This document shows positions 1 to 64,000 of a stretch of 64,000 nucleotides of DNA, piece by piece. Source of the DNA: Acidobacteriota bacterium (GTDB lineage: Bacteria > Acidobacteriota > Vicinamibacteria > Vicinamibacterales > SCN-69-37); the NCBI GenBank assembly GCA_009694745.1, contig SHUF01000008.1, positions 1 through 64,000 on the forward strand, given 5' to 3'. Under the pieces are notes generated by a model. The model saw only the letters and a program-made list of their open reading frames with translations, did no database searches and was not told where the DNA came from. Numbering within the stretch: the stretch's first letter is position 1; each line of letters starts with the position of its first letter. A program made the translations under genes and the position numbers.

Positions 1-781
1 GGACGCCGCCGCTGCCGACGGTATCCTCGGTCATGTCGGCGCGACCCGACGCGGCGACTCGCGCGGCAATGCGATCGGCTGACGCGCGCACGATGTCGCG
101 CGGCGGCGCTCCTGCCTCGAGCGCGAGCAGAAACACCGCGTCACGCAGGCCGCCCGGCGTGGAGACGGTCTGGTATATCTCAATCAAGCCATCACGCATG
201 GTGGCGAGTTCGTTGTTGGCCACCGCCTGCAGCGGCGCGATGTTGCCGGCGTCCATGTCGCCCGGAGGCAGACGCGTGGCCAGCCACGACGCACGCAGGC
301 TGGCCGACTCCTGCCGCTCACTGTGATACTGCTTCGCAATCTCCTTCGCCGCGCTCAGCGACTTTTCCACCGGCACGTTGAACCAGCGGTTCGCCGAGTT
401 GCGCAGAAATTCGCTGCCGATGACCAGCACCAGCGTGGCCGGCACAATGGTCATGGCGAGCAACGCGGCCACGAGTTTCGCGCGGAACCGCGCGAACGGT
501 GCACCGCGCCGGCTCTCGACCCAGAGTTTGATGATGTTGCGCCCGAGTACGGCGATGAGCACGAGCAGCAACATGAGTGACACGGCCGCCAGCGCGTAGA
601 ACACGGCCTCGCTGCCAATCAACGCCTGATCGAGTCCGGCCACGCTCGGCATCCACAAGGCGGCGGCCAGCACGCCCAGCAGTAGGATGACGGCGAGTGT
701 CAGGACGCGCGGATTATCGAGCGCGCGACGCCGGGGTGGCGCGATGGGGTCAGGCGGAGGCGGCGGCGAATCGAGCAGCAT
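1..781 (-). CDS. NtrY-type sensor histidine kinase, N-terminal part (cut by window start)
   Basis: The minus-strand frame is open from an ATG at 781 to the window edge, about 260 codons. It opens with a proline-rich cytoplasmic segment, then membrane segments (LTLAVILLLGVLAAALW and a second near residue 70). These are followed by RNIIKLWVESRRG and FRAKLVAALLAMTIVPATL, the pattern at the start of NtrY-family kinases, and then a periplasmic-type sensor region. The HAMP, PAS and kinase domains would lie outside the window. A GGCGGAAGGG stretch lies just upstream of the ATG. It follows the DUF4390 gene by 25 bases on the same strand, an arrangement I recall for NtrY homologues. A role as a membrane sensor is a family inference; the ligand is unknown. 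Confidence 0.8.
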   Translation of the reverse strand, partial: MLLDSPPPPPDPIAPPRRRALDNPRVLTLAVILLLGVLAAALWMPSVAGLDQALIGSEAVFYALAAVSLMLLLVLIAVLGRNIIKLWVESRRGAPFARFRAKLVAALLAMTIVPATLVLVIGSEFLRNSANRWFNVPVEKSLSAAKEIAKQYHSERQESASLRASWLATRLPPGDMDAGNIAPLQAVANNELATMRDGLIEIYQTVSTPGGLRDAVFLLALEAGAPPRDIVRASADRIAARVAASGRADMTEDTVGSGGV

Positions 782-806
782 GAGGCGGGCGTGCCCTTCC
801 GCCAGT

Positions 807-1355
807 CTATCGGTTCACTGGGAGTTCGACGCGCCCGGACATTTCGCCCCGGCCAAACGGCCAGAGCGAGAACCCGCGCGGCAGGCTGTCGCGGGCCCGG
901 ACGCGCACGTAGTACTCGCCCGACGTCTTCAGGCGCGATGTGTCGCCGAGCAATACCCGTTCGAACTCGGTGACCCACAGCCGCATCTCGGCTTCATCCT
1001 GCGTCTGCTGGGCCCACCGCACCATGGTTTCACGCAACTTCGACACCTGGTAGGCGCCGGTCAGCGTGTCGAGCTTCACGGTTGAGGCCACGGTGGCGGC
1101 TGCCACGGTATCGTCGAACCACAGGGTGGACGACCGGCGCAGTTCCGCGATGTACGTCAACGTCACCGGAAGGCCGCTTTGCACCGCCTCGCGCATGGGC
1201 TCGGAGAATGCGCCGGACGCAGCAAAATTCGCATAGACCCGGTCTTCAGCCACCACCGGCGTAATGCGTATGTCGGCAGCCGCAAGCACGGTGGCCGCAC
1301 ACACGGCCACCAGGCCCACCACACCCACGATTCCCCGCAGCCCCCTTGGCGTCAC
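807..1355 (-). CDS. DUF4390 domain protein, exported
   Basis: This 182-residue protein begins with a signal peptide or single membrane anchor (GIVGVVGLVAVCAATVLAAA). A beta-rich domain follows, with the features I associate with DUF4390: an early ITP segment, TLTYIAELRRSSTLWFDD in the middle and a C-terminal LWPFGRGEMSG. Function is unknown. The family is commonly found beside NtrY-like sensor kinases, and here it sits between nrdR (12 bases upstream) and the NtrY-like gene (25 bases downstream), so the three are probably co-transcribed. A periplasmic partner for the sensor is a guess from context. The start is the first ATG that gives a full signal sequence. Confidence 0.8.
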   Translation of the reverse strand: MTPRGLRGIVGVVGLVAVCAATVLAAADIRITPVVAEDRVYANFAASGAFSEPMREAVQSGLPVTLTYIAELRRSSTLWFDDTVAAATVASTVKLDTLTGAYQVSKLRETMVRWAQQTQDEAEMRLWVTEFERVLLGDTSRLKTSGEYYVRVRARDSLPRGFSLWPFGRGEMSGRVELPVNR

Positions 1356-1367
1356 AGCGCGCTCATC

Positions 1368-1820
1368 TTATGACTTAAACAAGTCGTTGAGTTCGTGTTT
1401 GAACTCATCAATATCGCGGAAATTCCGGTAGACGGATGCAAATCTCACGTAGGCCACCTTGTCGAGCTGTCGCAGGGCTTCCATGACATGCGCGCCGATT
1501 TCCTCGGTGGACATCTCGCGTTCGGGCTTCTCCTGCAGGGCAGTCTCCACCTTATCGGCCACATCATCGAGGGCCGATACGCGGACCGGACGTTTCTCGC
1601 AGGCCTTGAGCAAGCCGGCCACGAGTTTCTGGCGCTCAAATCGTTCGCGGCGCCCGTCTTTCTTGACCACCATGTACGGGATTTCGTCGATCCGCTCGTA
1701 GCTGGTGAAGCGGCGGCCACACTCGAGGCATTCGCGGCGGCGTCGAATCACCTCGCCCTCCTTGCTTTCGCGCGAATCCACCACTTTGTCACCGGGGTGA
1801 CCGCAATACGGGCATTTCAT
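1368..1820 (-). CDS. nrdR: Transcriptional repressor NrdR
   Basis: This 150-residue protein has the full NrdR architecture. An N-terminal zinc ribbon holds Cys3, Cys6, Cys31 and Cys34 (CPYC and CLEC), with the [16 protein letters not shown] linker typical of the family. An ATP-cone domain follows ([18 protein letters not shown] to [11 protein letters not shown]). NrdR senses ATP/dATP and represses ribonucleotide reductase genes by binding NrdR boxes. The length is normal for the family (about 150). Its ATG overlaps the stop of the upstream flippase-like gene by four bases, indicating translational coupling. No ribonucleotide reductase gene is present in the window, so it acts in trans. Confidence 0.97.
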
Positions 1821-2857
1821 CTGCGCGTCTCCTCCTCAGTTCCGGACTCAGGCGCGGGCCGCATCTGCTTGAGGCCCTCCAGAGTCAGGCCATCCTGCCA
1901 CATGAACGCCAGTCCCACCACCGCAACCGGGACAAATGACACCAGGTGCAACATGATGGCCGCCGCCGCCGCGTCATCGACCGACGCGCCGAAATACGTG
2001 GTGGCGGCCATCTGGTAGGCCACGTGGAAACCGCCTGCGCCACCGGGTGTGGGCAGGGCAACGCCGACCACCAAATACATGACGATAAGGAACGAGCCAG
2101 AGAACGGCACCGTCAAACCGAAGGCATGCGACACGAGCCAGATGCCTAAACAGATCGAGGCCCACAAGGCCAGCGACCACGCCAGCGACACGGCAAGGGC
2201 ACGCGGTTCGCGCATCACGGCCAGTCCTTCCGCAAATTTTCGCGCAAAGGCCCCCACCGCCGCCGCCGCTCGTGCCGGCAGGATGCGGCTGAACCAGTCG
2301 GCCCACTGCCCCACCTTCTCCGGGTGGCCGGCGAACACAAACAACGCAGCCAGCCCCACAAGCGCGGCGACGGCCGCCAACACTCCGGCCAGGCGCGTCT
2401 CTGCACCTACATCCACGCCCAGGAATGGCATGGCGCCGGCAAACAGCAACAGCACCGCGGTCAGGTCAAGCGCGCGTTCGATGATGATGGTGGCAAACGT
2501 CGCAGAAAAATTGAGCCCGACTTGCCGCGCCAGCAAGTACGGTCGCAACACCTCGCCCACCCGAGCCGGCAACAGGAACAGCGCCGTAAATCCGATCACA
2601 GTGGTACGGAATGCCGGGCTAAACGGCACGTCGCCCAGCGGTCTGAGCAACGCCTGCCAGCGCCAGGCACGGATGAGATATGTCTGCAGCGTGGTCAAGA
2701 CCGCCACCGTGATGAGGCCTAGGTTCGCGGTGGCAAACGCCTGCCGCACTTGCGCCCAATGCAAGTTTCGGACAAAGAACCACACCAGAAGTGCGGTCAA
2801 GCCCGCGGTCAGCAGGCCTGACCAGGGAATGCGAAATGTGCGTGGGGAACTGGACAT
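1817..2857 (-). CDS. Flippase-like membrane protein (UPF0104 / LPG synthase transmembrane family)
   Basis: This 346-residue integral membrane protein has about eight hydrophobic helices. It carries family signatures: [13 protein letters not shown] after the second helix, [20 protein letters not shown], and [20 protein letters not shown] near the C-terminus. These match the lysylphosphatidylglycerol synthase transmembrane/flippase-like family (AglD-like), without the soluble synthase domain of MprF. It probably moves or handles a lipid-linked molecule in the inner membrane; the substrate cannot be inferred. It is the first gene of a minus-strand operon with nrdR, DUF4390 and the NtrY-like kinase. 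The following DUF4097 gene is divergent, so the promoter should lie in 2858-2926. Confidence 0.85.
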
Positions 2858-2926
2858 GACGTGGCGGAGCGCGCGAACGCTCGCGCCGTGTGTTCATGTT
2901 TCTACTATAAGATTGGCGGCAAGTCT

Positions 2927-4024
2927 ATGGGAAAGCGAGAGTTATTCATCGTCTTTGGATTCATCGTGGTGGGTACGCTGGCGTTCCAGTTCACCGCCCC
3001 ACCGGCCACGGGCACCAGTTCCTTTTCGCTCGGCAACTTCTTCAGCAGGGCGCGCTCCGAGATGCGCGATAATCCCGGTCGAGCCATCAACGCCACCAAA
3101 GCCTCCCTTCCGGTGACTGCGGGGCTGCGTGAGGTACGGCTGATTGGCATCAACGAAGCCGTCACCGTGGTCGGCGATTCGAAGACCACCATTGACTACG
3201 AGTTCACGGTGAGTTCCAACGGGCCCGATGATGCGGGCGCTCTGGCGTTAGCCAAAGAAACGGTGCTGCTGCGCGATGATGTGGCGGAGTCGCTGGTGTT
3301 GAGGGCCAAGTTTCCGGACCCCGGGTCGCAGCGAGCCACCATCACCATGCACGTGCCGCCGGGGCTTTCAGTGCGGCTCGAAAGCAGTTCGGGCGCCACT
3401 GTCACAGCGGTCGCCGCCGTGCACCTGGAAGCGATACGCGGCAAAGTGACCCTGACCGATATCGCTGGCGGCGTCACGGGCGCGCACCAGGACGGTGACC
3501 TCACCATCGCCGGCGCCAAATCCATCAAGCTGCGCCTGCTTCGGTCCAAGAGCCGGCTGTCGAAAATTACTGACGGCCTCACGCTCGACGCCCGCGACGG
3601 CGACACCGAAGTGACCGAATCCGCCGGGGCCATGGAAGTGGATGAAATTCGGAATGAATTGACGGTCACGGGCCATCGTGGCCCCATCGCCGTACGCGGC
3701 AACGACGGCCGCGTCACCATTCGGCAGCCCCAGGCAGAGACGCGAGTGGACGTCAGGCGTGCCGAGGTGGAAGTGGAAATCAAGAGCGCCGTGCCGCTCA
3801 CGCTCATCACGTCGGAGGAACCGCTGCGGCTCATTCTTGACGGCGCTCCGGCGTTCACACTGGATGCGGCCGCGTCGAGCGGCGCCATTCAGGCGGTGGA
3901 TTTTGATTTGAAGCCGGACATTTCGGAATCCGATGCGCGGCTGTCGCACGTCTTCGGCGCAAAGAACGATGCCAAGATCACGTTGCGCAACACGCGCGGC
4001 GACATCATTCTCAGAAAAAAATAA
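2927..4024 (+). CDS. Membrane-anchored DUF4097-like beta-repeat protein
   Basis: I place the start at the ATG at 2927, because it leads directly into a membrane anchor (ELFIVFGFIVVGTLAFQF); the open frame extends 22 codons further upstream. The product is 365 residues. After the anchor and a basic linker, the protein is a series of short beta repeats (VTLTDIAGG, LTIAGAKSIKL, LTLDARDGDTEV, ITLRNTRGDIIL). This is the right-handed beta-solenoid style of DUF4097/adhesin-like proteins. Such proteins are generally extracytoplasmic and uncharacterised. It is divergent from the flippase-like gene and ends 74 bases before purC. No catalytic motif was seen. Confidence 0.75.
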   Translation: MGKRELFIVFGFIVVGTLAFQFTAPPATGTSSFSLGNFFSRARSEMRDNPGRAINATKASLPVTAGLREVRLIGINEAVTVVGDSKTTIDYEFTVSSNGPDDAGALALAKETVLLRDDVAESLVLRAKFPDPGSQRATITMHVPPGLSVRLESSSGATVTAVAAVHLEAIRGKVTLTDIAGGVTGAHQDGDLTIAGAKSIKLRLLRSKSRLSKITDGLTLDARDGDTEVTESAGAMEVDEIRNELTVTGHRGPIAVRGNDGRVTIRQPQAETRVDVRRAEVEVEIKSAVPLTLITSEEPLRLILDGAPAFTLDAAASSGAIQAVDFDLKPDISESDARLSHVFGAKNDAKITLRNTRGDIILRKK

Positions 4025-4098
4025 TTCGTAAAAAAATCGCGTCCAAAGGCTTGACGCGCGCGGGTGGAAGCTCTACGCTTCACTTTCTTCGGACGCGT

Positions 4099-5022
4099 AT
4101 GAACACACCCGTCGTACTTGAAACACAACTTACCGGTCTCACTCTCCAGCGTCGAGGGAAGGTGCGCGATGTCTACGACCTCGGCGACACCCTCCTCATC
4201 GTCGCCACCGATCGCATTTCGGCGTTCGACTATGTGCTGGGTTCGGGCATTCCGGATAAAGGCAAGGTGCTCACGCAGTTATCGGCGTTCTGGTTCGAGC
4301 GCATCGCGTCGCTGACGCCGCACCACCTGCTGTCGATTGACGTGAACGACTTCCCCGCCGTCACAAAGCCACATCACGACATCCTGCGTGGCCGCACGAT
4401 GTGGGTGCGCAAGACCGACCCCCTGCCGGTGGAGTGTGTGGCGCGTGGATATTTGTCGGGGTCGGGTCTCAAGGACTATCTGAAGACGGGCGCGGTGTGT
4501 GGCGTGGCCCTTCCGGCCGGCCTGCACGACTCGGACGTGTTGCCCGAACCCATTTTTACGCCGGCCACCAAGGCCGAAACCGGTCACGACGAAAACATCA
4601 GTGAGGCCGAGGCCGCGAACATCCTTGGCGCCGACCGTGTGGCGCAACTCAAGGCGCTGACGCTGGAGATCTACCGGTTGGGCGTGGCGCATGCCGCCAA
4701 GTGCGGCATCCTCATCGCCGACACGAAGTTTGAATTCGGGCTTGCCCCCAATAGCTCCACAGGAGCGGCGGGGGGTGGCGAACTGGTCCTGATCGACGAG
4801 GTGCTCACGCCAGACTCGTCGCGGTTCTGGCCCAAGAACCTGTATTCCCCCGGCCGTGCCCAGCTGAGCTTCGACAAGCAGTTTGTGCGCGACTACCTGG
4901 AGCGCATCGGCTGGAACAAGCAGCCACCCGTGCCTTCCCTGCCTGACGATGTGGTGGCGAGGACGAGGGAGAAGTACATGGAAGCCTACCGGGTCCTGAC
5001 CGGACGGGACCTGGAGGTCTGA
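4099..5022 (+). CDS. purC: Phosphoribosylaminoimidazole-succinocarboxamide synthase (SAICAR synthetase)
   Basis: PurC ligates L-aspartate to CAIR using ATP, in de novo purine synthesis. The 307-residue product contains the family signatures RRGKVRDVYDLGDTLLIVATD, RISAFDYVLGSGIPDKG near the N-terminus, VECVARGYLSGSG, and LVLIDEVLTPDSSRFW near the C-terminus. Its length fits the longer PurC type (about 300 residues, as in yeast Ade1 and many bacteria) rather than the short E. coli form. The start at 4099 gives the normal N-terminus; the frame is open 16 codons upstream. Its TGA overlaps the ATG of the next gene by one base, so a small HTH protein is translationally coupled to a purine enzyme. 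Confidence 0.97.
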   Translation: MNTPVVLETQLTGLTLQRRGKVRDVYDLGDTLLIVATDRISAFDYVLGSGIPDKGKVLTQLSAFWFERIASLTPHHLLSIDVNDFPAVTKPHHDILRGRTMWVRKTDPLPVECVARGYLSGSGLKDYLKTGAVCGVALPAGLHDSDVLPEPIFTPATKAETGHDENISEAEAANILGADRVAQLKALTLEIYRLGVAHAAKCGILIADTKFEFGLAPNSSTGAAGGGELVLIDEVLTPDSSRFWPKNLYSPGRAQLSFDKQFVRDYLERIGWNKQPPVPSLPDDVVARTREKYMEAYRVLTGRDLEV

Positions 5023-5234
5023 TGATCAAGGACGACCTCGATTCGCTTGTGCAGCACATGATCGACCGCGGCATCCTGTTCGACGATGCCCAGCGGGAGT
5101 TTGAGAAGTTGTTCATCGCGCGGGCGCTCGCCAAGACCAACTACAACGTCTGCAAAGCGGCCAAAATTACGGGGCTGCATCGCAACACCCTCAGCCGTAA
5201 GATGACCGCTTACCGGATCAAGCGAGCGAGCTAA
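5022..5234 (+). CDS. Fis-family helix-turn-helix small protein
   Basis: The 70-residue product consists of a short N-terminal helix region followed by a Fis-type DNA-binding HTH (ALAKTNYNVCKAAKITGLHRNTLSRKM), as found at the C-terminus of Fis and NtrC-family activators. It has no receiver or AAA domain, so it resembles a stand-alone Fis-like DNA-binding protein. The start overlaps the purC stop by one base. Because it sits at the end of the purC unit it could link purine status to transcription, but no target can be named. It is followed by a dispersed inverted repeat. Confidence 0.85.
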   Translation: MIKDDLDSLVQHMIDRGILFDDAQREFEKLFIARALAKTNYNVCKAAKITGLHRNTLSRKMTAYRIKRAS

Positions 5235-5241
5235 GCAAGTC

Positions 5242-5400
5242 CGCGGGTCCGTAGGTCCGGTTGGTCCGTCGGTTCGTGGAGCGCGCTTCGCGCGGGCTTT
5301 CCTGGTATTTCTGATCGTGGGCATTCCTGTGAAACAACTGACCGCGCGAAGCGCGCTCCACGAACCAACGGACCTGCGGACCCACGGACCTGCGGACCCA
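5242..5400. repeat. Dispersed intergenic inverted repeat (REP/MITE-like)
   Basis: Two arms of 25 bases, at 5271-5295 and 5342-5366, are perfect reverse complements. Each begins or ends with the GGTTCGTGG / CCACGAACC motif and contains the GCGCGCTTCGCGCG palindrome. Outside the arms lie iterated GGTCCGNAGGTCC-type units (5245-5270 and 5367-5400), also in inverted orientation. Related single arms occur at 6426-6441 (GCCGCGCTCCACGAAC) and 8544-8565 (GGTCCGCAGGTCCGTTGG), all intergenic. No transposase is nearby. It could fold into a long hairpin in RNA and end the purC transcript. Confidence 0.75.
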
Positions 5401-5433
5401 AACCGCAGCCTCCAGCCCTGCGTCAGACCGGGC

Positions 5434-6276
5434 ATGCCCATTGCAATTCGGATTCTGCAAACCACCCTCTTCGCCGGAATGGTCATGGGCGCAGGCGAAA
5501 CCAGAGCCCGGCCTCCGCAGGAGGTAGCCGACGTGCTGCGTGCCTCAGGCGAATACCACACGGCCTACGTGAACAACGTCTCGGGCGTGACAATGGAGGA
5601 GCAGTATCAGCTCATGGACGTCACAGGCGGCAAGATGTCATCGGCCGTTCGCATTGCGTCGGACGTGGTGTTCGTCAATCTCAACGGTGGTGTAGCCGCG
5701 TTGCGCGATCCGTACTCGGTAGACACCAAGCCCCTGCGCGAGCGTACGCCCCGCATTACGGCCCTGCTGGCGGCACCGGCCACGCCAACGCTCCGTGATT
5801 GGGAAACGGCCATCACGTATCCGCCGCTGGGCGCGGTGCACTTTGTGTTGGACCTCATTCTCAAGGTCAACGAGCCCACCACGGCGCTCAAATTCATCGC
5901 GCCGGCACTGCAGGGGGGCCTCACATACAAGCTCGACGGCAAGCGGAAGATCAACAACGTGCAGACCGTGGGCCTTGGTTTCGACGAGGCGCAGGCGCAG
6001 GAAAAGAAATACCTGCTCGGCACGCGAGGCAATGCCCGGGCTTTCGGCCGAATCTTGGTGGACCCGGCCACGGGCGCGGCGCACGAAACGGAGCTGTGGA
6101 TTGAGTCGAAGACCGAGACGGCCACGGTCAAGTACGCCCGGCACGCGGCGTTGAATCTGGTGTTGCCGTCCGACATGAACGAGACTTACGAAGAGCGCGA
6201 AGCCTCCATGGGCCCCAGGGACTTCAATGGCCGGACCAGCAACTCCGGCCGCTCCGGCGCCCGCGTATCATTCTAG
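5434..6276 (+). CDS. Secreted protein of unknown function
   Basis: I start this gene at the ATG at 5434 because it begins a signal peptide (IRILQTTLFAGMVMGAGETRA); the open frame upstream runs through the inverted repeat and is not credible coding sequence. The product is 280 residues. The mature part looks like a single mixed alpha/beta domain with motifs LRASGEYHTAYVNNVSGVTM, VFVNLNGGVAALRDPYS and a C-terminal VKYARHAALNLVLPSDMNETY. The pattern of short secreted beta-rich proteins with a late conserved tyrosine block is common in this kind of genome, but I do not recognise a named family. The C-terminus is Gly/Ser/Arg-rich. Confidence 0.65.
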   Translation: MPIAIRILQTTLFAGMVMGAGETRARPPQEVADVLRASGEYHTAYVNNVSGVTMEEQYQLMDVTGGKMSSAVRIASDVVFVNLNGGVAALRDPYSVDTKPLRERTPRITALLAAPATPTLRDWETAITYPPLGAVHFVLDLILKVNEPTTALKFIAPALQGGLTYKLDGKRKINNVQTVGLGFDEAQAQEKKYLLGTRGNARAFGRILVDPATGAAHETELWIESKTETATVKYARHAALNLVLPSDMNETYEEREASMGPRDFNGRTSNSGRSGARVSF

Positions 6277-6366
6277 GGCACAGCGAAATACTCCAAAGCC
6301 TCATACGCGCCTATCGACCTGCGGACGCTCAGGCGCTAGCCGCGCGGCCCACGACGGATCACAAGA

Positions 6367-6391
6367 GGCGCCGAGGCTCGGAGGCCTTTTT
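6367..6391 (+). terminator. Possible intrinsic terminator before groES
   Basis: CCGA-GGC-TCGG forms a compact stem, flanked by GGC and GCC with small bulges, and is followed directly by five T. It lies about 90 bases after the stop of the secreted protein and ahead of the groES promoter, where a terminator is expected. The stem is imperfect. Confidence 0.45.
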
Positions 6392-6457
6392 CTGGAAAAC
6401 CCTATGAAAAAGACCGCGGCATGAGCCGCGCTCCACGAACCGGCGAGCCGCCACCCC

Positions 6458-6487
6458 TTGACGACGTAAGGCGGCGTCTTGTAGACT
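6458..6487 (+). promoter_or_regulatory. Probable sigma-70-type promoter of groESL
   Basis: A -35 box TTGACG (6458-6463) is followed after 18 bases by TAGACT (6482-6487), which matches TATAAT at four of six positions. The -10 box abuts the CIRCE element, the usual geometry for HrcA-repressed chaperonin promoters. The groES start is 90 bases downstream of the -10 box. Confidence 0.6.
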
Positions 6488-6513
6488 TAGCAGTCGGACG
6501 CAGGGAGTGCTAA
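6487..6513. promoter_or_regulatory. CIRCE operator (HrcA binding site)
   Basis: The sequence is TTAGCAGTC-N9-GAGTGCTAA. It matches the CIRCE consensus TTAGCACTC-N9-GAGTGCTAA at 17 of 18 arm positions; the single change (C to G) is in the left arm. It lies directly downstream of the groES promoter, so groESL is predicted to be repressed by HrcA and released on heat shock. No hrcA gene is in the window. Confidence 0.9.
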
Positions 6514-6576
6514 CATTCATGGAAGCTGAGTGCCAGTCACGCCCCCGCATTTTTTGTCACGAAAGGACACCCATTC

Positions 6577-6879
6577 ATGAACGTCAGACCCCTACACGAT
6601 CGCGTCATCCTTCAGCGTCTTGAAGAAGATGAACAGCGCATCGGCGGCATCATCATCCCCGACAGCGCCAAGGAAAAGCCGCAGCACGGCAAGGTCATCG
6701 CCGTTGGCAAGGGCAAAGTGGAAAAAGACGGCAAAGTGACCCCACTTGACGTCAAGGCGGGCGACACCGTGCTGTTCGGCAAGTACGCCGGACAGGAAAT
6801 CAAGGTGGACGGCCAGGAATACCTCATCATGCGCGAGGAAGAAATCCTCGGCGTGGTCGGCGGTAAGGCCAAGAAGTAA
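6577..6879 (+). CDS. groES: Co-chaperonin GroES
   Basis: GroES caps the GroEL ring and encloses the folding chamber. The 100-residue product begins with [20 protein letters not shown], has the mobile loop ([18 protein letters not shown]) and ends with VGGKAKK. Length and motifs are those of bacterial cpn10. A ribosome binding site GAAAGGA lies 9 bases upstream of the ATG. The gene is downstream of a promoter with a CIRCE element and is separated from groEL by 27 bases carrying AGGAGA, so the two form one heat-shock operon. Confidence 0.98.
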
Positions 6880-8538
<1,659 letters not shown>

Positions 8539-8570
8539 GACAAGGTCCGCAGGTCCGTTGGTTCAAGGAA

Positions 8571-8609
8571 GGGTCCGGTGGCGAAAGCTGCCGGGCCCGT
8601 TTTTGTGTT
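8571..8609 (+). terminator. Intrinsic terminator of groESL
   Basis: The stem GGGTCCGGTGGC pairs with GCTGCCGGGCCC across a GAAA loop, with G-U or A-C positions. It is followed by GTTTTTGTGTTT. The position right after the groEL stop and the T-rich tail make a rho-independent terminator likely. A copy edge of the dispersed GGTCCGCAGGTCC repeat lies between the stop and the hairpin. Confidence 0.8.
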
Positions 8610-8910
8610 TGAGAGCCAATGGACCCACGAGCGCTCACTGGGACCTGCCCCCGGTGCTCGCCACGTGTGCCCCAGCCTGTCAGGGCAATGGGCTACAAGC
8701 CCGCTCTACAAAACCACTCATTGGCGTTGGATTGGTGACACAGACTCTAAACCTATCCGCTACTCAAATGCGGGGCGTAGCAGCCGCACGCATCCACAAG
8801 ACCAGTAGCGAACTCTCGCGGTCGCCCCGCAATGGCTGCACCGCCACGTCTCCTCACTCTCAGCATAAGCCGCCATCTTTGCTGCTTGGGTGCATCCGCG
8901 CCCGGCGCCC
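8610..8910. other. Intergenic region with no supported gene
   Basis: About 300 bases lie between the groESL terminator and the stop of the convergent aminotransferase gene. Frames on both strands are short or continue the groEL shadow frame; no ribosome binding site, tRNA-like fold or convincing protein was found. The content is less GC-rich in its middle (around 8690-8770). Confidence 0.5.
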
Positions 8911-10170
8911 TCAGCGCCCGGACAGCGCCTGCTCCAGACCGGCGATGAGCCGATCGGCGTCGGACAGCGTGTTGTAGTGCGCGAATGACGCGCGCACTAC
9001 GCCGTGTCCGGTTGCCAGACCCAGGTCTTCGATCAAGCGCCGCGAGTAGAAGTCTCCGAAGCGAATACCAATGCGGAGGGGATCGATCGCGCGGACGATG
9101 CGCTCCGAGTCAATGCCGTCAACCACGAAACTGATGGTTGGCACACGAACCGAGCGCTCGGAGGACGCGGGTCCGATGGTGCGCACGTCGTGCCGCCCAC
9201 GCAGCCAGGCCAGTAGCCGCTCGGCGAGTCGTGATTCGTGATCCGCGATGGCGTCGAACGCGGCCGCCATGCGTGCGCGGCGGGACGCGCCGGCCGTGGC
9301 TCCAGACCGTTCACCCAACGCCACCAGATAGTCTGGGATGGCCGTGGCTCCGTACGACAGTTCGTAGTTGGGATTCCCCGGCTGGAGTTTTCCCGGGATC
9401 TTGTCCATCGGCACGAAGTGATGCGACAGGTTCGCGAGTTTCAGCAGGCGGTCGTACTTGCCGTACAACACGGCATGGTGTGGGCCAAACACCTTGTAGA
9501 GGCTGAAGACGTAGTAGTCCACGTCCCACTCGCGCACGTCCACAAGACGGTGAGGAGCGAAGGCCACTCCATCGACACACACCGCGGCACCGTGACGATG
9601 CGCGCACGCGGTGACCTCCGCGATGGGAATGAGCTGGCCGAAGATGTTCGACGTCTGCGTGCAGACCACAAGCCTGGTCCGTGGTGTCATCAACAGCTCA
9701 AGGTCAGACGCCTCCAGCGTCATCGTCTCGTGATTGAGATGCCAGCGATGGACGATGATGCCGTGCGCCTCGAGCGCGAGCCACGGTCCGATGTTGGCCT
9801 CGTGATCAATCATCGAGACCACCACTGCGTCGCCCAGCGACAACGCCGACGTGATGGCGCGCACCAGGGTCTGGATCATGACCGTGGACGAGGGGCCGAA
9901 GACGATTTCTTCCGGCCTGGACGCGTTGACGAGTTCAGCCACCGCCAACTGGCCTGCGCACAGACGCTCCGCCGCCAGCGTAGACACTCCGTAACTGGCG
10001 CCAGTCTGAACGCTTGAAGTCAGCAGGTAATCACGAACCCGGTCGGCAACCGTTCCAAGCACCTGCGAACCGCCGGCGTTGTCGAGATACACCCAGGAGT
10101 CTTCATCGTCAGAAAGCGCGGGAAACTGCGAGCGCGCAAAGGCGAGGTCGAGCGGCATCGAGGTTGTCAT
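8911..10170 (-). CDS. Class V aminotransferase (cysteine desulfurase-like, PLP enzyme)
   Basis: The 419-residue product, started at MTTSMPLDLAF, is a fold-type I PLP enzyme of aminotransferase class V. It shows VYLDNAGGSQVLG near the N-terminus, FGPSSTVMIQTLVRA (phosphate-binding region), SMIDHEANIGPW, VCVDGVAFAPHRLVDV with the PLP-binding Asp, and a lysine in VFSLYKVFGPHHAVLYGKYD for the Schiff base. Relatives include SufS/CsdA-type and kynureninase-like enzymes. No catalytic-loop cysteine or iron-sulfur assembly gene was noticed nearby, so cysteine desulfurase activity is uncertain. It follows an NTF2-like gene by 14 bases and is probably co-transcribed with it. The frame is open 24 codons upstream of the chosen start. 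Confidence 0.8.
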   Translation of the reverse strand: MTTSMPLDLAFARSQFPALSDDEDSWVYLDNAGGSQVLGTVADRVRDYLLTSSVQTGASYGVSTLAAERLCAGQLAVAELVNASRPEEIVFGPSSTVMIQTLVRAITSALSLGDAVVVSMIDHEANIGPWLALEAHGIIVHRWHLNHETMTLEASDLELLMTPRTRLVVCTQTSNIFGQLIPIAEVTACAHRHGAAVCVDGVAFAPHRLVDVREWDVDYYVFSLYKVFGPHHAVLYGKYDRLLKLANLSHHFVPMDKIPGKLQPGNPNYELSYGATAIPDYLVALGERSGATAGASRRARMAAAFDAIADHESRLAERLLAWLRGRHDVRTIGPASSERSVRVPTISFVVDGIDSERIVRAIDPLRIGIRFGDFYSRRLIEDLGLATGHGVVRASFAHYNTLSDADRLIAGLEQALSGR

Positions 10171-10184
10171 ACAGGGACGGTCAC

Positions 10185-10658
10185 TCAGCGCGCAGTCGCC
10201 GGCGGAGTCACCGGAGTGACCATGCCGCGGTAGAAGAGCCATGTGCCGTCGCGCTGGCGTAGACGCACGTCGAGGTATCGCCCCACCACAACAGGCGCAC
10301 CGCCGCCGGCTGGAATGATTGTGGAGTGGCCGGCCACAAACGCGATATCTCCCCGGCCGCGAATCTCATCGAGGTGTAGGTTCCTGGTTGGATCGAACGG
10401 CGGCATGGCCTGATGGAATTTCCGAATGGCATCCCTGCCCACATACGGGGTTCCCGCGAACCAGAGCGTCGCATCCTCGGTGAATGTGGCGGCGGTACCC
10501 TCCGCGCGTCCTGCCCGAACCGCGGCCATCCAGAGGTCTGATGTCGCGCGGATCGCCGCGATGTCTGCGGGCGACAAGTCCCCGGCCTGGGCATTGAGGG
10601 TCGCTGTCTGAGGCGCGACCAGCAGCACGAGCACGGCGACGATAATCCTGCGAAGCAT
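10185..10658 (-). CDS. Secreted SnoaL/DUF4440-like (NTF2 fold) protein
   Basis: The start at 10658 is preceded by AGGGAG and begins a signal peptide (MLRRIIVAVLVLLVAPQTATLNAQA). The 157-residue product then has the NTF2-fold pattern of DUF4440/SnoaL-like proteins: a first helix (IAAIRATSDLWMAAVRAGRAE), TATFTEDATLWFAGTPYVGRDAI, and strands DIAFVAGHSTIIPAGG and TWLFYRGMVTP. These domains serve as steroid isomerase-like enzymes or ligand-binding subunits, so the role cannot be fixed. It precedes the class V aminotransferase on the same strand with a 14-base gap. An export signal on this fold is common in this sort of genome. Confidence 0.75.
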   Translation of the reverse strand: MLRRIIVAVLVLLVAPQTATLNAQAGDLSPADIAAIRATSDLWMAAVRAGRAEGTAATFTEDATLWFAGTPYVGRDAIRKFHQAMPPFDPTRNLHLDEIRGRGDIAFVAGHSTIIPAGGGAPVVVGRYLDVRLRQRDGTWLFYRGMVTPVTPPATAR

Positions 10659-10948
10659 GAATTCTCCCTGGGGTGTCCAGCCCACCGGCGCCGCCATCGT
10701 GCCACCTTGCAGTTCCGACTGCAACGACAGCGCGAGGAAGAGATGCACGAGTACTACATCCAGCGGTTCGAGTCGGCGGAGGGGTTGCGGTCGTCTATTC
10801 TTCGCCTTCGCTGACCGGCTCGTTCGCGCCGGTCATCAAGTGACACTGTTCTGGCGACGTATCCACGAAGTCGAAGCGAACCCGGACTCGTTCCTCAGCA
10901 CATCGGTCATGACGGACACTGCTCGACGTCGAGATAGCCAAAGAACCG
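10659..10948. other. Region without a supported gene
   Basis: This stretch lies between the NTF2-like gene start and a small fragment on the minus strand. On the plus strand a GAGGAAGAG ribosome-binding-like motif precedes an ATG at 10743, but the frame closes after 23 codons. Other frames give short Arg/Ser-rich strings typical of non-coding GC-rich DNA. It may hold gene remains, but nothing recognisable was found. Confidence 0.4.
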
Positions 10949-11122
10949 CTACTCGCTTCCCATGACGGACGTTATGGCTGCTGGAAGCGAGCCGCTCAGG
11001 CGGAACTTCAGCGACGCATAGAAGTTCACGCCCTTCAATTGCATACCGCCATGGTCCGTTGATCCCGATTGAGCGCCAACCGCCACTTTGTGGCTGCTGA
11101 TGTCGTACCACTTCCAAGGCAT
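10949..11122 (-). pseudogene. Short orphan fragment, possible C-terminus of an outer-membrane barrel protein
   Basis: A 57-codon minus-strand frame from an ATG at 11122 to a TAG at 10949 reads MPWKWYDISSHKVAVGAQSG and later GVNFYASLKFRLSGSLPAA. Alternating hydrophobic residues and the YASLKFRL strand look like coding sequence and resemble a terminal beta-strand of a barrel protein. The frame stays open upstream into the end of the DUF885 gene (ISPLKNLIIGA), but no upstream exporter or barrel gene remains. I read it as a leftover C-terminal piece; it could also be a true small protein. No ribosome binding site is evident. Confidence 0.35.
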
Positions 11123-11151
11123 AGCGCCGATGATAAGGTTTTTTAATGGGC

Positions 11152-12462
11152 TTATCGCTCCTGTGTCGCAGGCGCAGCCACGGAGTGCATCAGCGCCTCG
11201 CGCATCAGCGCCGGCGGCATGCTGCCAATCCGCAGCAGCCGATCGTGGAAGTCCTTCAGTGTGAACGCTGAACCGCGCCGTTGCTTGAACTCCTCGCGCA
11301 TCTTCAGGATCTCGGACATGCCCATGAAGTAGCCGATGAAATACCCGGGCCGCGCCAGTGCCGAGTCCACCTCAGCTTCGGCCGCCCAGCGAAGGAACCC
11401 GACGCGATCGGTCATCAGCGTGATGGCCTCGTCGCGCGTCATGCGGCCGGTCTGCATCCCCACGTCGTAGATCACCCGCGCGTTGCGCCACAGCCGAAGC
11501 TGGAGCTGCCGAAGATGCAGACGCTCATTGGGCAGGAAGCCGGTCTCCTGAAACACTTGCTCGTTGTAGAGGCCCCAGCCTTCCGAAAACATCGACGTGC
11601 TCTGACGTTGTCGCAGTCGCCTGGGGTTCTGCACCTGGTAGAGGATCTGCACGTGATGCCCGCCATAGGTCTCGTGCGGCGCGGTGACGTAGATCACGCC
11701 CCAGTCGTGCTCGGTCAGGTAGTCGCGCTGCCGCACCGCGTCCCAGGCGGGGTCGAACGGGTTGATGTGCCATTCACCACGCAAGGTTCCGTCCTCAGCA
11801 GGTGGCCGCGCGGTGGCCCCGGAGAAGTTCCCGTAGTAGGGATTGGTCCCAGCCGTCGGCACGCGCCGGACCACCGTGCAGGTTTCGCGTACGGGCAGCG
11901 TCATCAGTTCTTTGGCCAGAAGATGCGCACGCGCCTTATCCACAATCTCCTGATGGGCCTCGATCATCTTGAGCGGTTCAGGTTGGTCCTGTTTCACCTC
12001 GTCGGCTATCTGTCGCCAGGTCTTCTTCGGATCGATCGTCCGAGCCAGCGCCTCGAGCTCTCGTACGGTGGCGCCGAACTGCGACTGTGCGTACGTCCAC
12101 AGACCAGCTGCGTCGTACGGCAGCAAGTGCTGCTCGCGAAGCATGCGAGAGTAGGCCGCCTCCCCCATCGGCTTTCCAGCCGGCGCCGCCACCAGCCGGC
12201 CAATGAGAATGGTCTCCGCGAATCGCCGGTCGATCTGCTCGTCGAACGACAGCTCCTTGGGATCGATTGCGCGCAAGCGCGCCAGCACGTCGGTCGGATT
12301 CGGCGCCGGGGCTGCGGTCGTGGCGCCGCCCCGCCCTCCACGGGCCAGCACGGCGTCGATCACCGCCTCAAGCCCGGGATGCCCCGCGGCCGGCTGTTGT
12401 CCGGCAGTCGGTCCCACTGAGGCCAGTGCCAACAGAAGTACGACGCCCGCACGCGTGGCCAT
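11152..12462 (-). CDS. DUF885 family secreted metallopeptidase-like protein
   Basis: The 436-residue product begins with a signal peptide (VVLLLALASVGPTAG). It has the DUF885 core: WGVIYVTAPHETYGGHHVQ, where HETYGGHH is the family's zinc-binding motif (a relaxed HExxH), and SMFSEGWGLYNEQVF, which holds the downstream glutamate. The C-terminal helices (RPGYFIGYFMGMSEILKMREEF) also match. DUF885 proteins are thought to be gluzincin-type carboxypeptidases acting outside the cytoplasm; the substrate is unknown. The family is usually about 550-600 residues, so this is a short member. It is downstream of an M20 hydrolase and a broken DUF1801 gene on the same strand. Confidence 0.85.
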   Translation of the reverse strand: MATRAGVVLLLALASVGPTAGQQPAAGHPGLEAVIDAVLARGGRGGATTAAPAPNPTDVLARLRAIDPKELSFDEQIDRRFAETILIGRLVAAPAGKPMGEAAYSRMLREQHLLPYDAAGLWTYAQSQFGATVRELEALARTIDPKKTWRQIADEVKQDQPEPLKMIEAHQEIVDKARAHLLAKELMTLPVRETCTVVRRVPTAGTNPYYGNFSGATARPPAEDGTLRGEWHINPFDPAWDAVRQRDYLTEHDWGVIYVTAPHETYGGHHVQILYQVQNPRRLRQRQSTSMFSEGWGLYNEQVFQETGFLPNERLHLRQLQLRLWRNARVIYDVGMQTGRMTRDEAITLMTDRVGFLRWAAEAEVDSALARPGYFIGYFMGMSEILKMREEFKQRRGSAFTLKDFHDRLLRIGSMPPALMREALMHSVAAPATQER

Positions 12463-12465
12463 GCG

Positions 12466-12711
12466 TCAGGCCTTCCGGGCGGCAGCCTTGAGTTTTTTCA
12501 ACGTCGGCACGTGGATGTCGGACAGGCGCTTGATGTAGAGGCACGACTTGCTGGTCGTACACCTGCCGAGCCACATCTTCGGCTTCCCTTTGGTGACCGA
12601 CTCCATCAGCGCAGCAATGGCGTAACAGTCCGCGCGGACCTGTGGATTCTCGACGCGATCGAGAAATGCCTTCACCGACGCCCGCGTCTCCTTTGTCTTG
12701 AGTTCAGCCAT
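12466..12711 (-). pseudogene. DUF1801 protein with a large internal deletion
   Basis: The 81-residue frame starts like DUF1801/YdhG-type proteins (MAELKTKETRASVKAFLDRV, then ADCYAIAALMESVTKGKPKMW). It then jumps directly to the family's C-terminal signature (TTSKSCLYIKRLSDIHVPTL). The central part normally containing the conserved GYGSYHY and GFSPRK segments, roughly 45-50 residues, is absent although the frame is kept. The deletion probably inactivates it. It lies between the M20 and DUF885 genes with almost no spacing, so it is still within a minus-strand transcription unit. DUF1801 function is unknown (an iron-binding frataxin-like fold has been suggested). Confidence 0.7.
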
Positions 12712-14022
12712 CTACTTTCTCCCCGACAGAAAGTCCACGGCCAGATGCGCGAGCGCCCGCACACCCGTAGGCAGCGCGGCTTCGTCCACCACAAACAGCG
12801 GCGAGTGATTCTGTGGCGCCCTCCCCACCTGCGCCGGCGGCGTGATACCCAGAAACACGAACAGGCCAGGCGCGTGGCGCTGAAAGTAGGTAAAGTCTTC
12901 GGCGCCTGTAATCAACTCCGACATCTTCACCGCACCTGACGCCACACGCTCCAGAGTCGGCAGCATTCTGGCAGTCAGAGCGGGCTCGTTACTGGTGACG
13001 GGATACTCCTTGGTGATGGTGACCTGCGCGGTTGCCCCCGCCGCCTCGGCAGTCTTCTCGGCAATTCGCGTGACCTTCGCATGAATATCCGTCTGCACCG
13101 CGTCGTCAAACGTCCGAATCGTTCCCACAAGCTTTGCACTGTCCGGAATGATGTTGCTGCGCACGCCGGCCTGGAACTGCCCCACCGTCACAATGGCCGG
13201 CAGCGCCGTAATGTCTACGCCCCGGCTGACGATGGTCTGCAGGCCCATCACAATCTGTGACCCGACAACGATAGGATCGATGCCGCGCCAGGGCGTGGCG
13301 CCGTGCGTCTGGCGTCCCCGTACCACAATCTCGAACGTGTCCGACGCGGCCATGAACGGCCCCGAGCGATACGTGAGCTGTCCGGTGGGAATGTTCGCAA
13401 ACACGTGTAGCCCGAACACGGCATCCACCTTCGGGTTGTTCATGACACCGGCCGCGATCATGGCCTCTGCACCAGCCGGCGTCTCACCGGTCGGCGCGCC
13501 TTCTTCGGCGGGCTGAAAGATGAACTTCACCGTGCCGGGCAGTCGGTCCTTCATCTGAGTGAGGACCTTCGCGGTGGCCAGCAGCATCGCCACATGTGTG
13601 TCGTGGCCGCACGCATGCATGACACCCACCTGGTTACCCTGATACTCGTCGGTGGCCTTGCTGGCAAACGGCACGTCGGTTTCCTCGCGCACGGGCAGGC
13701 CGTCCATGTCCGCTCGCAGGGCCACCACCGGTCCGGGCAGTCCGCCCTTGAGCACCGCCAGCACTCCGTGACGCGCAATCCCGGCCTGCGGCACCAGCCC
13801 CATCGCGCGCAGCTGCACGACGACGTACTTTGCGGTTTCAACCTCACGGTTTGAGAGTTCCGGATGTTCGTGAAGGTGGCGGCGCCACTCAATCAGCTGC
13901 GGCTGTGATGCCGCCACCAGCCGATCGATATCCGCCAACAGAGGCGACTGCTGCGCGGCGGTGAGACCGTTGACTGCGGATGCCGTAATCAGGAGAGCGC
14001 AGAGCGCGACTCGAATGTGCAT
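12712..14022 (-). CDS. Exported M20D-family amidohydrolase (N-acyl amino acid hydrolase type)
   Basis: The 436-residue product has a signal peptide (ALCALLITASAVNGLTAA) and the M20D core: EWRRHLHEHPELSNRE, ALRADMDGLPV (metal-binding Asp), GVMHACGHDTHVAMLL (Cys/His ligands), FIFQPAEEG (catalytic and metal Glu) and the late FGLHVFANIPTG. The lid domain carries the His of GRQTHGATPW. These enzymes cleave N-acyl amino acids or amino acid conjugates with two metal ions; IAA-amino acid hydrolases and hippurate hydrolases are relatives. Export suggests action in the periplasm. It is first in a unit with the DUF1801 remnant and DUF885 protein. Confidence 0.92.
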   Translation of the reverse strand: MHIRVALCALLITASAVNGLTAAQQSPLLADIDRLVAASQPQLIEWRRHLHEHPELSNREVETAKYVVVQLRAMGLVPQAGIARHGVLAVLKGGLPGPVVALRADMDGLPVREETDVPFASKATDEYQGNQVGVMHACGHDTHVAMLLATAKVLTQMKDRLPGTVKFIFQPAEEGAPTGETPAGAEAMIAAGVMNNPKVDAVFGLHVFANIPTGQLTYRSGPFMAASDTFEIVVRGRQTHGATPWRGIDPIVVGSQIVMGLQTIVSRGVDITALPAIVTVGQFQAGVRSNIIPDSAKLVGTIRTFDDAVQTDIHAKVTRIAEKTAEAAGATAQVTITKEYPVTSNEPALTARMLPTLERVASGAVKMSELITGAEDFTYFQRHAPGLFVFLGITPPAQVGRAPQNHSPLFVVDEAALPTGVRALAHLAVDFLSGRK

Positions 14023-14053
14023 CCGGGCATTGTGTCGGAGTTCAGGGCCCAGA

Positions 14054-14084
14054 GTCCAGGGTCCAGGGTCCAGGGTCCAGGGTC
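14054..14084. repeat. TCCAGGG heptamer tandem array
   Basis: Just upstream of the M20 gene start, about four perfect copies of the heptamer GTCCAGG stand in tandem. The same heptamer forms arrays at 31728-31766 and 45989-46020, so it is a dispersed repeat family of this genome. It is not a CRISPR: there are no spacers. Confidence 0.85.
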
Positions 14085-14131
14085 AGAGCCGTTGGAACAC
14101 GCGGCTCCACAAACGTGATCGCCGGGCGTCG

Positions 14132-14386
14132 TCACATCAGCCGAGTGATCACGCCGAAGGCGGCCGCGATCAGGGCGAACAACGTCGTGAACTGCACCGC
14201 CAGCACCGACATGAAGCGCCGGTCGAGTGAGTCGAACCTCCGCTCCATCCGTGCATCCAGCGCGGCAATCATCGTCTTGAGATCCGCATCGACCGCCAAC
14301 ATCGTTCGATTGGTATCCGCCATGTTCCTCTCCAGGGCCTTCGTCCGCACCTCAACCGCTACCATCCGCTCCTCGATCGTCGCCAT
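14132..14386 (-). CDS. Small coiled-coil protein with C-terminal membrane helix
   Basis: The 84-residue product is mostly charged helix (MATIEERMVAVEVRTKALER, then MERRFDSLDRRFMSVL) ending in a single hydrophobic segment (FTTLFALIAAAFGVITRLM). This resembles the coiled-coil, tail-anchored small proteins found widely without assigned function. AGGTAGG is placed just upstream of the ATG. It lies between a heptamer array and the threonine aldolase-like gene. Probably a real protein; role unknown. Confidence 0.6.
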   Translation of the reverse strand: MATIEERMVAVEVRTKALERNMADTNRTMLAVDADLKTMIAALDARMERRFDSLDRRFMSVLAVQFTTLFALIAAAFGVITRLM

Positions 14387-14587
14387 TGCCTACCTCCTGG
14401 TGCCTGACACCAGCAGATCACGTGCCGTAACCGGATTCAGAGAATTCCGGCCGATCAGCGACGACGTGTAGCCACATGTCGCATGTTTCTTCCAACTGCG
14501 GCTCGGCCACGGCTCGCAAAATTTGACGACGAGCCTTCACCAACGACGGTGCCATCGTCGTCGGCGGGTCGTCAAAAAGAAACGTGT

Positions 14588-15739
14588 TCAGCTGAGCGCG
14601 ATTTCGAAGACGCGGACTAATTCCGGCGCAGCCATACGGCCCCAGGTTTCGTTCACGCCGAATGTGAGCGTGGAGGCCGACGGCGTGGCCGGCATGACCA
14701 CGCCGCGATCGGCCAGACGCCGGGCCACGTCGGCGGGCGCCACTCCCTTGAACGTCACGCGTGTGAGGTTGGTGCCGTTGGGGATGCGCTCGATGCCCAT
14801 CCGCGGGTGTTTTGCCATCGCTGAGTAAAACGCCTCGGACGTTTGCACTGCGGTCTTCAGCCGCCCCTCGAAGCCGTCCATGTAGTGCCGCGCCACCAGT
14901 GCGGCGTTCCAGCCGACGGCGAGGTTGCCGCCGAACATGCGACGCACATGGAACATCCCATCGAGCACGCGCTTCGGACCGGCCAGAATGGCACCAATAC
15001 CCGAGTTGAAATACTTCCACAGGGACACGTAGACCGTATCGAAGTGTGCGGAGTACTCCGCGGGCGAGATCCCTGTGTAGGCGGACGCCATAAACAGGCG
15101 CGCGCCATCCAGGTGCATGCCAATGCCGCGATCGCGAGCGAGCGCCGAGATCGCCATGGCTTCGTTCCAATCGAACATCTGTCCAGACAAACGCCGGATC
15201 GGGCTCTCGATCGCAATCGCCCCCACTTCCGTCGCCACGCGACCGCTGGCGGTGCGCGTCAATACCGCCTCGACATCGGCCTTCGTAAATGTGGCGCGAC
15301 CCGGCGCCAGCGGCATCAGCGTGAGTGCCGAGAGTGTCTGACAGGCGTCGCCAGTGTCGTTGTAGATGTGGCTCATCTCGGGGACGATGACTCGTTTTTT
15401 CTGTCCCGCCAGTGCGCGGAGCGCCAGTTGATTCGCCAGCGTCCCCGATGGAACAAACACGGCAGTTTCTTTGCCCAGCAACTGCGCCCAGTGGCGTTCG
15501 AACTGCTCCACTTCCCCGCCGAGCAGATAGTTGTCCTCAGCCACGTCCTTGCCCTGGCACAGCCGGTTGAGCAGCGCGGCGTATTCACGCGGGCTGAGGC
15601 CAAGGCCGTCGCCGGCCAGATGGACGACACGATCGGCCTGGATCGGCGTATTGGCAAACACCGGGGTGTAAGGAAGGCAACCGAGTCCAGCAGTGGCGCC
15701 CAGGGTGCCGACAAAGTGGCGTCGCGTGATGGCGTGCAT
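14588..15739 (-). CDS. Threonine aldolase / beta-eliminating lyase-like PLP protein with a Tat signal
   Basis: The start at 15739 has GGAGG six bases upstream and opens with a twin-arginine signal (TRRHFVGTLGATAGLGCLP). The following 350 residues match low-specificity L-threonine aldolases: DNYLLGGEVEQFE near the N-terminus, ETAVFVPSGTLANQLAL, GIGMHLDGARLFMAS (PLP-binding Asp) and TVYVSLWKYFNSGIGAILAG with the Schiff-base lysine. The family normally works in the cytoplasm on threonine or related beta-hydroxy amino acids. Here a Tat signal would export it folded with its PLP. The length without the signal is normal. The open frame extends 448 codons upstream, antisense to the GGDEF gene, and is not used. 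Confidence 0.85.
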   Translation of the reverse strand: MHAITRRHFVGTLGATAGLGCLPYTPVFANTPIQADRVVHLAGDGLGLSPREYAALLNRLCQGKDVAEDNYLLGGEVEQFERHWAQLLGKETAVFVPSGTLANQLALRALAGQKKRVIVPEMSHIYNDTGDACQTLSALTLMPLAPGRATFTKADVEAVLTRTASGRVATEVGAIAIESPIRRLSGQMFDWNEAMAISALARDRGIGMHLDGARLFMASAYTGISPAEYSAHFDTVYVSLWKYFNSGIGAILAGPKRVLDGMFHVRRMFGGNLAVGWNAALVARHYMDGFEGRLKTAVQTSEAFYSAMAKHPRMGIERIPNGTNLTRVTFKGVAPADVARRLADRGVVMPATPSASTLTFGVNETWGRMAAPELVRVFEIALS

Positions 15740-15772
15740 GAATCCTCCGGCTGAATGGTATCCTCCCCGCCT

Positions 15773-16186
15773 ATGAATGCAGCCGTCCGAAATACTCTGG
15801 CGTTCCTTGGCGGCTTCGTTGTACTCGGCGTGGCAAAGTACGCGGCCACCGCGCTCGGGAACGCGGTGATCCCCCCACCGCCCGGCGTGGATCTTTCCAC
15901 CATCGAAGGATTCACGGCGGCCGTGCCTCTCTATGAAGCGAAACAGTGGATCCCGGCCTTCCTCGAGCATGCTGTGGGGTCGATGGCCGCCGCCGCCGCT
16001 TTCCTTGCTGTGAGCCACAGAATGAAACTGGCTCTCGGCATTGGCGCGCTTCACATGGTGGGAGGCATCGCCGCGGCGCTGATGGTGCCGTTTCTGGCCT
16101 GGGTGGTCGCCCTCGACCTTGTCGCCATGTACCTTCCGATGGCCTGGGTGGGAGGCAGATTGGGAGCCGGACCGCGTGTATCCTAG
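15773..16186 (+). CDS. Small multi-pass membrane protein
   Basis: The 137-residue product has about four hydrophobic helices (TLAFLGGFVVLGVAKYAATAL, FLEHAVGSMAAAAAFLAVSH, LGIGALHMVGGIAAALMVPF, VVALDLVAMYLPMAWVGG). A short loop lies between the first two (PPPPGVDLSTIEGFTAAVPLYEAKQW). I do not recognise the family; the layout is that of small uncharacterised integral membrane proteins. It is divergent from the threonine aldolase-like gene, with only 33 bases between the two starts. The GGDEF gene follows 30 bases downstream on the same strand and may be co-transcribed. Confidence 0.7.
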   Translation: MNAAVRNTLAFLGGFVVLGVAKYAATALGNAVIPPPPGVDLSTIEGFTAAVPLYEAKQWIPAFLEHAVGSMAAAAAFLAVSHRMKLALGIGALHMVGGIAAALMVPFLAWVVALDLVAMYLPMAWVGGRLGAGPRVS

Positions 16187-16216
16187 CGGCTGATGTTCCC
16201 GTAGCGCGAGCACTGG

Positions 16217-17482
16217 ATGGTCGACTTCCTGTCCACAGTGATCGCGTTCGCCGACCAGGCCGACTGGGCTCTTGCCCGGCCCCGGCCCGTGGTGACGCTG
16301 GAGATCCGCAAGGCCGTTGGCCTGGCGGTGCTGGTTCCCGCCGGCACGCTGTTCCTCCTGTATCTCTTTCGACCGCGGCCGTATGTGCTGGCCGGCGTCA
16401 CCGCCTGGCTCGCCGCCAGCGTCATGCTCCTGGTGTTGAGCGTGGATTCGGCGGGCCCCGGCGTGGCCGACGCGCCCGGCTATCTGGTCTCTGGCCGCCT
16501 GGCCATCGCCACGTGGGCGATTGCGGCGCTGGTGTTCAGCGCCGGTCTTCGATTCGCCGTCGTCTGGTTCCGGGAGCCGGCCGTGATCTCGCGCGCCTTC
16601 ATGTGGAGCGCGGCTGCCGGTGTCGCCTGGATCGGCATCGCCGCCCTGTTTTTGCGGCCGCGCGCGGTGATCGTGCCCGCATTCGTCCTGATGTGCGCGT
16701 GGCAGGCCAAAGGCGCGGTGCGGTACGTGCGCGCAGCGAATAAGTACGGGTTTGTCGGTGCGCTCGTCGCGGGCATCGGCGTGATCGGCATCATCGGCGT
16801 GAACGTCACCGCAGCGGGTGTGGCGTTGTCGGACGGCGCCTTCTCCCAGACCACCACGAACATCGCGTACATCAACTTCATCTCGGCTGCGCTCATCATG
16901 CTCGGCATGCACCTGCTGATCTTCGAGGACGTGATCGAGGAACTGCGCACCTCTGGCGCGGCCGTTCGCGACAGCCGCGACGAAATGCGCGCGATGGCGA
17001 TCACCGACCCGCTGACCCGCTGCTACAATCGCCGCTTCCTTGAGGAGATCGAGACGCACGAACTGGCGCAGCACCGGCGACACGGCCTGCCCCTCTCACT
17101 GCTCTACATCGACATCGATCACTTCAAGACCATCAACGACACCCGCGGCCACGACACCGGCGACCGGGTGCTCAACACCCTCGCCACCATCCTGCGGGCA
17201 CACACTCGCCGATCGGACTACGTGTTGCGCTGGGGCGGAGATGACTTCCTGGTGCTGCTCTCAACAGACGAAGCCAGCGCCCGCGCGAAGGCCGACGACA
17301 TCCGACGCGTCTTCCTCGAGTCGGCCATTGTGCGCGGCCTGCCCGACGACGTGGATGTGAGCATTGGGTGTGTCGCAGGGCCCCAGGACGCCGAACATCT
17401 GGCGCCGCTCATCGACCACGCCGACCGCGACATGTATCGCGGCCGTCGTGAAGCGGCCACCACCAGCGATCGCGGGGACTAA
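16217..17482 (+). CDS. Membrane-bound diguanylate cyclase (GGDEF domain)
   Basis: The 421-residue product has an N-terminal membrane domain of about seven helices (residues 25-240), then a GGDEF domain (about 255-415). The catalytic motif is GGDDF at residues 340-344, a conservative D-for-E variant. An RxxD inhibitory site (RRSD, 331-334) lies five residues before it, so product feedback by c-di-GMP is likely. The metal and substrate motif DIDHFKTINDTRGHDTGDRVL is intact. It should make the second messenger c-di-GMP in response to a membrane signal. No EAL domain or target protein is adjacent. Confidence 0.92.
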   Translation: MVDFLSTVIAFADQADWALARPRPVVTLEIRKAVGLAVLVPAGTLFLLYLFRPRPYVLAGVTAWLAASVMLLVLSVDSAGPGVADAPGYLVSGRLAIATWAIAALVFSAGLRFAVVWFREPAVISRAFMWSAAAGVAWIGIAALFLRPRAVIVPAFVLMCAWQAKGAVRYVRAANKYGFVGALVAGIGVIGIIGVNVTAAGVALSDGAFSQTTTNIAYINFISAALIMLGMHLLIFEDVIEELRTSGAAVRDSRDEMRAMAITDPLTRCYNRRFLEEIETHELAQHRRHGLPLSLLYIDIDHFKTINDTRGHDTGDRVLNTLATILRAHTRRSDYVLRWGGDDFLVLLSTDEASARAKADDIRRVFLESAIVRGLPDDVDVSIGCVAGPQDAEHLAPLIDHADRDMYRGRREAATTSDRGD

Positions 17483-17489
17483 CCGAGAG

Positions 17490-17873
17490 TCAGGCGCCGG
17501 GCCGGACGAGCACCGCGTCTACTTCGATGTCGAAACCGGCGAAGCTCGACTGGACCAGCGTCCGGGCCGGCAGCGGATCGCCGACGTATTCCTTGTAGAT
17601 CGTGTCGAACTCTTTGGCGTCGGCAGGGTTCTTGAGAAACACACCAACCCGCACTGCGTCTTTCAGTGATAGACCCGCCGCATTGGCGGCGGCCTCGAGG
17701 TTGTCCAGTGTCATGCGGGCCTGGACGGCAAACGGTTTGTCGCCATGTCTGACATTGTCGCGATCGCGGGGTGTCTGCCCTGCCAGAAACACCAGTCCGC
17801 CCGCCTCGACGGCGATGTTGTACGAGCCAGCCGGCAAGGGCGCGATGTCGCTGGTGAATGTCTTGCGGGTCAT
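17490..17873 (-). CDS. RidA/YjgF family deaminase-like protein
   Basis: The 127-residue product matches the RidA family: SYNIAVEAGGLVFLAGQTPRD, ARMTLDNLEAAANAAGLSLKDAVRVGVFLK, and a C-terminal PARTLVQSSFAGFDIEVDAV, which carries the Arg that binds the substrate carboxylate. RidA hydrolyses reactive 2-aminoacrylate and other imines released by PLP enzymes. It follows a class I/II aminotransferase by 15 bases on the same strand, a fitting pair because the transaminase or a lyase could release such imines. AGGA is placed seven bases before the ATG. It converges with the GGDEF gene. Confidence 0.92.
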   Translation of the reverse strand: MTRKTFTSDIAPLPAGSYNIAVEAGGLVFLAGQTPRDRDNVRHGDKPFAVQARMTLDNLEAAANAAGLSLKDAVRVGVFLKNPADAKEFDTIYKEYVGDPLPARTLVQSSFAGFDIEVDAVLVRPGA

Positions 17874-17888
17874 GTGTGTTCCTGTCGT

Positions 17889-19112
17889 TCAGGCGCGATA
17901 GCGCTCAATCAATTGCGCCGTGCGCTCCACAGCGTGCACGGCGGCCTGGTGGTTTTGTGAAACGTTCAGGCGAATGCTGTCCGTGGTCTCCGGGCTGAAC
18001 TCCGTCCCAGGCGTGACGGTGACACCGGCCTGGGTGCGCAGGGCGCGCACGAAGGCATGCAACGAAACGCCGAGTGCAGGAAGGCGAGGAAACAGATAAC
18101 TGCCCGCCTGGGGCGCGCGTGCCGCCAAGCCAGGCACCGTGCTGAACACCGCCATCAGGTCATCCCGGATGGCCTGATGTTTCGCGATGCGGTCGTCAAT
18201 CCAGCCGGCCGGCTCGTTGAACCAGGTTCGCAACACGGCCTGGGAATAACCGGGCGCCCGCAGCGAGACAATGGCCTGCAGCTTCTCCATGCGGTCGATC
18301 AAGTGAGCCGCACCAAAGGCCACCCCCAGGCGATACCCGCTGAGCGACTCGGTCTTTGACGGTCCCATGATCGTCACCACGTGGCCGGCGTCAATAGACG
18401 AGGCGCGCAGGTGTGTGTACACCTCGCCGGTAAAGAGCATGCGCGAGTAGAGCTGATCCACGATCACGGTGATGCCGTATCCGTTCGCCAGCTCTGCGAT
18501 ACCCGCAATTTCCGCCGGCGAATAGATCACACCGGCAGGATTGTTGGGGTTGGAGAATAAAAACGTCCGGACACCGGACTTGAACGCGCCCTCGAGCTCG
18601 TCAAGATCCAGGCCTGCGCCCTGGGTGTGTGCCAGGTGATTCATCCGTACGGGCACGGCTTCAGCGCCGAGGAACGCTACGAGCTTGCGGTTCGCGAAGT
18701 AGTCGGGCCACACAATGGCAACCTTGTCGCCGGCGGTCACCGTGGCACCGAGCGCGAGGAACAGCGCGCCCTGCGTCCCTGGCGTGATGATCAGTTCCTG
18801 TGCTCCGGACACGGGACGGCCGGTGAAGGCGGCGAGGTGCCCAGCCACGCGGTTGCGCAGATCAGCGCCGCCACGGTACTCGGTGTACGCCTGCGGCCCG
18901 CCCCGATGCACACCCTCGACAAATTTCTCCAGCGCGCCTGGCGTGGGCGCAAAGGCGTTTGCGTTCACATCACCGTGTGAAAAATCGACAGGAACTCCAG
19001 GCAACGACTCCCCACGCATGTCGGCCTCCGGAATGCCGGCGGCCTGTCGCACTTCCTGCCCTGGCGCATGGTCGGTGCCCAGCTTCGCAAACTTTTCTTC
19101 AATCAGATTCAT
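17889..19112 (-). CDS. Class I/II pyridoxal-phosphate aminotransferase
   Basis: The 407-residue product has fold-type I aminotransferase landmarks: ELIITPGTQGALFLALGATV (cofactor-binding region), FLFSNPNNPAGVIYSPAEI (the NPNNP motif), ITVIVDQLYSRMLF, and GPSKTESLSGYRLGVAFGA with the Schiff-base lysine and the Arg that binds the substrate carboxylate. Subfamily and substrate cannot be set; it is near AspC-like enzymes. It is probably co-transcribed with the downstream RidA gene, which would clean up reactive imines. It is divergent from the broken acyltransferase gene at 19183. Confidence 0.88.
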   Translation of the reverse strand: MNLIEEKFAKLGTDHAPGQEVRQAAGIPEADMRGESLPGVPVDFSHGDVNANAFAPTPGALEKFVEGVHRGGPQAYTEYRGGADLRNRVAGHLAAFTGRPVSGAQELIITPGTQGALFLALGATVTAGDKVAIVWPDYFANRKLVAFLGAEAVPVRMNHLAHTQGAGLDLDELEGAFKSGVRTFLFSNPNNPAGVIYSPAEIAGIAELANGYGITVIVDQLYSRMLFTGEVYTHLRASSIDAGHVVTIMGPSKTESLSGYRLGVAFGAAHLIDRMEKLQAIVSLRAPGYSQAVLRTWFNEPAGWIDDRIAKHQAIRDDLMAVFSTVPGLAARAPQAGSYLFPRLPALGVSLHAFVRALRTQAGVTVTPGTEFSPETTDSIRLNVSQNHQAAVHAVERTAQLIERYRA

Positions 19113-19182
19113 ACCCGTCGATCATAAACCGTCTCAGGGAGTCCTCGCTGCTCCAAAAAACATCCGGTATTCTTGCCACCGA

Positions 19183-19577
19183 ATGAATCTCCCGCCCGCA
19201 CGCTACGACAGCCTCGACCTGTTTCGCGGCCTCGCCATGTTCTCGGTAGTGTTGCTCCACGTGCATGTGCTCAGCGGCGGCGACACCGATGTCATCCTCC
19301 GCTTCAGGGATTTCGGCTTTCCGGGCTCATCATGGGGAGCTTCTTCGTGATCGCCGTGGCCTACCCGATCTGGCTTGAATCCAGGGTGTTGTTCTTCGCG
19401 GGCCAGGACAACTATTTCTCGTTGCCTGGGGGCGCCTACCCGGCCCGGACCCTGCGGCAGTGTGTTGAATTGATCGCGCCGTTTCTTGCCTACATTCCGG
19501 CGGGCGGCAGAATCCACGCGGGGTACTGGGGCCCGCCGTCGCGCGCGAACTGCTTTGATCCGCTTGTCCTGACGTAG
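19183..19577 (+). pseudogene. Frameshifted, truncated acyltransferase-family membrane protein
   Basis: From an ATG at 19183 the frame reads RYDSLDLFRGLAMFSVVLLH, the start of acyltransferase-family (OafA/YrhL-like) membrane enzymes. It then leaves the reading frame near 19325. Sense continues in the next frame (LIMGSFFVIAVAYPIWLESR) to a stop at 19577. Together only about 130 residues remain of a family that is usually 350 or more, so the gene is both shifted and 3' truncated. The remaining end (IPAGGRIHAGYWG) has no match I recognise. It is not expected to be functional. Confidence 0.65.
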
Positions 19578-19596
19578 TTGAAATAGCGACGCCGGA

Positions 19597-19878
19597 TCAA
19601 CCGGCGAACACGTCGCGAATCGATTCATGCTTGCGAAACTGCCCAAGGGCATACGGACAGGTGACCATCACCCGCGTCCCGCTGCCTCGCACCCAGGCCA
19701 CAAGCGCGTCCAGCAGTTGCCGGCCCATTCCCTGTCCCTTCAGGACCTCGGACACTTCTGTGTGGTCGATAATGATGAGCGCGGGCGTCGTGCGCGAGTA
19801 AGTCATCGCCGCAAGGCGATCCCCATCGCGCTCATAAAAGAACGTGCCGTGGTTTCCAGTTTCTTCGTGTTTGATCAT
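19597..19878 (-). CDS. Small GNAT-like N-acetyltransferase (YjdJ/COG2388 type)
   Basis: The 93-residue product matches the mini-GNAT family: GTFFYERDGDRLAAMTYSRT, then IIIDHTEVSEVLKGQGMGRQ with the acetyl-CoA loop GQGMG, and VTCPYALGQFRKHESIRDVF at the C-terminus. Length is normal for the family (about 90-100). Substrates of these proteins are poorly known. It lies 27 bases downstream of the DUF2236 oxygenase gene on the same strand and may share its transcript. It converges with the broken acyltransferase gene. Confidence 0.85.
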   Translation of the reverse strand: MIKHEETGNHGTFFYERDGDRLAAMTYSRTTPALIIIDHTEVSEVLKGQGMGRQLLDALVAWVRGSGTRVMVTCPYALGQFRKHESIRDVFAG

Positions 19879-19905
19879 GTGTCGCTCGCCTGGATTATTC
19901 TAGTC

Positions 19906-20802
19906 TCACCGCCTCATAACGAACGCTGCCGCGATCTTGATTGCGAGTGAAGACGTGTCCGCGTGCCTCGCGATGGGCCACTCCCGGGCGAGCGGCGGCA
20001 AGACCCGGAGCGAACCGCGTAACACGGTGGTCCAACGAGCGAGTGCCCGCTCGTCACGCGCGCGCCACTCGAAGCCGTAGGCTTCGCGAATCGCCGGTGG
20101 CAGTGATCCAATCGTGAGCAGTTGCATCGCGCGAAATGCCGGCCAGGCCACGTGCCACCTCGGCGGATACAACACGGCCCGGGCGAGCGCTCGGCTGGTG
20201 TCAGTCACGACAATCTGCCCGCCTGCCAGCATCTCGGCTATGTACGCGTCGAGTTGGGCCGAGTCGCGCGGCAGCCATCCCGCCGGCATGCCCATCAGCG
20301 GCTCCATGATGGCGGCCTCCACGCAATATTGATCCCGCTCACGGCGGATCAGAGGGCCGACCAGCTGTTCGTAGGTCAACGGGATCGATTCAAGGAGCGT
20401 GGCATGCACCCAACGCTGCAGGTCGGGGTCGTGCGCCGAGTACGACTCACCGGCCGAGGCATGGACGCATCCATTGACACGATCGTGGATGGTGTTGATC
20501 CTGGCCGCCGTCGCGATCCTCTCTTCCGCGTCGCCGAAGGTCAGTGAGAGCATCGCGCCCACCGTTGAGTGCAGGCGCCGGACGCTGGCGCGCAGGCTGC
20601 CGCGAAAACCGCTGTAGCCGTGGACGCCGGCAGCCACTGATGGATGCGCCAGTTGCAGCAGAATCGCACGGGCCCACCCGGCGACCACCACCACCTCGCG
20701 GTTGATCTTCCACGTCACACTGCCGGGCCCGGCCGCCACATGGCCCGACTGCAGCAGGCGTGCGCGGACGGCTGCGCGATGACGTTCAGTTGCCTCAGTC
20801 AT
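19906..20802 (-). CDS. MpaB-like oxygenase (DUF2236, latex-clearing-protein related)
   Basis: The 298-residue product carries DUF2236 signatures: an N-terminal AAGPGSVTWKINREVVVVAG, LLQLAHPSVAAGVHGYSGFR, RLHSTVGAMLSLTFGDAEE, INTIHDRVNGCV, YSAHDPDLQRWVHATL, and a late MGMPAGWLPRD. The conserved Arg and His residues of these blocks are present. Characterised relatives act on isoprenoids: Lcp cleaves rubber, and fungal MpaB cleaves a farnesyl chain. A heme-dependent oxygenase role is a family inference. The ATG overlaps the stop of the upstream kinase-fold gene by four bases, which makes it the fourth member of a translationally coupled operon whose second gene resembles an isoprenoid synthase. 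Confidence 0.85.
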   Translation of the reverse strand: MTEATERHRAAVRARLLQSGHVAAGPGSVTWKINREVVVVAGWARAILLQLAHPSVAAGVHGYSGFRGSLRASVRRLHSTVGAMLSLTFGDAEERIATAARINTIHDRVNGCVHASAGESYSAHDPDLQRWVHATLLESIPLTYEQLVGPLIRRERDQYCVEAAIMEPLMGMPAGWLPRDSAQLDAYIAEMLAGGQIVVTDTSRALARAVLYPPRWHVAWPAFRAMQLLTIGSLPPAIREAYGFEWRARDERALARWTTVLRGSLRVLPPLAREWPIARHADTSSLAIKIAAAFVMRR

Positions 20803-21587
20803 GACTGGCCCCTCTGGACCGCGGAAACGATCTGCTGGAGTTTTTGCAGTCGCGGCTCAATCTGTTTCATGGACGCCCCGTTGGTTCCCACGTACCAGAG
20901 CAGTCTGGCAACACCGCGCGGCACCAACAATTGGCGACCGAGCGCCTCCAGCACAGCAGGCCGCCGGTATTCCTCGACAAACGCAGTAGCCAATGACAGC
21001 CATCGGTCATCAGGCCACCCAATGGGCTCCAGCAGGACCGCCATCACATCGTCGCACTGACGAAGGGTGGCGGAGACGTCGAATGCGTGGCGGATGTCGA
21101 AGTCGATCAGGGTCGCCCGTCCCTCAGCCACGTCACAGAGGATATTGTCGAGGTGCAGATCACCATGAGACCACCCGGCGCGGTAGTGGGCGCACGTAGT
21201 CTCATGGACTCGCCGCAGTTCGCGGGCGGCAAGCACCAGGGCTGTTCTCACGTCCGGGTGACTCCGCCGAACCATCGTCCTCACACTGATGCCGTCCACT
21301 CTGGGAAGGACCACAGCGGAACTCGACTCAACCCTGGCACCCGGCCGCTCGGGATACAACAGCTGGGCACAATACACTTCCCAGGCCGCCCATTCGTCGG
21401 CCCGAAGATACATGGAGGTGCCGTTATGCGCGAGCGCCATGAATCGGTTCGCGAACCAGATGACGGCCAGTGCGCCAGCCCGGCGCCGCTTCACAAACAC
21501 CGCTGCGCCATCGCGTTCGGTTGCCTGCACGTGATTGACCCGCACCCGATTCATCAGCCGGCCGGCGGCCTGTTGCAGTGAGTCCAT
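20799..21587 (-). CDS. Kinase-fold phosphotransferase, uncharacterised
   Basis: The product, started at MDSLQQAAGRL, is 262 residues. A lobe with AAVFVKRRRAG may supply the ATP-binding lysine. The catalytic loop reads GWSHGDLHLDNILCD, the HGDLHxxN pattern of APH and lipopolysaccharide-kinase-like enzymes. The metal site is TLIDFDIRH, in the place of DFG. The substrate is unknown; family members phosphorylate sugars, lipids or small alcohols. The start overlaps the preceding gene's TGA by one base and its own stop overlaps the DUF2236 start by four, so it is fixed in the four-gene operon. A role on an isoprenoid alcohol is speculation. Confidence 0.65.
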   Translation of the reverse strand: MDSLQQAAGRLMNRVRVNHVQATERDGAAVFVKRRRAGALAVIWFANRFMALAHNGTSMYLRADEWAAWEVYCAQLLYPERPGARVESSSAVVLPRVDGISVRTMVRRSHPDVRTALVLAARELRRVHETTCAHYRAGWSHGDLHLDNILCDVAEGRATLIDFDIRHAFDVSATLRQCDDVMAVLLEPIGWPDDRWLSLATAFVEEYRRPAVLEALGRQLLVPRGVARLLWYVGTNGASMKQIEPRLQKLQQIVSAVQRGQS

Positions 21588-22375
21588 CACCGATGGGCCA
21601 CCTGTCGCGCATCGCGATGGCGCCACCCGGCCACATGAAGGACGAGGGGGGTCACCATCGTGAAGGCATGAAGCGCCACACGCAGCGGGAACACGCCCCG
21701 GCCGGAATGCGCGGACGGCAGGGCGTAATATCGCGCCGCCTCTGCCGTCAACGCCAGGGCCTGCGGAAGCGACCCTGATGCCGTCAGAAAGCTGGGCAGG
21801 CCCGCGGATTCATCCTCTGCGTAGTCCAGCACATCGTCGATGATCTGACACTGCATGAGAATGCGGAAGAGAGTGTCCACCTCGTTGTCGTCCTGCGCCG
21901 CGCGGATATCGCGTTCGCGGCAGTCCGGATTCAAGGCGATTGCGGCGGCTGTGCACAATGCGAGCCGCGCCACGGACTCCCGATACGGGCGTACATCGTC
22001 AAAACACCGGTAATCGCCGCCGATCACAGGACGTGCACTTTCCAGTGCTCGAAGACGGCTGAGGTATTCGCTGAGGCACTCGCCCAGGCCCGCCTCCTCG
22101 AGACAGGTCCGGATCACCAGGCATTCGTCGCTGTGTGAGGCCTTCTGGTCCCAGACTGCATTGGCGCATCCTTCGAAATCCAGGAACATGCCGAGTTCGC
22201 GCACTCTCCTGCGGGACATCGGACGCGAATGGCGCAGCACATGGAGCGTGTCGAGAGCGACAATCCCCAGCACACGCAACGGAGTCCTGGGTGACGCGAG
22301 AAAGAAGAGCGGCAGGCTCCGGAGAAGGCAGCCTGCGGACACCAGCGAGGCGCGCACCGTTCCAGCGTCAGACAT
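21587..22375 (-). CDS. Class I isoprenoid-synthase-like all-alpha protein
   Basis: The 262-residue product is almost all helical. Its clearest feature is MQCQIIDDVLDYAEDESAGL near residue 180-195. This strongly resembles the second Asp-rich motif of trans-isoprenyl diphosphate synthases (Q-x-x-DD-x-x-D-Y). An earlier segment with spaced acids (MFLDFEGCANAVWDQKASHSDE) could stand in for the first motif but is not a clean DDxxD. The start at 22375 lies eight bases inside the metallophosphoesterase gene, and the stop overlaps the kinase-fold gene. It may bind or make an isoprenoid diphosphate. It could instead be a non-catalytic relative; I would not assign a product. Confidence 0.5.
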   Translation of the reverse strand: MSDAGTVRASLVSAGCLLRSLPLFFLASPRTPLRVLGIVALDTLHVLRHSRPMSRRRVRELGMFLDFEGCANAVWDQKASHSDECLVIRTCLEEAGLGECLSEYLSRLRALESARPVIGGDYRCFDDVRPYRESVARLALCTAAAIALNPDCRERDIRAAQDDNEVDTLFRILMQCQIIDDVLDYAEDESAGLPSFLTASGSLPQALALTAEAARYYALPSAHSGRGVFPLRVALHAFTMVTPLVLHVAGWRHRDARQVAHR

Positions 22376-23093
22376 GGCAGAGCACCACTTCGCGCGGACA
22401 CATCCAGCGGATCGGCAGAAGATCACTGACACCACGGCTGACCACGAGCCGGCTCGAACCCCGTTGATGACTCAGGAAGCAATAGGGGTAAAAGAGCGCT
22501 CCGGGAAAAAGACGGTCGCGATACACACCGCCCACGACCTGGAACCCATGCAGATGCCCCGCCAGGACGAGGTCGTATCCTTCGTGCCTGGAAGCCTTCC
22601 AGATGCGCGGGTTGTGTGCGCAGAGCACACGTACGTGCGCCTCAGACGGCGGCGCGCTTTCAGGACCCGCAATCGCGATCACCCGCGAGCCATGCGCTAC
22701 GCGGGCTATACGGTCGTGGATCCACTGCCCTCCGCCACGCAGCACCGCATCCCGGACACGGTCCATGCCGATGCGGCGGTCGTGATTGCCGCCGATCGCC
22801 AGCACCGGAGCCACGGCGCCAAGCCTGCGCACAAGGTCGGCGAGAGGGCCGAGCTCGGACGGACGATCCACAAGGTCACCGCCCAGCAACACCACATCCG
22901 GTCCAGAGCGCTCCGCCGTATCCAGCACTTGCCGGCACAACAGGCTGGTGCGTCTATGCCTGAGATGAATGTCACTGACGTAGAGGAGCCGGCACGCGTC
23001 GGCCCTGGTGGACACGCGCTCCTCGCGAATGTGCAGCGGCTGCTTGAGCCCCACTTCAAGCAGACCGCCGAGCACGGCACTGGTCGTGTTCAT
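22368..23093 (-). CDS. Calcineurin-like metallophosphoesterase (YkuE/LpxH-like)
   Basis: The 241-residue product has the metallophosphoesterase motifs in order: LLYVSDIHLRH (D-x-H), VLLGGDLVDRP (GD), LAIGGNHDRRIG (GNHD), VLCAHNPRIW and LVLAGHLHGFQVVG (GHxH). This class hydrolyses phosphoesters or diphosphates with two metals, and YkuE-like members often act at the membrane. It is the first gene of a four-gene operon with tight overlaps. Removing phosphate from an isoprenoid diphosphate would fit the neighbours, but that is inference. It starts 51 bases downstream of the disrupted winged-helix gene. Confidence 0.85.
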   Translation of the reverse strand: MNTTSAVLGGLLEVGLKQPLHIREERVSTRADACRLLYVSDIHLRHRRTSLLCRQVLDTAERSGPDVVLLGGDLVDRPSELGPLADLVRRLGAVAPVLAIGGNHDRRIGMDRVRDAVLRGGGQWIHDRIARVAHGSRVIAIAGPESAPPSEAHVRVLCAHNPRIWKASRHEGYDLVLAGHLHGFQVVGGVYRDRLFPGALFYPYCFLSHQRGSSRLVVSRGVSDLLPIRWMCPREVVLCHV

Positions 23094-23144
23094 GCTGTCA
23101 GAGACGCCAATGGCGGCTCGTCTGCCGTCAGCAGACCGTGAGCA

Positions 23145-24213
23145 TTACGTGAGATGGGAGTGAGATGGTCGTCTGCGGAGGCCGCGGGCGAGTCCGAGGC
23201 CAAATGTGGCGGCTTCGCCGAAGGCGAGAATGGCTCGCGACACCGGGCCCAGATCGGGCTCGCCGATCAGCCTGCCGAGTGGCGCCAGGGTCGCGCGTGA
23301 CCCTTCGACGGCGTCCGCGACCACGTGAATCGTGCCGCCGACAAGAGGTGATCCAGCGAGCGCGAGTGCCAAGCCGGCCAGCCCGCAAAGGAGGCCCATC
23401 AACAGGGCCGAGCGCACTCGGTTGCTCGTCGCGAGGGCGTATCCCGCTCCCGCGGCACCCCCGATCACCACGCCCTCGAGGCCGCCACCAACTTCCACGT
23501 CAGCGCCCACTAGGGCGGCCAGGCCCCATCGGGCCATCCACTGGACCATCATTCCGGCGAGTCCCCCCCAAGTGCGGCACCGGCCACGAGGGCCGCGACA
23601 CGCTGTGACCGTGCGTGGGGTTTGGCGAGTGACAGCCCCGCGCCAACACCGCCGCCCCCGACGGCTCCGCATGCGCCGCCGATCACCGCAAGCACAGGTG
23701 CGATCGCTATGGTGGCAACGCTGCCAGAGGCCGCCGCCAGAATCAGGCCGCCGAGGCCCCCGGCCGCGAGGCCGGCCAGTCCGCCACCGGTGCTCCACCG
23801 CTCCAAAGCCGATCGACGACCCGCCCTTCTCGCAGTGAGCTGTTGCCGGCCACGGTATCGGCCTCGGCAACTACTGCCTCTGTCTGCGGCGCATCGTCCT
23901 CCTCTTCAATCACGTCGAGCACAAATTGGTAGCCGTGGCGCGAGACGGTGCGGATGAAGCGGGGCTCGCTGGAGTCGTCGCCCAACGTGCGGCGGATGGT
24001 GCGGACGGCCTGGCTCAGCGCGCTATCCGAGACGTTTGCATCCGTCCAGACGCGTTCGAAGATCTCGCGACGATGCACCGCCTCATGACGACGTTCGATG
24101 AGCAGGACCAGAAGGTCGAAGTACCTGGGAATCAGCGGCACCTCACGTCCATCGCGGACGAGCAGGCGCCGCTGTGGCGAGAGCGTGAACTCGCTGAAGC
24201 GATATCGAACCAC
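23145..24213 (-). pseudogene. Winged-helix regulator with Gly-rich membrane tail, frame-disrupted
   Basis: A GTG start at 24213 begins an OmpR/CadC-type winged-helix domain (YRFSEFTLSPQRRLLVRDGR to SRHGYQFVLDVIE, residues 1-105) and a linker. The rest is a Gly/Ala-rich, strongly hydrophobic region (GGGLAGLAAGGLGGLILAAA, then GVVIGGAAGAGYALATSN). The parts are in three frames. One switch lies near 23815-23830 and another near 23563-23569, where seven C stand in a row. The intact protein would be about 350 residues, a DNA-binding domain joined to a glycine-zipper-like membrane domain. It follows katG by 10 bases on the same strand. Either decay or two sequencing indels could explain it. Confidence 0.6.
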
Positions 24214-24223
24214 AACAGACAGA

Positions 24224-26425
<2,202 letters not shown>

Positions 26426-27991
26426 CTATCGCAGGCTGATTGGCGACGTCGCGATGCGAACGATGCTGACAGCGAGGTCCCGCGAGTCGGCTGACTGTCC
26501 CAACGCACTCGGCTTCCACGTCTGGTCGTACTCAAGCCTGATCGAGCCCAGTAGGCCACCCGGTCGGGGCACCGTCACCGTGAAGGGCTGATGGGCGGCG
26601 GCGTTCAGCACCTCAATTTCCCCCGCCGGCCGGCCATCCACTGATACGCGTACGGCGCTCCGGGCTCGCAATCGCGTTGAGCCACAGTGTGACGGCCATG
26701 TCTCGATCTGTGGGCATCGGCAGGTAAAGGTCCGATGAGGCAGCAGTGGACCAGACCTCGGCAGACCCCGGCGCCGGCGGCACCGCCCACCCCTCACCCA
26801 GCCATCGCACAAAATCTGCATGTGTCGTTTCGATGGACTCACGGGCGAACCGGGCCACGACATCGGCATTGTTCGCGAGCAGCCGCGACATCGTGAAGCG
26901 GCGTCCGGCCGGGTCCTGGCCCGCCAGCGTCACGTCTTCATACAGCAGGCCACTGCCAGGCCCCATCAACCACGGCTGCTTCCACCATGTGCGCCCAAAA
27001 AAGAAGCCACTCATGCCGCGACTGCGAACGTAGTCCAGCATGCGGCCCTGTTCGATGGCAGGTAACACTTCGGAGTTGGCCAGCCCGTCGAGGTTCACCG
27101 TGGTGAAGGGTGCGAACCAGCCCCACATCCCCGCGTCGGAATTGCCCACCACGGCGTCAGGAGAAAGACTCGCCGCCACCACACGGATGCGGGCAGGTTC
27201 GGCAGATTGATCCGGCCACGGGCCGCGAGCCAGTACGTCACGCCCCTGGAAACACAGGCCCACACCGATCAGAAGGGCCGCGACAACCGTGAGTGACCGT
27301 CGAGGCAGCAACGACACGACAAGCGCCAGGAGCAGCATCGACAGCGCGACGATCAGCGCCAGGTACCATTCGCGAATCACCAGTCGCCACGCGCCTCCCA
27401 GCAGAACGGCCGCCCCGTATGCCAGAAGGGTGACAACGAACCCCGCCCGGGCCGGGTCACGTCGTGGCGCCAGAACGCGATTGCGCCAAGGACACTGGCG
27501 ATCGCCAGTCCGGCCTGATGCACAAGTCCGAGCCGGTCGCCCAAGGTTCCGAGGCCCGCAGCAAGAACGGCCGCAGGCCGTGCCGCGAGCACATCCAGGG
27601 ACCCATGAAACGTGAAGACCACCGCCACGCGCACGTTCCACATGTGCTCGATGCAGCGGGCCAACACGGCGATGGCCAGCGCCGTCAGGATTACACCGGC
27701 GACGAGGACATACACGAACTGATGCCCGGCCACGGCAAGTACTGGTGTGATGACCGGGGCCCAAAGCGGATAAAAGCCGTTCGTTCGCGTGAGGCCGTCG
27801 AACAAAAACCACTATCCCTCGCGAACATGCTCCGCGACGCCAAAGTAATAAAACGCATCGTCGGGCACGAAGCCGAGAAGGCGGTCAGGATTTGTTGCAG
27901 CGAGGTACCCCACCCACAGGGATGAGGCCAGGGCGAAGGCGAGGGGCCAGAACCACCGGAAGGCTCGCGACACGCCAGCGGAGCCTATCAT
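26426..27991 (-). pseudogene. Decayed membrane glycosyltransferase-like protein
   Basis: Reading on the minus strand from an ATG at 27991, sense is kept only by changing frame. The first part has a membrane segment (FWPLAFALASSLWVG). The next frame reads LLGFVPDDAFYYFGVAEHVR, the Asp-Asp motif region of PMT/GT-C-type membrane proteins. It then meets an in-frame TAG at 27812-27814 before FLFDGLTRTNGFYPLWAPV, the usual TNGFxPLW sequel. Further shifts fall near 27465 and 26672. The remaining helices and the C-terminal beta domain (VRVSVDGRPAGEIEVLNAAA) are readable. At least four lesions in about 520 codons indicate a true pseudogene. Confidence 0.75.
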
Positions 27992-28024
27992 GCGTGTTAA
28001 CGTAGCGGTCGGAGGTTCCCTGCC

Positions 28025-28639
28025 ATGTCAAAGTTTCTGGTTCCTGTGTGTCTCTGTGTACTGTCGCTGTCCATTGGCCTCTCGGCCCAGACCGCTGGAG
28101 GTCAACGCGGGCAGGCGACGCCGCCCACGCCGCCCGCATCCACATCCGCCGAAGTGCTCGGCATGTACACCAACATCGCCAACTTCATTGGGCGCACGGC
28201 CACACTCGTGCCTGCGGAGAAGTACACGTGGCAAGCCACACCTGATGTTCGAAGCTTCGCGCGCCTCTTCGCGCACATTGTGGACGACAACAACGGCGCG
28301 TGCTCGGCCATGGCAGGCGTGACGCCCGCGCCGGCGCGTCTCGATACCGGCAGCGCCGCGGACGGCTGGGCGGCCAACAAGATGCCCAAGGCGGACCTGG
28401 AGCGAGCGCTGGCTGAATCCGTGGCCCTGTGCAACAAGGCGTTTGCGGCCGTTGACCAGACAAACATGATGGAGATGCAGGGACGCCGGACGAAAATCGG
28501 CGCGCTCATCTACAACACCAGCCATATCAACGAGCACTACGGCAATCTCGTCACGTATCTCCGGCTGAACGGCATGGTTCCTCCCTCGAGCGCGCCCCGT
28601 GGGGGCGGACCTGGGGAGCTGGGGAAGTTGGGAGATTAG
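28025..28639 (+). CDS. Secreted DinB-family protein
   Basis: The 204-residue product has a signal peptide (FLVPVCLCVLSLSIGLSAQT) and a four-helix DinB/DUF664-like domain. The first helix is EVLGMYTNIANFIGRTATLV, followed by the WQATPDVRSFARLFAHIVDDN block with a metal-binding His, and a last pair of His in IYNTSHINEHYGNLVTYLR. DinB-fold proteins bind a divalent metal through three His and include thiol-dependent transferases. The exported form is typical of this type of genome and uncharacterised. The gene precedes the GH127 gene by 18 bases and is probably in the same transcript. Confidence 0.85.
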   Translation: MSKFLVPVCLCVLSLSIGLSAQTAGGQRGQATPPTPPASTSAEVLGMYTNIANFIGRTATLVPAEKYTWQATPDVRSFARLFAHIVDDNNGACSAMAGVTPAPARLDTGSAADGWAANKMPKADLERALAESVALCNKAFAAVDQTNMMEMQGRRTKIGALIYNTSHINEHYGNLVTYLRLNGMVPPSSAPRGGGPGELGKLGD

Positions 28640-28657
28640 GAACTTATAATCCCCCCT

Positions 28658-31600
28658 ATGACCCGCGTACTGCTTCCTCTGTTTCTGGCCGTCTCGACGA
28701 TCGCAGCCGTTGTCGCGCAACAGGGAGCCTTGACCCGGCAGGCCGCCGGCCAGGGCGGCGATCAGTTTCTTGACGGCATCGGCGAGACCAGCCTGGTGGC
28801 CCGATACGTCTTCAACGGCAACACCGAAGACTCGTCGCGGAACCAACTGCATGCGACGATGCGTGGCACCGGTGCGGTGTTCGTTGACGATGGCGGGCGC
28901 CGCGTCCTGCTGCTGACCGGCGCCGGCAGCCACGTGCAACTGCCGTCGGAAGCGTTGGAGGGTGAGGATGCGATCGCCGTGGTTGGGTGGCTCTACCTTC
29001 CCACCCGTGCGACGGGTCCGGTTTTTGATTTTGGCCAGAACATCGACACGCGGTTGTTCGCCGTCGTGGACGCCCAGGGATTCCGCGCCTCAGCGGTGGT
29101 GGGCGGCAAGACGCAGGGAGAGGCTCCGGCCAAACCGCTGGTCGAAAACCAGTGGATTCACTTTGCCGTGGTCCTTGACCCGGCCAGCAAAGTATTGACG
29201 ACGTACATCGATGGCGTACGTGCGGGCCAGGCCACGGAAGTGGCCGTGACGCCGGATCAGTTGGTTCCGCAAGCCCTCTCGACCAATCGCCTGTTCCTCG
29301 GGCGGTCGCAGGACGACAATGCACCGACGCTTCATGGACGCTTCCGCGACGTGCGTCTGTATCGCATCGCGCTTGGTGACGAACCCATCGCCACAATCCG
29401 GCGCAACGCTCTGGCGGCCACGCAGACGGCGCAAGGCGGCCGCGGCCCGGGCGCGGCTCCGCAGATCTCCACTGCCAACATTCCGAAGGAGTCACCGTTC
29501 GCTGCGCGGCTGACCGTGGTGCCGGACATCACGGTGGAGACAACCGTCGGCATGTTGCCGCGGCTACCCGCGTCCATCCCCGCCACGTATGCGGGTGGTG
29601 CGGCTGGTGATGCGCGCGTGATCTGGCCCTCGCCCACCGACAACGCGGCCGTACTGAAGGTCGGCACGTACACCGTGAGCGGTCTGGTGCCCGGCACCCG
29701 CTTCGAACCGAAGGCCACGGTCATCATCAAGGTACCGGTCGGCACCACCATGCCGCCAGACCGCCTGGTGGAAGCGTTCCCGCTCAACCAGGTCGTGCTC
29801 GATCGCGACGCGCAGGGGCGCGACACGCCGTTCATCAAGAACCGCGACAAGTTCCTGCGCGGCCTGACGGCGACCAACCCCGACGCGTTCCTCTACAACT
29901 TCAGGGAGGCGTTTGGGCAACCGCAGCCTGAAGGCACCAGACAGCTCGAAGGATGGGACAACCAGACCACACGGTTGCGCGGGCATGCGAGTGGTCACTA
30001 CCTGACGGCGATCGCGCAGGCGTATGCGAGCACGGGATACGACCCGGCGCTCCAGGCGAAGTTCCTGACGAAGATGAACTACCTGGTGGACACGCTGTAC
30101 GACTTGTCGCACAAGTCCGGCCGGCCCGCGCAGGCGGGCGGGCCGTCTGCTGCGGATCCGAAAGCGGTTCCTGTCGGCCCCGGCCGAGCGAGCTACGATT
30201 CGAACCTCAGGGCCGGCGCCCTTCGCACCGACTATTGGAACTGGGGCACCGGCTTCATCAGTGCCTATCCGCCCGACCAGTTCATCATGCTCGAGCGCGG
30301 CGCCACGTACGGCACGCAGGATAGCCAGATCTGGGCGCCGTACTACACGCTGCACAAGATCCTGGCGGGGCTGCTGGACACGTACGAAGTGGCCGGCAAC
30401 AAGAAGGCGCTTGAAATTGCCCGCGGCATGGGCGGCTGGGTGCAGACCCGGCTGAGCGCGCTGCCGACCGAGACGCGCATCAGCATGTGGAACCGGTACA
30501 TTGCCGGCGAATACGGCGGCATGAACGAAGCGATGGCCCGCCTGTTCAGGCTCACGGGCGAACGCCGCTTCCTCGACACCGCGAAGTTGTTCGACAACAT
30601 CAACTTCTTCTACGGCAATGCGAACCGCGATCACGGCCTGGCCAAGGGCGTGGATACCATCCGCGGCAAACATGCCAACCAGCACATTCCGCAGATCACG
30701 GGCGCGCTCGAGACGTTCCGCAACACGAAAGAACTGCCGTATTACATGATCGCGTCGAATTTCTGGGAGATTGTCAACAGCGGCTATACCTACAGCATTG
30801 GCGGAGTGGCCGGCGCGCGCAATCCGAACAACGCCGAGTGTTTCCCTGTGCAGCCAAACACGCTGTGGGTGAACGGCTTCGCGTCAGGCGGCCAGAACGA
30901 AACCTGTGCCTCGTACAACCTGCTGAAGCTCGACCGGCAGCTCTTCATGTACGACCAGACGGCGAAGTACATGGATCATTACGAGCGCGCGCTGTACAAC
31001 CACATCCTCGCGTCGGTAGCCGAGCAGGACGCCGGCAACACGTATCACGTGCCCCTGAGCCCCGGCGCGCAGAAGCGCTTCGGCAACGCGAACATGGACG
31101 GCTTCACCTGTTGCAACGGCACGGCGCTCGAAAGCCACACCAAACTCCAAGACACGATCTATTTCAGGAGCGCGAACAACTCGGCGCTCTACGTCAACCT
31201 GTTCATCCCGTCCACGCTGACCTGGACCGAACGCAAAGTCACGATTCAGCAAGTCACCGACTTCCCCAACACCGACACGACAACACTTGTGATCAAAGGG
31301 TCGGGCCGGTTTGACGTCAAAGTGCGGGTGCCGGCATGGGCCACGCGCGGTGTCTTCGTGAAGGTCAATGGCCGCGACGAGGCGGTGAAGGCCGCCGCAG
31401 GCAGTTACCTGACGCTCGCGCGCACGTGGCGTGACGGCAACACGATCGAGGTCAGGATGCCCTTTGGGTTCCACCTCGACCACGTGCCGGATCAGCCCAA
31501 CCTGGCGAGCCTGCTCTTCGGCCCGGTCCTGCTGGCCGCCGAAGAGCCGGGGGCGCGCACGGACTGGCGCCCGGTGGTGCTTGACGCGGCCGACATCAGC

Positions 31601-31717
31601 CGGTCAATCACCGGCGACCCCGCCACGCTCCGATTCTCGATTGCCGGCGTGGCGTTCAAGCCGTTCTACGAAACCTACGGCAGGCACTCGGTCTACCTGC
31701 ACGTCACGTTTAGATAA
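28658..31717 (+). CDS. Secreted GH127-type beta-L-arabinofuranosidase with LamG and Ig-like domains
   Basis: The 1019-residue product starts with a signal peptide (LLPLFLAVSTIAAVVAQQ). A LamG/concanavalin-like domain follows (about 45-255: LVARYVFNGNTEDSSRNQLH to GRFRDVRLYRIALGDEP). A bacterial Ig-like segment (about 300-365) precedes a DUF1680/GH127 catalytic module. The GH127 zinc-thiolate site is present: NETCASYN (Glu748, Cys750) and FTCCNG (Cys818, Cys819), in which the second-site cysteine acts as the nucleophile in HypBA1. It likely removes L-arabinofuranose from plant or glycoprotein glycans outside the cell. The N-terminal domain may bind carbohydrate. No transporter gene sits beside it. 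Confidence 0.92.
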   Translation: MTRVLLPLFLAVSTIAAVVAQQGALTRQAAGQGGDQFLDGIGETSLVARYVFNGNTEDSSRNQLHATMRGTGAVFVDDGGRRVLLLTGAGSHVQLPSEALEGEDAIAVVGWLYLPTRATGPVFDFGQNIDTRLFAVVDAQGFRASAVVGGKTQGEAPAKPLVENQWIHFAVVLDPASKVLTTYIDGVRAGQATEVAVTPDQLVPQALSTNRLFLGRSQDDNAPTLHGRFRDVRLYRIALGDEPIATIRRNALAATQTAQGGRGPGAAPQISTANIPKESPFAARLTVVPDITVETTVGMLPRLPASIPATYAGGAAGDARVIWPSPTDNAAVLKVGTYTVSGLVPGTRFEPKATVIIKVPVGTTMPPDRLVEAFPLNQVVLDRDAQGRDTPFIKNRDKFLRGLTATNPDAFLYNFREAFGQPQPEGTRQLEGWDNQTTRLRGHASGHYLTAIAQAYASTGYDPALQAKFLTKMNYLVDTLYDLSHKSGRPAQAGGPSAADPKAVPVGPGRASYDSNLRAGALRTDYWNWGTGFISAYPPDQFIMLERGATYGTQDSQIWAPYYTLHKILAGLLDTYEVAGNKKALEIARGMGGWVQTRLSALPTETRISMWNRYIAGEYGGMNEAMARLFRLTGERRFLDTAKLFDNINFFYGNANRDHGLAKGVDTIRGKHANQHIPQITGALETFRNTKELPYYMIASNFWEIVNSGYTYSIGGVAGARNPNNAECFPVQPNTLWVNGFASGGQNETCASYNLLKLDRQLFMYDQTAKYMDHYERALYNHILASVAEQDAGNTYHVPLSPGAQKRFGNANMDGFTCCNGTALESHTKLQDTIYFRSANNSALYVNLFIPSTLTWTERKVTIQQVTDFPNTDTTTLVIKGSGRFDVKVRVPAWATRGVFVKVNGRDEAVKAAAGSYLTLARTWRDGNTIEVRMPFGFHLDHVPDQPNLASLLFGPVLLAAEEPGARTDWRPVVLDAADISRSITGDPATLRFSIAGVAFKPFYETYGRHSVYLHVTFR

Positions 31718-31727
31718 CGCGCTCGTC

Positions 31728-31766
31728 GTCCAGGGTCCAGGGTCCAGGGTCCAGGGTCCAGAGTCC
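31728..31766. repeat. TCCAGGG heptamer tandem array
   Basis: Five heptamer copies (GTCCAGG, the last with A for G) follow the stop of the GH127 gene by 10 bases. It belongs to the same repeat family as 14054-14084 and 45989-46020. All arrays have the same plus-strand orientation in this window. Confidence 0.85.
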
Positions 31767-31810
31767 TCCGAACGTAGCGCGGCCTGATCCTCAAGGCCGC
31801 AGAACTGCAT

Positions 31811-32461
31811 TCAGCGTGCCGTGACTTTCACCACGTCAAGGCGCAGCATCTGCCCGTCCAGTGGTTTGGCGGTGACGCCCGCGATGATCTGCATGCGGTC
31901 GGCGCGATCGGGTTCGGCGTTGTCCATCTGCCGGTCGTTGCCATCGACCACGCGCACCGTGACCGTCGCGCCTGCGGCCATCGGAACGGTGACCTCGAAG
32001 TCTTCCTTGTAGATTGTGTGGCTGACCTTCGGGTAGTGATTCAGCCAGTACGTCTGCTTCGGTTCCGACACCTCGATGTGCCAGGCCGACCAGTCGCGCG
32101 CCCGGATGGTACCGCCCACCTGGTAGTACGGATGCGCCGCGTCCGGCGTCTCCGCTCCCACGATCGTCGTTGGTTCAAAGAGACCACGCACCCGCAGGCG
32201 TACGTCGTAGACGCTGCCCGCCTTGCCGCCCACCGTGACTGGTTTCTCGATCAGTTGTGCGTGAATGCACGTATCAGGTTGCGGCAAATACTCAGCCGTG
32301 CACACGTCGTGCATGAACAACTGATGCAGGCCTTTGGCCACGCCGCTAGGGTCACCCGACGGGACAACCTGTCCGGAAACAGAAGCCAGCCCAAGGCCAA
32401 CGAGCAAGACGGGGAAGATCAGCACGGCAAGACGCGAACGACGCGAGGTGAAGTGAGACAT
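31811..32461 (-). CDS. Secreted protein of unknown function
   Basis: The start is taken at MSHFTSRRSRLAVLIF, which begins a signal peptide ending near GLASVSGQ; an upstream TTG is also in frame and could be used. The product is 216 residues. The mature part is beta-rich with landmarks DVCTAEYLPQPDTCIHAQL (two Cys, possibly a disulfide), VYDVRLRVRGLFEPTTIVG, and WSAWHIEVSEPKQTYWLNHY. The C-terminus VKVTAR ends in strands. I do not recognise the family; the fold may be an Ig-like secreted domain. It follows the PQQ dehydrogenase gene directly on the same strand. Confidence 0.65.
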   Translation of the reverse strand: MSHFTSRRSRLAVLIFPVLLVGLGLASVSGQVVPSGDPSGVAKGLHQLFMHDVCTAEYLPQPDTCIHAQLIEKPVTVGGKAGSVYDVRLRVRGLFEPTTIVGAETPDAAHPYYQVGGTIRARDWSAWHIEVSEPKQTYWLNHYPKVSHTIYKEDFEVTVPMAAGATVTVRVVDGNDRQMDNAEPDRADRMQIIAGVTAKPLDGQMLRLDVVKVTAR

Positions 32462-32493
32462 TCGCAAGAGACTGGGCGATTCGGCGACCGGAG

Positions 32494-34518
32494 TCAAGGG
32501 AGTCGGCGTAGCGCAGGGCGGACGGCGCGCGCGGCCACCGTCGGCAACGCAAAGGCCACCACGTAATCGCCGAGGGTAGAGCCCAGCCCCGCATGTCCGC
32601 CTGCGGCAATGACGACAAGCTGACGGCCGCCGTGCCGCACCCGATAGGTCATCGGCGTGGCTTGCGCCGACGCTGGAAGGTCACGCTCCCACAGCAACTG
32701 TCCCGTGGTGAGGTCGAAGGCGCGAAAGCGGGAATCGAGCGCCGCCGCGATGAATACCACGCCGCCCGTGACGAGCGGACCACCAAGGTTCGGGGACCCC
32801 CAAAATTTTGGTGTCGGAAACCAGGTGATGTCGCGAAGCCCGCCGAGCGGCGTCTCCCACCGCACCGCGCCAGTCTGAAGATCAACCGCGTGCAGCATGC
32901 CCCACGGTGGCGCAATGCACGGCACACCGAGTGGCGAGACGAGGGGTTCACGTTTAACCACGTACGGAGCCGGCGCCTGCCGCGCCAGCGACATCTTCGC
33001 GTTGGGGTCCACCACCGACGCCCCTGCATCAGCCACAGGGATCAGGGTGGTCACCATGGGCACATTGTTAGTGTTGGTCAGCAGAAGGCCGCTCGACGCA
33101 TCAAATGCCACGCCTCCCCATTCCATGCCACCAAGAAAGCCAGGAATGACCACGCTGCCACGCAGACTTGGTGGGGTGTAGACGCCCTCGGACCGCAGCC
33201 CCAACAGCTTCGAGCGGCACGCCGCGCGATCGAATGGCGTCAGCCCCCACGCGTCGAGCGGACCGAATGACTGGGGCGACAGCGATCGCGGCAGTACCGG
33301 GAATGGCTGCGTGGGCGATGCCGTTTCTCCTGGGACGTCGCTGGCCGGCACTGCCCGTTCAACGACGGGGAACAGCGGCTCACCGGTTTCGCGATGAAGT
33401 ACGAAGATGTGCCCCGTCTTGGTCGCCTGCGCTACGGCCGGCACCGCCACTCCGTTGCGAGTGACGGTGATGAGTGCGGGCGGTGTGGGCAGGTCGTAGT
33501 CCCAGAGGTCGTGGTGCACCACCTGGAAGTGCCAGACCTTTTCGCCCGTCGAGCCCCGCAGGGCCACGATCGAGTTCGCGTACAAATTGTTGCCGGGCCG
33601 AAACCCGCCCCAGTGATCGGGGCTGGCACTGCCGGTGGGGACAAACACCAGATCGCGCGCCTCATCAGCCACAAGCGTCGCCCACGCGTTCGCAGCGCCG
33701 GTGGCGACGATGGCCTCGCCGATTTTTTCTCCGGGCAGCGTGGAGAGCGGCTCCCACTTCCACAGCAGCTTCCCGGTGCGGGCATCAACACCGCGGAGCA
33801 GACCGCTCGGCGAATTCGCGAACTGGCTGTCGAAGATGGACGAGCCGACCACGACCACATCACCCACCACGGTCGGCGGCGCCGTCTGTTTATAGATGTG
33901 GCGCTTGCTTTCGATATGCGCCACGTCCCCACCCAGATCGATTTCGCCTGCCGCGCCAAAGTCCATGCACCGCAGTCCGGTTCTGGCATCGAGGGCGAAG
34001 AGGCGCGCGTCGAAGGCGGCGAAGAAGATGCGGCGGCTGCACGGCTCACTCGGGGGCTGCCGCCGGTCCAGCCACGAAGACACCCCGCGCGACGTGGTCA
34101 TGCCCTGCCGGGCGTTGTCCCGATCGAGGTGCGCGTCGAAGACCCACAGGCGGGTGCCGGTTTCGGCATCGATCGCGTGGACACGGCTGAAAGGAGAAGA
34201 GACAAAGAGGATGCCGTCCACCATGACGGGCGTCGCCTCGAATGCGCTTCCTGCGGTGTCACCATGACCGTCGTCGACATCCCCGGTCTGATACGTCCAC
34301 GCGATCTCGAGACCGCTGACGCGTGCAGGTGTGATGTCGCCCAGCGGCGAGGCGTGAGTGGCACCCACACCGTCAGCGGTGGGCCAGTCGGCGACCGCAC
34401 CGTCAGGCAGCGTGGATGACCAGGCACGGGCCGGTGGCGGCGCACTGAAGCTGCCAACCCACGCGACACAGACGAACAGGGCACACGCGAAGATTTGGCC
34501 CCCCCGCCGCTCCGTCAT
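32494..34518 (-). CDS. PQQ-dependent dehydrogenase (quinoprotein glucose/alcohol dehydrogenase type)
   Basis: The ATG at 34518 starts a signal peptide (FACALFVCVAWVGSFSAPPP); 61 further upstream codons are open but belong to an ABC permease remnant. The 674-residue product is an eight-bladed PQQ propeller with repeated W-type motifs such as GTRLWVFDAHLDRDN, GKLLWKWEPLS, GEKVWHFQVVHHDLWDYDLP and GAVRWETPLGG. The family oxidises sugars or alcohols in the periplasm and passes electrons to quinone or a cytochrome. The lack of the five-helix anchor of membrane glucose dehydrogenase suggests a soluble enzyme. No PQQ synthesis gene is near. It is followed by a secreted protein gene. Confidence 0.9.
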   Translation of the reverse strand: MTERRGGQIFACALFVCVAWVGSFSAPPPARAWSSTLPDGAVADWPTADGVGATHASPLGDITPARVSGLEIAWTYQTGDVDDGHGDTAGSAFEATPVMVDGILFVSSPFSRVHAIDAETGTRLWVFDAHLDRDNARQGMTTSRGVSSWLDRRQPPSEPCSRRIFFAAFDARLFALDARTGLRCMDFGAAGEIDLGGDVAHIESKRHIYKQTAPPTVVGDVVVVGSSIFDSQFANSPSGLLRGVDARTGKLLWKWEPLSTLPGEKIGEAIVATGAANAWATLVADEARDLVFVPTGSASPDHWGGFRPGNNLYANSIVALRGSTGEKVWHFQVVHHDLWDYDLPTPPALITVTRNGVAVPAVAQATKTGHIFVLHRETGEPLFPVVERAVPASDVPGETASPTQPFPVLPRSLSPQSFGPLDAWGLTPFDRAACRSKLLGLRSEGVYTPPSLRGSVVIPGFLGGMEWGGVAFDASSGLLLTNTNNVPMVTTLIPVADAGASVVDPNAKMSLARQAPAPYVVKREPLVSPLGVPCIAPPWGMLHAVDLQTGAVRWETPLGGLRDITWFPTPKFWGSPNLGGPLVTGGVVFIAAALDSRFRAFDLTTGQLLWERDLPASAQATPMTYRVRHGGRQLVVIAAGGHAGLGSTLGDYVVAFALPTVAARAVRPALRRLP

Positions 34519-34552
34519 CCTGATGCGCACGACGCACTGTAGCAGGCCCTGA

Positions 34553-34915
34553 TCAGCGCCGGAGGCTGATGATCGGGTCGATGCGTGAGGCCCGGCAGGC
34601 TGGAATCCACGCGGCCATGAAGCTGACCACAGCGAGTATTGCTGCGACGCCGAGATAAGCAGACGGATCAGCCGGCGTGACCTGAAACAGCAGCGCGGCA
34701 ACCCCGCGCGACAACCACCACGCGACCGGCAGCCCCAGCGCGAGTCCGATCAGCAAGTGTCGCCAAGCCAGCGCCATGCGCACACTGATTTCGCGCGTCT
34801 GCTGCGCGACGAACGACGCCATGACTGCATAGACAGCCAAGCCACCGTTGAATCGCCGCACTGCGGTGATTCGTTGCACGGCCGCGTCAGCCACGAAGGG
34901 ACGTTCGTCGTACAT
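34553..34915 (-). pseudogene. MacB/FtsX-type ABC permease remnant
   Basis: A 120-codon frame retains only the C-terminal end of a permease of the ADOP/MacB kind: QQTREISVRMALAWRHLLIG, LSRGVAALLFQVTPADPSAY and WIPACRASRIDPIISLRR, the usual finish of these proteins. Even inside the piece there are gaps relative to the family, for example after MALA and after RRFNGGLAVY. The ATP-binding partner and the first 600 or more residues are missing. It is not expected to be functional. It lies between a PQQ dehydrogenase and an ATPase gene with an AT-rich promoter region. Confidence 0.7.
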
Positions 34916-34948
34916 TTTTTTACATGTCCAAATTACTCACTTGTATTT

Positions 34949-34975
34949 TTGACACCTAGGCAAAATAGTCATACT
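34949..34975 (+). promoter_or_regulatory. Possible promoter of the ATPase gene
   Basis: A perfect TTGACA at 34949-34954 lies in an AT-rich patch (about 34905-34975) unlike the surrounding GC-rich DNA. CATACT (34970-34975) could be the -10 box at 15 bases spacing, shorter than ideal. The ATG of the DUF4143-type gene follows nine bases after it, so a leaderless or very short leader transcript is implied. Confidence 0.35.
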
Positions 34976-34983
34976 CTGGCGCC

Positions 34984-36102
34984 ATGGCACTCCATGGGCG
35001 CTACCTGTTGCCCCAAGTCAAGAAAGACCTCACCCGGAAGATGGTCTTTGTTTCCGGCCCACGACAGGTCGGCAAGACCACCATGGCGCGGGCCCTGCCC
35101 GGCGGAAAGACGGGGTATCTCACCTGGGACGACGCGGAGGACCGTGAGCGGATCCTCAGGCAGCAGTTGCCGTCATCCACCCTGTGGATCTTCGACGAAT
35201 TGCACAAGTACCGGCAGTGGCGCAACTACCTGAAGGGACTGTACGACAAACGACGGGCGCGCCAGCGCATCCTCGTCACCGGGAGCGGCCGCCTCGACTT
35301 CTATCGATTCGGCGGCGACTCGCTCCAGGGCCGCTACCACCTCCTGCGGCTGCACCCGTTGTCGGTGGCCGAACTGCGCCTGAAGTCTCAGGCCGACCTT
35401 GGCGACCTGCTCACGCTCGGAGGCTTTCCCGAGCCGTTTTGGCGCAGCTCCGAAGTGGAGGCCCGCCGCTGGTCGCGCGACTATCGGACGCGCCTTATCC
35501 GGGAGGACGTCGCCGACCTGGAGCGGCTGAATGACCTGGGGCATCTCGAACTCCTCATGCTGCGGCTGCCCGATCTCACCGGGTCGCCCCTGTCGATCAA
35601 TGCCGTTCGCGAAGATCTGCAGGTGGCGCACAAGACGGTGGCCAATTGGCTCGACGTTCTCGAACGGCTGTATGCGATTTTCAGGCTCTCCCCGTTCGGC
35701 GCGCCGCGCATTCGTGCGGTCAAGAAAGAGCAGAAGCACTACCACTGGGACTGGACACTCGTGCAGGCCCCCGGTGCCCGCTTCGAGAACCTGGTGGCCT
35801 CACACCTCCTCAAGTGGGTGCATTTTCGGCAGGACACCGAAGGGCGTGACGTTGACCTTCGCTATTTCCGGGACCACGATCGTCGCGAGGTGGACTTCGT
35901 CGTGGTTGAAGGCCGCACCCCGGTGCTGATGGTGGAATGCAAACTCGACGACGCGCCCGTGGATCCCGGTCTGCGGTACCTCAAAACCAGGTTTCCCGCG
36001 TGCGATGCGTGGCAGATCCACGCGAAAGGCACCAAGGACTACCAGACGGCCGAGGGCATCCGTGTGGCACCGGCCGTGACGCTGCTGGAAACCCTAGCCT
36101 GA
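34984..36102 (+). CDS. AAA-type ATPase with DUF4143 C-terminal domain
   Basis: The 372-residue product shows the usual three parts. First is a P-loop AAA domain (VFVSGPRQVGKTTMARALPG with Walker A, STLWIFDELHK with Walker B). Next is a winged-helix middle (LQVAHKTVANWLDVLERLYA). Last is a nuclease-like C-terminal fold (HDRREVDFVVVEGRTPVLMVE, PD-(D/E)XK style EVD...VECK). These DUF4143/DUF4143-like ATPases are widespread, often horizontally transferred, and their cellular role is unsettled; some look like toxin-like or defence-related modules. An AT-rich upstream patch and the neighbouring dead permease support recent gene exchange here. No partner gene is adjacent. Confidence 0.88.
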   Translation: MALHGRYLLPQVKKDLTRKMVFVSGPRQVGKTTMARALPGGKTGYLTWDDAEDRERILRQQLPSSTLWIFDELHKYRQWRNYLKGLYDKRRARQRILVTGSGRLDFYRFGGDSLQGRYHLLRLHPLSVAELRLKSQADLGDLLTLGGFPEPFWRSSEVEARRWSRDYRTRLIREDVADLERLNDLGHLELLMLRLPDLTGSPLSINAVREDLQVAHKTVANWLDVLERLYAIFRLSPFGAPRIRAVKKEQKHYHWDWTLVQAPGARFENLVASHLLKWVHFRQDTEGRDVDLRYFRDHDRREVDFVVVEGRTPVLMVECKLDDAPVDPGLRYLKTRFPACDAWQIHAKGTKDYQTAEGIRVAPAVTLLETLA

Positions 36103-36113
36103 CGTCTCCGTGT

Positions 36114-36697
36114 TTATCCCCTGAGCTTGCCGAGCATCTCCATGATGTCGTCAAGGGGATTGCCGTCGCCGTCAAGGTCGAGCATCGACGCGATGCCGCC
36201 GCCAGACTTCCGACCGCCACCCGACGCGTTGGCACCGAGCAGGCCGCCCAGCAAGTCGCCCAGCCCACCGCTCATCGAAGACGGCATGACGCTCCCTCCA
36301 CTGCCTTGCTGCTTCGAAATGACACCGCCGACAAGCATCGGCAACATCTTCTTGAGCAGCGACGGATCGAGTCCTGACTGCGACGCCGCGTTCTGTGCGA
36401 CCGCGCGGCCACGTCTTTCGATCCAAAGATCTGGCCGAGCACGTCGTTGCCGCGCGCCACATTGGTCGGCTGCGCGCCCAACACGTCGTCCATCAAGCCC
36501 CCACCACCAAACTGACTGAGCAATCCTCCGAGGCCTTCCAGGCCCGACGTTTGCGCGTTCGCCTGTTTCTTGAATCCTCCCAGGATGGCGGGCGCGAGTG
36601 CCTCGGCACCACTGGCCACTTGGGTCTCGCTCACACCGAGTTCGCGAGCTATCGACTGAAGTCCGCCGATCTGGGCGAGAATGTCTGTGATCTGCAT
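36114..36697 (-). pseudogene. DUF937 protein disrupted by one frameshift
   Basis: The start at 36697 reads MQITDILAQIGGLQSIAREL and GGLLSQFGGGGLMDDVLG, the DUF937 N-terminal pattern. Near 36405 the frame is lost. In the neighbouring frame sense goes on (VAQNAASQSGLDPSLLKKML, then GGLGDLLGGLLGANASGGGR) to the stop at 36114. One missing base at a GGCCGCGCGG stretch would restore a normal protein of about 194 residues. This may be a sequencing error rather than decay, because both halves are otherwise well conserved. DUF937 (YidB-like) function is unknown. The start is 23 bases from the divergent RNase H start. Confidence 0.65.
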
Positions 36698-36720
36698 AAC
36701 GTCTCTTCTACAATCGCTTG

Positions 36721-37470
36721 ATGCCTGTCGTTCCCGCAGCTTCAAGCCGCACCGTTATCTTCTGCGATGGCGCCACGAAACAAAACCCTGGTCCCGGCGG
36801 CTGGGGCGCGGTGGTGGTGACGCCGGATGGCCGGGTGACCGAACTGGGCGGCGCCATGTCCCACACCACCAACAATCGAATGGAGTTGACCGCGGCCATC
36901 AGCGCCCTCGAACGCGTGCAGTCGGTCGGCGGCCCACTGGACGTGTATACAGACTCCACCTACGTCATCAAAGGTATCCGCGAGTGGATCTGGGCGTGGC
37001 GACGCCGCGGATGGAAAACCGTTGAAGGCAATGACGTGCTCAACCGGGATCTGTGGGAAGTGATGTCGGCACTGGTCCAGGCGCGCGGCACCTCTGCCAT
37101 CGAATGGCACTATGTCCGAGGGCACGTGGGCACGCCCGGCAATGAACGGTGTGACGCCATTGCCGACGGCCTCGCCCGGCACACTGACGTGCGACTGTAC
37201 TCGGGGCCACTGGCCGCCTACGACGTGGACATTCTCGATGTGCCCACCGACACCGCGGTGCCGGCTCGCAGTTCCGGCCCGCGTAAGGAGAAGGTCGCTG
37301 CGCATTCGTACGTCAGCGTGGTGGACGGCCGGCCGACGCGTCACGCCACCTGGGCCGAGTGCGAACGCTACGTGAAGGGCCGCTCGGGAGCCAAGTTCAA
37401 GAAGTCCATCAGCGCGGCCGATGAAGCGGCCATCCTCCGAAGCTGGAACGTCGATCCTCTGGATCTCTGA
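36721..37470 (+). CDS. rnhA: RNase HI with a C-terminal hybrid-binding (viroplasmin-like) domain
   Basis: RNase HI cleaves RNA in RNA-DNA hybrids. The 249-residue product has the catalytic domain in residues 10-150 with the D-E-D-D residues: IFCDGATKQNPGPGGWGAV (Asp16), NRMELTAAI (Glu), YTDSTYVI (Asp) and GNERCDAIADGLA (Asp). After a linker comes SYVSVVDGRPTRHATWAECE and KGRSGAKFKKSISA, the hybrid-binding domain of eukaryotic RNase H1 and caulimovirus viroplasmin. In eukaryotic RNase H1 this domain is N-terminal; here it is C-terminal. The length exceeds the usual 150-160 residues of bacterial RNase HI because of this addition. The ATG follows an alternative in-frame TTG by one codon. Confidence 0.9.
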   Translation: MPVVPAASSRTVIFCDGATKQNPGPGGWGAVVVTPDGRVTELGGAMSHTTNNRMELTAAISALERVQSVGGPLDVYTDSTYVIKGIREWIWAWRRRGWKTVEGNDVLNRDLWEVMSALVQARGTSAIEWHYVRGHVGTPGNERCDAIADGLARHTDVRLYSGPLAAYDVDILDVPTDTAVPARSSGPRKEKVAAHSYVSVVDGRPTRHATWAECERYVKGRSGAKFKKSISAADEAAILRSWNVDPLDL

Positions 37471-39141
37471 TCACCGCGCCTTGGCGCCCGGGCCCTTGAC
37501 GACGCGGCCTGGTGTGGCGCCGGTGTGGACGCCATCTTTCAGCACCGCCACACCGTTGACGAGCACGTGCACCATACCCGTCGAATATTGATGCGGCTTC
37601 TCGTACGTCGCGAGGTCTTCGACCTTCGCGGGATCAAAGACCGCAACATCCGCGAAGTAGCCAGGTGCGAGGCTGCCCCGCTTCTCGATCCGTAGCACCC
37701 TGGCGGGCTGTGAGGTCAGCTTTCTGACGGCATCCTGCAACGTCAACACGCCCTCACGCGTGTAGCGGCCGATCGCGCGCGCGAAACTGCCGTACGCCCG
37801 AGGGTGGGTGCTCGACTTCAGAAAGACACCTTCGGGCGCCATTGAGCCCGCGTCTGAACTGAAGCTCATCCACGGCAGCGCCATCTGGCGCCGCACGTTT
37901 TCCTCGGACATCAGGAAGTAGACGACCTGCACGCGGCTGCCATCCTCGATCACCAGGTCGGTCGCCGTGTCTTCGGGCGACTTGCCGCGAGACTTTGCCA
38001 CCTCGGCCAGGGTCTTGCCAGTGAGTGGCTTCAAGGCGTCGTTCTTGAAACCCACAAGTAGCGTGCCCTCGGCGCCGGCCGCCAGGTACAGGTTTTCCCA
38101 CTCGGTTGTGCGCGTGGTCATCTCGCGAAGCACGCGTTGCCTGGTCTTCGGATCCTTGAGACGGTTGGTCCAGGCCGCGTGGCCACCTTCCTGCACCCAC
38201 GGCGGCATCGCCGCATCCAGACCCGTGGACCCAGCCGTATAGGTATACATGTCAGCGCTGATCTCCAGGCCTGCTGCCCTGGCGACTTCCACTTTCCGAA
38301 TCACCTCATCGAGCTTGGTCCAGTTTTCCTTACCCGCGGCCTTCAGGTGATAGATCTCAGCCGGCACCTTTGCCTCGCGCGCAATCGTGATCAACTCGTC
38401 CACGGCTTCCAGCAGGCGGTTGCCTTCGCTGCGCATATGCGAGATGTAGATGCCGCCGTGTTCTCCTGCGACACGCGCGAGTGCAATGAGCTCAGGCGTC
38501 TTCGCGTAAAACGCCGGTGCATAGATGAGTGACGATCCGACCCCAAGCGCACCCTCCCGCATCGCCTGGGCCACGAGGCCGCGCATCGTATCGAGCTCAG
38601 CCGCGGTCGGTTCGCGGTTTGCTTCGCCGAGCACGTACGTTCGCACCGTGGTGGCGCCAACAAATGACGCGACATTGGTGGACACCCCCTTCGCGACCAG
38701 GTGGTCGAGATACTCCTTGAGCGTGGTCCACTCGATGGCGTACTTGATGTCGCCTTGCTGCTCGACGATTTCGGTTTTCATCGCGGGCGTGAGCGGCCCG
38801 CCGGACGTGCCCTCGCCAAAGACCTCGAGCGTTACGCCCTGACGGATGTCGCTCTGCGAGCGGCCGTCGGCCAGCAGCGGTGTGCCGGCCCAACTCAGCA
38901 TGTTGATGAAGCCGGGTGCAACGGCCAACCCCTTCGCGTCGATCTCTGTTCGGCCCTTCGCCGCGCCGATGGCGCCGACCGCCACGACCGTGTCGCCGTT
39001 GATCGCCACATCACCCGTCACGGGCGCCCCACCGCTGCCGTCGTAAATGGTGCCGTTGCGGATGAGGACGTCGTATTCGACAGGCCCGGCGCAGGCTGAG
39101 AAAGACATCGCCATGACAAACGCCACCGAGAGGTTCCGCAT
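37471..39141 (-). CDS. D-aminoacylase-like amidohydrolase lipoprotein
   Basis: The 556-residue product has a lipoprotein signal (VAFVMAMSFSAC) and an amidohydrolase fold of the N-acyl-D-amino acid deacylase type: DVLIRNGTIYDGSGG, LAVAPGFINMLSWAG, SDIRQGVTLEVFGEGTSGGP, GIYISHMRSEGNRLLEAVDE and a C-terminal ADVAVFDPAKVED. The position where family members have the metal-binding HxH (usually DMHSHSD) reads NMLSWAG, so the first metal site is absent. Other residues such as His in YISHMRSEG and YHLKAAGKENW remain. It may have a changed reaction or metal use. Its signal peptide suggests attachment to a membrane facing the periplasm. It directly follows rnhA in a convergent arrangement. Confidence 0.85.
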   Translation of the reverse strand: MRNLSVAFVMAMSFSACAGPVEYDVLIRNGTIYDGSGGAPVTGDVAINGDTVVAVGAIGAAKGRTEIDAKGLAVAPGFINMLSWAGTPLLADGRSQSDIRQGVTLEVFGEGTSGGPLTPAMKTEIVEQQGDIKYAIEWTTLKEYLDHLVAKGVSTNVASFVGATTVRTYVLGEANREPTAAELDTMRGLVAQAMREGALGVGSSLIYAPAFYAKTPELIALARVAGEHGGIYISHMRSEGNRLLEAVDELITIAREAKVPAEIYHLKAAGKENWTKLDEVIRKVEVARAAGLEISADMYTYTAGSTGLDAAMPPWVQEGGHAAWTNRLKDPKTRQRVLREMTTRTTEWENLYLAAGAEGTLLVGFKNDALKPLTGKTLAEVAKSRGKSPEDTATDLVIEDGSRVQVVYFLMSEENVRRQMALPWMSFSSDAGSMAPEGVFLKSSTHPRAYGSFARAIGRYTREGVLTLQDAVRKLTSQPARVLRIEKRGSLAPGYFADVAVFDPAKVEDLATYEKPHQYSTGMVHVLVNGVAVLKDGVHTGATPGRVVKGPGAKAR

Positions 39142-39261
39142 GCGCGAAAGGCTAACAGAAGCGGCCCAATCTGGCGATTCAGGCTTTCCTCACGCATTCT
39201 TCAGGCCGCTCTCACGACTTGACCGGGCGTTTCGGGGGAACCTCTGGCTCAGGAGGCCCTG

Positions 39262-39420
39262 ATGAAACGTACCACTTTGAGCTTGGTAGTCGTCGCCGCC
39301 ATTGGGCTGGTGTCTCACGCCAGCCTGTCTGCTGAGAAGTCCACGACCAGCGTGAAGGTTGAAGAGAATCGCGACAGTCGCGAAATCGTGGTCACGGTTG
39401 GCCCGATTGAGGTCCCCGCG
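39262..39420 (+). pseudogene. 5' part of a secreted-protein gene, truncated before tonB
   Basis: AGGAGG lies seven bases before the ATG at 39262, the best ribosome binding site in this part. The frame opens with a signal peptide (LSLVVVAAIGLVSHASLSAE) and a beta-type start (SVKVEENRDSREIVVTVGPI). After about 53 codons the coding character ends. The frame stays open to 40056 only because it runs antisense through tonB, giving His/Arg-rich low-quality sequence. I read it as a gene that lost its 3' end. A long translation product of about 264 residues would still be made unless degraded. Confidence 0.55.
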
Positions 39421-39468
39421 TCCACGTCCTACCGTCATCAGCAGCACGAGGCACGTGACCGTCAGCAA

Positions 39469-39591
39469 TCAGGCTGTGTCGCCCGAGTCGATCGGGCCGC
39501 CCGTCACGACTGGCGGCGACTCTGGAACAAACAGAGCCACCAGCGCACACAGCACCAGAATCAGAAAGGGAATGGATTTGGTCAGGGTCAT
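39469..39591 (-). CDS. Possible 40-residue membrane peptide
   Basis: Between the truncated secreted gene and tonB, on the minus strand, a 40-codon frame begins MTLTKSIPFLILVLCALVAL and continues FVPESPPVVTGGPIDSGDTA to a TGA. This is a single hydrophobic helix followed by a short acidic, proline-rich tail, a normal make-up for a small membrane protein. There is no clear ribosome binding site. It follows the tonB stop by 60 bases on the same strand, so it could be translated from the tonB transcript. Confidence 0.4.
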   Translation of the reverse strand: MTLTKSIPFLILVLCALVALFVPESPPVVTGGPIDSGDTA

Positions 39592-39651
39592 GGCAACGCG
39601 CAAAATAATATCCTGCGCATTGTCGGGCAGGAAGAAGCCGGGCGGAAAGAA

Positions 39652-40584
39652 CTAGTGGAGCCGGAACTCCATCTGGATCACCACCATAATGGGCACGGCC
39701 TGCCCCTGGAAGCGTCCCGGGCGGAACAGCCACTGCCGAGCGGTCCTCATCGCCTCTTCATCGAGACCAAACGCGCGATCGAGCGACTTGCTGATGCGCA
39801 CCTCGGTGATCACGCCATTGGTGCCCACCACGGCTTCAAGTTCCACCATGCCCTGAATCTTGGCGCGCATGGCCTCGGGCGTGTATTTGGGATCGATCTG
39901 GCGAAGGATGGTCGGGTTCGTCACGCCGCTGCCAGGGCGCATCGCGCCGCCGCCGAACCCGCCGCCGGTGCCGTCACCAATACCGGAGCCGCGTCCTGGC
40001 CCGGTGCCCGCGCCCACGCCTGTGCCGCCACCGCCACCCGTGCCGGCTCCCAATGAGGGCGCCGCCGTCAGTCCCGACAACGTGCCGGCCGTCGGCATGA
40101 CGGCAGCCATCTGCACTGGCGCCACAAGCGCAGGAGGCGGCGGGACATCGACCTTGACCGGCTCAATCACCGGCGGCTTGGGCAATACGGCTTTCATTTC
40201 GAGTTTGGCCGGGGGCGTCGGTGAGGAATTGCCACCACCACCGCCACCGCCACCCGGACCCGCCGCCTGCACAAACACCAGGTTGTATTTTTCAATGGGC
40301 GTCGGCTGTGCCGCCTCGGGGGCGGGACGCAGCGCCATGATCAGCAGGACCAGCGCAACGGCCGCGCCGTGAAGCGCGACAGACGTGGAAAACGCGCGCC
40401 CCATTTTGTGATGCGCGGGCGGCTGAAACATCGAACTTGCGCCAAGCCAGCCCTGCTCCACTTTGAGAGGAGCCGGAACGGTAGACGCGGGTGGCACAAC
40501 AGGCCCACCGGGTACCGGCACGTTCGCAGGTGCGTTAGCGTTCATCGGACTGGGTGTCACCCCAAGTATACGCATCTCAGCCAT
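39652..40584 (-). CDS. Energy transducer TonB-family protein
   Basis: The 310-residue product has one N-terminal membrane helix ([20 protein letters not shown]), a long low-complexity periplasmic linker and a TonB C-terminal domain ([20 protein letters not shown] to VIQMEFRLH). The linker is mainly Gly-rich (residues 110-220, GGGGG and GTGGG blocks) with a short Pro-rich part, instead of the usual Pro-Glu/Pro-Lys repeats. The family transmits proton-motive energy from ExbBD to outer-membrane receptors. No exbB or exbD is adjacent. The start is uncertain: the first ATG at 40584 and a second at 40545 are both possible. Confidence 0.85.
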
Positions 40585-40657
40585 TTATGGTGAATACTGC
40601 AAAAGCAATGCCCACTGGCCTTTGCCGGGGGTGGTAGACTTCGTGAGGAGTGTTCCC

Positions 40658-40819
40658 ATGCCTAGCCTTGGTGTTCCCGAGTTACTCATCATTCTTTTCA
40701 TCGTGATCCTGGTGTTCGGCGCCAGCCGTCTGCCCGAATTGGGCAAGGGGATCGGCAAAGGCATCCGGAACTTCAAGGACGCGACGAAAGACGGCCTTAC
40801 CGACAAACGCGACTCGTAG
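40658..40819 (+). CDS. tatA: Sec-independent translocase subunit TatA
   Basis: TatA forms the pore-like oligomer that exports folded Tat substrates. The 53-residue product, started at [12 protein letters not shown] with GAGGAG upstream, has the single membrane helix ([20 protein letters not shown]) and the amphipathic helix ([19 protein letters not shown]) typical of TatA/TatE. The N-terminal Glu of the PEL motif is present. TatB and TatC are not in the window. The Tat-signalled threonine aldolase-like protein at 14588 would use this pathway. The gene converges with selB, leaving 16 bases. Confidence 0.95.
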
Positions 40820-40835
40820 GCCGGTGGCGGCGGGG

Positions 40836-42752
40836 CTAGATCACGAGCCGTTTATCGCCTGCCCGGCGGGTCACCCGTTCTCTGTCGAGGTACTCCAACA
40901 GGGGGATCGCGAACTTCCTGCTCACGCCGAAGCGTGCCTTCGCCGACGCCACGTCCATGCTGGCGCCCGAGCCCAGCCCCTTCACCTCTGCTTTGAGCGC
41001 CGCGAGCGTGTCGGCGTGAAACCACAACACATCAAGGCGTTGCACGCGACCTGCAGCTTGCAACGCGTGTAGTGCCTTCTGAACCACAGCGGGCGACGCT
41101 TGGGCGAGCAGCGCCAGTGCGGCCACGTCTGGTGGTTGCACCCCCGCCGCCTTGAGACCGTCGTCGATCACCTGACGCACGAGGGCATCATCTCCGGTCA
41201 CGACGCGGGTATGGGACGCGAGCGCAAGGCGCTCCGTGCCTGTCACGGCGGCACCCAGTCCGGACAACAGCGTTTCAAACACATCGCCCGCCGCCACATG
41301 CGCACGCACCACCTCACGCGGCACACCCACCTCTCCCGGGTGGTCGCGATGGAACGCGGCGAGCTGCGCGACGATGGCCGCGCGTGCGGCAGTTGCGGCC
41401 GTCGCGTCCACATGCCGATCGGTGCTTCGTATCGCGCGGCCATTGGTGACGAGTGTCTCCAGGATGGCGTTGGCATCCCCCGGGCTCAGCCCACCGCGTC
41501 GCACAAGATCGCTCGCCGCCAGGCCTCGAAGTGCAGCATCACTGAGCCAGGTCGTGACCCACGCGATCGGATCGTCGGCGGTCAGGGCCGCCAGGCGACC
41601 CGCGGCGCCCTTGCGCCGAACCCCACCCGCCGCGGGCTCGGGGTCCAATACCACTGCGCCGCCAATGGTCATCACGGGCGACGCCGCGCGCAGTACCAGA
41701 CGATCGCCACGCGTCAACACAGCGGGCGACGCCAGCCGCAGCCGCGCGAGCGCATGCCCTCCCGGCAGCACTTCTACATCGCTTGCGCCGGGTGGCACCG
41801 GCGTCCAGGCGTCAGCCGAACGCGGGCGCACGGACGCAATCGACACGCGGCCCAACCAATCACCGGTGCCCTGATGCACGCGCACCCGCGAACCGTGGCG
41901 GAGCGGCCGGGCGCCCGGCAACAACTCGAGGCGCACGTCCACGCGTCGCGTCACAGCCAACGTGCCGGGAGTGGCCAGCGTCATGCCTCGGGCCACCTCG
42001 GCAAGCGTCACGCCACCCAGGTTCACGGCCACGCGTTGGGGCGCCGCCACTGACACGGCCGATCGTCCGTGCACCTGCAACCCGCGCACACGCACCGATT
42101 GGCCACCCGGCAACACCACCAGCGCATCTTCGTCGCGCAACGCACCAGAGACCAGTGTGCCGGTCACCACGGATCCAAACCCGCGGATGCTGAAGGCGCG
42201 ATCGATGGGCAGCCGTGTGACGCCGCGTTCCGCCGACGGCGGCGCCTCCGTCACCAACCCGGCGATCGCCTCGCGCAGCCGGTCCAGTCCCTGCCCCGTG
42301 CGGGCCGACACGGCGATGACCGGCGCGGCTTCAAGCGCGCTGCCAGACACAAGCTCACGCGCTTCAAGTTCCGCCAATTCGATTGTGTCCGCATCCGCGG
42401 CATCAGCCTTGGTGATGACGATGATGCCGCGCGACAGGCCGAGAAGGCGGCAAATCTCAAAGTGCTCACGGGTCTGCGGCATCACCGACTCGTCGGCGGC
42501 GACCACGAGCAGCACCGCGTCCAGCCCGCCGGCGCCGGCCAGCATGGTGCGCACGAACTTTTCATGGCCCGGCACGTCCACAAATGCCACCTCGACGTCG
42601 CCGATCGTGGCGTGGGCAAACCCAAGTTCGATCGTGATGCCCCGCGCTTTTTCCTCCTTGAGCCGATCGGGATCGGTCCCGGTCAGCGCCTGCACCAGGG
42701 CGCTCTTGCCGTGATCGATGTGCCCCGCCGTGCCGAGGACGAGTGTCTTCAC
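40836..42752 (-). CDS. selB: Selenocysteine-specific elongation factor SelB
   Basis: SelB delivers Sec-tRNA(Sec) to UGA codons followed by a SECIS element. The 638-residue product starts at a GTG at 42752 ([20 protein letters not shown]) because this is the family N-terminus. It holds the GTPase motifs [20 protein letters not shown] and [10 protein letters not shown], then SelB domains II and III ([18 protein letters not shown]) and the winged-helix C-terminus ([20 protein letters not shown]). Upstream in-frame codons belong to RNase R coding sequence. It follows RNase R by 28 bases. Neither selA, selC nor a selenoprotein gene was found in this window. Confidence 0.95.
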
Positions 42753-42780
42753 GTTCGGATTCTCACCATGAAGCTCCCTA

Positions 42781-45096
42781 TCAGCGCTTCTTGCCGCGGG
42801 CGGCTTTCTTGAACGCGCGTTCGCGCGGACCGGGCCGCTTGCTGCTCTTGGCAGCAGGTTTGTCTCGCCCGGCGGGACGCCGCTCGCCCTTGCGGGACTC
42901 GGGCTTGCGGGGCTCGGCGCGACTGTGGCGCGGTCCTCGATTGCGCTCGGATTGCCGCACGGCATCGAGAATTTCGGTGAGCCCAAGGTCGATGAGGCGG
43001 CGTTCGAGATCGACACGAATCAACTGAACGCCGACCTTGTCACCCAACCGGTACGTGCGGCCGCTCTTTTCACCGCGCAGCAAGTGGGCCTTCTCGATAA
43101 ACCGATAGTAGTCGTCGGCCATCGTGGACACATGGACCATGCCTTCGACGAAGTGCTCCACCAATTCGATGTGCAGGCCGAAGGCCGTGACGCCGGTGAC
43201 AAAACCGGTGAATTCGTCGCCGACTTTGTCGGCCATGAACCGGACTTTTTTCCATTGCACCAGTTCCCGCTCGGCGTCCACCGCGCGGCGCTCGCGCTCT
43301 GAAGTGTGCCGGCCAATTTCCGGCAGGTCCTCGGTCAGCTCGGCGCGCCGTTCTTTTGAGACGGCACGCCGCGATTCGCGCAGCGACCGATGCACGACGA
43401 GATCCGGGTAGCGGCGGATGGGTGACGTGAAGTGCGCGTAATGCGCCGTGGCCAGGCCGAAGTGACCCACCGGTGTCGGATCGTACCGGGCCTTCTGCAT
43501 CGTGCGCAGCATGAGCATCGCGATCGGCTTTTCCTCAGGCTTACCTTTGATCTTCTCCACCAGCTTCTGGAAATGCCTCGGCTCGAGGTTGTCCGCCGGT
43601 CCGGTCAGTGAATACCCGAGCGCGCCAATGAACTCCTCGAAGCTCTCCACCTTCAACGGGTCGGGCGCTTCGTGAATCCGATACAGCGCAGGCATGCCGT
43701 GTGTTTCGAGATGCTCGGCCACCGTCTCGTTGGCCAGCAGCATGAACTCCTCGATCAATCGATGCGCTACGTTCCGTTCGGCTGCCACAATTGCGGCCAT
43801 CGCGCCATCATCGCCAAACTGGATTTCAGATTCCTTCAGGTCGAAGTCCACCGAGCCGCGCCGGCGTCGCCGCTGATTGAGGATCTCAAACAGCGCATGC
43901 ATGCGCTCACACATCGGCACGAGCGCGTGGTACTTCGCGCTGACCACGGGATCGCGGTCCGTCAGGATCTGGCTCACCTCGGTGTAGGTCATGCGCGCGT
44001 CGCTATGGATCACGCCGTCGTGCATCTCGTAGCGCACCACGCTGCCGTTGCGCTGATCCACTTCCATCAGGCACGACTGCACCAGGCGATCGACCCTCGG
44101 CTTGAGACTGCACAGGCCGGTGGACAGCTCTTCGGGAAACATGTGCACTGCGCGCTCAGGAAAATACACCGATGTGCTGCGTTCGTACGCGTCTTCGTCC
44201 AGCGCGCTGCCCTCGGTCACGTAGTGCGAGACGTCGGCGATATGCACCGCCAGCCAGTAGTTGCCGCTGGCCAACCGATCGATCGAAATGGCATCGTCGA
44301 AATCGCGCGCGTGCTCTCCGTCGATCGTGACGGTCTGCCACTCGCGGAAGTCGGTGCGCCGTTCACGGTCGCGCGACTTGACCTCAGTGCCCAGCCGAGT
44401 GGCTTCGGCGACCGCCGCGGCGCTGTGCACATCCGAGATGTTGTATTTGCGAATGATGACGGTGGTGTCCACGCCAGGCGCGTCCACATCCCCCAGTACC
44501 TCAGTGATTCGGCCCTGGGCGGGACGGGTGGCAGTGGGCCACGTCGTGATCGTGAGCGTCACCATCTCGCCCGGCTTCGCCCCAAGCGCAGTGCCAGGCG
44601 ACACCTCCACGTCCATCACCAGCCGCCGGTCAAACGGCACGACGAACCCGCGCTTCTGCGCGTCCACTTCATACCGGCCGACCACCGAGGACGTGCCCCG
44701 CTCGAGGATGCGCACGATGCGGCCCTCGGCCCGGTTGTCGTCGCGCGAACGTTCCACGCGCACCACGACGCGGTCGCCATGCATGGCCTGGTTGAGATTG
44801 GCGCCTGCAATGAAGATGCTGGTGGGGCCGTCTTCGGGAGGCCGCTCCGCATCCACAAACCCGAACCCGCGCGGGTTGGTCGATACGCGGCCGACCACCA
44901 GGTTCATCCGGTCTGGAAGGCCGAAGCGGGCTCCTCTAATCTCAATCAACTCACCGGTGTCCACCAGGCGGCCGAGGGCGCGCTTGAAGGAGGCCCGCTC
45001 TTCCCGCGGCCACTTCAGCCGCTGCAGCAGTTCCTTGACCGTGGCCGGATGGTCCACTTTGTCCCGAATCTGCTCCAGGATCTCAATATTTGTCAT
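42781..45096 (-). CDS. rnr: Ribonuclease R / RNase II family exoribonuclease
   Basis: The 771-residue product is a processive 3'-5' exoribonuclease. It has an N-terminal winged helix (residues 1-75), two cold-shock OB domains, the RNB catalytic domain with HARDFDDAISIDRLASGNYW (metal-binding Asp residues) and PIRRYPDLVVHRSL, and an S1 domain (GDEFTGFVTGVTAFGLHIEL). It ends in a Lys/Arg-rich tail of about 65 residues. This layout is RNase R rather than RNase II. The start MTNIEILEQIRDKV at 45096 agrees with the family; upstream frame is open but shadows a divergent gene. It precedes selB by 28 bases on the same strand. Confidence 0.95.
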   Translation of the reverse strand: MTNIEILEQIRDKVDHPATVKELLQRLKWPREERASFKRALGRLVDTGELIEIRGARFGLPDRMNLVVGRVSTNPRGFGFVDAERPPEDGPTSIFIAGANLNQAMHGDRVVVRVERSRDDNRAEGRIVRILERGTSSVVGRYEVDAQKRGFVVPFDRRLVMDVEVSPGTALGAKPGEMVTLTITTWPTATRPAQGRITEVLGDVDAPGVDTTVIIRKYNISDVHSAAAVAEATRLGTEVKSRDRERRTDFREWQTVTIDGEHARDFDDAISIDRLASGNYWLAVHIADVSHYVTEGSALDEDAYERSTSVYFPERAVHMFPEELSTGLCSLKPRVDRLVQSCLMEVDQRNGSVVRYEMHDGVIHSDARMTYTEVSQILTDRDPVVSAKYHALVPMCERMHALFEILNQRRRRRGSVDFDLKESEIQFGDDGAMAAIVAAERNVAHRLIEEFMLLANETVAEHLETHGMPALYRIHEAPDPLKVESFEEFIGALGYSLTGPADNLEPRHFQKLVEKIKGKPEEKPIAMLMLRTMQKARYDPTPVGHFGLATAHYAHFTSPIRRYPDLVVHRSLRESRRAVSKERRAELTEDLPEIGRHTSERERRAVDAERELVQWKKVRFMADKVGDEFTGFVTGVTAFGLHIELVEHFVEGMVHVSTMADDYYRFIEKAHLLRGEKSGRTYRLGDKVGVQLIRVDLERRLIDLGLTEILDAVRQSERNRGPRHSRAEPRKPESRKGERRPAGRDKPAAKSSKRPGPRERAFKKAARGKKR

Positions 45097-45180
45097 GATG
45101 TTCTTTCTTGGGCGCGTTGCGCCCTGGTGCTTTAGTGTAATCCCCACCCAACCGGGCGGGGGGTTTGGAGGTCTACTCCC

Positions 45181-45812
45181 GTGGTGCCGAAGGTTGTCGC
45201 GATTGCCATGACCCCCACCGACGACTTCGCGTCGGAAGGGCGGGTCTCCACCGGTGACACGCCCGAAGTGCGGGCGTTGGTGGCGGCTGCCCGCGAAGGC
45301 GACCGCGCGGCGTTCGACCAGATTGTTTCTATCCACTATCGCGCCGCCTTCCGGATGGCCCTGGCCGCGCTCAAACGCCGCGAAGATGCGGAGGATGCCT
45401 TTGTTCTGGCGTGGCGTGAGGTCTCGCATTTCCGGAGCGACTCCAGCTTCAAGACCTGGCTCCTCACCATCGTCTGGCGCCAGGCCCTCGACCGCCGGAA
45501 ATCACGAACTCGCTGGTGGCAGCGCTCGTCGTCACTCCGTCACGACGATCATGGAGGTGACGATGAGGTGGATCGCTTGGCGAGCCATGAGGCGGACCCC
45601 GAGCGCCGGGCCGAGGCGAGGCGAGACATTGCCTGCGGCAGGTGCGATCGGCCATCGAAGGCCTCACGCCGAAGTTGCGCGACACGCTGTTGCTCGCCGC
45701 CTCGGGTGAACACGGTTACGACGAAATCGCCGCCATCCTCAGCGTGCCGCTGGGCACTGTGAAGTGGCGTGTGGCCGAGGCCAGAAAGATGATTCAGAGG
45801 CACTTGTCATGA
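45181..45812 (+). pseudogene. ECF-type sigma factor, split by one frameshift
   Basis: A GTG at 45181 with GGAGG nine bases upstream begins an extracytoplasmic-function sigma factor. Region 2 reads DRAAFDQIVSIHYRAAFRMA, EDAEDAFVLAWREV and FRSDSSFKTWLLTIVWRQAL. Near 45630 the frame is lost. Region 4 is intact in the neighbouring frame (LTPKLRDTLLLAASGEHGYD, then AAILSVPLGTVKWRVAEAR), ending at a TGA that overlaps the next ATG. A single missing base would restore a normal 209-residue protein. Since the partner genes downstream are intact, a sequencing indel is quite possible. Read as intact, this would be the lead gene of a three-gene sigma/anti-sigma module. Confidence 0.7.
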
Positions 45813-46333
45813 TGGATATTGATCGCATCGCCCGACAGCTCGTTGATGCGGAGCCGTCGGCCGATCTCGAGGCCCGCATCCGAGCGCGGCTCGACCTGGT
45901 GCAGACAGCCGGGCGCACGATGTCGTGGTGGCTGTGGCGAGTGGGCGCGCCGCTCGGCGCTGCCGCTGCGGTTGCGCTCGCTCTCGCCGTCCAGGGTCCA
46001 GAGTCCAGGGTCCAGAGTCCGGCGGTCGAAAATCAACCTGCGGAGGTGCGCCAAACCGCGAGTGCGGTGCGTCAGACCAACACTTCGCCAGTTCGGACAT
46101 TGTCCCCATTTCGCCATTACGGCAGCGCGCAGCGCGCACAAGTCAGCGCGCTGTCAATGGACGAATTAGCGTGGATGGACCGTCGATTCCCGGCGCTCGA
46201 GCCGGTTGATGCGCTGAGGGTCGAGCAACTGACGTATGCATCGATCCAACCGGAAGCGCTCTCGATCACTCCACTCCTCATGACGGCGATGCGCACCGAT
46301 AGTGCAGACGTCGATCGCCAGAACAACCGGTAA
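45809..46333 (+). CDS. Anti-sigma-factor-like single-pass membrane protein
   Basis: The 174-residue product begins at MMDIDRIARQLVD and its ATG overlaps the stop of the sigma gene. A short cytoplasmic helix region (DIDRIARQLVDAEPSADLEA) is followed by one membrane helix (WLWRVGAPLGAAAAVALALA) and a periplasmic part. I do not see a zinc finger. Position and layout fit an anti-sigma factor partner. The first 11 periplasmic residues (VQGPESRVQSP) are encoded by a TCCAGGG-type heptamer array inserted in frame. The C-terminal part (SMDELAWMDRRFPALEPVDA) looks folded. A secreted protein gene follows 21 bases later. Confidence 0.6.
   Translation: MMDIDRIARQLVDAEPSADLEARIRARLDLVQTAGRTMSWWLWRVGAPLGAAAAVALALAVQGPESRVQSPAVENQPAEVRQTASAVRQTNTSPVRTLSPFRHYGSAQRAQVSALSMDELAWMDRRFPALEPVDALRVEQLTYASIQPEALSITPLLMTAMRTDSADVDRQNNR
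45989..46020. repeat. TCCAGGG heptamer array inside a coding sequence
   Basis: Four heptamer units (GTCCAGG alternating with GTCCAGA) lie in frame in the anti-sigma-like gene, encoding residues 61-71 just after its membrane helix. It is the same family as the intergenic arrays at 14054 and 31728. Confidence 0.85.
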
Positions 46334-46354
46334 CTGTCTTTTCCAAGGAGCGTT

Positions 46355-46930
46355 ATGCGACGTCCGACTTCCCTTCTGATTCTCACACTGCTCGTCGCCG
46401 CGCCAGCGCTGGCGCAGACCGCGCCCACGCCAGGCGTCCAGATCGCCCCGCCCGCCGCGACGCCAACACCGATGGCGGGCCAGACCGCCCCGCCGGCCCC
46501 ACCCGCGCCGCCGCGCGCACCGAACCTCCAAACCCAGACGAATCTGCTCCTCAGCCCCGTGAACATCAAGCTAGATCTGGTGATCACGGACAACTACGCT
46601 GGGACACCAATCAAGAAATCCGTCTCGTTGCTCGTGCTCAACGGCAACAGCGGGATGATCCGGACGAACAACTACCAGACAGATGCGGTCCTGAACGTTG
46701 ATGCTGTGGCCAACGCGTATCAGAACGGGTCAGTCTCACTGCGGCTCACATTCGACTACTCGCCCGCGCCCATGAAGGACAGCGAGGGCCGGAACACGCG
46801 ATCCCCGAGGCTCAATGAGTCGATTACGGTGGTGCTTCAGGATGGCAAACCGCTGGTGGTCTCCCAATCGGCCGACCCTGGCAGCGAGCGTCGGGTCACC
46901 GCGGAACTGACGGCCACCATTCTGAAATAG
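46355..46930 (+). CDS. Secreted protein of an ECF sigma/anti-sigma unit
   Basis: The 191-residue product has a signal peptide (SLLILTLLVAAPALAQTAPT), a Pro/Ala-rich linker (about residues 25-60) and a beta-rich domain (IKLDLVITDNYAGTPIKKSV, SLLVLNGNSGMIRTNNYQTD and a C-terminal RRVTAELTATILK). The NNYQTDAVLNVDAVANAYQN stretch and the late strand pattern suggest an Ig-like or beta-sandwich fold. I do not recognise the family. It is the third gene after the ECF sigma and anti-sigma-like genes (21 bases after the latter), and may be part of the signal that the module senses. CAAGGAG lies upstream of the ATG. Confidence 0.65.
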   Translation: MRRPTSLLILTLLVAAPALAQTAPTPGVQIAPPAATPTPMAGQTAPPAPPAPPRAPNLQTQTNLLLSPVNIKLDLVITDNYAGTPIKKSVSLLVLNGNSGMIRTNNYQTDAVLNVDAVANAYQNGSVSLRLTFDYSPAPMKDSEGRNTRSPRLNESITVVLQDGKPLVVSQSADPGSERRVTAELTATILK

Positions 46931-46953
46931 CGCTTCGCGTCGCCCGTGGCGCA

Positions 46954-47373
46954 TTACCGCGAGGGCGCAGTGGGTTCCGCGAACGCCGTTAGCGCCCGAA
47001 GCGCTTCGTCTCCCGAGTTCCTCGCGCTTCCGTCGAGGGACGAGGCTAGGCGTTGCGCGTCGCGCAGACTTGAGAGCGGAACCTCGAGGCGACCGGCGCG
47101 TTCGGCCTGGCCCACCTCCCTGAGCGCCGTCTGCAGGCGCTCAATCACGACCCGGGCCGCTTCATAGCGGCGGCTGGCATCCCCGAAGTTCACCAGGAAG
47201 ACCTGCACCTGCCCATCCAGGATGAGGGCCCGGGCCTCCATCAGGTCGGCCCGCTGCACGGCGTCTCGCCGCGCCTGCTCCACTTCCGAGCGGCCCGACG
47301 CGCCGTAGATCCAGCCAGACAGTCCGACGGCCACAACAGCCGCGGCGATCCAGGAAAGGAATTTCAGGGACAC
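46954..47373 (-). CDS. Membrane-anchored coiled-coil protein, unknown
   Basis: The 139-residue product has an N-terminal membrane anchor (SLKFLSWIAAAVVAVGLSGW), then long helices rich in Arg, Glu and Ala (EVEQARRDAVQRADLMEARA, YEAARVVIERLQTALREVGQ). It looks like a short periplasmic coiled-coil protein. The last residues are Pro/Ser-rich. I recognise no family. It lies three bases after a similar-sized gene at 47377 on the same strand, so the two are probably co-transcribed and may work together. It converges with the secreted protein gene at 46355. Confidence 0.6.
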   Translation of the reverse strand: MSLKFLSWIAAAVVAVGLSGWIYGASGRSEVEQARRDAVQRADLMEARALILDGQVQVFLVNFGDASRRYEAARVVIERLQTALREVGQAERAGRLEVPLSSLRDAQRLASSLDGSARNSGDEALRALTAFAEPTAPSR

Positions 47374-47376
47374 GTA

Positions 47377-47691
47377 CTAGTGAAGCGTTTCCGGGTCCGT
47401 CCACGCCGAGAGATTCGTGATCGTATCGATGCGGCGCAGCAACTGTGCGATGACATCGCAGGCATCATCACGCTGGCACAGCTGATCGATCTCGGCAAGG
47501 ATCCGGCCCAGCGCATCTTCGGCTTGCGCCACGGCCAGCTCCGAGTAGTACTCGCGTTGCTGGTCCAGGCACTGGTGATGTTTGAGGAACTCTTCGCGGA
47601 AAAAAGCGACTCGGCAGTGGCACAAGGCTCCGGCCAAAGGCCAATGGAACGTCTTGGCTTCGACGCTGGTCAGGCGGGACTTGATAGCCAT
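47377..47691 (-). CDS. Small soluble protein of unknown function
   Basis: The 104-residue product reads MAIKSRLTSVEAKTFHWPLA, then LKHHQCLDQQREYYSELAVA and LGRILAEIDQLCQRDDACDV, mostly helical with several His and Cys. No signal peptide or membrane helix is present. It precedes the coiled-coil anchor gene by three bases on the same strand. The Cys/His content is higher than in neighbouring proteins, but no metal-site spacing is convincing. No family was recognised, and coding status rests on codon character and tight packing with the next gene. Confidence 0.5.
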   Translation of the reverse strand: MAIKSRLTSVEAKTFHWPLAGALCHCRVAFFREEFLKHHQCLDQQREYYSELAVAQAEDALGRILAEIDQLCQRDDACDVIAQLLRRIDTITNLSAWTDPETLH

Positions 47692-47760
47692 GCGCGAGTG
47701 AGCAAAGTCAGTCTAGGCAGGACGGGTCATCAGTGTCAATGCCGACCACTTCCGTCCGTT

Positions 47761-47784
47761 TACCCTGAGCTCGTCGAAGGGTTA
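47761..47784. repeat. CCTGAGCTCGTCGAAGG-type repeat at the end of gatB
   Basis: ACCCTGAGCTCGTCGAAGGG overlaps the stop codon of gatB by a few bases. Its plus-strand translation contains VYPELVEG, a string familiar from spurious ORFs of many bacterial genomes, where this sequence is a dispersed intergenic repeat. The arms ACCCT and AGGGT are complementary. Only one copy was seen here. Confidence 0.5.
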
Positions 47785-49218
47785 CCCGATGCGCGCCTTC
47801 AGAATCTCGCCGGCCACCGCCGGGTTCGCCTTCCCTTTGGAAGCCTTCATCACCTGACCCACGAGGAAGCCGAACGTCTGCACCTTCCCCGCGCGATACT
47901 GCGCGACAGGGTCAGGATTGGCAGCCAGTACGGCGTCGACAATGGCTTCGAGCGCGGCGGTGTCTCCGATCTGCGCCAGGCCCTTCGCGTCCACAATCGC
48001 GCGCGCCGGCTGACCTGTCTCCCACATGGCCTCGAACACGTCCTTCGCCGCCGAGCTGCTGATCACCTGGCTGTCCACAAGCCCCGTGAGCTCAGCGAGC
48101 GCCGCAGGGCCGAAGGGCACGGCGGCCACGCTGTCGCTGCCCACCTCTTTGAGCTTGCGACGAATTTCGCCCTGGATCCAGTTGCTGGCGGTTTTGGCCG
48201 CGGCACCGGCGGCGACGGCGGCTTCGAAGAAATCTGCCGCGCCTGGAATAAGGCGCACCAGCACGTCCGCGTCGTAGTCGCTGATCCCATGGGCCGCCAC
48301 CAGCCGACCCTGACGGGCCTCGGGCAACTCAGGCATCGACGCGGTGATACGCGCCACCCAGGCCGCGTCCACCTGAAGCGGCGGCAGGTCTGGCTCGGGA
48401 AAATACCGGTAGTCGTGCGCGCCTTCCTTGCTGCGCATGGACTCCGTCGTGCCGGTGTCGCTGTTCCAGAGCCGCGTTTCCTGTTCGACCCGGCCTCCCG
48501 ATTCCAGCACGCCGCGCTGCCGGGTGATTTCGTATTCGAGGGCCTTCTGCAGAAAGCGAAAGGAGTTGACGTTCTTGACCTCCGCCTTGGCACCAAGCGT
48601 CGTCTCCCCCACCGGGCGCAGCGAGACATTGGCGTCACACCGCAGGCTGCCTTCTTCCATGTTGCCGTCGTTGACACCGATGGCTACCAGAATCTCGCGC
48701 AGTTGGCTGAAACATATCGCGGCGTCGGCCGCCGATCGCAGGTCGGGCTCGGTGACGATTTCAATCAGGGGCACGCCCGCGCGGTTGAAGTCGAGCAGGG
48801 TATGGCGGTCGGACTCCGGGAACCCATGGTGGAGCGACTTGCCGGCGTCCTCCTCCATGTGAATCCGCGTGAGGCGCACCGTGGTGTCGCCGATGCGCAC
48901 TTCGCCACCCGTGGCCAGCGGCCGGTCGTACTGGGAGATCTGATACCCCTTCGGCAGGTCCGGGTAGAAGTAGTTCTTGCGGGCGAAGATCGAGGTCGCG
49001 TTCACCGTGCTGCCCAGCGCCACCGCCGCGCGGATCGCGAACTCCACGGCCTGCCGGTTCAGCACCGGCAACGCGCCCGGCAATCCCAGGCACACCGGGC
49101 ACACGTGCGTGTTCGGCGCGGCCCCGAACGTGGTGGCGCACCCGCAGAAAATCTTGGTTGCGGTCAACAGTTGGCAGTGGATCTCGAGCCCGACCACGGG
49201 CTCGAGATGCATCGACAC
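47782..49218 (-). CDS. gatB: Asp-tRNA(Asn)/Glu-tRNA(Gln) amidotransferase subunit B
   Basis: GatB, with GatA and GatC, converts misacylated Glu-tRNA(Gln) or Asp-tRNA(Asn) to the amide form. The 478-residue product has EPVVGLEIHCQLLTATKIFC, APNTHVCPVCLGLPGALPVL (zinc-type Cys pair), HMEEDAGKSLHHG, GVPLIEIVTEPDLRSAADA and the C-terminal YqeY-type helical tail (FLVGQVMKASKGKANPAVAG). Length is normal. It starts right after the pckA stop with no gap. Subunits A and C are not in the window, so the operon is split. A dispersed repeat overlaps its stop codon. Confidence 0.97.
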   Translation of the reverse strand: MSMHLEPVVGLEIHCQLLTATKIFCGCATTFGAAPNTHVCPVCLGLPGALPVLNRQAVEFAIRAAVALGSTVNATSIFARKNYFYPDLPKGYQISQYDRPLATGGEVRIGDTTVRLTRIHMEEDAGKSLHHGFPESDRHTLLDFNRAGVPLIEIVTEPDLRSAADAAICFSQLREILVAIGVNDGNMEEGSLRCDANVSLRPVGETTLGAKAEVKNVNSFRFLQKALEYEITRQRGVLESGGRVEQETRLWNSDTGTTESMRSKEGAHDYRYFPEPDLPPLQVDAAWVARITASMPELPEARQGRLVAAHGISDYDADVLVRLIPGAADFFEAAVAAGAAAKTASNWIQGEIRRKLKEVGSDSVAAVPFGPAALAELTGLVDSQVISSSAAKDVFEAMWETGQPARAIVDAKGLAQIGDTAALEAIVDAVLAANPDPVAQYRAGKVQTFGFLVGQVMKASKGKANPAVAGEILKARIG

Positions 49219-50811
49219 CTAGGCCACCGGCCCGGCGCTCTTCACAGCGGCCGACGCCGTCGCCTCAAACGTCTTGAAGTTCTCGATGAACATCGCGGCC
49301 AGCTTTTGCGCCTGCGCGTCGTACGCCGCCTGATCCTTCCAGGTGTTGCGCGGGCGCAGCACCTCGGGCGGCACGTTCGGGCAGCTCGAGGGCACCTCGA
49401 GGTTGAAGATCGGGTCCCGGTCGTAGCCCACATGATCGAGCGCGCCCGAGAGGGCCGCGTTGATCATCGCCCGGGTGTGGGCAATCTTCATGCGCGATCC
49501 CACGCCGTACGCGCCGCCCGTCCATCCGGTGTTCACCAGCCACACGCGCGCCTGATGCTTTGCGATGCGCTCACCGAGCAGCTTCGCGTAGACGTTCGGG
49601 TCCCACACCATGAACGGTGCGCCGAAGCAGGTGCTGAACGTCGCCTTCGGCTCCGTCACGCCACGCTCGGTGCCCGCCACTTTTGCGGTGTAGCCGGACA
49701 GGAAGTGATACATCGCCGCTTCGGGTGACAACCGCGAGATCGGCGGCAACACACCAAACGCGTCGGCCGTCAGCATCACCACATTGGTGGGGTGACCGGC
49801 CTGGCCCGACGGCACCGCGTTGTCGATGAACGTCAGCGGATAGGCGCCGCGGGTGTTTTCCGTCAGCGCCGCGCTGTCGAGATTGAGTTCGCGCGTCTCG
49901 GGATCGATCACGACATTCTCAAGCACGGTGCCGAACCGCTTGGTCGTGGCATAGATTTGCGGCTCAGCTTCCGCCGACAGCTTGATCATCTTGGCGTAGC
50001 AACCGCCTTCGAAGTTGAAGACGCCGTGCGCGCTCCACCCATGCTCGTCGTCGCCAATCAACTGCCGGTGCGAGTCACTCGACAAGGTGGTCTTGCCGGT
50101 GCCCGACAAGCCGAAGAACAGGGCCACGTCCCCGTCCGGTCCCACGTTGGCCGAACAGTGCATCGGCATGGTGTCGCGCAGGGGCAGCAGGTAGTTCATG
50201 ACGGTGAAGATCGACTTCTTGATCTCGCCGGCGTAGTTGCTGCCGCCAATCAGCACGCGCTTCTTGGCGAAGTTGAGCAGGATGAACGTCTCGGAGTTCG
50301 TGCCATCAACGGCCGGGTCGGCCTTGAAGCTCGGGATGTCAATGACCGTGAACTGCGGGTCGTGCTGGAGGCGCGCCTCGGCGCTGGGTTCACGGATGAA
50401 CATCGTGCGTGCAAACAGGTTGTGCCACGCCTTCTCGGTGATGATTCGGATCGGCAGCCGAAACGCCGGATCGGCGCCCGCCCAGCAGTCCTGCACAAAC
50501 AGGTCCATACCCTTGAGCGACGCGAGCATGCGCTTTTCGAGTCGGTCAAAGTTCTCGGCACCGATGGGCTTGTTGACCTTGCCCCAATCCACGTTCTGCT
50601 CACTCGACGCTTCCTTGACGACGAACTTGTCATTCGGTGAGCGCCCGGTGTGCGGCGCGGTGTTGCACACCAGCGGCCCGTCCGCGGTCAGCGTGCCTTC
50701 GCCCCTGCGAACGGCCTCCTCATACAACGCGGCCACACTCAAGTTCCAATGCGCATTGGCGCCTTCGATCCCGAGGACCGACAACTCAACCTTCCGACTG
50801 GATCCCGTCAT
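49219..50811 (-). CDS. pckA: Phosphoenolpyruvate carboxykinase (ATP)
   Basis: PckA makes phosphoenolpyruvate from oxaloacetate and ATP in gluconeogenesis. The 530-residue product, started at MTGSSRKVELSVLG with AAAGGAG upstream, has TAPHTGRSPNDKFVV, IDIPSFKADPAVDG, the kinase-1 loop GLSGTGKTTLSSD, and the substrate motif INTGWTGGAYGVG-like segment (LVNTGWTGGAYGVGSRM). Length matches ATP-type enzymes (about 530-540). Twelve upstream codons are open but lack support. Its stop is immediately before the gatB start, an unusual pairing of central metabolism and translation in one transcription unit. A hairpin lies between it and the upstream kinase gene. Confidence 0.97.
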   Translation of the reverse strand: MTGSSRKVELSVLGIEGANAHWNLSVAALYEEAVRRGEGTLTADGPLVCNTAPHTGRSPNDKFVVKEASSEQNVDWGKVNKPIGAENFDRLEKRMLASLKGMDLFVQDCWAGADPAFRLPIRIITEKAWHNLFARTMFIREPSAEARLQHDPQFTVIDIPSFKADPAVDGTNSETFILLNFAKKRVLIGGSNYAGEIKKSIFTVMNYLLPLRDTMPMHCSANVGPDGDVALFFGLSGTGKTTLSSDSHRQLIGDDEHGWSAHGVFNFEGGCYAKMIKLSAEAEPQIYATTKRFGTVLENVVIDPETRELNLDSAALTENTRGAYPLTFIDNAVPSGQAGHPTNVVMLTADAFGVLPPISRLSPEAAMYHFLSGYTAKVAGTERGVTEPKATFSTCFGAPFMVWDPNVYAKLLGERIAKHQARVWLVNTGWTGGAYGVGSRMKIAHTRAMINAALSGALDHVGYDRDPIFNLEVPSSCPNVPPEVLRPRNTWKDQAAYDAQAQKLAAMFIENFKTFEATASAAVKSAGPVA

Positions 50812-50853
50812 CCGAATAACTCCTTTGGAGCGTAAATAAACGCTCAATCGTAA

Positions 50854-50893
50854 CGCGTCCGGAGGCGCGCTGCCAAGGGGTGGCCCGGACGCG
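50854..50893 (-). terminator. Inverted repeat between the sensor kinase and pckA
   Basis: CGCGTCCGG and CCGGACGCG are perfect nine-base reverse complements separated by 22 bases. They stand after the stop of the sensor kinase gene and before the pckA promoter region. No run of T follows on the minus strand, so termination would be weak or Rho-dependent; a regulatory hairpin is an alternative. Confidence 0.35.
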
Positions 50894-50902
50894 CCCGACG
50901 GC

Positions 50903-53251
50903 TCAGAGCGAGGCGCCCAGAGTGGTCACCAGGGCCCGGCGCAGCACCCGAAGATCGTAGGGCGGCGAGAGGGTGACTTCCGCGGTCTCACGCAGGAACC
51001 GCCGCGCCTCGTCATCAGCGGGGCCGGTGCCGATGGCCACCAGCCGAACGCGGCCGTTCAGCGTCGCCCAGGCCTCGCGCCAGTGCTGGGGATCGGCGTT
51101 CACCATGCTCTGATCGATCAGCGCCAGTCCGAGTTCCCCTTCCGCCAGACTCTCAATGGCCTCGCAGGCATTGCGCGCCAGGCGTACCGACAGCCTCCAC
51201 CCGCCAAGTGCGGCGCCTATGAAATCGCGCGTGACCGCGTCGCCGTGCGCCACCAGCACCAGGAGTGCCCGCCGGCCCTCAACCACCGGCGACCGGACGG
51301 GCAGCCGGATGAAGAACGTTGTGCCAACCCCGACTTCGCTCGTCACGATCACCTGGCCGCCGTGGTCGCGCACGATGCCGTACACGATCGACAAGCCGAG
51401 CCCCGTGCCTTCTCCGACGCCTCGGGTGGTGAAAAAGGGGTCGAAGACGCGTGCGAGATTCGAAGCCTCGATGCCGTGCCCGGAATCGGCGACCGAGATC
51501 ACCACGGCGCCGCACTCGGCATCGAACCGCGCCGTCACTTCCAGGCGTTTGGTGGGCGCCGACGTCATGGCCTGCTCGGCATTCAGCACCAGGTTCAACA
51601 GCGCCTGCTGCACCTGCCCGCCGTCGATGTAGAGCGGCGGCAGGTCATCGGTAAACTCCGTCACCACCTCGATGCCTTTGAGACGCGAGTCATAGGCGCG
51701 CAGGTCGGCCACACGCCGGCACAAGTCGGCGATCTCGTGTTCCTCGCGCTCGGCCGTCTGCTGACGGGCGAACGTCAGCAGGCTGCGGACGATGCGCGCG
51801 GCGCGCTCGGACTCCGACAGGATGCGCGTCACGTCATCCATCAAGCCGCCGGTCTCCGCAGCGAGCTTGGGATTGGCCGCCATCTCCTCGTGCACCAGTT
51901 GGGCGTAGCCGATGACGCTGGTCAGGGGGTTGTTCAACTCATGCGCGACACCGGCCACGAGTTGCCCAATCGCCGATAATTTCTCGGCCTGAACGAGTTG
52001 TGCCTGGGTGGTATGCAGCCGGTCCACGGTCGCCACCAGTTCCGCATTCGTCGCCGAGACTTCCTGGCTGAGGCTGCGCAGCTGCCGGGCGCGCTGCCGC
52101 TCTCTGGTGATTTCCTTCGCGAACTGCACCGCGGCGCCGGACGAATCGGGCACAGGCAGAGTGGTCACGGTGAACACCCGGCCGTCGGCGGTCGTGATTT
52201 CTTCATCAACGCGCTGGTCATCACGAATGGCACGGCCGACCAGGCAATTCGGACAGCCGCCGCCACACAGTCCGACCTCCGCGCAGGTCCGTCCGCGCGT
52301 TTCACGAATCTCCCATCCGCACAGTGCCGCAAGCGCCGCATTGGTGCGCATCGTGCGCGACCGGGAATCAAAGAGCGCGATGGGACCGCTGATCGCGTCG
52401 AAGGTGCGCTCCCACTGGACTTTCGCGCGGAATACGCGTTCGTACAACTGCCCATTGGCGACGGCAACGCCGAACTGACGGCCGATTGTGCGCAGCACGC
52501 GCCCGTCATCCACTGAAAACCGCTGCGGCACCGTAGAGTTGAGAGTCAACACGCCGAGGACTTCCTGTCCGGCCACCACGGGCACCGAGATGGTGCTCGA
52601 CACCGGGGGGTCGAGAGGGCCGTTCGAAGCGTCCTGCCGGTCGGCATTTTCGCAAATGGCCTCCGCGGCCTCGACGCTGCCGCCGACCGCCGAGTGCACC
52701 ACCAGTGCGCCCCCATCAAGGGGCCGTAATCGCAGGATGGCCCATCGAGCCTCATACGCCTCGGCCACGCGCTCAAGCCCGTGCCGAAGCGCTTCGCCCA
52801 CATCGGTCGTGACGTGAACGGCTGCGGCCACGTCATTGAGCAACCGCAGTTCCCATGTCAGCCGTTGCCGCTCGATCCCGCCGCGCCGCCGCTTGAGCGC
52901 GCGGTCCACGGTGGCAAACAGCTGCACCGGATCAAACGGCTTGAGCACAAACGCAAAGACGTCCTGTTCGTAGCTTTCAAGCGCACTGGACAGCCGCCGA
53001 TCGTCGGAGATGATGATCGCCTCGGTGCTGCCGTCCTTCCCGCGGACCCGCTTGATGACCTCCAGGCCCGACACGGCTCCGAGCCGCAGATTGACGACCG
53101 CGACCGAGAAACGATGCGTGGCGAGCGTGAGGGTGGCTTCCTCAAGCGACTGGACGGCGATGATCTCCAGGCCCCGCGCGCGCCCGACGTGCGTCAGCAC
53201 CCCGAGCACATACGGATCATCATCAACAACCAGGACGGGGTCAGGGGCCAT
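50903..53251 (-). CDS. Sensor histidine kinase with degenerate receivers, GAF and PAS domains
   Basis: The start at 53251 gives a 782-residue protein. Domains in order are a receiver (1-120), GAF (about 145-300), PAS with a Cys-rich segment (CAEVGLCGGGCPNCLVG, near 405), HisKA (GVAHELNNPLTSVIGYAQLV), HATPase (PDSGHG-type VADSGHGIEASNLARVFDPF, GEGTGLGLSIVYGI) and a C-terminal receiver-like domain. The first receiver has the acidic pocket (Asp10-12) and Lys104, but the acceptor position is Asn54 (AVVNLRL). The last one has an Asp (ALIDQSM) but lacks the acidic pocket (VAHGD). The His in AHELNNP is intact, so the kinase core should work. The gene is divergent from the SpoIID-like gene. Confidence 0.88.
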   Translation of the reverse strand: MAPDPVLVVDDDPYVLGVLTHVGRARGLEIIAVQSLEEATLTLATHRFSVAVVNLRLGAVSGLEVIKRVRGKDGSTEAIIISDDRRLSSALESYEQDVFAFVLKPFDPVQLFATVDRALKRRRGGIERQRLTWELRLLNDVAAAVHVTTDVGEALRHGLERVAEAYEARWAILRLRPLDGGALVVHSAVGGSVEAAEAICENADRQDASNGPLDPPVSSTISVPVVAGQEVLGVLTLNSTVPQRFSVDDGRVLRTIGRQFGVAVANGQLYERVFRAKVQWERTFDAISGPIALFDSRSRTMRTNAALAALCGWEIRETRGRTCAEVGLCGGGCPNCLVGRAIRDDQRVDEEITTADGRVFTVTTLPVPDSSGAAVQFAKEITRERQRARQLRSLSQEVSATNAELVATVDRLHTTQAQLVQAEKLSAIGQLVAGVAHELNNPLTSVIGYAQLVHEEMAANPKLAAETGGLMDDVTRILSESERAARIVRSLLTFARQQTAEREEHEIADLCRRVADLRAYDSRLKGIEVVTEFTDDLPPLYIDGGQVQQALLNLVLNAEQAMTSAPTKRLEVTARFDAECGAVVISVADSGHGIEASNLARVFDPFFTTRGVGEGTGLGLSIVYGIVRDHGGQVIVTSEVGVGTTFFIRLPVRSPVVEGRRALLVLVAHGDAVTRDFIGAALGGWRLSVRLARNACEAIESLAEGELGLALIDQSMVNADPQHWREAWATLNGRVRLVAIGTGPADDEARRFLRETAEVTLSPPYDLRVLRRALVTTLGASL

Positions 53252-53300
53252 GCCACAGGGGCCATCCGCTGCTGGAGTAGGCGGTCTAAGATACGACGAA

Positions 53301-54248
53301 ATGCCGCGATTCCCGAAACGCCGACACGCGGCCACGGCGCTCCTCTCGACGATTGCGGCACTCACAATCGCGTGCGCACCCTCGCCTGCGCGTTTGCCCG
53401 GTGACGTCACCACCGGCATCTCCTCCAGGCTGCGCGTGCAGGTCGCAGGCCAAGTCACGGTCGTGGCACTGGACGACTACGTACTGGGTGCCGCATTGTC
53501 CGAGGTCACGCCCGTGTCGGAATCCGATCGAGTGGCCGCAACGGTGTACGAAGTACAGGCGATCATCGCCCGGACGTATGCCGTTGCACAGGCCGGGCGC
53601 CACGCGGCGGAAGGCTTTGACGTGTGCGATCGCACGCACTGCCAGTTGTACGAACCCGCGCGCATCGCCACATCACGATTCAGTGCCATCGCCCGCGGCG
53701 CCGTCACCCGTACGACCGGCCGGATCCTGCGCTTCAACAGCCGGCCTGCCCTGACGCTCTTTCACTCTGATTGCGGCGGGCACACCACCACGCCGGCCGA
53801 TGCCTGGGGCGGCACTGCCCTTCCCTACCTCCCTTCCCGACAGGATGAGACCGGTGGCCCGCATCGGACCTGGCAGTTTGCGGCCACCACCGGGGAGTGG
53901 GTGCAGTTGCTCGCGAGCGATGCCCGCACGAATCCGGGTGGCCGCCTCTCCGGGCTCGTCGTCAGCCAGAGGGACGCCTCGGGGCGCGCCATCCTGGTCC
54001 GTATCGATGGCGGCCGCGGACGGCAAGTGACCGGCGAGATGCTCCGAACCGTGGTGGCGGCTCAAAGGGGGGCGCGGGCCTTCATGAGCACCCTGTTCGA
54101 GATTGAGCCAACGCCCGAGGGCTTCCTGGTCACGGGCCGCGGGTTCGGCCACGGAGTGGGCCTGTGCCAGGTTGGGGCCATTGCCCGAGCCCGAGGCGGT
54201 GCGTCGGTCACCGCCATCCTCGCCCACTACTACCCGGGAGCCCGATAG
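53301..54248 (+). CDS. SpoIID/LytB-domain protein
   Basis: The 315-residue product starts at MPRFPKRRHAATALL and has an export signal with a possible lipobox (LTIAC). The SpoIID domain shows VVALDDYVLGAALSEVTPVS, VQAIIARTYAVAQAGRHAAE, ALTLFHSDCGGHTTTPADAW and GRGFGHGVGLCQVGAIARAR, the standard sequence of SpoIID/LytB motifs. In Bacillus SpoIID cleaves denuded peptidoglycan; in Gram-negative genomes the role is unclear but likely in cell-wall processing. Non-sporulating relatives of this genome often carry it. It is divergent from the sensor kinase, with 49 bases between starts. Confidence 0.9.
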   Translation: MPRFPKRRHAATALLSTIAALTIACAPSPARLPGDVTTGISSRLRVQVAGQVTVVALDDYVLGAALSEVTPVSESDRVAATVYEVQAIIARTYAVAQAGRHAAEGFDVCDRTHCQLYEPARIATSRFSAIARGAVTRTTGRILRFNSRPALTLFHSDCGGHTTTPADAWGGTALPYLPSRQDETGGPHRTWQFAATTGEWVQLLASDARTNPGGRLSGLVVSQRDASGRAILVRIDGGRGRQVTGEMLRTVVAAQRGARAFMSTLFEIEPTPEGFLVTGRGFGHGVGLCQVGAIARARGGASVTAILAHYYPGAR

Positions 54249-54330
54249 CGGCGCGGCTGAAGCCACGCCAGGCAGATCGGCCGTAAACACGACGGGAAAT
54301 TGGGCGTATTCTAGCCCCAGAGGTTACGCC

Positions 54331-54990
54331 ATCAGTTCTGAAACGCCCCGAGAAGCCGATACTCGCGTCGCTGTCGCTGTCAAAGCATTCAAGGCTGCCG
54401 GTCAGCTGGAACAGGCGCGGGAGAAGTACGCCGAACTGGTGGAGCGCCACCAGCGGCGGGCGATTCGCATCGCGTTTCACTACATGCGCGAAGCCGCTGA
54501 CGCGGAAGAGGCTGTGCAGGACGCCTTAGTAAAGGCCTACACGCACATGGGCACGTTCCTGGAAGACCTGCCGTTCGAGGTCTGGTTTACCCGGATTCTC
54601 ATCAATGGGTGCCTGGATCGGCTCAAGGCCCGACGGAGGCGCGAACGGTGGATCGCTCGCCCGACGGTTGGTGCCGATGGCGTGGAACGAGACCCTGCCG
54701 AGCACCTTCCGTCGAAAGGCCCAAGTCCGGAGGACCAGGTCCTGCAGAATGAGCGGCGACGACGGCTGAGGGCAGCCATGACAGAGTTGCCGGAACGGCA
54801 ACGACTGGTGTTTGTGTTGAGTCATTTTGAGGGACGGACGTCGCGGGAAGTCAGCTCGATGACCGGGTTGAATGAATCCACCGTGCGCGTCCACCTCTTC
54901 CGCGCGATTCGACGGCTGCGTACGTTGCTGTCGGGCCAGAGCGTGGCAGAGACGAAAGGTAAAGGGAGGGTTCGACATGCGGCTCGCTGA
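54331..54990 (+). CDS. Sigma-70 family (ECF-type) RNA polymerase sigma factor
   Basis: The product from about 54331 is 219 residues: region 2 AIRIAFHYMREAADAEEAVQ, KAYTHMGTFLEDLPFEVWFT, RILINGCLDRLKARRRRERW, then region 4 LPERQRLVFVLSHFEGRTSR and LNESTVRVHLFRAIRRLRTL. It is preceded by AGAGG seven bases before an ATC. No ATG, GTG or TTG lies in frame between the SpoIID stop and region 2, so either the start is a rare ATC (or a misread ATG), or translation begins upstream inside the SpoIID gene. The downstream anti-sigma gene overlaps by 14 bases. It likely controls a cell-envelope stress regulon. Confidence 0.85.
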   Translation: MSSETPREADTRVAVAVKAFKAAGQLEQAREKYAELVERHQRRAIRIAFHYMREAADAEEAVQDALVKAYTHMGTFLEDLPFEVWFTRILINGCLDRLKARRRRERWIARPTVGADGVERDPAEHLPSKGPSPEDQVLQNERRRRLRAAMTELPERQRLVFVLSHFEGRTSREVSSMTGLNESTVRVHLFRAIRRLRTLLSGQSVAETKGKGRVRHAAR

Positions 54991-55564
54991 CGTGGTACTT
55001 CGTCGAGGGCATCTCTCGGAAAACGCACTGGTGGAGGTCTGGAGCACGGGCGTGCGGCCCGCTCACCTCGACCGCTGCGATATGTGCGCGGAACGCGCGG
55101 TGGACATGAGCCGCTGGCTCGAAGATGTGCGAGACATGGGCGCGGCTGAAGCGGATGCCGTGTTCCCGGAAGAGCGGTTGGCCGCCCAGCGCAGTCAGGT
55201 CCTGCAGCGGCTGGAATCGCTGGATCGGCCGGCTAAAGTCATCAGCTTTCCCGCACGCGCGGTGCGCCCCTTGGACGCCACCGATCGGCGACGGGTCAAT
55301 CCCGGCTGGCTGGCGGCTGCCGCAGCAGCCGGCCTCGCGATCGGCATCGTCAGCATCGAATTGAGCCACTCGTTTGAAACCGGCCCCACTTCGACGCAGG
55401 TGGCCGGCAGCACCAGTGCCCAGCCCCCGGGACTGGGAACGGTCATCGACGCGTCAATTCTTGAGGAAGACCCCTACTCCCGGACGCAGTTGGGGTCGCT
55501 TGAGGCGATGGATGAGATGACGCCCCGGCTGATTGACGTGGTGGCCATCAACCGCGACCGCTGA
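54977..55564 (+). CDS. Putative anti-sigma factor, single-pass membrane protein
   Basis: The 195-residue product starts at MRLADVVLRRGHLSENALVE with AAGGGAGGG upstream and overlaps the sigma gene by 14 bases. A cytoplasmic part holds PAHLDRCDMCAERAVDMSRW, an HxxxCxxC element like the zinc-binding anti-sigma (ZAS) domain. A membrane helix follows (WLAAAAAAGLAIGIVSIEL), then a short periplasmic tail (QPPGLGTVIDASILEEDPYS). The overlap and motif make it the likely anti-sigma partner of the preceding sigma factor. The ZAS signature, H-x3-C-x2-C, is seen; an N-terminal histidine of the family may be the one in RRGHLS. Confidence 0.8.
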   Translation: MRLADVVLRRGHLSENALVEVWSTGVRPAHLDRCDMCAERAVDMSRWLEDVRDMGAAEADAVFPEERLAAQRSQVLQRLESLDRPAKVISFPARAVRPLDATDRRRVNPGWLAAAAAAGLAIGIVSIELSHSFETGPTSTQVAGSTSAQPPGLGTVIDASILEEDPYSRTQLGSLEAMDEMTPRLIDVVAINRDR

Positions 55565-55566
55565 CG

Positions 55567-55598
55567 CCCGGGCTTCAGGTACCCCGGGCTTTAGGTAC
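55567..55598. repeat. Tandem 16-base direct repeat before ispH
   Basis: CCCGGGCTTCAGGTAC (55567-55582) is followed directly by CCCGGGCTTTAGGTAC (55583-55598), with one mismatch. It lies three bases after the anti-sigma stop and 15 bases before the ispH ATG, inside the likely ispH leader. Confidence 0.85.
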
Positions 55599-55613
55599 AA
55601 TGGGCGGTCAGCT

Positions 55614-56807
55614 ATGCCGCCCATCATCTTCCGGAAGGGCCTCGACATGAAGGCCGCGGTCGCCGACCAGCTCGCCGCGGCGTACCACAGCCGCATCGTC
55701 GACGACCTCCGCTCCGCCGGCTACGCCCGGACCCACGGCCGGCTCACCATCCACCTCGCGCGCGAATTCGGGTTCTGCTACGGCGTGGAACGGGCCGTGG
55801 ACTATGCATACCAGACCCGGAAAAAATTCCCCGACTCCCGGGTATTTCTCACAGGAGAAATCATCCATAACCCGCATGTCAACAACCAGTTGCGGGTACA
55901 GGGCATCCGCTTTCTGACCGATCCTGGTGAAGACCGGACGACCCTTGGCCGAGACGATGTGGTCATCCTGCCGGCGTTTGGCGTGTCGGTGGACGATATG
56001 GTGCGCCTGGACCGGCAGGGCTGCACGCTGGTGGATACCACGTGCGGGTCGGTGCTTACGGTCTGGAAAAACGTGAAGCGCTACGCCCAGGACGGCTTTA
56101 CCTCGATTATTCACGGCAAGCTCCATCACGAAGAGACGCGCGCCACTGCGTCGCAGGCGAGCCTGTTTCCCAACGGCCACTACCTCGTTGTGCTCGACAA
56201 GGGCGAAGCTGCCGCCGTATGCCACTACATCGTTCATGGAGGCGATCGCGGAGCGTTCCTGGAACGGTTTGGTCCGGCGTCCTCACCTGGGTTTGACCCC
56301 GACCGGCACCTGCTGCGGGTGGGCTGCGCCAATCAGACCACGATGCTGATGGCCGAGTCGCTCGAGATCGGGGATATGTTCAAGGCCGCGATGGAGGCCC
56401 GTCATGGCGCGTCTTCCATGGGCGACGTGTTCCGGTCGTTTGACACCATCTGCAGCGCCACCCAGGAGCGCCAGGATTCCGTGATTGCCCTGCTCGACGA
56501 GGCGCCCCTAGACCTGATGGTGGTGATCGGCGGCTATAACAGCAGCAATACCTGCAATCTGGCGAAGATTTGCGCCGAGCGGTGCCCAACCTTCCACATT
56601 GCCGAAGTGGATTGCCTGGTGTCGGCCACGGAGGTTCGGCACCGGCCAATCGGCGCCCCCTCGACGGCGGCGGTTGCGGAGACGGTGGTCCCGGACTGGT
56701 TGCCGGCCCAGGGCCCTCTGGTGATCGGCCTGACGGCCGGGGCCTCCACGCCGAATAATGTCGTTGGGCAGGTGGTGGCCCGCCTGGAAGCCCTGGCCGG
56801 CTCGTAA
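55614..56807 (+). CDS. ispH: 4-hydroxy-3-methylbut-2-enyl diphosphate reductase (IspH), long form
   Basis: IspH reduces HMBPP to IPP and DMAPP, the last step of the MEP isoprenoid pathway, with a [4Fe-4S] cluster. The 397-residue product has the three cluster cysteines Cys55 (FGFCYGVERAV), Cys144 (DTTCGSV) and Cys314 (SNTCNLA), and conserved GEIIHNPHVNN and SATQERQDS motifs. E. coli IspH is about 316 residues; this longer type, with an N-terminal extension and extra loops, is like the plant/cyanobacterial class. The ATG follows a 16-base tandem repeat. Its presence confirms local isoprenoid precursor supply, relevant to the operon at 19906-23093. Confidence 0.96.
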   Translation: MPPIIFRKGLDMKAAVADQLAAAYHSRIVDDLRSAGYARTHGRLTIHLAREFGFCYGVERAVDYAYQTRKKFPDSRVFLTGEIIHNPHVNNQLRVQGIRFLTDPGEDRTTLGRDDVVILPAFGVSVDDMVRLDRQGCTLVDTTCGSVLTVWKNVKRYAQDGFTSIIHGKLHHEETRATASQASLFPNGHYLVVLDKGEAAAVCHYIVHGGDRGAFLERFGPASSPGFDPDRHLLRVGCANQTTMLMAESLEIGDMFKAAMEARHGASSMGDVFRSFDTICSATQERQDSVIALLDEAPLDLMVVIGGYNSSNTCNLAKICAERCPTFHIAEVDCLVSATEVRHRPIGAPSTAAVAETVVPDWLPAQGPLVIGLTAGASTPNNVVGQVVARLEALAGS

Positions 56808-56839
56808 ACGGCGGTTTTGACGCAGGCGTAAGAAGAAGC

Positions 56840-57391
56840 GTGAAGGTTCAGATTCCCTTACCCCCAATTGCCCGAACAATCTGGCTCGGCGTCCTGACGC
56901 TGACCCTGGTGGTGTTGGCGGCTGATGGACGTGTCGCCACGATTGCCAGGGATGAGGCTGCTGCCGGACACAAGTGGGCCTGGTCCACGTCTCAGCGCAA
57001 GCAGACGCCGCCGCCTCACCAAGACAGCCAGCGCCCGGGAGCGTCTCAGCCCAGGGCGCCGTTCTGGAAGGACCCGGCCATCATCAAGGAAATCAAGCTG
57101 ACGCCAGACCAGGCCGCAAAAATTGATGCGGTATGGCGCAAGCGCGAGCAGGATATGCTCGGCCCGGCGCTGGAGTTGGCAAAGCAGGAGACAGAGCTCA
57201 AGCGAATGCTGGCTGAGCGGAAGGTGGGCGTGGACGTCATCGGCATGCAGTCGGATCGCGTCGAAGCCCAACGCACGGTTCTGGCCAAGTCACGCACGAT
57301 CATGCTGTATCAGTTCTGGCTCATCCTCAGCCCTGGGCAGAACACCGGGCTGCGGGCGATTTGGGAACGCGATCGGCGCGAACGACGTTAG
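56840..57391 (+). CDS. Periplasmic Spy/CpxP-like protein
   Basis: The 183-residue product starts with a signal peptide (TIWLGVLTLTLVVLAADG) and, after a Pro/Gln-rich linker, a helical domain of the Spy/CpxP LTxxQ type: PAIIKEIKLTPDQAAKIDAV, REQDMLGPALELAKQETELK, VEAQRTVLAKSRTIMLYQFW. The late segment ILSPGQ matches the second LTxxQ repeat in degraded form. These are periplasmic chaperones or metal-stress sensors. It is 32 bases after ispH and 69 bases before a TolC-like gene, so it may begin the efflux operon. Length is normal for the family. Confidence 0.75.
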   Translation: MKVQIPLPPIARTIWLGVLTLTLVVLAADGRVATIARDEAAAGHKWAWSTSQRKQTPPPHQDSQRPGASQPRAPFWKDPAIIKEIKLTPDQAAKIDAVWRKREQDMLGPALELAKQETELKRMLAERKVGVDVIGMQSDRVEAQRTVLAKSRTIMLYQFWLILSPGQNTGLRAIWERDRRERR

Positions 57392-57460
57392 GTTTCACAC
57401 AACAACTCTTGAACTCTTGCAGCCGCCCTGGTGATGGCGACTGCCCAGACGGAGCAACGA

Positions 57461-59068
57461 ATGAATAAGCAGATGTCGAAAATGATGGTGTGGGCGGTGG
57501 TGGCCGCGGTGGTGCCGGTGGCGGCCGTGTCGGCGCAGCAGCAGGCGGCCGGCGGTGGTGTGCAGGCCACCCTGACGCAGAACCAGTACGTGGTTGGCCG
57601 CGCGTTGCCCCCGGACACACCGGGTGCGCAGCGAGTGGACCTGTCACTGGAGGCGGCAATCAGCCGAGCGCTTGAACACAACCTCGATATTGCGCGCGAG
57701 AAACTCAATCCGCAGATGCAGGAATATTCGCTGCAGGCGTCACGCGCGGCATTCCTGCCGACCCTCAACGGCAACTACAGCTACAACAACGCCTCCGCGC
57801 AATCCACGTCACAGCTCGACGGTGGCGCACGCACCACGACGCAGCGCAATTCGTTCGGCACGTCGATGAGCCAGCGGATGAAGTGGCAGGGCGCGCAGGT
57901 GTCGTTCAACTTCACCAACAGCCGCACCTCGACCGACAACTCGTTCAGCACGCGCAACCCGAACTTCTCGTCGGGCCTGAGCCTCAACTACCAGCAGCCG
58001 CTGCTGGCGGGGCGCACGATTGACAACCAGCGCAACAGCCTGGCGACCGGTGACATTCAGCGCCAAATCACGGACATCGCGCTGGTCACGCAGATTGAGA
58101 ACATCAAGAACCAGGTGCGCACGGCCTACTGGTCGCTGCGCCAGTCCATCGAGTTGATCGAAATTCAGCGCCGGTCACTCGAGCTGTCGCGCCGCAACTA
58201 CGACGACAACAAGACAAAGGTGGAAGTCGGCACGGTGGCCGAAATCGACCTGGTGCAGCTCGAGTCGCAGATTGCCAATGGTGAGCAGAGCCTGCTGGCC
58301 GCAGAAATCGCCTGGCGCAACGCGGAAATCGCCTTCAAGCGCCTGCTCGTCAGCAGCACCGAGGACGATTTCTTTCGCTCGACGATCAACCCCACCGACC
58401 TGCCGTCCTTCGAAATGCCGTCCGTCGATATCCCGGCAGCGGTCAAGAACGCCATTACGCAGCGCGCCGACATCGAAACCGCGCGGCAGAACATCCGCAT
58501 CAGCGAACTGAACCTCGCGCTCTCAAAGAACGGGACCCGCGCATCGCTCGGCCTGACGGCCAGTTACTCGCTCGCCGGCGTCGGCGGCCCCCTCTATTCA
58601 CGTTTGGGCCTGGGTGGCACGGCTGTCCTGGTTGAGGACGGCAGCTACTTCGATGCGCTGCGCTCGATCGCGGGCATTGACACGCCCACCTGGCAGGTCG
58701 GCCTCAACTTCAGCCGGCCGCTGGGCCTGTCGTCACAGAAGGCCAGCCACCTGCGGTCGGAACTGTCGATGGAACAGCAGAAGACAGCGTTGAAGCGCAC
58801 GGAACTCGACATCGAAACAGCGGTGACCCGCGCGGGCCTGGACGTGCAGAGCACCTACAAGCAGTTGCTGGCCGCCCAGAAATCCCGTGAGGCCGCCGAG
58901 CGCACGCTCAACGCCGAACTCACCCGCTTCTCGGTGGGCCTGTCCACGAACTTCCAGGTCATCTCGCTCCAGAATGCGCTGACGTCCGCGCGTAACAACG
59001 AGCTGACCGCGACCATTCGCTACATCAATGCCATCGCGGAATTCGACCGCGTGCAGCGGATTGCGTAG
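57461..59068 (+). CDS. TolC-family outer-membrane efflux protein
   Basis: The 535-residue product, started at MNKQMSKMMVW, has a signal peptide (VWAVVAAVVPVAAVSAQQ). TolC-like repeats follow: VDLSLEAAISRALEHNLDIA near the first helix, LNYQQPLLAGRTIDNQRNSL, LRQSIELIEIQRRSLELSRR, and the second copy LELDIETAVTRAGLDVQSTY with NFSRPLG. This forms the trimeric outer-membrane channel. It lies ahead of an RND adaptor and pump on the same strand with 9-34 base gaps, so it should be their exit duct. The alpha-helical repeats and polar N-terminus fit; no lipobox was seen. Confidence 0.93.
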   Translation: MNKQMSKMMVWAVVAAVVPVAAVSAQQQAAGGGVQATLTQNQYVVGRALPPDTPGAQRVDLSLEAAISRALEHNLDIAREKLNPQMQEYSLQASRAAFLPTLNGNYSYNNASAQSTSQLDGGARTTTQRNSFGTSMSQRMKWQGAQVSFNFTNSRTSTDNSFSTRNPNFSSGLSLNYQQPLLAGRTIDNQRNSLATGDIQRQITDIALVTQIENIKNQVRTAYWSLRQSIELIEIQRRSLELSRRNYDDNKTKVEVGTVAEIDLVQLESQIANGEQSLLAAEIAWRNAEIAFKRLLVSSTEDDFFRSTINPTDLPSFEMPSVDIPAAVKNAITQRADIETARQNIRISELNLALSKNGTRASLGLTASYSLAGVGGPLYSRLGLGGTAVLVEDGSYFDALRSIAGIDTPTWQVGLNFSRPLGLSSQKASHLRSELSMEQQKTALKRTELDIETAVTRAGLDVQSTYKQLLAAQKSREAAERTLNAELTRFSVGLSTNFQVISLQNALTSARNNELTATIRYINAIAEFDRVQRIA

Positions 59069-59077
59069 TCCATTCAC

Positions 59078-60319
59078 ATGAAAAAGATCGTCGTCGGTGC
59101 TTTGCTCTTAGCCGGTGCAGCCGGTGCGTGGTACTTCAACCGGTCCCAGGGGGTGGCTGGCGCTGCCGGCTCTGGGGCTGCCCCGGGCACGCCTAGTGCC
59201 GCCGGGGGCCGCGGGAGCGGCCGGCCGGCCCTGACGGTGGATACCGCGCCAGCCACGCGACATGAGGTGATCGAGTACGTCATCGTCGTCGGCAATCTGA
59301 TCGGCAACGCCACGGTGGATATCGTGCCGCGCGTGGCCGGCCGGCTCGACTCGATCACGGCGAAGCTCGGTGACAGGGTCAGCCGGGGTCAACAGATTGC
59401 GAAGATCGAAGACCGCGAACTGCAGCAGCAGGTGAAGCAGGTCGAGCAGAACGTCCTGGTGAACAACGCGACCGTCACGCAGCGAGAGAGCGACCTTCAA
59501 CTGCGCAAGACGACGCTCGACCGGCAGAAGGAACTGTTGTCGCGCGGGCTGGCGACACGCCAGACGATTGAAGATGCCGAGGCCGCCTACAACTCGGCCG
59601 TGGCCGCGGTCGAACTCGCGAAAGCCCAGTTGGGTCAGACGCAGGCGCGCCTCGACGAACTGAAGATCACGCTGTCGAATACCAACATCGTGTCACCCGT
59701 GGATGGCTTCATTGGCCGCCGCAACCTCGACCAGGGCGCGTTCGCCGGCGCGAATACCGCCATCGTCTCGGTGGTGGACATCGCGACCGTGCGGTTGATT
59801 TCCAACCTGGTCGAAAAGGACTTCAAGCGCGTCACCGCCGGCGTCACGGCGCTGATTGGGGTGGACGCGTTCCCAAGCGAGCAGTTCACCGGCACGGTGA
59901 GCCGCGTGGCGCCGGTGTTTGACGCCGCCACGCGCACCGCCTCCATGGAAATCGAAGTCCCGAATCCCGGCTACCGCCTCAAGCCCGGCATGTTCGCGCG
60001 GGTGAAGCTGACCGTGGAAGTGCGGCCGGATGCGCTGACTGTGCCGCGAAACGCCGTGGTGGACAGCGAGGGACAACGCGGCGTGTTCCTCGTGGACGGC
60101 CAGTCGGCGAAGTTCCAGCGGGTCACCACCGGTCTGCAAGACAACGAACGCATTGAGATCCTGTCTGGTCTCACTGAGGGCACACAGGTCATCACGACTG
60201 GTGCGCTCGCGTTGCGGACCGGCGACCGCATTACGCCGATGAACATGCCCGGCCAGCATGGCGGGCGTTCGGGCGGCCGCAGTGGCGCCGCCCCGGCAGG
60301 CCGCGGGGGCGGTCTGTAA
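59078..60319 (+). CDS. RND efflux periplasmic adaptor (membrane fusion protein)
   Basis: The 413-residue product has an N-terminal anchor (IVVGALLLAGAAGAWYFN) and the HlyD/AcrA layout: a split lipoyl domain (IVPRVAGRLDSITAKLGDRV and SNTNIVSPVDGFIGRRN), a helical hairpin (RQKELLSRGLATRQTIEDAE), a beta-barrel (RLISNLVEKDFKRVTAGVTA) and a C-terminal membrane-proximal domain (TVPRNAVVDSEGQRGVFLVD). The extreme C-terminus is Gly/Arg-rich. It links the RND pump to the TolC channel. Nine bases after the TolC stop and 33 bases before the pump start, it is part of one operon. Confidence 0.95.
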   Translation: MKKIVVGALLLAGAAGAWYFNRSQGVAGAAGSGAAPGTPSAAGGRGSGRPALTVDTAPATRHEVIEYVIVVGNLIGNATVDIVPRVAGRLDSITAKLGDRVSRGQQIAKIEDRELQQQVKQVEQNVLVNNATVTQRESDLQLRKTTLDRQKELLSRGLATRQTIEDAEAAYNSAVAAVELAKAQLGQTQARLDELKITLSNTNIVSPVDGFIGRRNLDQGAFAGANTAIVSVVDIATVRLISNLVEKDFKRVTAGVTALIGVDAFPSEQFTGTVSRVAPVFDAATRTASMEIEVPNPGYRLKPGMFARVKLTVEVRPDALTVPRNAVVDSEGQRGVFLVDGQSAKFQRVTTGLQDNERIEILSGLTEGTQVITTGALALRTGDRITPMNMPGQHGGRSGGRSGAAPAGRGGGL

Positions 60320-60352
60320 GCATCGGCGCCGACGCCCAGCAGGAGAACCAGC

Positions 60353-63300
60353 ATGAGTGTGCCTCGTTTCGCGATCCACCGGCCTGTCACCATGTTCATG
60401 CTCTCGGCGACGATCGTCCTTCTGGGATCGATTTCGCTGACGCGGCTGCCTGTAGACCTGATGCCCGATGTCAGCTACCCCAGCCTCACGGTGCGGGTCG
60501 GGTACGGCGGCGTCGGTCCGCTTGAAATCGAAGAACTGATCATCCGGCCGCTCGAACAGTCGTTGGCGGCCGTGCCTGGCCTCGAGCAGATCAACTCCAC
60601 AGCGTCTGAGGGGAATGGCAACATCCGGCTCAACTTCGCGTGGGGCAGCGATCTGAACGAGGCGGCCGACGAAGTACGGACCCGTGTCGACCGCGTGCGG
60701 GGGCGCCTGCCCGAGGATGCGGACCCACCCACCATCTTCAAGTTCGACTCCAACTCCATGCCGATCGTGGGCATCGGCGTGGAGGGCGATTTTGATCGAG
60801 TGACCCTGCGTGAAATGGCCGAGGTGGACCTGGTCCCCCGCCTGGAGCGCGTGGAAGGCGTGGCGTCGGTCACCGTCGACGGCGGACTGCGCCGTCAGAT
60901 CCGCATCGAACTCTCCAAGGAAAAAATTACGGCGCTCGATCTGCCGGTGGACCGGGTGGTGCAGACCATCCGCACCGAAAACCAGAACGTGCCGCTGGGC
61001 GAAGTCACGGAAGGGGACACCACCTTCCTGCTGCGCAGCCAGAGCCAGTTCGAGTCGATCGACCAGATCAAGGACCTGATTGTCTTCACCCGCGGCGGCG
61101 TGCCCATCTACCTGCGCGATGTGGCCGAGGTGCGCGACACCACCGAAGACATGCGGTCGTTCACACGCATCAACGGCAAACCGGGCATCCGCCTTCGCGT
61201 CACGAAACAGTCGGGCAAGAACACCGTGGCCATCGCTGAAGAGGTGCGCGCGGAAGTGGAGCGCATCAATCGCGAGGTCCAGGGCCTGCACCTGACCGTG
61301 CTTGACGATCAGTCTACCTACATCGAGCAGGCGATCGCCGGCGTGCAGGAGGCGGGCCTTCTCGGTGCCGGCCTGGTGGTCATCGTCATCTTCGCGTTCC
61401 TCCGGAACCTGCGATCGACGTTCATCATCTGCACCTCGATTCCCATTTCAATTGTCGGCACGTTTGCGCTGCTCGATTTCGCCGGCTTCACGCTCAACAC
61501 GATGACGTTCGGCGGCCTGGCGCTGGGCGTGGGCATGATCGTGGACGCGTCGATCGTGGTCCTCGAAAACACATTCCGCCACATGGAGGAGCAGGGCAAG
61601 TCGCGGATGCAGGCCGCGATTGATGGCAGCGAAGAGGTGTGGTCGGCCATTCTGGCGTCCACGCTGACGCACGTCGCCGTGTTTGTTCCGCTGCTCTTCC
61701 TCACCGGCGTGGCGAGCATTCTCTTCACGCAGTTGGCCATCGTGGTCATGTTTTCGCTGGGAATGTCGCTCTTTGTGGCCGTCACCATCGTGCCCGTCCT
61801 GTGCTCGCGGCTCCTCGTGTTGCCGACGCCGCTGGCCGAACGGCGGGGGCTGAGCGGCACGCTCTTTACGTTCAGTGAGCGCGCGCTCGACGGCCTGGAC
61901 AATTCTTATCGCCGGATTCTCCACGTGTGCCTGCAGCACCGGCCGACCGTGCTCATAGCATCGGCGGCGATGACGGTGGCCGCAGTATTTATCCTGCCGA
62001 CGATTCCCGCCGAGTTGATGCCCCAGAGCGACGAGGGCGAGGTCTCGGTCAACGCGCGACTGGCGGTCGGCAGCCGTATCGAACGGAGCGAAGCCGTCAT
62101 CCTGCAACTCGAAGACCTCATTCAGGCCAACGTCCCGGAGGCCGTCACTGTGGTCTCGTCAGCGGGTGGCGGTGGTGGGTTTATGGGCGGCATGGGCGGC
62201 GGGGCGTCGGTCACCATCAAGCTCACGAAGAAGGGCGAGCGGACGCGTTCGAGCGAGCAGATCGCCACGGACCTTCGCCGGGGCCTCGTGGGTTTGCCTG
62301 GCGTCAGCATCACGACGCGCGCGTCGGGCGGCAACCAGTCACTCAACCGTGTGCTCGGCGACCTCAACTCGTCGAGCCGGCTTGCCGTGGAAATTCGTGG
62401 ATTCTCGCTCGAGGAGTCCAACGCCGTCTCGCAGGATGTGCTCGCGTTGCTCCAGACCACCGAAGGCGTGGCGAGTCCGCAGATTGGACGCCAGGAAGGC
62501 CGGCCCGAACTCGCCATTCGCGTCGATCGTCCCAAGGCCGCCCTGCTGGGTCTCTCAGTCACGAACGTGGCCAACGCCATCCGCACCAACATGGCCGGTA
62601 CCCAGGCCGCAGTCTTCCGTGAACGCGGCAAGGAGTTCCCCATCATCGTACGGCTCCGCGCCGAGGATCGGGAACGAGCCGAATCCGTGAGTGACGTGCT
62701 CATCAGCACGCCCACGGGACAGGTGCTGCCGGCCAAGAACCTGCTCACCGTTGACACCCAGCGCGGCCCCACCCAGATCGAACGGAAGAACCAGGAACGG
62801 ATTGCACGGGTGAACGCCGAACTTGAGGCGGGCGTGGCCATCGGTGACGCGGTCAAGGCGGTACGGGCACGGATCCCGGAGTTGAATATCCCCCAGGGCT
62901 TCACCGTGGGTTTTGGCGCCGAGGTCGAGGCTCAGGGTACGGCGTTCCAACAGTTGCAGATTCTGCTCCTGCTGGCGGTCCTGCTGGTCTACGCCGTCAT
63001 GGCGTCGCAGTACGAATCCCTCAAGGATCCGTTCATTGTCATGTTCTCGGTGCCGGTGGCACTCATCGGCATTGTGGCCGCGTTGAAGCTGACGTCAACA
63101 TCCTTCAGCTTGCAGGCGTATATCGGGGTAATCATGCTCGCCGGCATTGTCGTCAGCAACGCAATTCTCCTGGTGGACTACACCAACATCCTGCGCAAGC
63201 GTGATGGCAAGGCGCTGCGCGACGCCGTGGAAGAGGCCGGCCGCACGCGTCTGCGGCCCATCCTGATGACGACATTGACGACCACACTCGGCCTGGTGCC

Positions 63301-63484
63301 TATGGCGCTGGCGCTGGGTGAGGGCGGCGAATTGCAGGCGCCTCTGGCGCGTGTGGTGATCGGCGGCCTCACCGCCTCGACACTGGTGACCCTGGTCCTG
63401 GTGCCGACGGTGTACACGCTGTTTGAAGAAGGTTTTGCTGGCTTGCGCCGAGGGGCGGCGCATTCGACTCCTGAACAGGCCTAA
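60353..63484 (+). CDS. RND-family efflux transporter permease
   Basis: The 1043-residue product has the twelve-helix RND layout with two large periplasmic domains. TM1 region is [22 protein letters not shown]4 carries [20 protein letters not shown], with one Asp where AcrB has two. The second half repeats [20 protein letters not shown] and [20 protein letters not shown]. The export signature ([20 protein letters not shown]) marks the HAE-type drug/hydrophobe exporters. It probably uses the proton gradient to export a hydrophobic compound through the adjacent adaptor and TolC. The substrate is unknown. It ends six bases before a second adaptor gene. Confidence 0.95.
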
Positions 63485-63490
63485 ACGACT

Positions 63491-64000
63491 ATGAAGAAGC
63501 TGATCGGTCTCGTTATTCTCCTGGCGCTCGCTGGTGGCGGGTACTACTACTACGACAGCACCAAAACGCCGGAGATTCCCGAGTTCATGAAAGTCACGAT
63601 TTCGCAGGGCGAGATCGTGGAGGAAGTGAGCGCCACCGGCACGTTGCAGGCCAAGCGATCGGTGGGCGTCGGCTCCTTCGTGTCCGGTCGCGTTGAAGAG
63701 GTCCTTGTGGACTTCAACGACATCGTCAGGAAGGGGCAGGTGCTTGCGCGCATCGACACCTCCCTGCTCTTGACGCAGGTGGAGATTCAGAAGGCCAACA
63801 TTGAGCGCCAGGAAGTGGATATCGCCAGCCAGCGCGTGCAGTTGGCAGACGCCAAGCGGAGCCTGGAACGGCAGCGTGAACTGCTCGAGAAGAAACTCGC
63901 GACGCAGCAGGCGTTTGAGGCGGCTGACCTGACGGTCAAGAGCCGCGAAGCGCAGATTGCATCGGCCGAGAAGCAGATGGTGTCGGCACGTTTCAACCTT
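63491..64000 (+). CDS. Second periplasmic adaptor (MacA-like), cut by window end
   Basis: The gene starts at ATG 63491, six bases after the RND pump stop, and remains open to the window end (170 codons seen). It reads MKKLIGLVILLALAGGGYYY, a membrane anchor, then ISQGEIVEEVSATGTLQAKR, the lipoyl half VSGRVEEVLVDFNDIVRKGQ and the first hairpin helix (RQRELLEKKLATQQAFEAAD). This is closest to MacA-type adaptors that pair with MacB ABC transporters, so a MacB-like pair may follow outside the window. It would be the fifth gene of the efflux unit. Confidence 0.9.
   Translation, partial: MKKLIGLVILLALAGGGYYYYDSTKTPEIPEFMKVTISQGEIVEEVSATGTLQAKRSVGVGSFVSGRVEEVLVDFNDIVRKGQVLARIDTSLLLTQVEIQKANIERQEVDIASQRVQLADAKRSLERQRELLEKKLATQQAFEAADLTVKSREAQIASAEKQMVSARFNL

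Follow-up and report, generated by a model that had tools for sequence, protein, structure and literature searches.

In the genome of an Acidobacteriota bacterium, the gene for a metallophosphoesterase (MPE) and that for an orphan all-alpha protein (hereafter, alpha) form a pair that is found again in one distant member of the phylum, so that the recurring unit is this pair rather than the set of four overlapping genes to which it belongs. We tentatively propose, with a probability of about 0.38, that the pair, and not the four genes, is also the functional unit, in which alpha would bind a (di)phosphate, plausibly a prenyl one, that the MPE would hydrolyse. The operon layout is real and the gene pair is rare; the link to isoprenoids is tentative, and a four-gene pathway is not supported by the comparative evidence.

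The genes are located in a window of 64,000 nucleotides, the whole stretch of DNA that was analyzed (contig SHUF01000008.1). They are arranged on the minus strand in the order MPE, alpha, APH-like kinase and MpaB/Lcp-type oxygenase (Table 1), with ATG starts at 23093, 22375, 21587 and 20802, respectively. The MPE and alpha genes overlap by 8 bases (22368-22375), alpha and the kinase by a single base at 21587 (TGATG), and the kinase and MpaB by 4 bases (20799-20802, ATGA). Open reading frame analysis bore out exactly the coordinates and overlaps of the original prediction, and the other features that it had reported, namely, the MPE motifs, HGDLHLDN, the QIIDDVLDYAED motif and the MpaB/DUF2236 oxygenase, were all recovered as well. 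Overlapping genes are usually co-expressed, which is an argument for a common pathway of all four products. The codon-position GC content is of the coding type in all four genes and resembles that of the neighbors. An Rfam search produced no match, a promoter and terminator scan no signal exceeding chance, and a search of a defense-system library weak kinase-fold matches and nothing else. There is no isoprenoid gene close to the operon, an observation unfavorable both to a four-gene isoprenoid pathway and to our proposal for the pair; the genome encodes, elsewhere, three ordinary prenyl synthases and two squalene-synthase-family proteins, so that there is no gap to be filled, which likewise weighs against the proposal.

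Table 1. Features of the four-gene operon and of the adjacent upstream gene
Feature	Coordinates	Strand	Basis
MPE, 241 aa, YaeI/LpxG-like, without N-terminal membrane anchor	22368..23093	-	PF00149, NCBIfam, motifs
Alpha, orphan all-alpha protein, 262 aa; conserved partner of the MPE	21587..22375	-	No Pfam match; G100 homolog
QIIDDVLDYAED motif, alpha residues 177-188, similar to Asp-rich motif 2 of trans-prenyl diphosphate synthases	21812..21847	-	hhalign
APH/small-molecule-kinase-like protein, 262 aa	20799..21587	-	PF01636 and motifs
MpaB/Lcp-type haem oxygenase, 298 aa, resident gene	19906..20802	-	PF09995
Foreign tail of the MpaB ORF (last ~19 residues), derived from a beta-lactamase-like gene and joined on by a deletion	19906..19965	-	ADTSSLAIKIAAAFVMRR
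Winged-helix (Trans_reg_C) gene, upstream, disrupted by two frame changes in the present assembly	23169..24213	-	Alignment to G003

Among 396 Acidobacteriota genomes, a single real homolog of alpha was identified (about 37-38% identity, BLAST E 5e-40), encoded in a distant Acidobacteriota MAG, G100 (contig WLXD01000006.1, 'Acidobacteria bacterium'); no homolog was detected in 100 close relatives, and there were no further matches in 9 genomes from the class or order of G100. When 84,980 species genomes were scanned with the alignment of the two sequences, the matches listed comprised the G100 contig alone, and more relatives may exist. The same genome encodes an ortholog of the MPE (58% identity; 297 genomes searched), and the alpha homolog follows it directly, again with an overlap (9711-9723) if the first GTG is used. 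The G100 pair stands alone, with a convergent trypsin-like gene next to it and neither kinase nor MpaB in the 18 kb examined. The finding of the MPE and alpha homologs in the same two genomes, adjacent and overlapping in each, argues for a functional pair, whereas the existence of two known alpha sequences in all limits that argument. A search of the order to which the window belongs revealed another MPE ortholog (73% identity over 145 residues) in G076, a member of another family. This gene lacks its 3' end, a chimeric ABC/peptidase fragment comes next and alpha is absent, which implies that either the pair is not obligate or the G076 locus has decayed; the truncation looks like decay although it could be an artifact of the 940-contig assembly. 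In viral contigs and plasmids, neither alpha nor the kinase was detected, and the MPE and MpaB were represented by distant family members only. The claim that the four genes act on one isoprenoid had been made with the proviso that they are not always apart in other genomes. The full set was found in no other Acidobacteriota genome searched, and of the predicted gene order only the MPE and alpha recur together; hence that claim is not supported.

The MPE belongs to the calcineurin-like metallophosphoesterases, as indicated by the match to the Pfam Metallophos domain (PF00149, 44.8 bits) together with the complete set of five metal-binding motifs (DxH 41, GDxxD 71, GNHD 102, H 158 and GHxH 178). 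The maximum hydropathy (KD19) is 1.27, and the dN/dS ratio of about 0.15, estimated against two homologs, indicates purifying selection. The best NCBIfam relatives are YaeI (PRK11340) and LpxG; equivalog assignment was considered for both and rejected, given the scores of 75.8 bits against a cut-off of 188 and 42.9 bits against a cut-off of 350, respectively. LpxG is described as splitting the pyrophosphate of UDP-diacylglucosamine, a lipid-linked pyrophosphate (PMC4807358). The intact metal site, the purifying selection and the kinship with YaeI and LpxG are all in line with the proposed role of the pair; that neither of these nearest models is a prenyl enzyme is more readily accommodated by a substrate other than an isoprenoid.

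Neither alpha nor its G100 homolog matches any Pfam family at E<=10, PF00348 and PF00494 included. The only NCBIfam matches are two polyprenyl-diphosphate synthases (E about 0.05) across the DDxxD stretch, and among PDB profiles an FPP synthetase ranks first (E 0.45). Comparison with a profile of 30 prenyl synthases from relatives gave an hhalign score of 45.8 over 34 columns (E 1.6e-5, a value valid for one comparison), against a mean of 15.2 (sd 2.4, maximum 23.5) for 150 column shuffles, 14.5 for reversed alpha and 11.2 for MpaB, a member of an unrelated all-helical family. When the 12 residues QIIDDVLDYAED are masked, the score drops to 16.7, that is, to the chance level, so the rest of alpha gives the likeness to prenyl synthases no support. 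The motif itself, corresponding to QVVDDVFDYEAD in the G100 homolog, contains the second Asp-rich signature DDxxD (D180, D181, D184 and D188), which is retained in that homolog. The first Asp-rich motif, DDx(2-4)D, present in 30/30 of the prenyl synthases from relatives, is missing: the alpha protein of the window has a non-conserved DDNEVD at 162, and the G100 homolog has no DDx(2-4)D besides the second motif. Because this motif is missing, chain elongation is an unlikely activity for alpha; the GGK and RRG motifs are also absent. The squalene/phytoene synthase family was rejected as an affiliation for alpha, with no PF00494 match and an hhalign score of 16.3, inside the shuffle range.

Structure prediction from the two alpha sequences, each placed first in turn, resulted in low-confidence AlphaFold models (pLDDT 44.2 and 51.6). 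A Foldseek search with the first model returned a list headed by four prenyl synthases (best E 0.28), and that with the second model, built on the G100 sequence, heterogeneous matches that included a few terpene synthases, with no prenyl synthase near the top; none of these matches was significant. Thus, the original description of alpha as isoprenyl-synthase-like is borne out for one stretch, which resembles the second Asp-rich motif, as a profile signal confined to that motif; no match to PF00348, first motif or Pfam assignment was obtained for the product of 21587-22375. We do not claim that alpha belongs to the prenyl synthase family; sharing of the isoprenoid synthase fold is possible.

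In the proposed mechanism, alpha would be a soluble helical partner with one motif of the Mg-diphosphate-binding type (QxxDDxxDxxxD), most likely binding a small hydrophobic (di)phosphate, for which a prenyl phosphate is a plausible candidate. It would bind or present the substrate, and the MPE, an intact two-metal phosphoesterase, would hydrolyze it; the kinase would be an accessory seen in this genome alone, and MpaB a resident gene. We infer this joint action, the substrate class and the roles of the two proteins from the recurrence of the pair combined with the motif match of alpha, which exceeds those of the shuffled, reversed and MpaB controls and is accompanied by the weak NCBIfam, PDB and Foldseek matches; the disappearance of the isoprenoid link upon masking of 12 residues and the lack of significance of all structure matches detract from it. 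A possible, if somewhat doubtful, alternative is that the MPE and alpha act together on a non-isoprenoid compound, such as a nucleotide, sugar or lipid phosphate, and that DDxxDxxxD in alpha is a convergent metal site. The restriction of the likeness to 12 residues, with no first Asp-rich, GGK or RRG motif and no Pfam match, would be expected under this alternative, but the wording and spacing of the motif match those of prenyl synthases far better than chance, and the weak NCBIfam, PDB sequence and Foldseek matches agree on the same enzymes. A more specific version of the isoprenoid reading, which we consider improbable, is that alpha is the founder of a new, half-motif branch of the class I isoprenoid synthase fold, in which prenyl transfer has been lost, and that it would serve, with the co-translated MPE, as a two-protein prenyl-(di)phosphate phosphatase or sensor.

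The two remaining genes show no comparable association. The kinase passes the PF01636 gathering score marginally (26.3 bits; cut-off, 23.2) and contains VK at 32-33, HGDLHLDN at 141 and IDFD at 161, and accordingly qualifies, marginally, as an APH-type phosphotransferase; no homolog was detected in other genomes among 297 at E<=1e-6. MpaB, in contrast, is a clear member of its family, with a match of 177.1 bits to the catalytic domain (MpaB_Lcp_cat, PF09995) over residues 34-262. In a motif reading compared with the published Lcp (PMC5522427), R76, T80 and H106 occupy the positions of Arg164, Thr168 and His198, which makes H106 the candidate proximal haem histidine, with Arg76 and Thr80 also in place. 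The C-terminal ADTSSLAIKIAAAFVMRR is foreign to MpaB: it matches the ends of the beta-lactamase-like proteins of G003 (66.7%) and G076, the gene for which is otherwise lost from this locus. MpaB is encoded in 13 of the 297 genomes of the phylum, including that of the window, and the other 12 lack the remaining set; in particular, G003 and G004, which belong to the same genus and have no MPE, alpha or kinase, encode an MpaB with 72-76% identity, and none of these three genes occurs in the MpaB neighborhoods in ten other genomes. The history of MpaB is, therefore, independent of that of the other three genes. Fungal MpaB and Lcp, relatives of this protein, cleave prenyl chains (PMC5522427, PMC12724181), and in G006 the gene of another MpaB (41%) overlaps one for IspH. 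Another enzyme of the MpaB family, Nro1, attacks nitrile rubber, a non-isoprenoid polymer (PMC12724181), so the tie of MpaB to isoprenoids is weaker than originally assumed.

The locus itself is rearranging, as judged from the MpaB tail fusion, the frameshifts in the winged-helix gene and the variable gene content in relatives. Compared to the intact copy in G003, the winged-helix gene contains 20 extra bases near 23.8 kb and lacks one base in a C8 run near 23.56 kb. In G003 (same genus, estimated 100% complete), this intact gene (349 aa) is followed by MpaB (72-73%) and then by the beta-lactamase-like gene, and a whole-genome search found no MPE, alpha or kinase; this direct adjacency of MpaB to the winged-helix gene favors the pair as a separate unit. 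In G004, the winged-helix gene and MpaB are separated by an unrelated gene (449 aa) that belongs to no known family, MpaB is lost in G005, and the order in G076 is winged-helix gene, YjbQ (UPF0047), MPE and, further on, the beta-lactamase-like gene. The winged-helix stretch of the window is 70.8% identical at the nucleotide level to that of G076, from another family, compared to 67.7% for G003, from the same genus. Because the G076 MPE shares the synteny of the window, the MPE, alpha and kinase genes may equally well have been inserted recently, have been present ancestrally with later losses, or have come through lateral exchange of the locus.

Given such rearrangement, the 4-base overlap of the kinase and MpaB genes cannot be taken as a sign that selection has long favored a common pathway. 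A further alternative is that the four genes have no joint function, the locus having lined up unrelated genes with the third and fourth overlaps as by-products of indels. The empty interval between the winged-helix gene and MpaB in G003 and its unrelated occupant in G004, the loss in G005, YjbQ and the truncated MPE in G076, the fused tail of MpaB, the broken winged-helix gene and the uniqueness of the kinase to this genome are all as would be expected; nevertheless, we consider this explanation unlikely, since it leaves unexplained why MPE and alpha are again adjacent and overlapping in G100, and why all the junctions are tight overlaps suggestive of co-translation. Successive handling of one isoprenoid by all four products, through diphosphate synthesis or binding, phosphate exchange and oxidative cleavage, is very improbable despite the overlaps, the prenyl-cleaving relatives of MpaB and the IspH neighbor in G006, considering that the set is together in no other genome, that members of the genus inherit MpaB without the other three genes and that its relatives also oxidize non-isoprenoid polymers.

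Should the MPE-alpha pair prove to act on prenyl phosphates, it would represent a new bacterial route to recycle or sense isoprenyl diphosphates, with alpha being a degenerate descendant of prenyl synthases in a new role. The interest of the system lies in alpha, as an orphan family, and in its recurrent pairing with the MPE, known at present from two loci. So far, the results of use are negative ones: overlapping frames in a single genome did not signal a conserved pathway, and a motif of 12 residues alone carried the entire family assignment of alpha.

The components other than the kinase can be compared with known systems. MpaB shares the catalytic domain of the MpaB/Lcp haem oxygenases but has Ser79 at the position of Lys167 of Lcp, a foreign tail for the C-terminus and no conserved link to the other three genes. 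The MPE has the full dimetal motif set in common with YaeI and LpxG, while scoring far below both equivalog cut-offs. Like the trans-prenyl diphosphate synthases (PF00348), alpha is predicted to be all-helical and has the second motif QxxDDxxDxxxD with the same spacing, and it differs from them in having no Pfam match, no first Asp-rich motif and no GGK motif, and in a similarity that does not extend beyond 12 residues. Finally, drimenol synthases, which are terpene cyclase-HAD phosphatase proteins, couple an isoprenoid cyclase with a phosphatase (PMC9128629); these enzymes employ a different phosphatase superfamily and a different type of cyclase, so the analogy to MPE-alpha is functional only, and as such they provide a precedent for cyclase-phosphatase coupling.

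The window MpaB oxygenase ORF with its beta-lactamase-like tail is a deletion fusion, the donor of the tail being a beta-lactamase-like gene that, in a relative, is located after MpaB. The winged-helix regulator-like gene upstream of the four-gene set is interrupted by 20 extra bases at ~23.8 kb and is one base short at a run of eight C at ~23.56 kb, the copy in the same-genus genome G003 being unbroken (349 aa); with these two frame changes, the window gene is either a pseudogene or the result of assembly errors.

Features of the window and of related loci
Feature	Location	Strand	Remark
Beta-lactamase-like C-terminal tail, end of MpaB ORF	window 19906-19965	-	
Winged-helix regulator-like gene, broken	window 23145-24213	-	compared with G003 copy
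Winged-helix, YjbQ (UPF0047), 3'-truncated MPE, chimeric ABC-ATPase/M1-peptidase fragment, beta-lactamase-like gene in a row	L109 10899-14938	-	G076
AsnC/Lrp-type regulator, ABC ATPase, permease-M1 peptidase fusion	L008 10584-15537	+	G100
449-aa protein gene	L045 3723-5072	+	G004, upstream of MpaB
449-aa-type protein gene	L047 2727-4184	-	G006, upstream of MpaB
Different MpaB overlapping start of IspH (LYTB) gene	L047 966-2629	-	G006, same genus

The gene row of G076, a genome of another family, represents either a decayed form of the window locus or a mis-assembled contig. The fragments that follow the metallophosphoesterase (MPE) gene there are similar to the two transporter genes (ABC ATPase and permease-M1 peptidase fusion) of G100, a distant Acidobacteriota MAG, in which both these genes and the AsnC/Lrp-type regulator are divergent from the MPE-alpha pair.

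In two same-genus genomes, G004 and G006, MpaB lies downstream of genes for 449-aa-type proteins that are 67% identical to each other and have no match in Pfam. The G006 MpaB is a different one (41% identical) that overlaps the start of the IspH gene, with the 449-aa-type gene upstream; this arrangement is possibly an independent link between MpaB and isoprenoids.
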